NCBI GenBank assembly: GCA_030606215.1
Contig: JAUWGW010000014.1
Coordinates: forward strand, 1 to 37,018
Length of the DNA: 37,018 bases
Direction of reading: 5' to 3'
Source: a bacterium
GTDB lineage: Bacteria; NPL-UPA2; JAUVJM01
The position numbers and the translations under genes are program-made. Below the pieces are notes generated by a model that was not told where the DNA came from, searched no databases, and saw nothing but the letters and a program-made list of their open reading frames with translations. Positions 1 to 37,018 of this stretch are shown piece by piece. Positions within the stretch are counted from its first letter, which is position 1, and each line of letters begins with the position of its first letter.

Positions 1-262
1 ATGAACTGTGAAAATTGCATCCAACCGTTGCTAATGAAAGAGAGAATGAGCCGGGAAGGAAATGGAAATATGGTTTTTTCTCAATTGGATCAATATTCTT
101 CGCAATTGCCTTTCCATAAACCAGAGAATAAAGTGTTCCGCCTCTATTTTCCCTGACCTGACATACACCCCTTCCGCCTTTGGGAATTACACATCTATGA
201 CTGCACAACTTACATCTAACTCCCCCCCCGTCAATCTTATCGTACAGATACGCTTCTTTCAT
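1..262 (-). CDS. amrS: AmmeMemoRadiSam system radical SAM enzyme, 5' part only
   Basis: The frame opens with ATG at 262 (ATGA overlap with the stop of the upstream ThyA-like gene) and runs off the window edge after 87 codons. Visible family marks are the Cys-rich N-terminus with CKLCSHRC (residues 17-24), the GRGVCQVREN stretch, DPIEKKP and FHFLPGS, followed by the start of the radical SAM cluster motif, GCNFH. These match the AmrS proteins that co-occur with AmrA (AMMECR1) and AmrB (Memo); the pathway of that trio is not settled. Oddity: the residue expected to be the second cluster cysteine reads Ser (CNFHS), within the last 7 bases of the window, so it may be real or an edge artefact. The assignment rests on the N-terminal motifs. 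Confidence 0.82.
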   Translation of the reverse strand, partial: MKEAYLYDKIDGGGVRCKLCSHRCVIPKGGRGVCQVRENRGGTLYSLVYGKAIAKNIDPIEKKPYFHFLPGSFSLSLATVGCNFHSS

Positions 263-1200
263 TTCCTATATTTCTCATCCTGCCGTGCTATTTTCTCAGC
301 AATTCTGGGCCTTGCCTCTTTGAAAAACTCTTCTGCAAAATCTCTCGTCCATGTTCTCTCCTCAAAATTCCGCGAGAAAACCTGGCGGAGGAAACGGCTC
401 TCAAAATCTTCTAACCTCTTCCCGTATATGTGATATGAATCAGACTCATCCACACAACGCCCTAACCTGACTTCTTCACCAATCCGTTTACTTATTTCTC
501 GTGCCACCATTTCCTGGAAAAGAACAAGCGCAAAACAATTCATAAATGCGGCATCATAGGCATCGCGGCTTCTGAACCTGACATTCATATTGAGGCATTT
601 CTTCTCTTCTTCATCCGGCAGTATCCGAAACCACAGGCTCTGTAAACATGGCGGATCCTCAATACCAAGGTCCTCCCATGCTTTCCATGTTATTGCCTGG
701 TACCTCCTGCTGAAAGGCTTTTTTGCAAGACCTTCTATAATCTTACTTATCTGGTCAATTCCTGCACCTGCCTGCGGCAGGCGATAATTGAACAGCCTCT
801 CATGATATGTGTATTCCCAGCGCTTATCCTGCGGGTTTGAAGAATCTCTTACCCAGTGGTCTTTTACACCTTCCAGAACTTCCTGCCTGTATTCTTCAAG
901 GTCCTCCAGCCCACCGGGGAAAGCTTTATGGATAAAAGGCTCTGAGGCTGGCTCCTCAACAATCATCCTCATGGTGCAATCTTTACTTGGAGGGTCAATA
1001 AAATTGCCTCCCCTTTCGCATTGGTCATATTCAGTCCTCACTTCTCTCCCATAATAGTAAAGAGCAAGCATAGAATTCTCCCACGCTTCAGCAAGTGATT
1101 TCCCCCTGACAGTAATGACAGGAATATTACCACAACCTCCGGAAAACTCAACAAGGATTTTCTCCCCCCTCTCCTTTATCAAATCTTCAAGCTTCCCCAT
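259..1200 (-). CDS. thyA: Thymidylate synthase (ThyA) family protein
   Basis: A 313-residue protein of the ThyA fold, which methylates dUMP to dTMP with methylene-tetrahydrofolate. Visible marks are the nucleophile segment DPPCLQSLWFRI, the dUMP-binding segment RSRDAYDAAFMN whose spacing puts Asn where E. coli ThyA has Asn177, and DSYHIYGKRLEDFE corresponding to the DxHxY motif. The N-terminal 100 residues are unlike E. coli ThyA and resemble the longer divergent branch. The longest frame begins at TTG 1221, but a GGGAGG lies five to six bases before ATG 1200, so 1200 (MGKLEDLI) is chosen; ATG 1203 is the alternative. It follows metG and shares a leftward operon with tmk, which fits dTTP supply. 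A dCMP or dUMP hydroxymethylase role cannot be excluded. Confidence 0.75.
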   Translation of the reverse strand: MGKLEDLIKERGEKILVEFSGGCGNIPVITVRGKSLAEAWENSMLALYYYGREVRTEYDQCERGGNFIDPPSKDCTMRMIVEEPASEPFIHKAFPGGLEDLEEYRQEVLEGVKDHWVRDSSNPQDKRWEYTYHERLFNYRLPQAGAGIDQISKIIEGLAKKPFSRRYQAITWKAWEDLGIEDPPCLQSLWFRILPDEEEKKCLNMNVRFRSRDAYDAAFMNCFALVLFQEMVAREISKRIGEEVRLGRCVDESDSYHIYGKRLEDFESRFLRQVFSRNFEERTWTRDFAEEFFKEARPRIAEKIARQDEKYRK

Positions 1201-1217
1201 CATTACCTCCCGTGATT

Positions 1218-2750
1218 TCAAGATATCTTCTGGAAAAGGTGTTCGCCTTTATTTACTTTCTGGCCCGGCTTTATTTTTCCCCAGACCAGTTCTTCTTTAA
1301 GCTGACCGGGCGCCATAAACCCCGCACCTGCAATTTCCCCTCCCATCCCGAGCTGCGCCCACATTTTTGAAGAAGTCTGCGGCATGAAAGGAGAAATGAA
1401 AACAGCTAAAAGCCTCAGACTTTCCACCACCTGGTAGAGAACAGTCCCGAGACGCACTTTATCTTCCTTTGCCAGATTCCAGGGAGCATTTTCTTCAATA
1501 TATTTATTTGCACGATTAACCAGTCTCCAGATAGCTGTTAGAGCCTCCCCGAGATGTAGACTTTTCATATGCTTCTCTGTTTCGTCAATTACAACATTTC
1601 CGGCTCTCACCAAATCCTTATCCACATTATGAAGCTCACTCCCAGCGGGGACTTTTCCACCGAAGTATTTTTCAATCATTGTTAATGCCCTGCTCAGTAA
1701 ATTTCCAAGGTCATTTGCAAGGTCATTATTGAGCCGTCTCACGAGAGCCTCCTCTGAGAAGTTCCCATCCTCACCATATGGAATCTCCCTTATCAGGAAA
1801 TACCTTAGTGCATCTACTCCAAATTTTTCAACCAGTTCCAGAGGGTCAACTTTCACTCCTCTACTCTTGCTAAGTTTCTCACCGCCAACATTTACAAACC
1901 CGTGGACAAAAATCTCTTTCGGGAGCTCCAATCCCGCCGCGAGAAGAATTGACGGCCAGATTACAGCATGCTGCCACAGAATATCTTTACCAATCAGATG
2001 AATGTCAGCAGGCCAGTATTTTTCAGTCTCCTCTCCCGGATAGCCGATAGCAGAGACATAGTTTAAAAGCGCATCAACCCACACATAGATAACGTGCTTA
2101 TTATCATCCGGTAAGGGCACTCCCCAGGTGAACGTCGACCTTGAAATACAAAGGTCTTTCACACCGCTCCTGATTCTATTAATGATTTCGTTTCTCCTCG
2201 TCTCAGGCTGGATAAAGTTTTTATTTTCCTCAAAATATTTCATAAGGAGATTCTGATATTTACTCATGCGAAAAAAATAACTCTCCTCTTCTATTTTTTC
2301 CACACTACGACCATGAATAGGACATTTTCCTTCTACGAGCTCCCTCTCCATATAGAAAGCTTCACAATCAATACAATATAATCCCTCATACTTCCCTCTG
2401 TAAATTTCTCCTTTATCAAGAATCCTTTTGAAAACAGTCTGGCATACCTTTTTATGTCTCTCTTCAGTTGTCCTTATGAAATCATCATTTGACACATTCA
2501 ACTTTTCACACAACTTTTTAAACTTTGCGCTCATTTCATTAACAAAGACCTGTGGCTCCTTGCCAGCCGACCTTGCATATTTTTCTATTTTCTGTCCGTG
2601 TTCATCTGTTCCGGTCAGAAAAAAAACATCTTCCCCCTGCATGCGATGCCATCTGGCAAGGCAATCGCCAAAAATTTTCTCATAGGCATGCCCGATATGC
2701 GGAGGCCCCGAAGGATAGTCAATAGCCGTTGTCAGATAAAACTTTTTCAA
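1218..2750 (-). CDS. metG: Methionyl-tRNA synthetase
   Basis: A 510-residue class I synthetase that charges tRNA-Met in the cytoplasm. HIGH is at residues 18-21 and KLSKS (the KMSKS equivalent) at 292-296. The zinc knuckle has C126, C129, C143 and H146, i.e. CxxC plus CxxH. The C-terminal helical anticodon domain ends near residue 480 and there is no appended EMAP/Trbp111-like dimerisation domain, so this is the short form. The start is TTG at 2750, overlapping the stop of the sugar-kinase gene as TTGA; no in-frame ATG lies near it, and MKKFYLTTAIDYPSGPPHIGH is the expected beginning. The 3' end lies within the 5' leader of the ThyA-like gene. Confidence 0.96.
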   Translation of the reverse strand: MKKFYLTTAIDYPSGPPHIGHAYEKIFGDCLARWHRMQGEDVFFLTGTDEHGQKIEKYARSAGKEPQVFVNEMSAKFKKLCEKLNVSNDDFIRTTEERHKKVCQTVFKRILDKGEIYRGKYEGLYCIDCEAFYMERELVEGKCPIHGRSVEKIEEESYFFRMSKYQNLLMKYFEENKNFIQPETRRNEIINRIRSGVKDLCISRSTFTWGVPLPDDNKHVIYVWVDALLNYVSAIGYPGEETEKYWPADIHLIGKDILWQHAVIWPSILLAAGLELPKEIFVHGFVNVGGEKLSKSRGVKVDPLELVEKFGVDALRYFLIREIPYGEDGNFSEEALVRRLNNDLANDLGNLLSRALTMIEKYFGGKVPAGSELHNVDKDLVRAGNVVIDETEKHMKSLHLGEALTAIWRLVNRANKYIEENAPWNLAKEDKVRLGTVLYQVVESLRLLAVFISPFMPQTSSKMWAQLGMGGEIAGAGFMAPGQLKEELVWGKIKPGQKVNKGEHLFQKIS

Positions 2751-3682
2751 TTTAACTTGCTCACACTAATCTCGCTTTGGAAATGCTCCACCTCTTCAAT
2801 CCCAAACGCGCCCGCAACAGGCTTAACACAGTTAGCCGCACCACATGCCATACCAAGCCGAATTGCCTCTTCTATATCTCTACCGCTCAAATAGGAAAAC
2901 AAAAAACCTGCAAGTAAAGCATCTCCGGAACCTACTGAGTTCACGACAGGTATCTGCGGAGGGGCAGCTTTCCACATGTCATCCTTATTAACAAGTATCA
3001 TTCCATCTTTCCCCAGGCTGACAATAACCATATTTATTCCCTTATCTACAAGTCCCCTCGCTGCTTGGGCAGTTTCTCCAAGTGAAGTTAACTTCCTGCC
3101 GGAAACTTCTTCAAGTTCTGCCCGATTTGGTTTCACCAGGAACGGTTTTGCCTCCAGCCCGAGTTTCAAAGCAATATTCTTCGCATCCAGTACACTCCTC
3201 ACCTTTCTACTGTTAGCCTCATGAATCAGCTCACGGTATATATCTTCCGGCACTCCGGGTGGAAGACTGCCTGAGAGAATAACAAATTCACTTCCATCTA
3301 ACTCCTCCAGGAAGAGTTTAATAAATTTAGCCATTTCTTCCCGAGTAACAAATGGACCAGGCTCAAGGAAATGCGTCTGTGTGCCTGAAGTAGTGTCAAT
3401 AATTGTCGTGTTCTCACGGGTATCACCTGATATTTTCACAAAGTAATTTTGAATTCTCTCCTTCTTCAAGCTTCTCTCAAGATATTCCCCGTGTACACCT
3501 CCACTGAACCCCGTTACCGCTACATCATTTGCTCCGAGCAATTTTAGAACCCTTGCAACATTTACACCTTTACCGCCTGCAATATAATTTACTTCTTTGA
3601 CTTTAACTAACCCTCCGACTCTTAAATCATCAACAGCAACTGCCCTGTCCAGCGTGGGATTTAATGTGACAGTCAGAATCAT
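2747..3682 (-). CDS. pfkB: PfkB-family sugar kinase, 1-phosphofructokinase type
   Basis: A 311-residue ribokinase-fold kinase of the 1-phosphofructokinase/tagatose-6-phosphate kinase branch. It shows the opening TLNPTLDRAV, the sugar-binding GGKGVNVARVL (36-46), SGSLPPG (137-143), KPNRAEL (184-190) and the ATP/catalytic signature GSGDALLAGF with the base at D254. Length is typical. Start ATG 3682 overlaps the ricT stop (ATGA). There is no PTS gene nearby, so the substrate (fructose-1-phosphate, tagatose-6-phosphate or fructose-6-phosphate) is undetermined. Its position between ricT and metG in a housekeeping operon argues for a general glycolytic role rather than an inducible sugar pathway; that is inference. 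Confidence 0.88.
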   Translation of the reverse strand: MILTVTLNPTLDRAVAVDDLRVGGLVKVKEVNYIAGGKGVNVARVLKLLGANDVAVTGFSGGVHGEYLERSLKKERIQNYFVKISGDTRENTTIIDTTSGTQTHFLEPGPFVTREEMAKFIKLFLEELDGSEFVILSGSLPPGVPEDIYRELIHEANSRKVRSVLDAKNIALKLGLEAKPFLVKPNRAELEEVSGRKLTSLGETAQAARGLVDKGINMVIVSLGKDGMILVNKDDMWKAAPPQIPVVNSVGSGDALLAGFLFSYLSGRDIEEAIRLGMACGAANCVKPVAGAFGIEEVEHFQSEISVSKLN

Positions 3683-4512
3683 TTCTTCCGCCTTGATTCA
3701 CGGCGCCCTCCCCACCAGGTTCTGACAAGGGTCCCTGCTGTCAGTTCCACCTCCTGTCCATCCTCTAATTCAACTGTAACTGTCTGCTTAAGAACATTTA
3801 AACCGGTTACTTTACCCAGACCTTTCTCAGTTGCCACTTCTGTTCCTTCTTTGGGCAAACTCCTGCGCATTTCCCTGTACAGCTCATGCTCAAAGGCAAG
3901 ACAGCACATGAGACGGCCACACAGCCCTGAAATCTTGTCCGGGTTAAGTGGAAGCCCCTGATGCTGCGCCATGCGTATACCAACCGGCTCAAAACTTTTG
4001 AGAAAAGTTGCACAACAAAGAGCCCTGCCGCAGCATCCTATCCCACCCAGCATTTTCGCCTCATCGCGCACACCAATCTGGCGCATTTCAATCCTCGTTT
4101 TGAAAACACGGGCAAGATCCTTAATAAGTTCACGGAAGTCAACTCTTTCCTCTGCAGTAAAATAAAAAGTTATCCTGCTCCTGCCAAAAGGAACCTCAAC
4201 AAGAACCAGCTTCATCGGTAAATTTCTCTCTGTTATCTTACGAACACAGGTCTGAAAAGCCTCACGCTCCTTCTTTTTATTCTCCTCCTGCCGCTTCATA
4301 TCTTCACGAGCAGCTATCCGCACAATACGCCTCAGAGATTTTGGGACCTCCGCTTCCAGTATCATCTCAGGCTCTGAAAGCACCTCACCAAACTCAAGCT
4401 CTCTATCCAATTCAACAATACACTGCTCCCCGGACAAAAGATGCAAATTGTCCGCCTCAGCCCGAAATATCTTCTCCGGCTTCCCGGTTCTAACCTGCAC
4501 TACCCGTCTCAT
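3679..4512 (-). CDS. ricT: PSP1-domain protein RicT (YaaT)
   Basis: A 277-residue PSP1 protein. The Cys signature is GCCGRALCC (C160, C161, C166, C167) followed by CGRLMCC (C198, C203, C204). In Bacillus subtilis RicT joins RicA and RicF in an iron-sulfur-containing complex that promotes RNA processing by RNase Y; no ricA or ricF is visible here, as in many lineages that carry only this member. The C-terminal 60 residues form a KOW-like beta segment (GTEVATEKGLGKVTGLN). It directly follows holB (ATGA overlap at 4509-4512). The holB-ricT pairing is one I recognise from other bacteria. Function here is inferred from family only. Confidence 0.93.
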   Translation of the reverse strand: MRRVVQVRTGKPEKIFRAEADNLHLLSGEQCIVELDRELEFGEVLSEPEMILEAEVPKSLRRIVRIAAREDMKRQEENKKKEREAFQTCVRKITERNLPMKLVLVEVPFGRSRITFYFTAEERVDFRELIKDLARVFKTRIEMRQIGVRDEAKMLGGIGCCGRALCCATFLKSFEPVGIRMAQHQGLPLNPDKISGLCGRLMCCLAFEHELYREMRRSLPKEGTEVATEKGLGKVTGLNVLKQTVTVELEDGQEVELTAGTLVRTWWGGRRESRRKK

Positions 4513-5495
4513 ACATCACCCTTCAAGTTTAATAACATAACTTCCAGCGTCAGACGCGGATTTGCGCTGGTGTTAATCCATTCCTGCGCCTGCAGAACAG
4601 CTTTCAATGCCTCCTGCACCTTTATGTCAGAAGTAGATTTTGCTTCATCTCTGAGTTCCTGAGCACAATCTTCATTGATAAGTGCCGGGTTCCCGACCAC
4701 AATCATAAATAAATCCCGGTACCAGCTCAAAACTACCTCAAGAAACCGGAGTAACTTCTCTCTTCGTCCGTTTGATCTGGCAGTTATTCTTTCAGCTATA
4801 GAGAAAATGTCCTCAACACTCACATCGCGTTTTTTTAACCAGGATATTATTTTATCTCTTTCCTCAAGCCCCAGCTTAAGTAATGAGAGAGCTTTTCCCG
4901 GACTCCCTTCGCTTAAACCTGCAACAAATTTAGCTTCTCTTCCTGAGATATCAAGTTTTGACCGTAAAATTTCTATGACTTTTTCCCGACTCAACCGCTT
5001 GAAACGTATCGTCTGACACCGGGATAGAATAGTGGGCAGGAGCAAATGTGGATATGAGGTTGCGAGAATCAGAATAGATTCTTCAGGAGGCTCCTCAAGC
5101 ACTTTTAAAAGTGCATTACTGCTCTGCTCATTCATTCTATCTGCGCCAGTTATTAAAAAAACTTTATAGTTCCCTTCAACGGGTCTAAGATAAATCTCCC
5201 TGCGCAGACTGCGAATCGCCTCTATTGTAATTATTCGGGCAGGACCACCAGGTTCAATTTTCCTGAAATCAGGAAAATTGAGATGGGCAATCTTCCGACA
5301 TGCCGGACATCTGCCACAACCATCCTCCCCTCCATTTTCACAATTCAAAACCTGTGCAAGAGAAATTGCACATGAAGTTTTTCCAACTCCTTCTATCCCC
5401 GAGAAAAGATAAGCGTGAGCAACCCTTCCATCTCTCACAGACTTCTGAAGTATCCTGACTGCCTGTGGCTGCTCTATAATATCTCTGAAAGCCAA
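4509..5495 (-). CDS. holB: DNA polymerase III delta' subunit
   Basis: A 328-residue AAA+ clamp-loader subunit. Walker A reads GIEGVGKT (33-40). A four-Cys zinc module is seen at C52, C60, C63 and C66. The Walker B/sensor 1 stretch KVFLITGADRMN precedes NALLKVLEEPPE, and the SRC motif is at 158-160 (SRCQTI). An intact P-loop resembles the gamma/tau ATPase arm, but the position after tmk and the length fit delta'. The start is TTG at 5495, two bases after the tmk stop, preceded by GAAGGA nine bases upstream; no nearby ATG gives a complete N-terminus. Together with tmk it links dTTP supply and replisome loading in one operon. Confidence 0.92.
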   Translation of the reverse strand: MAFRDIIEQPQAVRILQKSVRDGRVAHAYLFSGIEGVGKTSCAISLAQVLNCENGGEDGCGRCPACRKIAHLNFPDFRKIEPGGPARIITIEAIRSLRREIYLRPVEGNYKVFLITGADRMNEQSSNALLKVLEEPPEESILILATSYPHLLLPTILSRCQTIRFKRLSREKVIEILRSKLDISGREAKFVAGLSEGSPGKALSLLKLGLEERDKIISWLKKRDVSVEDIFSIAERITARSNGRREKLLRFLEVVLSWYRDLFMIVVGNPALINEDCAQELRDEAKSTSDIKVQEALKAVLQAQEWINTSANPRLTLEVMLLNLKGDV

Positions 5496-5497
5496 AT

Positions 5498-6154
5498 TTA
5501 CTTTTCCTTCATCGGTTTCCTTTTTTGCAAGAATCTATCTACACACTTTTTAACAGCTCTCTCAGTCTTCTTTATATCCCTGTCCACGTCCACTATCCTG
5601 ACTCTCCCAGGTTCAGCTCTGGCAAGCGCAAGATATCCTTCCCTGATACGCTGATGGAAACTCAATTTTAATTTCTCAATTCTATCAGGTTTCTCACCGC
5701 TCAGACGCTTCTTTGCCCTCTTTAACCCGATTGGAGTCTCCACATCAAGCACAATCGTAAGGTCAGGCACTACTTCCCCCACAGCAAATTTGTTCAAGAC
5801 CTTGATAAACTTTTCATCAATCCCGCGTCCGTACCCCTGGTAAGTAACTGTTGAATCAATGTAGCGGTCGCAAACAACAACCTTACCGGCATTCAATGCC
5901 GGTCTAATCAATTCCCCAACAATCTGAGAGCGGCTCGCCATGAAGAGAAACAGCTCTGTTCTATCTACCATCTCTTCGTTTTCGCCGGAAAGAAGAATAT
6001 TCCTCACCTGCTGACCAATCCTGGTCCCCCCAGGTTCATGGACATGGACAACCTCAAATCCTTTCTTCTCAAGATATGCGCATATCCGCTCACAGTGAGT
6101 GGACTTTCCACTCCCTTCTACACCCTCAAAAGTAACAAGAATTCCCTTTGACAT
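5498..6154 (-). CDS. tmk: Thymidylate kinase
   Basis: A 218-residue P-loop kinase that converts dTMP to dTDP. It shows the P-loop FEGVEGSGKST (9-19), the DRY motif DRYIDSTVTYQGYGRG and a LID-region basic stretch near residues 140-160. Length is normal. Start ATG 6154 has a good ribosome site (AAGGAGAAT) upstream, stronger than for most genes in the block, as expected for the first gene after the untranslated rnpB. It lies upstream of holB, ricT, pfkB, metG and thyA. Confidence 0.96.
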   Translation of the reverse strand: MSKGILVTFEGVEGSGKSTHCERICAYLEKKGFEVVHVHEPGGTRIGQQVRNILLSGENEEMVDRTELFLFMASRSQIVGELIRPALNAGKVVVCDRYIDSTVTYQGYGRGIDEKFIKVLNKFAVGEVVPDLTIVLDVETPIGLKRAKKRLSGEKPDRIEKLKLSFHQRIREGYLALARAEPGRVRIVDVDRDIKKTERAVKKCVDRFLQKRKPMKEK

Positions 6155-6177
6155 TCAATTCTCCTTTCTTGCAGTAT

Positions 6178-6520
6178 CATTGGCAGGGCCTGTAAGCCGA
6201 ATTCTGTCTTGGGCGACCATCTATCTAAGCGGCCTACCCGGAAGTCAGATGAGGCGGGCAGCCTCATGCCCTCAACGGACTCCTCCCCTATTTGGCCTTG
6301 CTCCGGATGGGGTTTACCGTGCCCCTGGTGTCACCACCAGAGCGGTGCGCTCTTACCGCACCTTTTCACCCTTAGTCGCCTGAGGCGACCGGTATATTTT
6401 CTGTGGCACTTTCCTTGCCCCGATTCTCATCGGGGCATCCCAATTTTCATCGGGACATCCTGCCCTGTGGAGTTCGGACTTTCCTCCCACTAAGTGGGCG
6501 ATCGCCTGACCCTGTCAATG
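6178..6520 (-). ncRNA. rnpB: RNase P RNA, bacterial class A
   Basis: The catalytic RNA that trims the 5' leader of pre-tRNAs. Ends are set by the P1 helix: an 11-base arm at 6510-6520 pairs, with one mismatch, with 6178-6188. The universal core is visible: GGAGGAAAGTCCGAACTCC (minus strand, 6471-6489) and, near the 3' end, ACAGAATTCGGCTTA, which together form P4. The P10-P12 region holds two consecutive short hairpins (6417-6436 and 6438-6455) that resemble each other. It lies between the RNase HI gene (stop at 6530) and tmk; no convincing separate promoter is seen in the 10-base gap, so it may be cut out of the operon transcript. Confidence 0.97.
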
Positions 6521-6529
6521 ACACCAAAT

Positions 6530-6934
6530 CTACGATGCGTCTTCTATTGCTTGATTAGCAAGCGTATCTGCACTCTTATTTCTTTCTCTCTTGATAAACT
6601 GAATATCTACTTTCTCAAATCCCTTACTGAGATGGTCAACCTGTTTCCTGAGCCGTTTTAACTCCTCAGCTTTTACTACATATTCACCACTAACCTGTTT
6701 GGCAACAAGTTCACTATCAGTAAAAATAACCACCTCTTTCTCCTTCATAATAAGAGCTTCCTGGAGAGCATAAATCAATGCAGTATATTCTGCAACATTA
6801 TTCGTTGTGATGCCAATATATTCAGATATCCTCTTAATTGCTCTATCTTCTCCATCACAAATTACAACCCCAATCCCGGATTTTCCCGGATTCCCCCTCG
6901 TTGCCCCATCAACATAAATTCTTGGAGAATTCAT
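6530..6934 (-). CDS. RNase HI family protein
   Basis: A 134-residue RNase H fold protein that would cleave RNA in RNA-DNA hybrids. The four catalytic acids are in place: D9 (YVDGATRGNPG), E49 (NNVAEYTAL), D73 (FTDSELVAKQ) and D123 (NKSADTLAN). The basic handle loop of E. coli RnhA is absent, so this belongs to the handle-less group related to the Bacillus YpeP/archaeal type. The frame is open ten codons further upstream, but ATG 6934 (MNSPRIYVDG) overlaps the upstream stop as ATGA and has GGGAGG four bases before it, so it is taken as the start. Confidence 0.92.
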   Translation of the reverse strand: MNSPRIYVDGATRGNPGKSGIGVVICDGEDRAIKRISEYIGITTNNVAEYTALIYALQEALIMKEKEVVIFTDSELVAKQVSGEYVVKAEELKRLRKQVDHLSKGFEKVDIQFIKRERNKSADTLANQAIEDAS

Positions 6935-7650
6935 TCTCCCTCCCAGTAAAGTAATCTCGAACACCTCTCACAGGTTACTATCCTGTCACCTTTCATTAGC
7001 TCGCTCACCACCTGAGGTGGAAGTTCCATAAAACAGCCCTGGCATGTATTATTCCTGACAGACACGAAAGCCAGTCCATCTTTTGCTTTTCTTATCCTCT
7101 CATATCTGGAAAGTAAATCTGCATCTACCCCTGAGGCTTTTGAACAGCGTTCATCCATATATTTTGAGAGTTCCCTGTCCAACTGCTCAACTCTGCTTCT
7201 ATTCTCTCCCTCCATACTTGCCAGTTCTTCACCATATTTTGCAAAGTCGGCTTTCTTATTATCTATTAAACTGGCGAGTTCCTCCCCCCGCTCCATGAAA
7301 ATTAGGATACTCTCCTCTATTTCTGATTTATCATTCTCCACATCCTGAATCTCTTTCAGAAGCGCGCTATATGCCTCATTTGTCTTAACCTGGTTTTTCT
7401 GGTCTCTGTATTTGTTCAAAGCCTCAACCTTCTCATCAAGTTCCATCTCATTGTGTCTTCTCTCTTTTCGCAAACTCTCCAGCTCTTCTTCTATTTCTTC
7501 CAGTTCTTTTTCAACTTTTGATATTTTCTGGCGTAATTCAATAATCTCCGCAGGTGTAGTATTCTTCTCTCTTTCAAGTTTCCGAATAATATTGTCCAGT
7601 CCCTGCAATTCTGACAAAAATTTTATATCACCCTGCAACTGCTGTGCCAT
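6931..7650 (-). CDS. Coiled-coil protein with C4 zinc ribbon (DUF164 type)
   Basis: A 239-residue protein. Residues 10-185 form a heptad-rich coiled coil loaded with Glu and Lys. The C-terminus is a zinc ribbon with C203xxC206 (NTCQGCFMELPPQ) and C227xxC230 (TCERCSRLLYW). This architecture is the conserved bacterial family often seen next to RNase H or Nif3-like genes; its biochemical role is unknown, and a nucleic-acid-associated function is inferred from the ribbon and the linked RNase H. Start ATG 7650 has AGGCAAAT upstream. Translation is coupled to the RNase HI gene by an ATGA overlap. Confidence 0.88.
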   Translation of the reverse strand: MAQQLQGDIKFLSELQGLDNIIRKLEREKNTTPAEIIELRQKISKVEKELEEIEEELESLRKERRHNEMELDEKVEALNKYRDQKNQVKTNEAYSALLKEIQDVENDKSEIEESILIFMERGEELASLIDNKKADFAKYGEELASMEGENRSRVEQLDRELSKYMDERCSKASGVDADLLSRYERIRKAKDGLAFVSVRNNTCQGCFMELPPQVVSELMKGDRIVTCERCSRLLYWEGE

Positions 7651-7668
7651 CTATTTGCCTATTTCTAT

Positions 7669-7743
7669 TGGTGGGCGATACTGGATTTGAACCAGTGACT
7701 TCTTGCCTGTGAAGCAAGCACTCTCCCACTGAGTTAATCGCCC
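7669..7743 (-). tRNA. tRNA-Val (anticodon CAC)
   Basis: On the minus strand a full cloverleaf is seen: acceptor GGGCGAT pairs with ATCGCCC, D arm ACTC/GAGT, anticodon stem CTTGC/GCAAG around the loop TTCACAG (anticodon CAC, reads GUG), T arm ACTGG/CCAGT with TTCAAAT. A discriminator A and an encoded CCA follow. It lies 18 bases upstream of the zinc-ribbon gene. Confidence 0.95.
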
Positions 7744-7754
7744 CCCTTAGCCGT

Positions 7755-7792
7755 TAGCATTTAGTAAGTATTCGCCCAACCACTAAATACTA
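7755..7792. repeat. Imperfect inverted repeat between the two tRNA genes
   Basis: An 11-base arm TAGCATTTAGT (7755-7765) faces ACTAAATACTA (7782-7792), 10 of 11 paired, around a 16-base loop. No T-run follows on either strand, so it is not a clear terminator; it may be a processing hairpin or a small repeat. Confidence 0.5.
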
Positions 7793-7802
7793 GCTATAAA
7801 GG

Positions 7803-7856
7803 GTAGCCGCACCCTTCAGGGTGCGTGCCTCTTCGCAGGCTAAAGCCTGCGGCTAC
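7803..7856. repeat. Palindromic GTAGCCGCA...TGCGGCTAC repeat
   Basis: Ends are perfect 9-base inverted repeats (7803-7811 and 7848-7856). Inside are two nested hairpins, CACCCTTCAGGGTG and CGCAGGCTAAAGCCTGCG. The look (GC-rich palindrome, intergenic, no coding content) is that of dispersed REP-like repeats common in uncultured bacterial genomes. No second copy occurs in this window. Confidence 0.7.
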
Positions 7857-7899
7857 TCCTTGTGGCTTAATATTCACTAATACTATTCACTGCCTTTAT

Positions 7900-7975
7900 T
7901 GGTGGGCCCAGGAGGACTCGAACCTCCGACCGACGGATTATGAGTCCGCTGCTCTACCAACTGAGCTATGGGCCC
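7900..7975 (-). tRNA. tRNA with CAT anticodon (elongator Met or Ile2)
   Basis: Minus-strand cloverleaf: acceptor GGGCCCA/TGGGCCC, D arm GCTC/GAGC, anticodon stem GCGGA/TCCGT with one weak closing pair, loop CTCATAA giving anticodon CAT, T arm GGAGG/CCTCC with TTCGAGT, discriminator A and encoded CCA. It is not an initiator (acceptor pair 1-72 is G-C and the three G-C pairs of the anticodon stem are absent). Choosing between elongator Met and lysidine-modified Ile2 needs a covariance model. Confidence 0.93.
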
Positions 7976-7986
7976 CTATCGCTTGC

Positions 7987-8014
7987 ATTATACCCAATCC
8001 CAGCCAACTTGCAA
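7987..8014 (-). promoter_or_regulatory. Sigma70-type promoter for the tRNA pair
   Basis: On the minus strand a TTGCAA box (8009-8014), a 16-base spacer and a perfect TATAAT (7987-7992) end 11 bases before the first tRNA base. Spacing and strength are typical for a stable-RNA promoter. Confidence 0.75.
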
Positions 8015-8050
8015 CCCCTTTTTTCTTCCCTGCTGACACAAGAAAATTCG

Positions 8051-9613
8051 TCAAGAAAGCCTCATAATTAAATCAGGGGTTGTTGCCTTTATATATTCTT
8101 CATAAAGCACGTTTTTATCATATCCTTGAATTAAATGGTCCCAGGGAAAAGTTTCCTCTTTCCCACGCACACGCTCGAGGTAAAATTCCGGGTCTATGCC
8201 AACTTCGCGAAAAGCTTTTCGCCAGTCGCCGATTCTATAGGTATTTTCAATAACTTCCCCTACTTTTCTATCCCCTCTTGCAAGTATTCCCTGCCACAAA
8301 CTCCACTTTACGCTCTCATGTATCAGGTTGACACCCCCAATCCTCCCTAACTCTCTCCTTATCATCCGCAAACGGGATGAAAGCACACTTGCTTCTTCCA
8401 TCGGAGTCCACTGAAACGGTGTTGCCGGCTTCGGGACAAAAGGATTAACACTAACAGTGATTCTCGGCGCAGCAACTTTTTTAACTTTCCTCACAAGTTC
8501 TAACAATGCCTGAACATCAGTGTCAGTTTCAGTTGGCAGTCCTATAAGAAAATAAAGTTTGATGTGTTTAACTCCATTTGCAGCTGCTACTTTCACCTGC
8601 TCAAGGACTTCTTCCTCACTCACATCTTTCCCTATCACACGGCGCAATCTCTCCGACCCCGTTTCCGGAGCAATGGCGATTGTTTCCTGTCCGCTTTTCT
8701 TTAACGCTTTAATTACCTCATTCTGCCATCTTCCCGGTCTAAACGAGGATAAGGAAACAATTCCCCCCATATTGAGTATTTCAGATAACACTTTATCCAG
8801 ATATGGATATGAAGTTATCTCAAGACTTACAAGCCCTATTTTCTTCCTCATCTTCAATCCTTTCTGAACCAGATGAAGCACCCTCTCAGGAGTTCGGAAA
8901 CGGAAGGGCTTGCATACAGAACCTGCCAGGCAAAAGCGACACTGTCTGGGGCAACCTCTGGTTAATTCAATCAGGAACATATCACCAAATTCAGTATTGG
9001 GAGTTAGAATGCATGAGGCTGTATCAAAGTCATCAAGATTTTTCACCCATCTCCTTTTGACAGGTTGTTTTTCTTCGGTAGAGGGCACATATACCCCCTG
9101 AACTTGCGTCAATTCCCTAAGCAGTTCTCTGCGCCGCAGTTTGCCCCTCAAAGTCCTGTAAATATTCATAAATTCAGTTATGACCTCTTCCCCCTCCCCA
9201 ATAAGAAAGGCGTCTATAAACATTGCTAAAGGTTCAGGATTGGATGAAGGCGCAAATCCACCAGCAAGAATCAAGGGGTGAGAATCATCTCTATCAGAAG
9301 AGTGAAGCGGGATACCAACCGGGTCTAACATCTTCAAGACATTGAGATAGTCTAATTCAAAGGAAATTGAAAAGGCAAGGATTTCAAAATCGCTCAGTAA
9401 ATTTCCTCGCTCAAGAGAAAGCGGAGGTTGAGAGAGAAAAATTCGCTGACAGGACACATCTGGAATTCTGTTGAGCCGGTCATACATTGTCTGAAAACCC
9501 AGGTTGGACATACCAACAAAATAACTGTTAGGATAGATAAGACCGACTGAAATTTCACCATGTTTAAAACAGGTCCCCACTTCATCATCAAGCAGCCTTT
9601 TTCTCTCAGACAT
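8051..9613 (-). CDS. B12-binding-type radical SAM protein (TIGR03960-like)
   Basis: A 520-residue radical SAM protein. Residues 15-160 look like a degenerate cobalamin-binding Rossmann domain (ISVGLIYPNSYFVGMSNLGF, then LILAGGFAPSSNPEPLA and LIGEGEEV). The cluster motif CPRQCRFC (C221, C225, C228) follows TRG, with the GGE-equivalent and IAPETGSERLR regions downstream. This is the family often paired with a second protein (TIGR03936) near ribosome or G-protein genes; its substrate is unknown. The frame is open up to 9805, but the extra 64 codons lie largely inside the 166-bp repeat element, so ATG 9613 (MSERKRLLDDEVG) is chosen. No good ribosome site lies in the 16 bases left between element and ATG. 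Confidence 0.85.
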   Translation of the reverse strand: MSERKRLLDDEVGTCFKHGEISVGLIYPNSYFVGMSNLGFQTMYDRLNRIPDVSCQRIFLSQPPLSLERGNLLSDFEILAFSISFELDYLNVLKMLDPVGIPLHSSDRDDSHPLILAGGFAPSSNPEPLAMFIDAFLIGEGEEVITEFMNIYRTLRGKLRRRELLRELTQVQGVYVPSTEEKQPVKRRWVKNLDDFDTASCILTPNTEFGDMFLIELTRGCPRQCRFCLAGSVCKPFRFRTPERVLHLVQKGLKMRKKIGLVSLEITSYPYLDKVLSEILNMGGIVSLSSFRPGRWQNEVIKALKKSGQETIAIAPETGSERLRRVIGKDVSEEEVLEQVKVAAANGVKHIKLYFLIGLPTETDTDVQALLELVRKVKKVAAPRITVSVNPFVPKPATPFQWTPMEEASVLSSRLRMIRRELGRIGGVNLIHESVKWSLWQGILARGDRKVGEVIENTYRIGDWRKAFREVGIDPEFYLERVRGKEETFPWDHLIQGYDKNVLYEEYIKATTPDLIMRLS

Positions 9614-9628
9614 TAGTTGAATACTAGA

Positions 9629-9794
9629 GGGACAGGGGCAACTCCACCGCAGCGACTTAGGGAAATGCTTTTTGCCCAAAGAAAATAAAAAATCATCGTG
9701 TGATTGTACGTCAACATCTGTTTCACTAAAATGCCCCTTGACTCGGGCAAGCAAAAAGGGGGCTCCCCGGAGCAAGGGGAGTTGCCCCTGCCCC
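9629..9794. mobile_element. 166-bp terminal-inverted-repeat element, copy 1
   Basis: Outer ends are inverted repeats: GGGACAGGGGCAACTCC at the left and GGAGTTGCCCCTGCCCC at the right (1 mismatch). A second copy of exactly the same length lies at 17380-17545 in the same orientation. The first ~60 and last ~50 bases are nearly identical between copies while the middle ~55 bases have diverged. It encodes no protein of its own, so by form it is a MITE-like non-autonomous element; no transposase is visible in the window. It ends 15 bases before the radical SAM start codon and begins about 25 bases after pilT. No clear target-site duplication is seen. Confidence 0.8.
9753..9781 (-). terminator. Terminator-like hairpin inside repeat element copy 1
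   Basis: Read on the minus strand (the transcription direction of the operon), CTCCCC/GGGGAG (9763-9781) closes a 7-base loop and is followed after five C by TTTTT (9753-9757). It would act on transcripts coming out of pilT. The stem is short (6 G-C-rich pairs) and the C-run separates it from the T-run, so strength is uncertain. Confidence 0.45.
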
Positions 9795-9818
9795 AAAGGT
9801 AGCAAAGTTTCACTCTAT

Positions 9819-10913
9819 TTACTCCTCGCGCAGTATTCCTCTTTCCTCATCCAGATGTATCCCTTGAAGATTCATCTTCAAACCGGCAGGGTCGGTAGAA
9901 TTTATCAAGGCTTCTTCCTGGGTAATTGAACCATTCTGGACAAGTTTTACAAGTGACTGATTCAATGTCTGCATTTCTCCGAGTTCATCATTCTGCATCA
10001 CCAGGGGTATTTTATCCATCTCGTTCTCTCTTATTAATTTCTTGATTGACGGGCACATAATCATAACTTCTACAGCAGGAACAAGTCCCTTCACATCCTT
10101 TCTGGAAATGAGACGCTGGCAGGTCATTGCCGCAAGATTCAGAGCAATATGCATGCGTATCTGATTGTGCTTGGAGGGAGGGAAGAAATCAAGTATACGG
10201 TCAAGGGAGTGAACAACGTCAAGAGTATGCAGCGTGCTCATAACAAGATGCCCTGTCTCCGAAGCGGAAAGAGCTGCAGTCAAAGTCTCGGGGTCCCTCA
10301 TTTCGCCTATCAGGATAACATCAGGATTCGCACGCACAACATATTTCATTGCATCGTGAAATGTATCAGTGTCTATTCCAACTTCTCTCTGGCTTATTAT
10401 GCTCATTGCATCCTCATGGAGAAACTCAATCGGATCCTCTATTGTCACAATAGAACACCGTCTGTGCCTGTTTATGTAATCTATCATTACAGCCTGTGTT
10501 GTGGATTTTCCACATCCAGTCGGCCCCGCGACCAGCACAAGGCCCTTCTTGAATAATGCTATTTTCTTAAGAATGGGAGGGAGGTTTAACTCCTCAAATG
10601 AAGATATATCTGTCCTCACCCATCTAACAACCATGGCGATAGTGCTGCGCTGCCAGTAGATATTTAGTCGGAATCTCCCGGTTCCTTTTATTGTATATGC
10701 TACATCTATTTCGTTCTGCCGGAGAAACTTCTCCCACCGCTCCTTACCAAGAACAATTCTGGCAAATTTTTCCGTCTCGTCCTCTGAAAGCTCTACATTA
10801 GACAGCGGCGTCAGCTCCTCGCCGATCCGAAGGATAGGAGGACTGTCAACTTTTAAGTAAATGTCCGAGCCTTCCCTTTCAACCATTGTTTTCAGTAGTT
10901 CATCAAAATTCAC
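9819..10913 (-). CDS. pilT: Type IV pilus twitching-motility ATPase PilT
   Basis: A 364-residue secretion-type ATPase that powers pilus retraction at the inner-membrane base. Walker A is GPTGCGKST (130-138), the Asp box is TIEDPIEFLH, Walker B is DVILIGEMRD (198-207) and the His box is GHLVMSTLHT. The N-terminal PAS-like domain (residues 1-100) and total length fit PilT/PilU. Start is GTG 10913, with a strong AGAGGTGAT ribosome site overlapping the ftsZ stop region; there are 3 bases between the ftsZ stop and the GTG. No other pilus gene is in the window, so its role rests on family alone; placement directly after ftsZ suggests co-expression with the division genes. PilU is the alternative. 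Confidence 0.93.
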   Translation of the reverse strand: MNFDELLKTMVEREGSDIYLKVDSPPILRIGEELTPLSNVELSEDETEKFARIVLGKERWEKFLRQNEIDVAYTIKGTGRFRLNIYWQRSTIAMVVRWVRTDISSFEELNLPPILKKIALFKKGLVLVAGPTGCGKSTTQAVMIDYINRHRRCSIVTIEDPIEFLHEDAMSIISQREVGIDTDTFHDAMKYVVRANPDVILIGEMRDPETLTAALSASETGHLVMSTLHTLDVVHSLDRILDFFPPSKHNQIRMHIALNLAAMTCQRLISRKDVKGLVPAVEVMIMCPSIKKLIRENEMDKIPLVMQNDELGEMQTLNQSLVKLVQNGSITQEEALINSTDPAGLKMNLQGIHLDEERGILREE

Positions 10914-10916
10914 GTA

Positions 10917-11996
10917 TCACCTCTTTTTTCTTTTTCGCAGGAATGTTGGTATATCCATCTCATCTTCAAAATGCCCTAAATACACTCTCTGCCCGCTGCC
11001 AAAATTGGATACAGGTTTTTCCAGAATCTGTAATGGTTTCTCCTGAGTAATTGATGTCAATCCTGTCACAATAAGAGTCACTTTCACCTTCTTTTTCAAC
11101 TGTCTATCAACTGCTACTCCAAGAACCATATTTTGCTCCGCGCGCCGTGAAATCACCTGAACCGCTTTGTCCACTTCCTCCTGTTTGAGGTCTTCTCCAC
11201 CAACAATGCTTACCAGAACATTCTTCCCTTTAGAAATATCAATATTTTGAAGGAGCGGGGAGTTCAATGCTGATTCTGCCGCACATTTCCCCCGTTCTCC
11301 CCCCTCAGCAATTCCAACTCCAAAAACCGCCTCGCCAGATTTTTTCAAAACCTGCCTTACATCTGCAAAGTCAAGATCAATCAGCCCTGGAAGTCCTATA
11401 AAATCACAGATCGTCTTTACAGCCTCAAGAAGCATACGGTCAGCCTTATCAAAAGCATCAAGCAGGAAAGAATCAGTTTTCAAATTGGCAAATAATTTCT
11501 CATTCGGAATTGAAATTAGAGTATCTACTGTTTTTCTGAGTTCCCTCACTCCCATCTCTGCCTGGTTTACCTTTTTTATCCCTTCAAAAGTAAAAGGTTT
11601 TGTTACCACTGCTACTGTTACTGCGCCAATTTCAGATGCCAGCTCAGCGACAAAAGGACTGGCACCAGTTCCTGTTCCACCTCCAAGACCAGCTATAATA
11701 AATACAAGCTCAGCTTCTGCAATCATTCCCATTATTCTTTCTCTTTCCTTGTAGATTGCTTTTCTGCCGATGTCAGGATTCCCGCCGGCACCCAGCGCTT
11801 TTGTCAATTGAGCTCCAATACGAAATTTTCGCGGGAGACGAAGTTTTTTCAAAGCCCTGGCATCCGTATTGATAGCCAAAAGGTCTATATTCTCCTCCCA
11901 GTCAAGCATTTTATCTATGACCGTACAACCTGCCCCGCCTACCCCAACCACCTTAATTCTCACTGAATAATCAAGCTCTTCTTCTAATTCAATCAT
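10917..11996 (-). CDS. ftsZ: Cell division GTPase FtsZ
   Basis: A 359-residue tubulin homologue that forms the Z ring. The tubulin signature GGGTGTG is at 105-111, the N-terminal nucleotide loop is VGVGGAGCTVIDKM, and the T7 synergy region is around IDLDFADVR. The C-terminal variable linker is short and ends in the conserved tail DIPTFLRKRKKR, the site that binds FtsA. Start ATG 11996 directly abuts the ftsA TAA (11997-11999), with GGGGAG about 10 bases upstream. It is the last dcw gene. Confidence 0.98.
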   Translation of the reverse strand: MIELEEELDYSVRIKVVGVGGAGCTVIDKMLDWEENIDLLAINTDARALKKLRLPRKFRIGAQLTKALGAGGNPDIGRKAIYKERERIMGMIAEAELVFIIAGLGGGTGTGASPFVAELASEIGAVTVAVVTKPFTFEGIKKVNQAEMGVRELRKTVDTLISIPNEKLFANLKTDSFLLDAFDKADRMLLEAVKTICDFIGLPGLIDLDFADVRQVLKKSGEAVFGVGIAEGGERGKCAAESALNSPLLQNIDISKGKNVLVSIVGGEDLKQEEVDKAVQVISRRAEQNMVLGVAVDRQLKKKVKVTLIVTGLTSITQEKPLQILEKPVSNFGSGQRVYLGHFEDEMDIPTFLRKRKKR

Positions 11997-13214
11997 TTAA
12001 AAGAACTCCCCAAACCATTCTCTCATTCTTCCTGCAATCTTTGCAAACAAGTTTCTGCCTGTAAACCTGACCTTTCCTCCCTGAGGCTGTTCCAATCCAC
12101 ATTGCACAAGCCCCACTGCTGTCGCATAAATTGGGCTTGTCCCAACTGTTTCAAGACCACTGACTCCTCTTTCCGGTTTTCCAATACGGACCGGCATATT
12201 AAAAATAGATTCAGCCATTTGTTGAATTCCGGGCAAGAGAGATGTTCCCCCTGTCAGAACTACCCCACCCCCTAAGAACGGAGAAAGTCCTGTCTTTTCC
12301 ACTTCCTGATATGCGAGAGTAAGAGTTTCTTCTATCCTCATCTCTATAATCTCGCATAGGAGACCGCGGGATATTCCATTACGCATACCCTTCATATGTA
12401 TTACACCCTCTTCAGGGACAAGGCTCTTCAAAGCACAACCATGACTCTTCTTCAGTTCCTCGGCACATGATGTTGAAACATGAAGTCCAATAGCAAGGTC
12501 ATTTGTAATATGGTCTCCACCAAGAGCAAGAATCTGGGTATGCCTCACTCCTCCTCTGCTCATAACAATTATATCTGTTGTCCCTCCCCCTATATCAATT
12601 AAAATAACTCCAATGTCCTTCTCATCTTCAGTCAGAAGTGCACGGGCAGAGGCAAGTGGTTGAAGAATGATATCCTCAACTTCAAAACCGGCGCGATTTA
12701 CACAATTTATAATATTCTGAGCTGAGGCAACAGCTCCTGTTACAATATGAACCTGCACTTCAAGACGATTCCCGGGCATTCCAACAGGGTTTTTTATCTC
12801 CGCACGTTCATCCACTATAAATTCCTGGGGCAATACATGAATTACTTCACGGTCCATCGGAAGAGCAACTGCCTTTGCAGCATCAACTGCCCGATCAACA
12901 TCTCTTTTCCGAACTTCATTGCCGGAAACAACCACAACTCCACGACTGTCCATACCCTTTATGTGTCCACCGGCTATGCCGGCATACACTTTTGTTATCT
13001 CTACACCCGCTTTCCTCTCTGCTTCCTCAACTGCTCTTCCAATGGAATCAACAGTGCTCTCAAGATTTACAACCATTCCTTTGCGAAGCCCTTTTGAAGA
13101 TGCGATTCCAACACCCCTTATATTGATTTCATCCTGCCCAACATTCTCTCCAAGAAGGGCGCAAATTTTGGTTGTCCCGATATCAAGCCCTACAACAAAA
13201 TCACCTGTTTTCAT
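11997..13214 (-). CDS. ftsA: Cell division protein FtsA
   Basis: A 405-residue actin-like ATPase that anchors FtsZ to the membrane. It shows phosphate 1 motif GLDIGTTKICAL (9-20), phosphate 2 motif LIDIGGGTTDIIV and the adenosine motif VVLTGGTSLLPG. The SHS2 (1C) domain lies at about 85-165. The C-terminus NLFAKIAGRMREWFGEFF is an amphipathic helix, the usual membrane-targeting sequence. Start ATG 13214 overlaps the ftsQ stop (ATGA). Length is normal. Confidence 0.97.
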   Translation of the reverse strand: MKTGDFVVGLDIGTTKICALLGENVGQDEINIRGVGIASSKGLRKGMVVNLESTVDSIGRAVEEAERKAGVEITKVYAGIAGGHIKGMDSRGVVVVSGNEVRKRDVDRAVDAAKAVALPMDREVIHVLPQEFIVDERAEIKNPVGMPGNRLEVQVHIVTGAVASAQNIINCVNRAGFEVEDIILQPLASARALLTEDEKDIGVILIDIGGGTTDIIVMSRGGVRHTQILALGGDHITNDLAIGLHVSTSCAEELKKSHGCALKSLVPEEGVIHMKGMRNGISRGLLCEIIEMRIEETLTLAYQEVEKTGLSPFLGGGVVLTGGTSLLPGIQQMAESIFNMPVRIGKPERGVSGLETVGTSPIYATAVGLVQCGLEQPQGGKVRFTGRNLFAKIAGRMREWFGEFF

Positions 13215-14035
13215 CTTTTCGGCTTCACAATTATTTTCTCTCCAAACCGAAAATCAATGTAATGAGCTTCCTTGCCTCTATGTTGGAGGTCCGCGAGTAT
13301 CACGGTCGCCTTATTAATTTTTTCACTAAAACTACCTTTCCCAAGTCTGATCTGCATTCCTCTTTTCCCAACATAAAGGACAACATTCTTTAAATTACCA
13401 ACATTTATCTCAGAAAGGGGAGCAAAACTATCCAGATTTGATGAGGAAATGTAATCCAAAATCTCAAGAGCCAATTTTAAGTTTTTCTCTTCTAACTTTT
13501 CGCCGGGCTTTATCCCCCGAACATGCACACCGCTTATAAGCGGCAGATCCGATTGAGATAATTTCTCTATTCTACCGATTACAATTCCATCTCTACCTAC
13601 TCCATAAAGTCCGTCACAATTGATTAAGGCAACGGGTTTTCTTAGCTTGAGTTTTATGGAGACTCTCCCCGTGCAGAAATTTCTGGAAACAACAGCTTCC
13701 TCAATACACGGTTCCTTCAAGAGCTTTGCCCTGACTTCTTTCAAATCCATAGTGAGGAGATTGCTATCTCTTGATATATTTGCTTTACTGCAAAGCGCCA
13801 TGCGGTTTATATGCCCAATCCCCTCAAACCTTATGTCTTTAATAGGATATTCCTGTGATTTAAAGAAACTAACCACTGAATATACTAACAAATATGTTAG
13901 TGCGAAGATAGTCAGAACTCCAGAGATTTTTGCCGCTATTCTCCGAGTATTCTTGAATTCGTGTTTTTCCCTGACTTTCTTCCTGCGTACTATTCTTGTA
14001 TTCTTGCTCCTATGCTTGCTAAATTTGCGCTTCAT
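13211..14035 (-). CDS. ftsQ: Cell division protein FtsQ/DivIB
   Basis: A 274-residue bitopic membrane protein of the FtsQLB complex. The first 35 residues are strongly basic and cytoplasmic, a single transmembrane segment spans about 37-58 (SGVLTIFALTYLLVYSVVSF), then a POTRA domain starts at YPIKDIRFEGIGHINR, followed by the FtsQ beta domain (PLISGVHVRGIKPGEKL). Start ATG 14035 has GAAGG upstream. Unlike its neighbours it is separated from the upstream gene (ddl) by 149 bases, of which 63 are a palindromic repeat. Confidence 0.93.
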   Translation of the reverse strand: MKRKFSKHRSKNTRIVRRKKVREKHEFKNTRRIAAKISGVLTIFALTYLLVYSVVSFFKSQEYPIKDIRFEGIGHINRMALCSKANISRDSNLLTMDLKEVRAKLLKEPCIEEAVVSRNFCTGRVSIKLKLRKPVALINCDGLYGVGRDGIVIGRIEKLSQSDLPLISGVHVRGIKPGEKLEEKNLKLALEILDYISSSNLDSFAPLSEINVGNLKNVVLYVGKRGMQIRLGKGSFSEKINKATVILADLQHRGKEAHYIDFRFGEKIIVKPKR

Positions 14036-14101
14036 TTTAAGAAACCTTCATAAAATTCTCTATCCTGTCTTATTCATACTCCGATGAAAAACCCAACAGT
14101 C

Positions 14102-14164
14102 TGTCATTCTGAGCGAAGCGAAGAATCTCCAGATTCTTCGTCGCCAGTGCTCCTCAGAATGACA
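14102..14164. repeat. 63-bp palindromic repeat (TGTCATTCTGAG type) between ddl and ftsQ
   Basis: Perfect 12-base ends TGTCATTCTGAG (14102-14113) and CTCAGAATGACA (14153-14164), with an inner pair AGAATCT/AGATTCT at the core (14122-14128, 14131-14137). I recognise the GTCATTCTGAGCGAAGCGAA motif as a dispersed palindrome found in many unrelated bacterial genomes. Here it lies in the only long gap of the ddl-ftsQAZ run, where a hairpin could affect read-through. Confidence 0.85.
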
Positions 14165-14184
14165 CATAGCGTGAATAATCCGGG

Positions 14185-15114
14185 CTAGTCCGCCATTTCA
14201 AGCAACTTCTTGCAGAGTTCGCCAAATGTAATGCCCGCTGCCTTCGCAGCTTCAGGGAAAAGACTTGTCCCCGTCAACCCGGGGATAGTATTTACCTCAA
14301 GAACATGAACTGTGCCTTCGTCACCAGCAATCATGTCCATTCTTGCAAACCCACGGCATCCTAACATGCTGTAGGTAAAAATTCCTATCTCCTCAGCTTC
14401 CTTTTTCCTCTCAGGTGTCAGGCGTGCCGGTATGATGTGTTTACTCATCCCTGGCTCATATTTCGAAGCGTAGTCATAAAACTCCCGTTTTGGAACAATT
14501 TCAATGATAGGGAGAACCTGCGGCTTGTGATTACCCATGATACTTACTGTTATCTCTCTCCCAGGGACATATTTTTCTACAAGGATAGAACTATCGTGCT
14601 CAAGTACCGTGGTGAGAGCTTTTTTGAGATTCTCTTCATCCCTGACAATAGACACCCCAATTGCAGAACCTCCTGAACATGGTTTGACCACAACAGGAAA
14701 ACCTAAATCCTGAATTCTTTCTTTTCTGTAATTTTCTCCTGTTACCAGATAGAATGGAGGAGTGGATATGCCACCAGCACTAAAGAGTTGTTTCACTATA
14801 TACTTATTGAAGCAGGTTGCGCTGGCAATAACCCCTGAACCTGTGTATGGAATAGACAGTTTCTCAAGAAAACTCTGAACTCCTCCATCTTCCCCGTAAC
14901 AGCCGTGAAGAGCAATGAAGGCAATATCAATTTTCCCCTTCTCAAGAGCTTGCTTCAGCGTACTACCTTCTTCATCAACTACATCCATCCCAACTGTATC
15001 TAATCCCTCCTTCTTCAGAGCTTTAAGCACATTTTTACCTGAAAGAAGGGAAATCTCACGCTCATTAGATACCCCTCCCATAAGCACTGCTATTCTTTTA
15101 CCCTCAATTCCCAA
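14185..15114 (-). CDS. ddl: D-alanine-D-alanine ligase
   Basis: A 309-residue ATP-grasp ligase that makes the D-Ala-D-Ala dipeptide consumed by MurF. It shows LMGGVSNEREISLLSG at the N-terminus, ALHGCYGEDGGVQSFLE, the ATP-grasp loop KPCSGGSAIGVSIV, and the metal/product site EVNTIPGLTGTSLFP. Start is TTG at 15114, with GGGAGG nine bases upstream; the residues right after it align with other Ddl N-termini and no ATG is available. It follows the MntA/HepT module instead of murB, which is its usual dcw neighbour. I cannot tell D-Ala from D-Lac specificity with certainty. Confidence 0.95.
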   Translation of the reverse strand: MGIEGKRIAVLMGGVSNEREISLLSGKNVLKALKKEGLDTVGMDVVDEEGSTLKQALEKGKIDIAFIALHGCYGEDGGVQSFLEKLSIPYTGSGVIASATCFNKYIVKQLFSAGGISTPPFYLVTGENYRKERIQDLGFPVVVKPCSGGSAIGVSIVRDEENLKKALTTVLEHDSSILVEKYVPGREITVSIMGNHKPQVLPIIEIVPKREFYDYASKYEPGMSKHIIPARLTPERKKEAEEIGIFTYSMLGCRGFARMDMIAGDEGTVHVLEVNTIPGLTGTSLFPEAAKAAGITFGELCKKLLEMAD

Positions 15115-15157
15115 TAATCCCTACCTCCCTATGAACTGAGATTTATCCTTTCAAATT

Positions 15158-15502
15158 TTATTGTTCCCCCAGTTCCTTGAGAATGCCTTCAATTTTGTCT
15201 TTAAGTTCTGGCAATTTATTTTTTATCGTATCCCATACGATATCCCAGTTCACCCCAAAATAATAATGGATGATTTTATCTCTTAATCCTGCAATTTTTT
15301 TCCACTCAACATCTTTATGTTTTTCCCTAAAATCCGAAGATAGATTTTTTACTGCCTCTCCGATAATTTCGAGGCTTCTTGTGCATGCTCTTTTTAATGT
15401 TTCATCTTTCATGAATTCATCAAAATTTATATCTTTGGTCTTACTCACCAAAAAATTTATCTCGTCAAGAATATGTAAAAGGAATACTTTATTCTGTTTC
15501 AT
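15158..15502 (-). CDS. hepT: HepT-like RNase toxin (DUF86)
   Basis: A 114-residue all-helical HEPN protein. The catalytic Rx4HxY motif is R74, H79, Y81 in LRDKIIHYYFG. In characterised systems HepT is an RNase and the Tyr is adenylylated by its partner MntA, which silences it. The open frame extends to 15526, but ATG 15502 has AAGGAGG nine bases upstream and starts the canonical MKQNKVFLLHILDE, so it is preferred. It overlaps mntA by 14 bases and ends 43 bases before the ddl start. Confidence 0.88.
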   Translation of the reverse strand: MKQNKVFLLHILDEINFLVSKTKDINFDEFMKDETLKRACTRSLEIIGEAVKNLSSDFREKHKDVEWKKIAGLRDKIIHYYFGVNWDIVWDTIKNKLPELKDKIEGILKELGEQ

Positions 15503-15806
15503 ACCATTCAACCTCCTTTTCAACATAAGGTTTAATATACGGACTTAAACTGCCATTAGTAATTAACTCTACTTTTTTTCCAAATAAATCCTCAAGTAAA
15601 AATACCAAATCCATGAAATTATCAAACGATGGAGTTTTAAACTCTGCAAGGAAATCTATATCGCTATCCTTTTTCTGTTCACCTCTTACATACGAACCAA
15701 ACAACCCTATTCTTTTAACCTTATGCTTTTTTAAAATGTCACTATGACTCTTTAACATATCCATTATCTCTTTGCCTGACAAAACCTCTTTTCCCTTCAA
15801 CCCCAT
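15489..15806 (-). CDS. mntA: MntA-like nucleotidyltransferase antitoxin
   Basis: A 105-residue minimal nucleotidyltransferase. The signature is GLFGSYVRGE (G37, S38) followed by DSDIDFL with D49 and D51, the GSx10DxD pattern. Family members of this size paired with HepT transfer AMP to the toxin's Tyr. Start ATG 15806 has a strong GGGGAGGTG site. It is the first gene of the MntA-HepT pair, 76 bases downstream of the RelE-like toxin stop. Confidence 0.88.
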   Translation of the reverse strand: MGLKGKEVLSGKEIMDMLKSHSDILKKHKVKRIGLFGSYVRGEQKKDSDIDFLAEFKTPSFDNFMDLVFLLEDLFGKKVELITNGSLSPYIKPYVEKEVEWYETE

Positions 15807-15881
15807 CTTACACCTCCCCGGCTATTTCAATAACAAAATTGTACCTTACTTGGATAGTTTTTTAAGAAGCCCTCCATTATC

Positions 15882-16166
15882 CTATTCCTCAAACATCTGC
15901 AGGTTAAGTAACCGGGCACTGTGAATAACCCGCATTATGAGCACCTTCAAACCTTGAACGCAAAAGATAGTTCGATAATCGCCATATATAAGATGGCGAT
16001 ATTCCCTCCCTAATTCCTTAGCCTCGGGAATAATCGGACACCGATTAGGCAAATTCTCCAGCGAACCAAGCTGCCGTTCGAGTTCTTTAATCCATTTAAT
16101 TGTTGCACCAACTGATTCTATGTCACGCTCAGCTACTTTTGTGATCTCAACGTGATATTTTCGCAT
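15882..16166 (-). CDS. RelE/ParE-family toxin
   Basis: A 94-residue protein with the family layout: N-terminal helical hairpin (VAERDIESVGATIKWIKELE), NLPNRCPIIPEA, then the beta core REYRHLIYGDYRTIFCV and the C-terminal VIHSARLL. The conserved Arg and the H-x-x-R at the end are those used by RelE-type mRNA interferases or ParE-type gyrase poisons; which of the two applies cannot be decided. It starts at ATG 16166 inside the last codons of the antitoxin gene (20-base overlap), the standard antitoxin-first order. Confidence 0.85.
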   Translation of the reverse strand: MRKYHVEITKVAERDIESVGATIKWIKELERQLGSLENLPNRCPIIPEAKELGREYRHLIYGDYRTIFCVQGLKVLIMRVIHSARLLNLQMFEE

Positions 16167-16431
16167 TTCGCTTAAGCTCCTTCAGGAAATCCCTTGCTGA
16201 ACGCGTATGCTTCTTTTTTATATCAGTCTCTGCTTCAGCCAATAAAACCCCAAGGTTCAATATCTTTAGTTTCTTTTCGAAAACAGCTGCATCGAGTAAC
16301 ACCACATCGGGCTTTCCATTAACAGTTACAATAACAGGGCGCCCAGTGTGATGCACCTGCTCAAAGACTTCACGAGTTCTTTTCTTCAGCTCAGAAACTG
16401 ACTTAATATCTTCGGTAATGCTTAGAGACAC
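16147..16431 (-). CDS. Phd/YefM-family antitoxin
   Basis: A 94-residue protein with the Phd/YefM DNA-binding half (SVSELKKRTREVFEQVHHTGRPVIVTVNGKPDVVLLD) and a charged C-terminal tail that would wrap the toxin. Start is GTG 16431 with GGGAGGTGA upstream. Its own promoter lies at 16473-16501. Family members autorepress through palindromes near the promoter; no clear palindrome is seen here. Confidence 0.85.
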   Translation of the reverse strand: MSLSITEDIKSVSELKKRTREVFEQVHHTGRPVIVTVNGKPDVVLLDAAVFEKKLKILNLGVLLAEAETDIKKKHTRSARDFLKELKRNAKISR

Positions 16432-16472
16432 TTTATTTCACCTCCCTTTCAATACTAAATACATTACCTTTT

Positions 16473-16501
16473 TTAATACCACATCTTGGTTACAAAGTCA
16501 A
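16473..16501 (-). promoter_or_regulatory. Sigma70-type promoter of the toxin-antitoxin modules
   Basis: Minus strand: TTGACT (16496-16501), 17-base spacer, TATTAA (16473-16478), about 35 bases upstream of the GTG 16431 start. It sits in the 93-base gap between murB and the antitoxin and could supply transcription to the modules and onward to ddl-ftsQAZ. Confidence 0.7.
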
Positions 16502-16524
16502 GCTTTATACAAAACCACCTAATA

Positions 16525-17358
16525 TCAATCCCCAATAACCTTTACTTCTCTTTTAAGTTTTATGCCGAAGCGAGCGAAAATTTCCTGCTCAACCATTTCC
16601 ATAAGAGTGATAACTTCTTCTGCCTTGGCTTCTCCCCTATTTATAATAAAATTGGCATGTTTGGTTGAAATTTCTGCATCACCAACTCTTGTCCCTGCCA
16701 GCCCGGTTGATTCAATCAATTCACCTGCAGACTTTCCGTGTGGGTTTTTGAATATACATCCTGCACTTGGAAAATTTAAGGGTTGTGTAAGTTTGCGATA
16801 CTTGAGAATCTCAACGGTTTTCTTCCTTATATTCTCTCTCTTCCCTTTCCTCAACCCTATCTTAACTCCAACAATAATTGTTTCAGGAGGTAGAGAACAA
16901 TAGTTAAGAATACTCACCTCCTCAATAACATCTCCGATCTCCCCATCCTTTCCACCGGCATTTGTAGCTACAGCTCCACCAATAGTTCCCGGAATACCTG
17001 CAGTAAATTCAAACCCTTCCAACTCAGAATTCGCCGTTTCCTCAAGAATCTTCTGTAAAGGGACACCCGCTCCTGCAATAACGGAATTGCCTTCAACAGA
17101 TAAAGATGCCAGATTTTTCAGATTTACAACTACTCCCCTGAAACCAGTATCTCTGACAAGCACATTTGTTCCATTCCCTAAAATAATCCACGGCAGCTTC
17201 TCTTCCCTCAGAAAGGCCATTAAATTAGCCAGATCTTCAAAATCAACCGGTTCAATCCAGAAATCAGCCGCCCCGCCAATTCCAAAAGAGGTATGCTTGC
17301 TCAATGCTTCTCCAACTTTAACCTTCCCCCTTACAACTTTCCTGAGCTTAGTTCGCAT
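16525..17358 (-). CDS. murB: UDP-N-acetylenolpyruvoylglucosamine reductase MurB, altered active site
   Basis: A 277-residue FAD enzyme that reduces the enolpyruvyl intermediate to UDP-MurNAc. FAD-binding marks are clear: TSFGIGGAADFWIEP, ILGNGTNVLVRD, GIPGTIGGAVATNAGG. The proton donor position, Ser in E. coli, is Cys here (C201 in PSAGCIFKNP; Cys occurs in other MurBs as I recall), and the C-terminal Glu is present (E271). Oddity: the segment that normally carries the active-site YRxS is contracted to NYCSLPPE (residues 162-169), so roughly 15 residues and the Arg are missing relative to Bacillus or E. coli MurB. The frame is otherwise intact. It starts at ATG 17358, 22 bases after repeat element copy 2, with a weak ribosome site. 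Confidence 0.93.
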   Translation of the reverse strand: MRTKLRKVVRGKVKVGEALSKHTSFGIGGAADFWIEPVDFEDLANLMAFLREEKLPWIILGNGTNVLVRDTGFRGVVVNLKNLASLSVEGNSVIAGAGVPLQKILEETANSELEGFEFTAGIPGTIGGAVATNAGGKDGEIGDVIEEVSILNYCSLPPETIIVGVKIGLRKGKRENIRKKTVEILKYRKLTQPLNFPSAGCIFKNPHGKSAGELIESTGLAGTRVGDAEISTKHANFIINRGEAKAEEVITLMEMVEQEIFARFGIKLKREVKVIGD

Positions 17359-17379
17359 TATTCACATACACCGGCTATA

Positions 17380-17545
17380 GGGGCAGGGGCAACTCCACCG
17401 CAGCGACTTAGGGAAATGCTTTTTGCCCCAAAGAAAATAAAAATTATTATGTGATTACACACCAACATTCACTTCGCAAAAATGCTTCTTGCATAGAGCA
17501 AGCAAAAAGGGGGCTCCCCGGAGCAAGGGGAGTTGTCCCTGCCCC
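17380..17545. mobile_element. 166-bp terminal-inverted-repeat element, copy 2
   Basis: Same length, orientation and ends as copy 1 at 9629-9794: left GGGGCAGGGGCAACTCC, right GGAGTTGTCCCTGCCCC (1 mismatch between arms). It splits murC from murB, genes that would otherwise be adjacent, and ends 21 bases before the murB ATG. A 62-codon open frame (17455-17640) begins at an ATGA overlap with the murC stop and runs into the element; its translation has no recognisable content. The remaining 91 bases up to murC (17546-17636) show no feature. Confidence 0.8.
17504..17532 (-). terminator. Terminator-like hairpin inside repeat element copy 2
   Basis: The same structure as in copy 1 is conserved: CTCCCC/GGGGAG stem (17514-17532), 7-base loop, five C, then TTTTT (17504-17508), on the strand of murC transcription. 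Conservation in both copies while the element centre diverges suggests constraint, but the hairpin is also part of the terminal region needed for movement. Confidence 0.45.
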
Positions 17546-17636
17546 TGAATGAGCAAAACGAAGCATAGATTTTGCCATCCTGCCATGCTGTGTGGTGGGA
17601 AAAATAACGCGGAAGCGAAAAAATGTAAATGCCCAC

Positions 17637-19016
17637 TCATTTTGACCTCAAACTTTCTATTATAGGTTGAGACAGTTTATTGATATCACCTGCTCCAAGT
17701 ATAATGACTATATCTTCAGCTTTCACAATTTTTCTTATTTCACCTACAATATTCCACATATCAGGAATGTAATGAACACAAGGATGCCCTGTTTCCCTCA
17801 CCGCTCCAACTATTATCTCTGACGATACATTTTTAATTGGAACCTCCCCGGCCGGATAGATACCTGTCATTATGAGAACATCAGCATTATCAAATGCTCC
17901 GCCGAAACTTTTTGCAAGCATCTCCGTTCTGGTATAACGATGCGGCTGGAAAATAGCAACAATTCTTCTTCCGGATTTCCTGCAAGCTTCAAGCGTCAGC
18001 CTTATTTCAGTTGGATGGTGAGCATAATCTTCTATTACAAGCACGCTATTTGCTTCCCCTCTAATCTGGAATCTACGTTCTGTTCCACGATACTGTGAAA
18101 GCACATCTCTCACAACATCAAACTTGATACCAGAAGTTAGCGCAAGAGAACATGCCGCCAGCCCGTTATATATGTTATATACTCCCGGGAGATTCAGTTC
18201 AATCCTGCCAAGTTCTTTCCCTTTAAAGATAACCGAGAAACTTGATTTTCCAAACTCCGTTACCACATTATCGCCTCTTACTTCGCAATTTTCATCAAAA
18301 CCGTAAACGAAAGCTTTCTGCCACTTTTCTCCACTCTCTTTAAGAATCTTCAAATTGTTCGGGTGGTCAGAAAAGAAAACAATTCCGCCATTTGAAAAAA
18401 CCGTATCTGAGAACTCAGCAAAAGCATCCATCAGACAATCAATATCCCCGTAGTAATCAAGATGGTCATCCTCAATATTTGTAACTATAGCAAATTGAGG
18501 GGAAAGCATTAGAAACGAACCATCACTTTCATCAGCTTCTGCAACGAGATATTCCCCATTTCCTAAGCATGCATTCCCACCGATATCATTCAGCTCGCCT
18601 CCAATGAGGATAGTCGGGTCAAAACCTGCTTTTTTGAGAATCAGGGAAACGAGAGAAGTTGTTGTTGTCTTTCCATGCGTTCCTGTTATCGCAATGCCAA
18701 TTTTTTCTTTCATCATTTCTGCCAGCATTTGCGAACGCGGAATGCAGGGAATATGGTTTTCCCTGGCAAATTTTAGTTCAGGATTTTTAAAAGGGATGGC
18801 TGAAGAAAAGACAACTAAATCCACTCCGCCTAAATTTTCTTTCCTGTGCCCTATACAGATTCTTGCTCCTGATTCAGCAAGTTTTAGCGTCTCTCCGCTC
18901 TCAACCATATCTGACCCGCTGACAGAATAACCAAGCTGAAGGAGTATATGAGCCATCCCGCTCATACCGGCCCCCCCAATCCCCACAAAGTGAACCTTTT
19001 TTACTCCTTTAAGCAT
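17637..19016 (-). CDS. murC: UDP-N-acetylmuramate-L-alanine ligase MurC
   Basis: A 459-residue Mur ligase that adds L-Ala to UDP-MurNAc. It shows the N-terminal Rossmann motif VGIGGAGMSGMAHIL, the ATP loop GTHGKTTTTSLVS, the carbamylated-Lys/metal region NIEDDHLDYYG and the C-terminal FQPHRYTR. The GTHGKT form (rather than GTNGKT) is the MurC signature. Start ATG 19016 lies inside the end of murG (16-base overlap), preceded by GAAAGGAT. Confidence 0.97.
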   Translation of the reverse strand: MLKGVKKVHFVGIGGAGMSGMAHILLQLGYSVSGSDMVESGETLKLAESGARICIGHRKENLGGVDLVVFSSAIPFKNPELKFARENHIPCIPRSQMLAEMMKEKIGIAITGTHGKTTTTSLVSLILKKAGFDPTILIGGELNDIGGNACLGNGEYLVAEADESDGSFLMLSPQFAIVTNIEDDHLDYYGDIDCLMDAFAEFSDTVFSNGGIVFFSDHPNNLKILKESGEKWQKAFVYGFDENCEVRGDNVVTEFGKSSFSVIFKGKELGRIELNLPGVYNIYNGLAACSLALTSGIKFDVVRDVLSQYRGTERRFQIRGEANSVLVIEDYAHHPTEIRLTLEACRKSGRRIVAIFQPHRYTRTEMLAKSFGGAFDNADVLIMTGIYPAGEVPIKNVSSEIIVGAVRETGHPCVHYIPDMWNIVGEIRKIVKAEDIVIILGAGDINKLSQPIIESLRSK

Positions 19017-20098
19017 ATTATCCTTTCAACCACTTTTGCTGAAGCAGAAGGTCTACCCAATTTCCTGCTCGCAGAAGCCATCTTTTCTCTTTTTTCCCCA
19101 TCTTGCATCAAATCAACCAGCACGTTCTTGAATCTGCTCTCAAGCTCTTTATCCAGAACCAATACCCCGGCTCCCCTCTCAGATACCCAGCGTGCATTAT
19201 ATTCCTGGTGGTTGTCAGTTGCCCACGGATATGGCACATAGATTGCCGGCAAACCAATCGCAGTGAGCTCAGCAACTGTGCTGCCTCCTGCTCTGCATAC
19301 AACCACATCTGCAATCCCATATATATTCTCCATATGTTCAACAAATGGAAATACATAAGCCTCTATCCCACTGGATTCATATGCGTCAACTATTACAGGG
19401 TAATCCTCTCTGCCTGTAATATGAACAACCTGCCAGGCGGCAAGCAAGTCCGAACTTCCTTTAATTTCCCCGAGTGCGCCAAGAGCGGCTGAGTTTATCC
19501 TGCGGGCACCATGGCTGCCTCCAAACATGACTAAATTAAGTTTCTTTTCTTCAAGTCCCAGACTTTTTATTCCGCGCAATCTATCCGCCGTTAAAATGCT
19601 TCTCCTGATAGGGCTGCCGGTTACACATACATTCCGCGAACTGAGAAAATTTTTCGTCTCAGGGAAACTCACCTCAACTTCATCCACAAATCTGGAAAGC
19701 AGCCTGTTTGCTAAACCGGGGTTATAATTCTGCTCATGGACAATGGTTGTTTTTCTACACACTACTCCAGCAAACATTAAAGGGCAACTGGCATAACCTC
19801 CAAGCCCGACGATAACATCGGGTTTGAAACTCCTTATGATTAAGAGAGACTCAAAAAATCCAACAGTTAGCCGTAAACCTGCAATGAGCAGTCTCCATAG
19901 AGATTTGCCTCTCCACTTTCCTGCCGCGATTCTTCTAAAAGAGAAACCATAACATGTTATAGTGGCTGGCTCCGACCAACCCTTATTTATAACAAAGAGA
20001 ATTTCCGAATCTGGCCTTTGCTTCTTTAATTCCTCAGCAATAGCCACCCCGGGGAATAAATGCCCTCCGGTTCCGCCCCCTGTTAGAATAACTCTCAT
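19001..20098 (-). CDS. murG: Lipid II glycosyltransferase MurG
   Basis: A 365-residue GT28 enzyme that adds GlcNAc to lipid I on the cytoplasmic face. It shows GGGTGGHLFPGVAIAEEL at the N-terminus, GLGGYAS, HEQNYNPGLANRLLSR, GGSHGARRIN and the C-terminal donor site CRAGGSTVAELTAIGLP with YPWATDNHQ. Start ATG 20098 is 5 bases after the ftsW stop. Normal length. Confidence 0.97.
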   Translation of the reverse strand: MRVILTGGGTGGHLFPGVAIAEELKKQRPDSEILFVINKGWSEPATITCYGFSFRRIAAGKWRGKSLWRLLIAGLRLTVGFFESLLIIRSFKPDVIVGLGGYASCPLMFAGVVCRKTTIVHEQNYNPGLANRLLSRFVDEVEVSFPETKNFLSSRNVCVTGSPIRRSILTADRLRGIKSLGLEEKKLNLVMFGGSHGARRINSAALGALGEIKGSSDLLAAWQVVHITGREDYPVIVDAYESSGIEAYVFPFVEHMENIYGIADVVVCRAGGSTVAELTAIGLPAIYVPYPWATDNHQEYNARWVSERGAGVLVLDKELESRFKNVLVDLMQDGEKREKMASASRKLGRPSASAKVVERIICLKE

Positions 20099-20103
20099 TA
20101 AAC

Positions 20104-21192
20104 TTACTGCTTAATCCTTAATCTTCGTTTCCTTGAGATATTTATAAGAAGTCCTGCACCGGTCAGGTTGACCAGGAGGGATGAACCACCAAAACTTACA
20201 AATGGCAGAGGCAGCCCTTTTGTAGGCAAGCAGCTAGTAACGACCCCCATATGGATTATTCCCTGCAAACCAATCATAACAGTAATCCCCACACCTACGA
20301 GATAGGTGAAAAGGTCCGGAGCACTCTTAGAAATTTTCATCCCATGACATACAAATGCTACAAATAGCAGCAGAACGGCAGACGCTCCTATGAAACCAAT
20401 CTCTTCGCCTATTATAGAGAAAATGAAATCTGTATATGATTCAGGCAAGTAATAAAGTTTCTGCGTACTCTGCCCCCATCCTCTCCCCGTAAGCCCGCCC
20501 GAACCGAGAGCTATGAGGGACTGAGTAATCTGATAACCCGTATCTGCCGGGTCTTTCCAGGGATTCAGAAAGACAAGCATTCTCTGCCATCGGTAACTCA
20601 CTTTGAAAATCATCAGAAAAATTACAGGTGCAGCTAACGACACTAACCCTAAAAGATGTTTCATCTTCACCCCGGCAATAAACATTATTACCAGGCTTAC
20701 TGCGCCGATAAGCAGGGCTGTCCCAAGGTCAGGCTGGAGTAAAATCATTATCACGGTTATCCCAATCACAATGACAAGAGGCAAGAGCCCATGATGAAAA
20801 TTAGTAAGCTCCCTCTGTTTTCTCGAGAGAAAATGTGCGCCATAAATTATAAGGACAAGTTTTGCCATTTCAGCAGGTTGAAAACTCCATCCCCCAAACC
20901 TCAGCCATCTTCTCGCCCCACCCACTTTTGCACCTATATGAGGCACAAACACAAGAATAAGAAGTATCCAGACTAAAATCAAAAGTGGTTTTGCAATTGT
21001 CCTCAGCAACTCCATTGGTATGAAGCTCGCAATCGTCATTGCCGCTATACCAAGGCACGCCCACATCAACTGGCGTTTAAAGAAATAATACTGGTCACCG
21101 AATTTGTCCTCGGCAAATATTGCACTTGTGCTGTATATCATTATGATACCAACTGCAATAAGAATAAATGTAATTGTAAGAATAGGTCTCAC
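20104..21192 (-). CDS. ftsW: SEDS-family lipid II glycosyltransferase FtsW
   Basis: A 362-residue polytopic membrane protein with about ten hydrophobic segments. Family marks are VGGARRWLRFGGWSFQPAEMAKL, LQPDLGTALL, the large extracytoplasmic loop region with YRWQRMLVFLNPWKDPADTGYQITQSL, and FSIIGEEIGFIG plus LPLPFVSFGGSSL. It polymerises glycan together with the FtsI transpeptidase. Start is GTG 21192, overlapping the murD stop (GTGA). Its dcw location favours FtsW over RodA. Confidence 0.96.
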   Translation of the reverse strand: MRPILTITFILIAVGIIMIYSTSAIFAEDKFGDQYYFFKRQLMWACLGIAAMTIASFIPMELLRTIAKPLLILVWILLILVFVPHIGAKVGGARRWLRFGGWSFQPAEMAKLVLIIYGAHFLSRKQRELTNFHHGLLPLVIVIGITVIMILLQPDLGTALLIGAVSLVIMFIAGVKMKHLLGLVSLAAPVIFLMIFKVSYRWQRMLVFLNPWKDPADTGYQITQSLIALGSGGLTGRGWGQSTQKLYYLPESYTDFIFSIIGEEIGFIGASAVLLLFVAFVCHGMKISKSAPDLFTYLVGVGITVMIGLQGIIHMGVVTSCLPTKGLPLPFVSFGGSSLLVNLTGAGLLINISRKRRLRIKQ

Positions 21193-22553
21193 ACCAGATT
21201 CTCGACTTCAGCTTTAAAAATCCTGCCCCGCTCCTCAAAATCCCTGAACATATCAAAACTGCTGCACGCAGGAGAAAGAAGAACAACATCGCTGCAAGCC
21301 GCAACTGAATAAGCTTGCTGAACGCCGTCTCGTAGAGAATCTGCTTCTATGCAGGAGACTACTCCCTGGAAAGCATCTCTCATCTTCCTTTTTGCCTCCC
21401 CGAGCAGTATTACAGATTTGACCCTATCCTTCAGAGCTTTTCTGAGAACAGTGTAATCGCCTCTCTTGTCACGACCACCGCAAATCAGGATAACAGGACT
21501 GGTGAAGCTATTCAAAGCCTCAAGACTGGCAGAAACATTTGTCGCCTTTGAATCATTGAAAAACTGTACTCCATTTATTGTCTTAACATACTCAAGACGG
21601 TGTTCAAGACCGGGAAATTCTGAGATTGTATCTCTTATGATTTCTGTTTTTGCAGAATATATCAAACCAACAGCTGCAGCCGCAAAACAATTCTCAAGGT
21701 TATGAGCCCCTCTCATTTTAATATCCTGAGCTGAGCATATTCTCTCTTCCCTTCCTTCCCAGCGGACTACTATCTCCCCCGAATTCAAAAATACTCCCTG
21801 CCCCAAAACTCCCCCTGCCCTGCTGAACCTCACAATGTGAGCTTGCGTACTGTCAGCAAATTTTGAGACCTTCTCATCATCGGCATTCAGAATAGTCCAG
21901 TCACTGCTTTCCTGATTGAGGAATAAGCGGGCTTTGGCATTGACGTAATCCTGGAAACTTCTGTAGCGATCAAGATGGTCAGGCGTAATGTTAAGAATAA
22001 TAGAAATATATGGGTGAAATCTTTCAATTTGCTCCAGCTGGAAACTGCTAATCTCAGCCAGAACAATTGTCTTCTCGTCTAACTTTCCAATGATTTCCGT
22101 AAGAGGAATTCCAATATTGCCGGCAACTTCTATTTTTTTTCCGAGATTCTTAAGTAAGTTCGCAATAAGGGTCACTGTTGTTGTCTTCCCATTTGTGCCG
22201 GTTACAGCTATGATTGGCGAAGGACAGTACCAGGAAAATAACTCAATTTCACTTATTATAGGGAGCGTCCTTTCTTGAGCTAATTGAATAGCAGGGGCAT
22301 CCTGTGGAACTCCAGGGCTTACAACCACCATTTCTGCATCCCTTACAGCAATCCTCCCATCATTTCCCAGTTCCAGTTTAACTCCTCTATTTTCAAGTTT
22401 TTCTATCTCTTCTCTTAATTCTTCTTCTGACTTTATATCCGTTACAGTAACTTCAGCACCTTTATCATAAAGTAATTTAGCCGCAGAAATGCCACTTTTC
22501 CCAAGCCCAATTACGGTAACCCTTTTTTTAAATAAAATAGGGACAGCGACCAT
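21189..22553 (-). CDS. murD: UDP-N-acetylmuramoylalanine-D-glutamate ligase MurD
   Basis: A 454-residue Mur ligase that adds D-Glu. It shows the N-terminal VIGLGKSGISAAKLL, VVSPGVP, the ATP loop TGTNGKTTTVTLIANLL, NITPDHLDRY, and the C-terminal FNDSKATNVSASLEAL and ILICGGRDKRGDY motifs, the latter specific for MurD. Start ATG 22553 is 3 bases after the mraY stop; no obvious ribosome site, so it probably relies on coupling. Confidence 0.97.
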   Translation of the reverse strand: MVAVPILFKKRVTVIGLGKSGISAAKLLYDKGAEVTVTDIKSEEELREEIEKLENRGVKLELGNDGRIAVRDAEMVVVSPGVPQDAPAIQLAQERTLPIISEIELFSWYCPSPIIAVTGTNGKTTTVTLIANLLKNLGKKIEVAGNIGIPLTEIIGKLDEKTIVLAEISSFQLEQIERFHPYISIILNITPDHLDRYRSFQDYVNAKARLFLNQESSDWTILNADDEKVSKFADSTQAHIVRFSRAGGVLGQGVFLNSGEIVVRWEGREERICSAQDIKMRGAHNLENCFAAAAVGLIYSAKTEIIRDTISEFPGLEHRLEYVKTINGVQFFNDSKATNVSASLEALNSFTSPVILICGGRDKRGDYTVLRKALKDRVKSVILLGEAKRKMRDAFQGVVSCIEADSLRDGVQQAYSVAACSDVVLLSPACSSFDMFRDFEERGRIFKAEVENLV

Positions 22554-22556
22554 TTT

Positions 22557-23708
22557 TTATCGCAGTTTCAGTGTACTGAGGCTGATGAGAGCAAGTATTG
22601 CTGAAATAATCCAGAACCTGATGATAACCTTTGGCTCAGCCCATCCACGAAATTCAAAGTGATGATGCAATGGAGCAATCGCAAATACTCTCCTCTTGCA
22701 TAACCGAAACGAGACCACTTGAATTACTACAGAGAGTGCTTCCACAACAAAAATTCCACCTGCAATAACCAGCAGGAGCTCTTGTTTCGTCACCACAGCC
22801 ACAGCTCCTATTGCTCCTCCAAGCGCAAGTGAACCCGTATCTCCCATAAAAATCTGTGCTGGATATGCATTGAACCATAAAAATCCAAGACAGGCTCCAG
22901 CAAGGGATGAGCAGAATACAGTAAGTTCACCGCTGCCCTCAACGAAGAGAATACCAAGATATTTGCTTATCTTCCAATTTCCCACAACATATGAAAGAAT
23001 GGCGTAGACTAAAATAACAAAAAGTGTGTTTCCTACGGCAAGACCATCTAATCCATCTGTGAGGTTGACAGCATTGGAAGAGCCTACAATAACAAGAATG
23101 ACAAATAGAATGTATAACCAGGAAAGATTCAAAAATAATTCTTTACAAAACGGAATCGTGAGAACAGGTGCATAGTCATGTGTGAGGAAAGGAGAGTAAT
23201 CAGAGTTTACTACATCTACATTCCAGAGGACAGCTAAATCAGGGGGATGATAGAAAAGATAAACACCCGCGACCAATCCCAGCGCTATCTGTCCGAGGAA
23301 TTTATTCCTGCCTCTCAACCCATGCGGACTCCTGTGAAGTTTAGTCAAATCATCTGCAAATCCGAGCACAGCGAGCCCTAAAAATACAAAGAGCACAAGG
23401 AGCATGAATCTATTTGAAAGGTCTGCCCACAAGATGCATGAAAAAATTACTGCAATAACGACAAGGATGCCTCCCATTGTTGGTGTGCCCTCTTTCCTGC
23501 TATGAAGAATATCCAGTTGTGCGGAATCGCTTTTAAGCAGCTTTTCTGTTATTCTGAATCTGTGAAGATTCTTGATAAGGCGGGGACCTATAACGACACA
23601 TAGAATGAAGGAAGTTACAGCCGCAGAAACCGAACGAAAAGTTATGTAGCGGAGGACATTAAAGCCAAAGAAAACATCTCGTAAGTATGGGTAGAGATAA
23701 TATAACAT
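22557..23708 (-). CDS. mraY: Phospho-MurNAc-pentapeptide transferase MraY
   Basis: A 383-residue polytopic enzyme that makes lipid I. It shows KEGTPTMGGILV, the catalytic FADDLTKLHR, SSNAVNLTDGLDGLAVG, FMGDTGSLALGGAIGAVAV and the PLHHHFEFRGW loop. It is slightly longer than E. coli MraY. Start ATG 23708 has GTGAGGT eight bases before it. A 51-base gap with no recognisable element separates it from murF. Confidence 0.97.
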   Translation of the reverse strand: MLYYLYPYLRDVFFGFNVLRYITFRSVSAAVTSFILCVVIGPRLIKNLHRFRITEKLLKSDSAQLDILHSRKEGTPTMGGILVVIAVIFSCILWADLSNRFMLLVLFVFLGLAVLGFADDLTKLHRSPHGLRGRNKFLGQIALGLVAGVYLFYHPPDLAVLWNVDVVNSDYSPFLTHDYAPVLTIPFCKELFLNLSWLYILFVILVIVGSSNAVNLTDGLDGLAVGNTLFVILVYAILSYVVGNWKISKYLGILFVEGSGELTVFCSSLAGACLGFLWFNAYPAQIFMGDTGSLALGGAIGAVAVVTKQELLLVIAGGIFVVEALSVVIQVVSFRLCKRRVFAIAPLHHHFEFRGWAEPKVIIRFWIISAILALISLSTLKLR

Positions 23709-23759
23709 AAAATATACCTCACTTCGTTCGGGTAGCCTTCAGCTCTCAGGATTAAGGAT

Positions 23760-25154
23760 TCAGCTTTCTTTACTGAATTCATACACTATTTTTTCAACTA
23801 TTTCTTCCATCCCCATCGCTCTTGAACCTTTAATAAGCATAATATCATATGGTTTTAACTCAGACAACAGTTTCTTGACCAGTTCCTGTTTTCTCCTGCA
23901 TGAGAAAACTTTCTTCATACCGCTCTCCTTCGCCGCTTGAGCGCTGATTCTTGCAAAATCTCCCATTGTGAATAAAACATCAATGCCGGAGTGAGCGATA
24001 AGTCTGCCCATCTCCTGATGGCACTTCTCCGCCTCTTTCCCAAGTTCAAGCATATCCGCAATTACAAGAACCTTACGCCACTTTTTACCCAACCCCTGTG
24101 CACAGTGGCGGGATTTATCCGCCAGAAGTTTAATTGCGGCTTTCATTGAATCCGGGTTGGCATTATATGTATCATTGATAATTTCAATTGTTCTGCATTT
24201 TCTGACTTCACCACGGTATGAGAGGGACTGAAAGTTTTTAAGCCCGCAAGATATGTCTTCTCCATCAATATTGAAACACGAGGAGGCAGCTATTCCTGCA
24301 AGTGCATTATAGACATTGTAGTAGCCAACAACCGGCAGTTTAACTTCGAATTTGCCGTTTAATCTGAAAGATAAGCCTGAAGGAAGCAAGATTATTGAAT
24401 CTGCCCTGAAATCTGCCTTTTTCTTCACACCAAACGTAATTATCTCTCCACGACATTTCTCCTTCAGAATCTCAAAATGTTTATCATCTGCATTCAGAAT
24501 ACACATGCGGTTAACCTCATCCAGGAGTTCCGCTTTTGCCATTGCAATTTCCCGCAGACTCCCAAAATTTCCAATGTGAGCCGAACCTGTGTTTGTGATA
24601 ATTCCAATATCCGGCCTTGCAATCCCTGCAAGATGACGTATTTCACCCTTTCTATTCATGCCAATTTCCAGGATACATACTTCGTGGTCTGAACAAATCC
24701 GAAGCAAACTCAGCGGGACGCCTATTGCATTATTGAAACTTGCCTGGCTCTTCAAAGTTTTAAACTTCTGTGAGAGGATAGCAGCTAACATCTCCTTTGT
24801 TGTAGTCTTCCCATTACTTCCTGTTACTGCAATTACAGGTAATGTAAACTTACTCCTGTAGTAGCCTGCAATACTCTGAAGAGCAGATAACGTATCTTTA
24901 ACACGGATGATTACTTTATCCTTCGGGATTTTCTCCGCCAATCCTGATACGATTGCACCTTTTGCTTTCTTCCTGAAAGCACCTGACACAAAAGAATGCC
25001 CGTCATACCTCTTTCCCTTTATTGCAAGAAACAACTCCCCCTCTTTAATAGTCCTTGTATCAATTGAAATCCCAGTTACTTTTATTCGCGGGTCTCCGCA
25101 AAGAAGACGCCCATTACACGCCTTAAGGATCTCACCGACCGTCATGGATTCCAT
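23760..25154 (-). CDS. murF: UDP-MurNAc-tripeptide D-Ala-D-Ala ligase MurF
   Basis: A 464-residue Mur ligase that adds the dipeptide made by Ddl. It shows SIDTRTIKEGELFLAIKGKRYDGH (shortened MurF domain 1), the ATP loop VTGSNGKTTTKEML, NNAIGVPLSLL, ILEIGMNRKGEI, IINDTYNANPDSMKAAI and LIKGSRAMGMEEIV at the C-terminus. Start ATG 25154 is 3 bases from the murE stop and has GAGGGG upstream. Confidence 0.97.
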   Translation of the reverse strand: MESMTVGEILKACNGRLLCGDPRIKVTGISIDTRTIKEGELFLAIKGKRYDGHSFVSGAFRKKAKGAIVSGLAEKIPKDKVIIRVKDTLSALQSIAGYYRSKFTLPVIAVTGSNGKTTTKEMLAAILSQKFKTLKSQASFNNAIGVPLSLLRICSDHEVCILEIGMNRKGEIRHLAGIARPDIGIITNTGSAHIGNFGSLREIAMAKAELLDEVNRMCILNADDKHFEILKEKCRGEIITFGVKKKADFRADSIILLPSGLSFRLNGKFEVKLPVVGYYNVYNALAGIAASSCFNIDGEDISCGLKNFQSLSYRGEVRKCRTIEIINDTYNANPDSMKAAIKLLADKSRHCAQGLGKKWRKVLVIADMLELGKEAEKCHQEMGRLIAHSGIDVLFTMGDFARISAQAAKESGMKKVFSCRRKQELVKKLLSELKPYDIMLIKGSRAMGMEEIVEKIVYEFSKES

Positions 25155-25157
25155 AAA

Positions 25158-26621
25158 CTATAACCCCTCAAGCACTTCTCTTGCAACCTGAGAATCATCA
25201 AATGGAACCACCGTATCTTTCCAAGTCTGGTATGTCTCATGCCCTTTCCCTGCAATAATTACCACATCTCCCTTCCCGGCAAGATTTATAGCTTCCCTGA
25301 TAGCAGCTGCCCTATCAGGAATAACCCTGAAATTATCTTTTTGTAACTTCCGAAAACCTGACTCAATCTGTGAGATAATTTCTTCAGGGTCTTCACTCCT
25401 CGGATTATCTGTCGTGAGAAATGAAAAATCACTCCCCAGCGCTGAGATTTCACCCATAATGGGTCTTTTGGTTTTATCCCTGTCGCCGCCGCAGCCAAAA
25501 ACTGTTATTATCCGTCCTGGAACAATACACCTAACAGACTGTAAAAGTATTTCCATAGCCTGAGGAGTATGAGCGTAATCAACAATCACATTGAAATCTC
25601 CCTTCCAGATTACTTCAAACCTTCCTCTTATGCTCTCCACTTTTTCAAAAGCATTTTTCACATCCCCAAGTTTTACCCCAAGACCGATACCAAAACTAAC
25701 TGCCGCAAGAGCATTATAGACATTTCCTTTGCCGAGTAACTTCAGACGCATCTTGAGACTTTCCTCAGGTGTCTGGACAAGGAAACTCACTCCTTCCGGA
25801 CCTTGCGATATGTCACCTGCCATTACATCAGCTTTCTTCTCTATCCCGTATGTTATGGTATTTCCGGACGGAAGTTTCAGGATGACTGAACTGTGAGGGT
25901 CATCAATATTCACTATTGCTGTAGTCTCCTTCCCCTTCAATTTCTTAAAAAGTTTACCTTTTGCCTCTAAGTAATGCTCAAGAGTTCCGTGGTAGTCAAG
26001 ATGCTCCGCACTCAAATTTGTAAAAATTCCCGTCCTGAACTCAACATCGCGAACCCTTTCCTGTTCAAGCGCGTGAGATGAAACTTCCATGAGGACATGC
26101 CTGCACCCTGCAGTAAACATTTCCCTTAAGATTTGCTGTGTCTCAAGAGATTCAGGCGTGGTCTTGCCCGCAGGAAGAACTCTATCGCCCCAGCGGTAGT
26201 CAATTGTTCCAATCACACCGCAAACCCTGCCAATTTGCTTCAGAATTGCTTCACACAGGAAACTTGTGGATGTCTTTCCATTGGTGCCGGTAATCCCCGT
26301 AACATGCATTTCCTTAGATGGATGGTGATAAAAAATAGATGATGTATGAGAAAGCGCAGAACGACTATCCCCGACAACTATCTGAGGAATTTTCTTTTCG
26401 CTTTCTATTATTCTTTCACATATTATCGCAGCTGCCCCCCGCCTGACTGCTTCACCGGCAAATCTATGCCCATCCTCACGAACGCCGGTTATACATACAA
26501 AGAGAAAACCGGGGTTCACTTTTCTGGAATCATACGCGAGCCCCTCAATTGATGTATTCCGGAACTGAATTAATTCCCTGGTTTCAAGACCCTCAATCAA
26601 TTCTTTTAGCCGCTTCATCAT
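25158..26621 (-). CDS. murE: UDP-MurNAc-tripeptide synthetase MurE, meso-DAP type
   Basis: A 487-residue Mur ligase that adds the third peptide residue. It shows ITGTNGKTSTSFLCEAIL, TTPESLETQQIL, MEVSSHALEQERV, NLSAEHLDYHGT and VDYAHTPQAME. The residue-3 specificity motif is DNPRSEDP, the DNPR form that binds meso-diaminopimelate (Lys-adding enzymes have a different motif). So the peptidoglycan is predicted to be of the meso-DAP type. Start ATG 26621 overlaps the ftsI stop (ATGA); ATG 26618 immediately follows as an alternative. Confidence 0.97.
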   Translation of the reverse strand: MMKRLKELIEGLETRELIQFRNTSIEGLAYDSRKVNPGFLFVCITGVREDGHRFAGEAVRRGAAAIICERIIESEKKIPQIVVGDSRSALSHTSSIFYHHPSKEMHVTGITGTNGKTSTSFLCEAILKQIGRVCGVIGTIDYRWGDRVLPAGKTTPESLETQQILREMFTAGCRHVLMEVSSHALEQERVRDVEFRTGIFTNLSAEHLDYHGTLEHYLEAKGKLFKKLKGKETTAIVNIDDPHSSVILKLPSGNTITYGIEKKADVMAGDISQGPEGVSFLVQTPEESLKMRLKLLGKGNVYNALAAVSFGIGLGVKLGDVKNAFEKVESIRGRFEVIWKGDFNVIVDYAHTPQAMEILLQSVRCIVPGRIITVFGCGGDRDKTKRPIMGEISALGSDFSFLTTDNPRSEDPEEIISQIESGFRKLQKDNFRVIPDRAAAIREAINLAGKGDVVIIAGKGHETYQTWKDTVVPFDDSQVAREVLEGL

Positions 26622-28720
26622 TTATTTCTAAAGGTAATCGAACATTTAGTTCCAGGATGGATTTTTTTACCGGCATGCGGGCTTTGTCTAACTGCAACTC
26701 CAGACCCGGCGAACTTGATTTTTAACTGGTATGGGGCGAGCATTCTGAGAACCTCACGCATAGTCATCCCATAAACATCAGGCATATAAACTTCTGCCTT
26801 TCTTATATCTGTCCCTTCCTTAAGTGTTAAATAGCAATCATTTACAAACTCAGCTTCAGCCTTGTAATATGTGTTATCCTTGACTTTGAGCATTTCAGCG
26901 TAAGGGTAGGGGTTGCCCATGCCTCGTCGGCAGGCAGGTCCACTCCGGGAGACCACATGGGTCGCCGCACCTACTGTATTTAATTGCGCAGGCGTATTTG
27001 CAGCAAATCTTGTCTCAGTACCTTCAGGAGGTATCCCGAGATACTTCAGGGTTTGAACAGCAATTCTTCGGAAAACAGGACCGGCTACTCTGCCACCATA
27101 ACACTCACTCGGTTTCCCGCAAGGTTCATCAACCACTACTAAAATAGCTATCTCAGGTTTATATGCAGGGACGTATCCAACAAAGGAAGATACAAACTTT
27201 GTGTGGGAGTAAGTCCCCTTCTCAATCTTCTGCGCAGTGCCTGTTTTGCCAGCTACTTTATAACCCGGTATCCGCGCTCTTTTACCTGTTCCCTTCTCAA
27301 CCACACCAACGAGTATTTCAGTTAGAGTTCTGGCAGATTCTTCCGAGATGACACGTCTCCTCCGCCTTGGAGAAAAACTTTCCGAAACATTGCCGTTACC
27401 GTCAATGAGTGATTTGACAACCATCGGCTGCATTAGAACGCCGCCATTCGCAACAGCAGAAAATGCTGAGATGAGCTGTATTGAACTGACTCCAATCTCT
27501 TGTCCAAAGGAAAGCATACTGATGGAGAGTTTTGACCATCTTCCCGGATGTCTGAGCAACCCTGCAGTTTCTCCGGGCAACCCAGAACCGGTCTTCTCAC
27601 CAAAACCAAAACGACGGATGTATCTATAAAATCTCATCTCACCGAGTTCGGCAGATATTTTTGATGCACCAATATTGCTGGATTTGACAAGAACCTGACG
27701 GAATGTTAACAGACCATATGGATGGACATCATGAATTGTATGACCGGGCAAACGGAATGAACCATTCTCACAGAATATCTCATCCTCAGGTCGGAATAAT
27801 CCTTCCTCAAGAGCCGCTGCCGCTGGAATTATTTTGAAACACGAGCCGGGTTCAAAAATATCTGTTACGGCTCTATTCCGCCTCTCATCAAATGAAGAAA
27901 GACCAAAATTTGCAGGGTTGAAAGTCGGACGGTTTGCCAGAGCAAGTATTTCCCCTGTAGATGTCCTCATTACAATTGCGCTGACTCCTTTAACCCTTAT
28001 CCTGGAACCATCCTGAGCAGGCTCTGTGGAATATGCTCTGTCCAGTTCTCTTTCAACGAGATACTGTATTACCTCATCTATGGTGAGCATGAGCCCTTTT
28101 CCTTCATCAGGAGCTTTATCCGCATACCGTAGAGTTGCTAATTCTCTACCTCTTGCATCTGTCTTTGACCTGAGATAGCCTGGCATCCCTCGCAGGTAGC
28201 GGTCAAAAGTGAACTCTATACCCTCCAACCCGCAATTATCCATTCCTGAAAAACCTATGAGATGGCTCGCAAGCATTCCAGCAGGATAAGATCTCTTGCT
28301 CTCTTCAATTATTCCCACCCCTGAGATGCTCTTTACCATTTGCGCTTTTCTTTTTTCTGCTTTCCTCTTGAGCCAGACGAAAGGTCTATCACTCGTAAGT
28401 TTTTTCTTAACCTTCAGCAGATCTTCATTTAGCACTTCAGCGATTTTCAAGGATGCCTCATCAGGTTTCTCCACTTCAGATGGCCTAACACATATTGAAT
28501 CAGCGCTGACACTTATCGCCAGTTCTTTACCATTCCTGTCATAAATTGTGCCTCGCCATGGCAACAACTTAACGTGGAGTCTCCCCTGATTTTCTGCCTT
28601 CTCACACAGTATATCCCCCTGCAGAATCTGGACGATTACAAGTCTTATCAGGAGAGCAAAAAAGGTTCCCAGAAACAATGAGAAAATGATAAAGGCTCTC
28701 CTATTTATTCTCTTTTCCAC
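26618..28720 (-). CDS. ftsI: Division transpeptidase FtsI (PBP3) with a C-terminal PASTA domain
   Basis: A 700-residue class B penicillin-binding protein. One N-terminal transmembrane segment (about 9-33), then the dimerisation domain (RGTIYDRNGKELA), and the transpeptidase with SCFK (S293, K296), SSN (347-349) and KTGT (492-495). A single PASTA domain follows from about residue 643 to the end. Between transpeptidase and PASTA lies an unusually long linker; residues 583-605 are encoded by a 69-base palindromic repeat in frame. Start is GTG 28720 with AGAGGAT seven bases before it, overlapping ftsL by 20 bases. PASTA on FtsI is less common in diderms than in Gram-positive PBPs or in SpoVD-type proteins. 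Confidence 0.95.
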   Translation of the reverse strand: MEKRINRRAFIIFSLFLGTFFALLIRLVIVQILQGDILCEKAENQGRLHVKLLPWRGTIYDRNGKELAISVSADSICVRPSEVEKPDEASLKIAEVLNEDLLKVKKKLTSDRPFVWLKRKAEKRKAQMVKSISGVGIIEESKRSYPAGMLASHLIGFSGMDNCGLEGIEFTFDRYLRGMPGYLRSKTDARGRELATLRYADKAPDEGKGLMLTIDEVIQYLVERELDRAYSTEPAQDGSRIRVKGVSAIVMRTSTGEILALANRPTFNPANFGLSSFDERRNRAVTDIFEPGSCFKIIPAAAALEEGLFRPEDEIFCENGSFRLPGHTIHDVHPYGLLTFRQVLVKSSNIGASKISAELGEMRFYRYIRRFGFGEKTGSGLPGETAGLLRHPGRWSKLSISMLSFGQEIGVSSIQLISAFSAVANGGVLMQPMVVKSLIDGNGNVSESFSPRRRRRVISEESARTLTEILVGVVEKGTGKRARIPGYKVAGKTGTAQKIEKGTYSHTKFVSSFVGYVPAYKPEIAILVVVDEPCGKPSECYGGRVAGPVFRRIAVQTLKYLGIPPEGTETRFAANTPAQLNTVGAATHVVSRSGPACRRGMGNPYPYAEMLKVKDNTYYKAEAEFVNDCYLTLKEGTDIRKAEVYMPDVYGMTMREVLRMLAPYQLKIKFAGSGVAVRQSPHAGKKIHPGTKCSITFRNK
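26906..26974. repeat. 69-bp palindromic repeat inserted in frame in ftsI
   Basis: Ends are imperfect inverted repeats: GTAGGGGTTGCCCATG (26906-26921) faces CATGGGTCGCCGCACCTAC (26956-26974). The shape, with GTAGG ends and a CCCATG core, matches dispersed palindromes I know from intergenic DNA of other bacteria. Its length is exactly 23 codons and it keeps the ftsI frame open, encoding a Gly/Arg/Cys/Pro-rich stretch unlike the rest of the protein. Confidence 0.7.
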
Positions 28721-28982
28721 AATGATCCTCTGGATTCACAAGTTCAATAACCCTCAGCTCTTCCGCAAACTCCAATCTTGATAGATTTTCAATCCTCTCA
28801 ACAGATTTCAACTTGCTCAACCCCAGCCAGAGAGCCCTATGCTCTTTACTCAATTCTTCTTTGTTCTTCTCATGTTGGCTTACCTTATAACCAAGTCTCA
28901 ATACCTGGACCCTCTGCCAGACATGAGCATATACAATAAGCGCAAGACACAAAATAGTCAGAATACGCATAATAAGTTTCAT
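28701..28982 (-). CDS. ftsL: Cell division protein FtsL
   Basis: A 93-residue bitopic protein. A transmembrane segment spans residues 4-21 (IMRILTILCLALIVYAHV), followed by a coiled-coil stretch (QVLRLGYKVSQHEKNKEELSKEHRALWLGLSKL) and the FtsL/FtsB-like ending ERIENLSRLEFAEELRVIEL. Sequence conservation in this family is low; size, topology and position between rsmH and ftsI carry the assignment. Start ATG 28982 overlaps the rsmH stop (ATGA) with GGAGAGAATAG upstream. Confidence 0.88.
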   Translation of the reverse strand: MKLIMRILTILCLALIVYAHVWQRVQVLRLGYKVSQHEKNKEELSKEHRALWLGLSKLKSVERIENLSRLEFAEELRVIELVNPEDHCGKENK

Positions 28983-29899
28983 TCTATTCTCTCCGCTACA
29001 CGCATTTTTGCACTGCGGGAGCGCCGATTCAGAAGAACTTCTCCCCGTGATGGTACAAGCGGCTTCTTCGTCAGTATCAGGAGCTTCACCTTCGAAGCAC
29101 TTCCAGGTTTACATTTTGCATTTTCCCAGGGTGTACCTTTTGAAAGGCGCAGGAATTCTCTCTTCACAATCCTATCCTCAAGAGAATGATATGAGATAAC
29201 ACAGATTCTGCCGCCGATTGAGAGGAGGCAGCTTGCTTTCTCCAGTACAGCATGGAGTGCTTCCAGCTCCCCGTTGACTGCAATTCTCAAAGCCTGAAAG
29301 GTCTTCGTTGCCGGATGTATCCGTCCTCTTTTACGGAACACTCCACTGATAATATCTGCAAGTTCTTTTGTCGTCCGGATAGGTTTTTTCGCCCTCAATT
29401 CAACAATACGTCTTGCAATCCGACGGGTAGCTCTCTCCTCACCAAAATTTCTGAGAAGTTCTACTAATTTCTTTTCAGGAAGTTGATTCACAAACTCACC
29501 GGCGGTTCCCTCCTTAGTTCTATCCATACGCATATCCAGGGGACCATCTCTCATAAAACTGAATCCGCGGGATGGTTCATCAAGTTGATGAAGAGAAATG
29601 CCGAGGTCAAAGAGAATTCCGTCAACAAAGCCGATATTAAGTTTCTTAAATATCGCTTCTACATTGGTGAAATTATCACAGACAGGAACGAATCTATCAC
29701 CAAACTTCTTAAGAGACTCCCCTGCTATTCTGATAGCAGTCTCATCACAATCTATCCCTACAAGTCTTCCTTTCCCAATTCTCTCAAGAATAGCTTCTGC
29801 ATGCCCCCCAGTACCAACAGTGCAATCAACATAATTTTTGTTAGGTTTACAGTTCAGCATATCCACCACTTCATTTAAAAGAACCGGCTTATGCCTCAT
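28979..29899 (-). CDS. rsmH: 16S rRNA (cytosine-1402-N4)-methyltransferase RsmH
   Basis: A 306-residue SAM-dependent enzyme (MraW). It shows HKPVLLNEVVDML, the SAM site VDCTVGTGGHAEAIL, ILFDLGISLHQLDEPSRGFSF, DMRMDRT, the family insert FGEERATRRIARRIVE, TKTFQALRIAVNGELEAL and the C-terminal ISYHSLEDRIVKREF. It methylates C1402 in the ribosomal P site. Start ATG 29899 overlaps the mraZ stop (ATGA). Confidence 0.98.
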   Translation of the reverse strand: MRHKPVLLNEVVDMLNCKPNKNYVDCTVGTGGHAEAILERIGKGRLVGIDCDETAIRIAGESLKKFGDRFVPVCDNFTNVEAIFKKLNIGFVDGILFDLGISLHQLDEPSRGFSFMRDGPLDMRMDRTKEGTAGEFVNQLPEKKLVELLRNFGEERATRRIARRIVELRAKKPIRTTKELADIISGVFRKRGRIHPATKTFQALRIAVNGELEALHAVLEKASCLLSIGGRICVISYHSLEDRIVKREFLRLSKGTPWENAKCKPGSASKVKLLILTKKPLVPSRGEVLLNRRSRSAKMRVAERIE

Positions 29900-30342
29900 A
29901 TTCCAAAGTCCATCAACTTTTCTGCAGTTTCCTCAAATGTTCTCCCCTCTTTCTCCAGATACTTTGTCCACTTTTCCCTGGACCAGAGTTCCATGTGGTC
30001 TGAAACGCCTGTAATAACCACGTCTTTTTTGATTCCAGCATATTCTCTAAGATTCTGGGGCAGAAGGATTCTTCCCTGTTTATCCATACTGCATTCAATA
30101 GCACCTGAGAAAAGAAGGCGGGTGAAAGCTCTGGCATGACTTCCCGTCATGAATGGGAGTGTCTTTGTTTTTTCCTCCAGGTTCCTCCACTGCTCAATTG
30201 GAAAAAGGAAAACACATTGTTCAAGTCCTCTCGTAGCCATGAATTTTTCTGAGAAGCTTTCAATGAGAACCTGACGAAGTTTAGAAGGTATGATTATTCT
30301 GCCTTTGCGGTCCAGACTGTGGTCATATTGTCCGTAAAACAT
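29896..30342 (-). CDS. mraZ: Transcriptional regulator MraZ
   Basis: A 148-residue protein made of two SpoVT/AbrB-like swapped-hairpin domains: FYGQYDHSLDRKGRIIIPSK near the start and CSMDKQGRILLPQNLREYAG in the second half, each with the D-x-K/Q-GRI signature. MraZ binds repeats upstream of its own gene and controls the dcw operon. The frame is open to 30384, but ATG 30342 (MFYGQYDHS) has GGGAGGAG five bases before it and matches other MraZ starts. First gene of the cluster. Confidence 0.95.
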   Translation of the reverse strand: MFYGQYDHSLDRKGRIIIPSKLRQVLIESFSEKFMATRGLEQCVFLFPIEQWRNLEEKTKTLPFMTGSHARAFTRLLFSGAIECSMDKQGRILLPQNLREYAGIKKDVVITGVSDHMELWSREKWTKYLEKEGRTFEETAEKLMDFGI

Positions 30343-30385
30343 GCGCTCCTCCCTCTCCCTCCACTTTCCTCCACCACCATCCATA

Positions 30386-30415
30386 ATATTACCCCATCCC
30401 CTCCAACTTTGTCAA
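30386..30415 (-). promoter_or_regulatory. Main promoter of the dcw operon (Pmra)
   Basis: Minus strand: perfect TTGACA (30410-30415), 18-base spacer, TAATAT (30386-30391), giving a start near 30379 and a leader of about 37 bases. The spacer and leader are strikingly G-rich, with repeated GGAGG/GTGG units; MraZ operators in other bacteria are GTGG-containing repeats in this position, so some of these may be MraZ sites. The stretch 30368-30382 has four GG runs one to two bases apart on the transcript strand. Confidence 0.78.
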
Positions 30416-30430
30416 GCCTTTTTCGCCACT

Positions 30431-30460
30431 CTTCCTGAATCTTCTTGAATCGTTCTTGAC
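30431..30460. repeat. Three tandem 10-bp repeats between divergent promoters
   Basis: Plus strand units CTTCCTGAAT, CTTCTTGAAT and CGTTCTTGAC follow one another exactly 10 bases apart, one helical turn. They lie upstream of the mraZ -35 box, and the last unit overlaps the -35 box of the rightward promoter. This is the layout of an operator or activator site; no protein can be named. Confidence 0.5.
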
Positions 30461-30484
30461 ACACAGGGCAGTCCCCTCTACAAT
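30456..30484 (+). promoter_or_regulatory. Consensus rightward promoter without an intact gene
   Basis: TTGACA (30456-30461), 17-base spacer, TACAAT (30479-30484): five or six of six matches in each box at ideal spacing. It is divergent from Pmra. Downstream on the same strand is only the 27-codon kinase tail at 30548-30628 and then the antisense of the URO-D gene. Confidence 0.65.
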
Positions 30485-30547
30485 GGAAATGCAAAACAGG
30501 GCGGAGTAAGATTAAGACGGAGAACATTCAAAAATGGCTTTTTTGCT

Positions 30548-30628
30548 ACAAATTTAACCTCAGCTTATCAAGAGTCCTATGAAAAATGGGCTGGTGTTTT
30601 GAAAACGGAATTAAGCGAAAGGCAGTGA
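30548..30628 (+). pseudogene. Remnant of an FGGY sugar kinase: last 27 codons
   Basis: The frame from 30548 to the TGA at 30626-30628 encodes TNLTSAYQESYEKWAGVLKT plus six residues, nearly the same as the C-terminus of the kinase fragment at 36449-36844. DNA identity over the shared ~78 bases is about 90 percent by eye, and similarity stops abruptly at the codon for the first Thr. It is a tail left by deletion or recombination of a second kinase copy. It shows that the region just outside the dcw promoter was once part of a sugar-catabolism locus. Confidence 0.8.
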
Positions 30629-30715
30629 AAATACATTTGAGCAAAATTAGTTGTCTTCAAGAGGATACGGTGGTAGACTTATGGTGAAAGTGGCTCAAGT
30701 GATTCCAGGGAAATT

Positions 30716-31708
30716 CTACGGGGTGGGAAATATAAGTTTTCCATGCTCTATGAAGGCTCTGGACATTGCATCTATCTTCTCCTGAGAGTGTCCGACAGCT
30801 TCAGGTGAAGGATACCATTTGGCAATAAATCCACCATTAAACTTGCCGAGCGATTTGACAAGATTCTCTGCGTAGTTGCGGACATCTTCTACTGTTCCTC
30901 TAACCATCACATTTTGAATATCAACAGGACACCAGAAACATAATCTTCCACCGAATAATTTTGACAACCTATCAACTCCCATGTTCTCCTGTTGATCCAT
31001 TTGTATGACATTTAGTTCTGCGTCAATAAAATCATCCAGAAGGTCAATGATGTATCCACAACTGTGAAGAAATGCAAGAATTCCATGCTCATGGGCAAAG
31101 TGATAGACTTTTTTGTATCTGGGTTTGAAGAATTCCCGGAATACTTCAGGGGCAACCATTGGTCTGTCCTGAAGCCCCCAATCATCAGCAGAGAAAATCC
31201 CATCCACACCAAGTCGTGCAAAATTCTTAATGCTGTCTATTGCAATATCAGATAGTCTATCTAAAAGTTCACACAACTCCCCTGGATTAATATATGAATC
31301 AGTCCAGGCTTCTTGATGTCCTCTCAGGTATTCAAGACGATGGATAAAGCTCAGAGGAATACCTGCGAGAACAAATTTCTCATCCTTATTTGATGAGATA
31401 TCCTTTCCGGCACTTTCATACCTTTTGGGATTTTTGTACTCCGGGAAATGGTAGTTTTTGAGATTTGCATAATCTGACAGAGGATGAAATCGCACCTGTC
31501 CCATAGTCTTATCTCCTGGCAGTTTCTCCCATATGCAGTCCCACTCATCCTCCCATTTCGTTTCGGAGTTGAGAGTTGGATGCCAGCCAGGATCAGGGTC
31601 AGCTCCAACGTAAAGGAAATCAGAACCGTATTGTTCCGGAAGGTCAATTGGGATTCTATCAGGTTCTTGAAATAGAACAGCTTTTCTGACTCTTTCACGG
31701 GATGTCAT
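30716..31708 (-). CDS. Uroporphyrinogen decarboxylase (URO-D) family protein
   Basis: A 330-residue TIM-barrel protein of the URO-D superfamily. It shows MTSRERVRKAVLFQEPDRIPID at the N-terminus, DGIFSADDWGLQDRPMVAPE, FFKPRYKKVYHFAHEHGI, and the HSCG metal-type motif (LHSCGYIIDLLDD), which is found in the methyltransferase-like branch (MtaA/MtbA relatives) rather than in haem HemE. No haem genes are near. Members of this branch are abundant beside sugar or aromatic catabolic genes in uncultured bacteria, with unknown substrate. GGAG lies 11 bases before ATG 31708. It is intact and full length, unlike its sugar-related neighbours. Confidence 0.85.
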   Translation of the reverse strand: MTSRERVRKAVLFQEPDRIPIDLPEQYGSDFLYVGADPDPGWHPTLNSETKWEDEWDCIWEKLPGDKTMGQVRFHPLSDYANLKNYHFPEYKNPKRYESAGKDISSNKDEKFVLAGIPLSFIHRLEYLRGHQEAWTDSYINPGELCELLDRLSDIAIDSIKNFARLGVDGIFSADDWGLQDRPMVAPEVFREFFKPRYKKVYHFAHEHGILAFLHSCGYIIDLLDDFIDAELNVIQMDQQENMGVDRLSKLFGGRLCFWCPVDIQNVMVRGTVEDVRNYAENLVKSLGKFNGGFIAKWYPSPEAVGHSQEKIDAMSRAFIEHGKLIFPTP

Positions 31709-31733
31709 AAGGACACACTCCTACTCCAAATAT

Positions 31734-31850
31734 TTACCGAACTTCATCTAAAATTTTCCTGTGAAGTTCAACCAGTGCTCCCAGAGAGAGGTTTTCTATC
31801 TCAATATTATTCACAGTTATTATTGTACTAAAAGTTCTTGGGGAAAACAT
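31734..31850 (-). CDS. Small hypothetical ORF or C-terminal remnant
   Basis: A 38-codon frame from ATG 31850 to TAA 31734, ending 25 bases before the URO-D start. The translation ends in ENLSLGALVELHRKILDEVR, which looks like a regular amphipathic C-terminal helix, so it may be the tail of a lost gene. No ribosome site is visible before the ATG. I do not recognise it. Confidence 0.25.
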   Translation of the reverse strand: MFSPRTFSTIITVNNIEIENLSLGALVELHRKILDEVR

Positions 31851-31895
31851 TAAAAAAACAGAGCGAGTAAAATTCGTTTAACTGGAACTCACCCG

Positions 31896-31917
31896 CCAAA
31901 ACCGCTTGCGGTTTTGG
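31896..31917. terminator. Perfect palindrome downstream of brnA
   Basis: CCAAAACCGC and GCGGTTTTGG pair around TT (in practice a GCTTGC loop). It lies about 30 bases after the brnA stop on the minus strand. No T-run follows, so it is a weak or factor-dependent terminator, or a repeat. Confidence 0.4.
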
Positions 31918-31945
31918 TCAGGTGCAGTGACCGGTTCTGCGATCC

Positions 31946-32158
31946 TTAGGATACCCACTTCAGGGTGAGTTTCTTGCCTGAGTGGGCGCACTCCTTGAGA
32001 TACAGATTGATAAGATTCTGGTAAGGAATCCCTGTCTCACTTGCCAATTCTCTGAAGTAATTTACCACGTCCACACCCAGACGAAGCGTAACCTGTTTCT
32101 TCAGATGCTTGGCATAGGGATTCCGGACCGATTGCGAAAAGTCATAGTGCTTTTTCAT
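31946..32158 (-). CDS. brnA: BrnA-like antitoxin
   Basis: A 70-residue ribbon-helix-helix protein: strand KKQVTLRLGVDVVNYFRELA followed by helix ETGIPYQNLINLYLKECA. This fits BrnA/CopG-type antitoxins that bind the toxin BrnT and repress the shared promoter. Start ATG 32158 overlaps the brnT stop (ATGA), in the toxin-first order usual for BrnTA. Confidence 0.85.
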   Translation of the reverse strand: MKKHYDFSQSVRNPYAKHLKKQVTLRLGVDVVNYFRELASETGIPYQNLINLYLKECAHSGKKLTLKWVS

Positions 32159-32445
32159 AGGAATCTCCCATACTGCTTACGTTCTTCCCTGTCCACCTTA
32201 CGGGCAGAGATAATTCTGATTTCTCTTTCGTCCTGTCGATACGTGTGACAGACGACCAGAATCCGGAGTTTCGCACTGAAGCCAAGAAGAACAAATCTAT
32301 CTTCCTCATGCGAATGATCGGGGTCGTGCATCAATCGGGCATTCTCATCAGAAAAGGCGGTGGCTGCTTCTTCAAACGAAATACCGTGTTTTCGAAAGTT
32401 GTCTCTCGCTTTCTGGTCGTCCCATGAAAATGTTATTTCATCCAT
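32155..32445 (-). CDS. brnT: BrnT-like RNase toxin
   Basis: A 96-residue RelE-fold toxin with the BrnT signature: FSWDDQKARDNFRKHGISFEEA, then FSDENARLMHDPDHSHEEDR, FVLLGFSAKLRILVVCHTYR and REIRIISARKVDREERKQY. In the characterised system it is a ribosome-independent RNase neutralised by BrnA. Start ATG 32445 lies 6 bases after a perfect -10 box with no ribosome site, which implies a leaderless mRNA. A second partial copy with the same upstream DNA is at 36894-37018. Confidence 0.9.
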   Translation of the reverse strand: MDEITFSWDDQKARDNFRKHGISFEEAATAFSDENARLMHDPDHSHEEDRFVLLGFSAKLRILVVCHTYRQDEREIRIISARKVDREERKQYGRFL

Positions 32446-32494
32446 AATGCTATTATAATGCCCATATCATTATAAGTCAAGGAGAATCTTGACG
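32321..32494 (-). repeat. Left copy of a near-identical inverted duplication (brnT 5' half and promoter)
   Basis: The reverse complement of this stretch matches 36845-37018 with 2 differences in 174 bases and no gaps; the match may extend beyond the window. Homology ends sharply at CGTCAAG (32494). Immediately outside lies the truncated mannosidase. Confidence 0.95.
32446..32480 (-). promoter_or_regulatory. brnTA promoter with overlapping operator palindrome
   Basis: Minus strand: TTGACT (32475-32480), 17-base spacer, TATAAT (32452-32457), then AGCATT and the ATG. A perfect inverted repeat TTATAATG-7-CATTATAA (32453-32475) covers the -10 box and the spacer, ideally placed for autorepression by the BrnA ribbon-helix-helix protein. 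Transcription would begin at or within one base of the start codon. Confidence 0.75.
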
Positions 32495-33378
32495 GCCCTT
32501 TTTAAAGATAAAATCTGATGGAACTCTGAAGATAATAGAAAAAAGAACAGGTTCAGTTTATCAGAATTGTCTCATATATGAAGATACAGAAGATGGTGGT
32601 GATGAATATAACTATTCTCCTATAAAGAATACAGAGACCTATACCACTGAAGGCGGGAAAGCAAAGATTACCCTGATTGAGAAAGGACCTATTCTTGCTG
32701 CATACAGGATAGAGTCAAGTCTGAACCTCCCAAGATCTCTGACGGCGGATAGGAAACACAGAAGCAGACAGAAAGTCACCTGCCCATTAACGAGTTTCGT
32801 AACAGTTTATGAAAAAAGTCCAAGAATAGATATCCATACAGAGTTTGAAAATAAAGTTAAGGACCACAGATTGAGAGTTCTCTTTCAGATTGATATTGAG
32901 ACTGATTTTTCTTTTGCAGATGGGCATTTTACTGTTGAGAAAAGACCAATTGACCCGCCGTCTTCAGAAGAATTGGTTGAAAAAATTTCAACACATCCTC
33001 AGAAGTCGTATGTATTCCTGAATGATGGAAGACGAGGAGTTGCCATTGTCAATAGAGGTCTTCCGGAATATGAGATTATCCGAAGTCAAAAAGGGAACAC
33101 AATTGCAATTACTCTACTGCGGGCAGTTGGGTGGCTGTCCCGTGATGACTGCCTTGAAAAAGGCGGAAGAAGGTAATGCAGTTATTGCAAGGTTTTTTAA
33201 TACTACATCTCAAAAAGTCAGAGGCAGGATAAAGTGCCTTCGAAAAATCAGAAAGGCAATTCTTACCGATTTGAAAGAGGAACCAATTTCCAGCAAACCA
33301 CTAAAAGTAACTAATCGGAATGAAATTAATCTGGAAGTTAAGGGAAACAAAATAGTAACCCTCAAGCTGTATTTGTAG
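32495..33378 (+). pseudogene. GH38 alpha-mannosidase C-terminal region, truncated and internally deleted
   Basis: The frame reads from the very edge of the brnTA duplication (32495) as ...LKIKSDGTLKIIEKRTGSVY, then GGDEYNYS, TSFVTVYEKSPRIDIHTEFE, LRVLFQIDI and LLRAVGWLSRDD: the beta-sandwich part of family 38 mannosidases. The catalytic N-terminal domain is missing. At about 33145-33170 the frame breaks: in frame 1 it ends after SRDDCLEKGGRR at 33176, while the next family block (ALKKAEEGNAVIARFFN) continues one frame over to a stop at 33378. In intact enzymes these blocks are well over 50 residues apart, so a deletion fused them out of frame. Not functional. Confidence 0.85.
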
Positions 33379-33558
33379 GTGCTCAATTTATTGGGCTTCC
33401 TTGTCTTCAATCCCAGAATTAACTTCCCGAAGCCCATAGAGAAGGTGGAAAGAGTTTCCTTGCTGGAGGAGAAGATAGAGAAGCTTTCCTCACGGGGTAA
33501 TGAGATTGAGATGCCTGTGGGGAAGAATAAGATAGAGACCATCAGGATAAGGTTATAG
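33379..33558 (+). pseudogene. Second GH38-type C-terminal tail
   Basis: Open in the same frame as the preceding fragment after its TAG, encoding FNPRINFPKPIEKVERVSLL, then EKIEKLSSRGNEIE and KNKIETIRIRL before TAG 33558. The ending (leucine-rich strand, Glu-rich turn, then K-I-x-T-I-R-I) repeats the pattern of the previous tail (NEINLEVKGNKIVTLKLYL), so it looks like the end of another mannosidase-type gene brought next to the first. Assignment is by pattern only. Confidence 0.5.
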
Positions 33559-33570
33559 GAGAGAATAGTT

Positions 33571-33981
33571 ATGTCAGAATTGCAGAAGGCAAAGGTAATT
33601 GACCGACCACAGATTGGTTTGACTGAGTACTGGATTGTCAATATCCCGGAATACTGTGGGAAGATACTGGTTCAAAAGGCAGGGACAACCTGTCCGGCTC
33701 ATAGCCACAGAAAGAAGCATGAAACCTTCTTGGTCTGGCAGGGTAAAGTAAAAATGGTAGTTGATGGAAAAGAGATAGAAATGAACCCAGGGGATATTCT
33801 GGTAATGGAGCGGGGAAAAGTTCATCAGTTTACCGCCATAGGGCAAGATGCTATCATCTTTGAGTTCTCCGGTCAGCATTTCGAGGATGATTCTTACTTC
33901 ATTGACCCTTCCATGGTCAAGAAAGCAGTAGAGGGAGCAATAGAGATTAAAGATTACAAATGGCCATTTGCTTCAGGATGA
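33571..33981 (+). CDS. Cupin-domain protein, probably sugar-related
   Basis: A 136-residue single-domain cupin. Motif 1 is PAHSHRKKHETFLVWQGKV with metal ligands H44, H46, E51, and motif 2 is PGDILVMERGKVHQF with H85. The KHETFxVxxG form is close to cupins linked to sugar isomerases such as D-lyxose isomerase, and the neighbours (mannosidase and kinase remnants) point the same way; substrate unknown. Start ATG 33571 has AGGAGAGAA upstream. It is intact although the genes on both sides of it are broken or unrelated. Confidence 0.78.
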   Translation: MSELQKAKVIDRPQIGLTEYWIVNIPEYCGKILVQKAGTTCPAHSHRKKHETFLVWQGKVKMVVDGKEIEMNPGDILVMERGKVHQFTAIGQDAIIFEFSGQHFEDDSYFIDPSMVKKAVEGAIEIKDYKWPFASG

Positions 33982-34032
33982 TGCGATTATTCTTCATATT
34001 TCCTCATTTTCTTAATTGCATCACAACTTCAC

Positions 34033-34052
34033 AAAAATCAGATGTGATTTTT
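34033..34052. terminator. A/T-rich hairpin downstream of the cupin gene
   Basis: AAAAATCA and TGATTTTT pair perfectly around GATG, 51 bases after the cupin stop; the right arm supplies the T-run. It could terminate in either direction but the stem is A/T-rich and weak. Confidence 0.45.
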
Positions 34053-34056
34053 ACGT

Positions 34057-34084
34057 GTGACAAACGGTGAAAAGACAGTATAAT
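34057..34084 (+). promoter_or_regulatory. Possible promoter upstream of the second MntA/HepT pair
   Basis: GTGACA (34057-34062), 16-base spacer and TATAAT (34079-34084), about 75 bases before mntA. Four bases later an ATG opens a 13-codon frame with no recognisable content. It may be a first promoter for the module or for a tiny leader. Confidence 0.4.
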
Positions 34085-34143
34085 GACCATGAAGCATTTA
34101 AGGAATACGTATATTAATTGTTATAGATAGTTTCCATCATAAA

Positions 34144-34152
34144 TGGTATAAT
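34144..34152 (+). promoter_or_regulatory. Extended -10 promoter of the second mntA (leaderless)
   Basis: TGGTATAAT gives a perfect TATAAT (34147-34152) with the TGn extension that can replace a -35 box. Exactly six bases (TTAGCT) separate it from the mntA ATG, so the transcript would start at the start codon. No Shine-Dalgarno sequence is present. Confidence 0.65.
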
Positions 34153-34158
34153 TTAGCT

Positions 34159-34428
34159 ATGATTACAGAGGTAGATAAAAAAACAATACGGGAAGTATCG
34201 GGAAAATATCACGCCAAGCGTGTACTATTATTTGGCTCCAGTATAGATTCCACTAAAGAAAGCCACGATATAGATATAGCGGTGGAAGGAATATCTCCTG
34301 AAGATTTTTTCAAATATTACGGTGATCTTATGCTTAAACTTTCAAAGCCTGTAGATGTTGTCGATTTATCCGGAACCTCAAAATTCCTTAAGTTGATTCA
34401 AAAAGAAGGAGTGCTACTTTATGGCTGA
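34159..34428 (+). CDS. mntA: MntA-like nucleotidyltransferase antitoxin, second module
   Basis: An 89-residue minimal nucleotidyltransferase: VLLFGSSID (G26, S27) followed by SHDIDIAVEG with D37 and D39. It is shorter than the copy at 15489 and only distantly similar to it. The gene begins 6 bases after its -10 box, and it overlaps the partner toxin by 8 bases. Predicted to modify and silence the HepT-like protein next to it. Confidence 0.85.
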   Translation: MITEVDKKTIREVSGKYHAKRVLLFGSSIDSTKESHDIDIAVEGISPEDFFKYYGDLMLKLSKPVDVVDLSGTSKFLKLIQKEGVLLYG

Positions 34429-34837
34429 TTATAAAATGCACATTGAAGCCGAATATGAAACTATAGAAAAGATTCTTTCCTCTTTGCCTGATAAGCCGCT
34501 TTCTCAACTATCAGAATTAGAACTTGCAGGAGTAGCTACTTTAATACATAGTTTTTATAATGGAATTGAGAATATGATTAAACAAACCTTCCAAGCAAAA
34601 TCTCTCCATATTCCCACTGGAGCATCGTGGCATCAGAATCTATTACTTACAGCAGTGAAAGAAAGTATAATCTCTGCACAACTTGCAGACGAACTCAAAG
34701 AATATCTTGCTTTCAGACATTTCTTCACACATGCGTATGCCGTAGATCTCCAATACCAGCGAATTGAACCACTTGTAGCAAAAACTCTGAAAATATTTGA
34801 AAATTTTAAGACTGAAATAGATGAAATTGATATCTAA
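34421..34837 (+). CDS. hepT: HepT-like HEPN toxin, second module
   Basis: A 138-residue helical HEPN protein. The Rx4HxY motif is R99, H104, Y106 in AFRHFFTHAYAVDL. It shares the motif but little else with the HepT at 15158-15502 and belongs to the longer HepT branch (SFYNGIENMIKQTF). It follows mntA with an 8-base overlap (antitoxin first). The Arg-His pair forms the RNase site and Tyr is the expected AMPylation target, by analogy with characterised HepT-MntA. Confidence 0.85.
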   Translation: MADYKMHIEAEYETIEKILSSLPDKPLSQLSELELAGVATLIHSFYNGIENMIKQTFQAKSLHIPTGASWHQNLLLTAVKESIISAQLADELKEYLAFRHFFTHAYAVDLQYQRIEPLVAKTLKIFENFKTEIDEIDI

Positions 34838-34984
34838 CGAATTTGTCCTTATTACTTTGCTTTTCTAAAAGAGCAGTCTCTTTTAAAACTTCTTTAATCT
34901 TAATCCATATTCTTTCACCAAAACAAACTAACCTAGGGGGGGTACGATGTCTCTTCCCGTTCCCACTACATTTTGAAAAATTGC

Positions 34985-35014
34985 TTGACTTAACATATGC
35001 TCACCGATGATAAT
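34985..35014 (+). promoter_or_regulatory. Possible promoter for the SGNH hydrolase gene
   Basis: TTGACT (34985-34990), 18-base spacer and GATAAT (35009-35014), about 157 bases upstream of the start codon. The long leader would contain the inverted repeat at 35051-35086. Confidence 0.4.
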
Positions 35015-35050
35015 ACAATCGGCAATGACCTGAAATCGCACTCAAAGTGT

Positions 35051-35086
35051 CAAAGTTGTGTCATAACCCTCGCCCCTACAACTTTG
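35051..35086. repeat. 9-base perfect inverted repeat in the SGNH leader
   Basis: CAAAGTTGT (35051-35059) faces ACAACTTTG (35078-35086) across 18 bases. It could be an operator for a dimeric regulator or a leader hairpin. A related CAAAGTGT lies just before it. Confidence 0.4.
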
Positions 35087-35170
35087 AAATTCTGCTACGA
35101 GAACATAGCTGCTTTGCGGCAAATAACATAGGCGTATGTATGCTACTGTTTAGTTGGGAAGGCTATAAGA

Positions 35171-36370
35171 ATGCTTGCTTATGATATGTTAGATATTTTA
35201 GAAAAACTGGCTCTTGACCCAAATGATTTTGTTTATGTAAGAAATGAGAAAATACTGCTTTCGAAAGAGCCTCCGAACAGATTCATTTCCGGGATAAGGC
35301 CGAAGGAGATTAGTGGAATAATTTATGGCGCTCTTGATCCCGAAAGCTTGATAGTGCGATATAAAAACAGAGTCCTTAAAAAAGGAAAAGATTATCTTTT
35401 TGATCCCATTTGGGGCAGGCTTGGGATTGCTCCTAAAGCAGAAATTCCATCAAATGAATTTGTAACCATTGATTATCGTTATTCACTTCGAAGGATAGAT
35501 TCTATTATCCAGAAATCCTCAGGAAAAAAAGAAATTCGTAAAGGTAAAAGTCATATTTCGGTTTCCGAACCCCCTGGATTAAAAGACGGCGAAAAGAGAT
35601 TGGCAAATCTTTTTCTGGATTATTTTTGTGATTGCCGAAATCCGGATGTCTTTCCGATTCAGGAAACAGTTGAACTGGCTAAAACTATGACTACTCTCGG
35701 GAGGATTCCAAGAACTTTGTCAAAAATCAGGAGTAGTGAGCCTGTGAGAATTATTTGCTGGGGTGATAGTGTTACTGAAGGTGGGGAGGCTAGCGACATA
35801 AAAAAAACGGCGTATGTTCCGCTTTTTGAAAAGTTGCTTAAAGATAAATTTCCTAAGGCGGATATTAGGGTTGATAAAATTGCAATAGGTGGATCAAATT
35901 CCAGACAATGGCTTTACCCGGAAAAGTACAGGAGTCACAGGCCAGAAAAGCAGCATTTGCTCTGCTGGGAAAGAATTGTAGAAGCCGGGCCGGATTTAGT
36001 AACCGTAGAATTTGTTAATGATGCAGATAAAGGGGATCTTATTTTCGACGAAGTTTATGCAGATATTCTTAATCGGGTTAAAGCCATGAAAGCGGAACTT
36101 ATCCTTATAGCACCGCATTTTACCTATTTCCCGGAGGAAAAAGATAAATATTTGGATATTCTACGTTCGGAAGAGAAACGCAGGTATGTTTATAATCTTA
36201 TAGATTTTGCTCAAAAAAATAATCTGGCCATTGCTGACGTTTCATCAAGATGGGCGCATTTATGGAAGGAAGGAATTCCTTATCCTACTCTGCTTCAAAA
36301 TAATCTGAACCACCCTGAAGACCGTGGTCACAGAATATTTGCTGAGGAATTAATTAAGTGTTTTTCATAA
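35171..36370 (+). CDS. SGNH/GDSL hydrolase with an uncharacterised N-terminal region
   Basis: A 399-residue protein. Residues 190-399 are an SGNH hydrolase, a fold used for de-esterifying acetylated sugars or lipids: block I CWGDSVTEGG (nucleophile S200), block II IGGSNS (about G240), block III EFVNDA (N283) and block V NNLNHPEDRGH (H381). The usual Asp three residues before the catalytic His is Asn (N378). The first ~185 residues have beta-rich content (LIVRYKNRVLKKGKDYLFDP, EFVTIDYRYSL) that I do not recognise and may be a carbohydrate-binding or recognition domain. No signal peptide is seen. GGAAGG lies eight bases before ATG 35171. Probable role: carbohydrate esterase, inferred from neighbours. 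Confidence 0.78.
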   Translation: MLAYDMLDILEKLALDPNDFVYVRNEKILLSKEPPNRFISGIRPKEISGIIYGALDPESLIVRYKNRVLKKGKDYLFDPIWGRLGIAPKAEIPSNEFVTIDYRYSLRRIDSIIQKSSGKKEIRKGKSHISVSEPPGLKDGEKRLANLFLDYFCDCRNPDVFPIQETVELAKTMTTLGRIPRTLSKIRSSEPVRIICWGDSVTEGGEASDIKKTAYVPLFEKLLKDKFPKADIRVDKIAIGGSNSRQWLYPEKYRSHRPEKQHLLCWERIVEAGPDLVTVEFVNDADKGDLIFDEVYADILNRVKAMKAELILIAPHFTYFPEEKDKYLDILRSEEKRRYVYNLIDFAQKNNLAIADVSSRWAHLWKEGIPYPTLLQNNLNHPEDRGHRIFAEELIKCFS

Positions 36371-36434
36371 GGCTAATAGTGAAAATAATATGCACTAAAC
36401 TTTAAGGAGATTTTTCAGGGAAGGCACAAATCAC

Positions 36435-36450
36435 GAGCCGGCTACGGCTC
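36435..36450. terminator. Hairpin at the convergent ends of the SGNH gene and the kinase fragment
   Basis: GAGCCG and CGGCTC pair around GCTA, overlapping the last bases of the kinase stop codon. On the plus strand a T/C-rich run follows. It fits a bidirectional terminator between two convergent genes. Confidence 0.5.
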
Positions 36451-36844
36451 AATTCTTCTTCTTCTTTTCGCTTAATTCCATTTTCAAAACACCAACCCAC
36501 TTTTCATAAGCTTCTTGATAAGCTGAGGTTAAATTTGTATCAGGTTTAATAACTCTGGTTGCTTTCAATCCGATAAAAGCGTCTTTATAATTTTTATAAA
36601 TACCTGCACCAATTCCAGCCCCTCTTGCGGCGCCTTGTGAGCCGTCTGTATTGTAAAGTTCAAGGTTTGCCCCGGTAACAGTAGCAAATGCTTCTCCAAA
36701 TAACGGACTTAAAAACATATTGGCATCTCCCGCCCTGATAGTCCTCATCTCAATTTCCATATCACGCATTATTCCTAAACCATAGTTTAATGCAAAAACG
36801 ATTCCTTTTTTCAATTTTAAATGACACTGTGCCATTATAGGAAA
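36449..36844 (-). pseudogene. C-terminal half of an FGGY-family sugar kinase, 5'-truncated
   Basis: The translation carries the FGGY C-terminal lobe: LKKGIVFALNYGLGIMRDM, IRAGDANMFLSPLFGEAFA, a GSQGAARGAGIGAGIY glycine-rich block and a helical tail ending in a poly-Lys stretch. This is the xylulokinase-like pattern. The N-terminal lobe with the sugar site is absent: homology stops where the brnTA duplication begins (36845), and the open frame's apparent start at 36850 lies inside that repeat. A kinase of this family is about 500 residues, so some 370 are missing. Near-identical tail DNA occurs at 30548-30628. Confidence 0.85.
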
Positions 36845-37018
36845 CGTCAAGATTCTCCTTGACTTATAATGATATGGGCATTATGATAGCATTATGGATG
36901 AAATAACATTTTCATGGGATGACCAGAAAGCGAGAGACAACTTTCGAAAACACGGTATTTCGTTTGAAGAAGCAGCCACCGCCTTTTCTGATGAGAATGC
37001 CCGATTGATGCACGACCC
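36845..37018 (+). repeat. Right copy of the inverted brnT duplication
   Basis: It matches the reverse complement of 32321-32494 base for base except for two substitutions. One changes the brnT -10 box from TATAAT to TATGAT and puts one mismatch in the operator palindrome; the other is a silent Asp codon change. The copy is cut by the window end. Confidence 0.95.
36894..37018 (+). CDS. brnT: BrnT-like toxin, second copy, 5' part only
   Basis: ATG 36894 opens a frame identical in protein to the first 41 residues of the BrnT at 32155-32445 (FSWDDQKARDNFRKHGISFE and onward to LMHD) and runs off the window. Promoter boxes are TTGACT (36859-36864) and TATGAT (36882-36887), six bases before the ATG. 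Whether a brnA follows cannot be seen. Confidence 0.88.
   Translation, partial: MDEITFSWDDQKARDNFRKHGISFEEAATAFSDENARLMHD

Follow-up and report, generated by a model that had tools for sequence, protein, structure and literature searches.

The brnTA toxin-antitoxin unit described here is probably, at roughly two chances in three, an integron gene cassette of a decaying chromosomal integron, with a second, inverted copy at the contig end. It lies on contig C24 (the window, meaning the whole 37,018-nt stretch studied), which belongs to a MAG of 1.52 Mb in 34 contigs that is 92.9% complete. The sequence-only reading regarded the BrnTA unit as a module that moves without a transposase. The discrete module is supported, and an attC site lies behind brnA. 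The oddity of movement without a transposase is unneeded, because this attC at the end of brnTA makes an integron cassette system the best explanation of the apparent mobility. An integron integrase (IntI) acts in trans on cassettes, and clusters of attC sites without an integrase are called CALINs. We propose that the cassette would consist of a toxin-antitoxin operon, self-contained and driven by a promoter of its own, and of the attC at 31872-31941 behind it, whose folded single strand IntI would recognise. The genome would be what is left of an integron-bearing lineage: its attC sites are scattered and its IntI is in fragments.

The brnTA operon and its promoter

The toxin gene brnT (32155-32445, minus strand) encodes a predicted RNase of 96 aa that matches Pfam BrnT_toxin (PF04365, E=2.5e-28). 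The antitoxin gene brnA (31946-32158, minus strand; 70 aa) matches CopG_antitoxin (PF12441, 1.6e-7) and BrnA_antitoxin (PF14384, 1.1e-6), both above cut-off, and falls under the cut-off of the NCBIfam BrnA model NF047399 (0.00039). The toxin precedes the antitoxin, as in BrnTA. With this gene order, both families (PF04365, PF14384) above the Pfam cut-offs and a promoter of its own, the unit would be a type II BrnTA system, and no difference from such systems was seen. The promoter read from the sequence on the left is TTGACT-17-TATAAT (32452-32480, minus strand), and its -10 hexamer ends exactly 6 nt before the brnT ATG, with a 17-bp spacer. Because the promoter is so close to the gene, the brnT mRNA should be leaderless, which is a prediction. 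The distance of 6 nt between -10 and ATG was found in 29 of 78 BrnT relatives (5' regions, L119-L198; at least 9 of 12 consensus matches), and any other distance from 0 to 39 in at most 2 of the 78 each at the same threshold. Elsewhere in the same genome, C32:23020-23238 (L006 3021-3239) holds a BrnA-like ORF of 72 aa with 73% DNA identity to brnA over 122 bases. No BrnT was seen beside this ORF, which lies about 0.9 kb after the attC match C32:22074-22136 and is a possible orphan antitoxin.

A repeat search revealed one long inverted pair in the window, a left arm at 32321-32494 (minus strand) and a right arm at 36845-37018 (plus strand), each of 174 nt, with 4350 nt between the arms. These are the coordinates at which near-identical inverted copies had been proposed. 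A base-by-base comparison gave 172 of 174 identical bases (98.9%), in agreement with the two differences first noted. At 36885 (repeat position 41), A on the left is G on the right; this is the fourth base of the -10 hexamer, and the right promoter thus reads TTGACT-17-TATGAT (36859-36887, plus strand). At 36920 (repeat position 76), C is changed to T, which is synonymous in brnT codon 9. The repeat contains the promoter and codons 1-41 of the 96-codon brnT only, so that a duplication of brnT with its promoter, as first described, holds for the promoter and these codons and not for the whole gene. Both copies begin at the same 5' edge, CGTCAAG (CG^TCAAGA), just upstream of the promoter and approximately where the cassette start falls in relatives.

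Position 37018 is the physical end of the contig, and the right arm runs exactly into it. Therefore, the assembly limits the repeat to at least 174 bases, and the right arm probably shows only part of a longer repeat. Any brnA and attC beyond the right arm would be out of view because the contig ends there; a search across the MAG found no second assembled copy of brnA or attC. The coincidence of the copy ends is weaker evidence than stated earlier, because identity stops where either copy stops, the contig end truncates the right copy, and the 5' edge is non-canonical. Apart from one weak 21-base pair, no other repeat of more than 20 bases was found within 31-37 kb. The marks of an insertion sequence or transposon (transposase, terminal inverted repeats, target-site duplication) were not found for the repeat, and no transposase was among the Pfam-scanned genes between the arms. 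BrnT relatives in plasmid and phage collections all had less than 60% identity, and those on viral contigs 57% at most. These are too distant to explain the recent duplication.

An attC site directly downstream of brnA

The first clue to the nature of the unit was that a DNA search with the whole unit gave short matches to two genomes of the same phylum only just downstream of brnA, and not in brnTA. In these genomes, the matching element lies after or between unrelated genes, namely a HicAB-like pair, a MazF-like pair and a membrane-protein gene that precedes a DUF4160/DUF2442-like pair; these gene names come from reading translations, not from a family search. We considered that the element is part of brnTA itself, which is spoken against by the sites behind other genes in the phylum and in the same genome. 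In its clearest copy, this imperfect palindrome is bounded by AAC and GTT and, judged by sequence, the element has the form of an integron attC site.

In the window, the predicted attC site occupies 31872-31941 (minus strand), directly downstream of the brnA stop and in the same orientation. Two covariance models were built: R1 from five seed sites including this one, and R2 from 22 sites of related genomes with this one left out. R2, run with filters off, gave 49.5 bits (E=2.6e-10) for 31872-31941 as the only significant match in the 37-kb contig, the next having E=0.66. This E-value is strong but not wholly independent, because the 22 training sites were gathered with R1, which was seeded partly by 31872-31941. 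The bottom strand folds at -17 kcal/mol (z=-4.2), and none of 200 shuffles was as good. The fold is an imperfect hairpin with bulges and an unpaired spacer, in the manner of attC sites. The R' box GTTAAAC fits GTTRRRY, and the R''-like box GCAGAAC departs from RYYYAAC at two pyrimidine positions; the two are complementary at 4 of 7 positions. A strict search (RYYYAAC...GTTRRRY, 6 of 7 complementary) returned nothing in the 37-kb contig; drift in the R boxes hid the site from this search but not from the covariance model.

The other side of the unit does not have the canonical cassette junction. The 5' edge CG^TCAAGA is neither G^TTRRRY nor GTTCTGC, and it is not complementary to GCAGAAC. The 5' end of both copies may have been altered or truncated. 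No attC was found upstream of either brnT copy.

attC sites and integrase in the genome and phylum

R1 gave 27 matches in seven of the nine genomes from the phylum. Of these matches, 23 have E<=3e-4, and most of the 27 are no more than about 60 bases away from the stop of a same-strand gene. The genes they follow are unrelated (HicAB-like, RelE/ParE-like, MazF-like and others). On contig C1 of genome G003, three consecutive sites between small genes are spaced by 505 and 666 bases, which resembles a cassette array. In the genome to which the window belongs, R2 gave eight matches with E<=3e-4: 31872-31941, two on C19, one on C13, two on C9, and one each on C32 and C8, of which C13:63314 and C19:1622 were R2 training sites. 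With two further weaker matches, there are nine candidate sites besides 31872-31941, and the matches are mostly behind gene ends on the same strand.

The sister genome G001 encodes a full IntI (TIGR02249, 405.6 bits against a cut-off of 265). The genome studied here (G000) has a 65-aa C-terminal IntI piece at C13:64401-64592, 89% identical to the IntI of G001 and about 1 kb from an attC site. A second short IntI piece is also on C13, among TA-like genes. No intact IntI was found in this 93% complete MAG, which thus contains no complete integron. Since IntI occurs only as fragments, the genome holds at best a CALIN-like remnant. The fragments here, together with the intact IntI of the sister genome, indicate that the lineage had an integron and that the integrase decayed, at least in this MAG. 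In C13:60000-70000 (L217), the IntI fragments lie amid attC sites, a HicB-like gene, an MNT/HEPN-like pair and a DUF4160/DUF2442-like pair. Read from its gene content, this segment is a decayed chromosomal integron.

brnTA units in other genomes

This type of BrnT has a scattered distribution across many phyla; the closest relative, in a Lentisphaerae MAG, is 72% identical. Closely related brnTA units in different genomes have about 520-560 bp in common and no flanks. This shared unit starts a little before the promoter and ends shortly behind brnA (L120 and L122 are 92% identical). In other phyla, attC matches lie beside brnTA relatives on both sides in L150 and as an array in L135, and also occur in L158, L186, L134 and L180; at the loci of BrnT relatives, 18 of 18 R2 matches are on the brnT strand. 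In L120 and L121, brnT is preceded by GTTCTGC and brnA is followed by the complementary GCAGAAC, which is a cassette signature, and GCAGAAC also follows brnA in the window. Complementarity between the unit start and R'' across the relatives was seen in 4 of 79 versus 0.68 expected (8 of 2000 shuffles were as high). This supports the cassette reading, although the effect is small.

A decaying region around the repeat

As first noticed, both sugar genes lack their 5' part at the repeat edge, and homology begins within about 20 bases of 32494 for the GH38 gene and within about 40 bases of 36845 for the kinase. The former is a GH38 / mannosylglycerate-hydrolase-like pseudogene (32502-33375, plus strand; PF07748, 1.7e-18, matched from profile position 9) that corresponds to residues 502-725 and then, in another frame, 780-872 of NF007331, a hydrolase of 885 residues. 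The internal frame jump and deletion mark this C-terminal remnant as a decayed pseudogene, not a freshly cut gene. No GH38 N-terminal domain that could account for the missing 5' part was found in the MAG. This part is not across the left copy, which rules against a simple clean insertion. The latter is a C-terminal fragment of an FGGY (xylulokinase-like) kinase (36452-36850, minus strand) with a weak match under the cut-off to NCBIfam XylB (residues 370-479 of 481, E=0.00025). An FGGY_C search of the MAG found two other kinases (C8 and C29) and not this fragment. A second kinase tail of 77 bp, inverted, is at 30544-30620 and is 91% identical to 36466-36542.

The genes between the arms are a cupin, a MntA/HepT-like pair and a GDSL-hydrolase. 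The MntA/HepT-like pair (34159-34837) consists of Polbeta PF18765 and HepT-like_2 PF20797. An 88-bp element at 34879-34966 occurs again at C23:24531-24619 (93%) and partly at C18:35290-35333, and a palindromic stretch at 34003-34053 occurs again at C5:38789-38839 (88%). The region around the repeat is a graveyard of gene fragments.

Origin of the second copy

We suppose that the second copy, which adjoins the truncated kinase gene, would also carry brnA and attC, that IntI, and not homologous or illegitimate recombination, would have made it, and that the flanking sugar genes would have eroded after cassette insertion. A clean insertion by IntI is not demonstrated at either copy, because the 5' edge is non-canonical, no attC precedes it and the 5' part of the GH38 gene is absent.

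The main rival accepts brnTA as an old integron cassette and ascribes the second copy to recombination without IntI, either illegitimate or homologous, within a region in decay, so that the 5' edge is an ordinary breakpoint. This is a serious explanation, though not a probable one. It agrees with the non-canonical edge common to both copies, with an IntI present only as fragments in this genome, with other duplicated scraps nearby such as the 77-bp kinase tail, and with the frame jump in the GH38 remnant. However, the breaks in the two sugar genes fall within tens of bases of one and the same cassette position, just upstream of the promoter; breakpoints placed at random would not be expected to coincide in this way.

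It is rather unlikely that assembly or strain mixing at the contig end produced the right arm and that the genome has no second locus. For this reading, the arm and the contig end at exactly the same base, and the MAG has no second brnA or attC. Exact stretches of 140-141 bases are common to many contig ends of this MAG, which presumably reflects a de Bruijn graph assembly stopping at repeats. The last 98 bases of the arm equal those of the left copy, and 98 is also the exact overlap between the ends of another pair of contigs. We tried to derive the assembler k from this number; 98 is one below k=99 and not equal to it, so that only a typical repeat break is claimed. On the other hand, the two base differences between the arms mean that distinct molecules existed, the junction of kinase and brnT was assembled from reads, and a true repeat would equally stop an assembler here.

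A bolder version of the cassette reading is that brnTA cassettes leave arrays and insert promoter-first into ordinary chromosomal genes via a 5' junction other than G^TTRRRY, after which inverted pairs reshape the region between them; we hold this to be quite improbable. The sequence-only reading had also proposed that the copies recombined and inverted or deleted the 4.35 kb between them, which homologous recombination could do in principle. That the 4.35 kb segment 32495-36844 is invertible, flipping by homologous recombination between the inverted copies, is very improbable: the inverted repeats are at least 174 bp and 98.9% identical, and inversion between inverted IS copies within an integron array has been observed (PMC11023631), but no second orientation was seen and the Pfam scan recognised no recombinase gene between the arms.

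Relation to known systems and significance

That BrnT/BrnA is carried as an integron cassette is already published. BrnT/BrnA cassettes occur in metagenomic integrons (PMC7370490), three of them are in one H. halochloris CALIN (PMC7923331), and promoters of brnT-brnA cassettes have been reported (PMC8876359). The unit resembles the toxin-antitoxin cassettes of sedentary chromosomal integrons and CALINs in its own promoter, its small bicistronic form and an attC directly downstream on the same strand, and in that such cassettes are moved by an integrase in trans. In contrast to them, attC sites are sparse and dispersed here, the integrase is no longer intact, and the second copy lies inverted against a fragment of a chromosomal gene. 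Insertion of cassettes outside arrays, at attG sites, has been described (Loot et al. 2024, as far as it is cited in PMC12901181). A cassette beside ordinary chromosomal genes is like what that citation conveys. Compared with the attG insertion outlined there, the CG^TCAAG junction here is without a canonical cassette start, so that an attG event is not demonstrated.

In this reading, a known mobile system takes the place of a seemingly unprecedented self-moving toxin-antitoxin unit. For a sparsely sampled phylum, the analysis documents attC sites and cassettes along with an intact IntI, and one lineage in which the integrase decayed and the cassettes persist. Furthermore, the near-identical pair would suit as a natural test of how toxin-antitoxin cassettes duplicate and whether the duplicates lose their stabilising effect.
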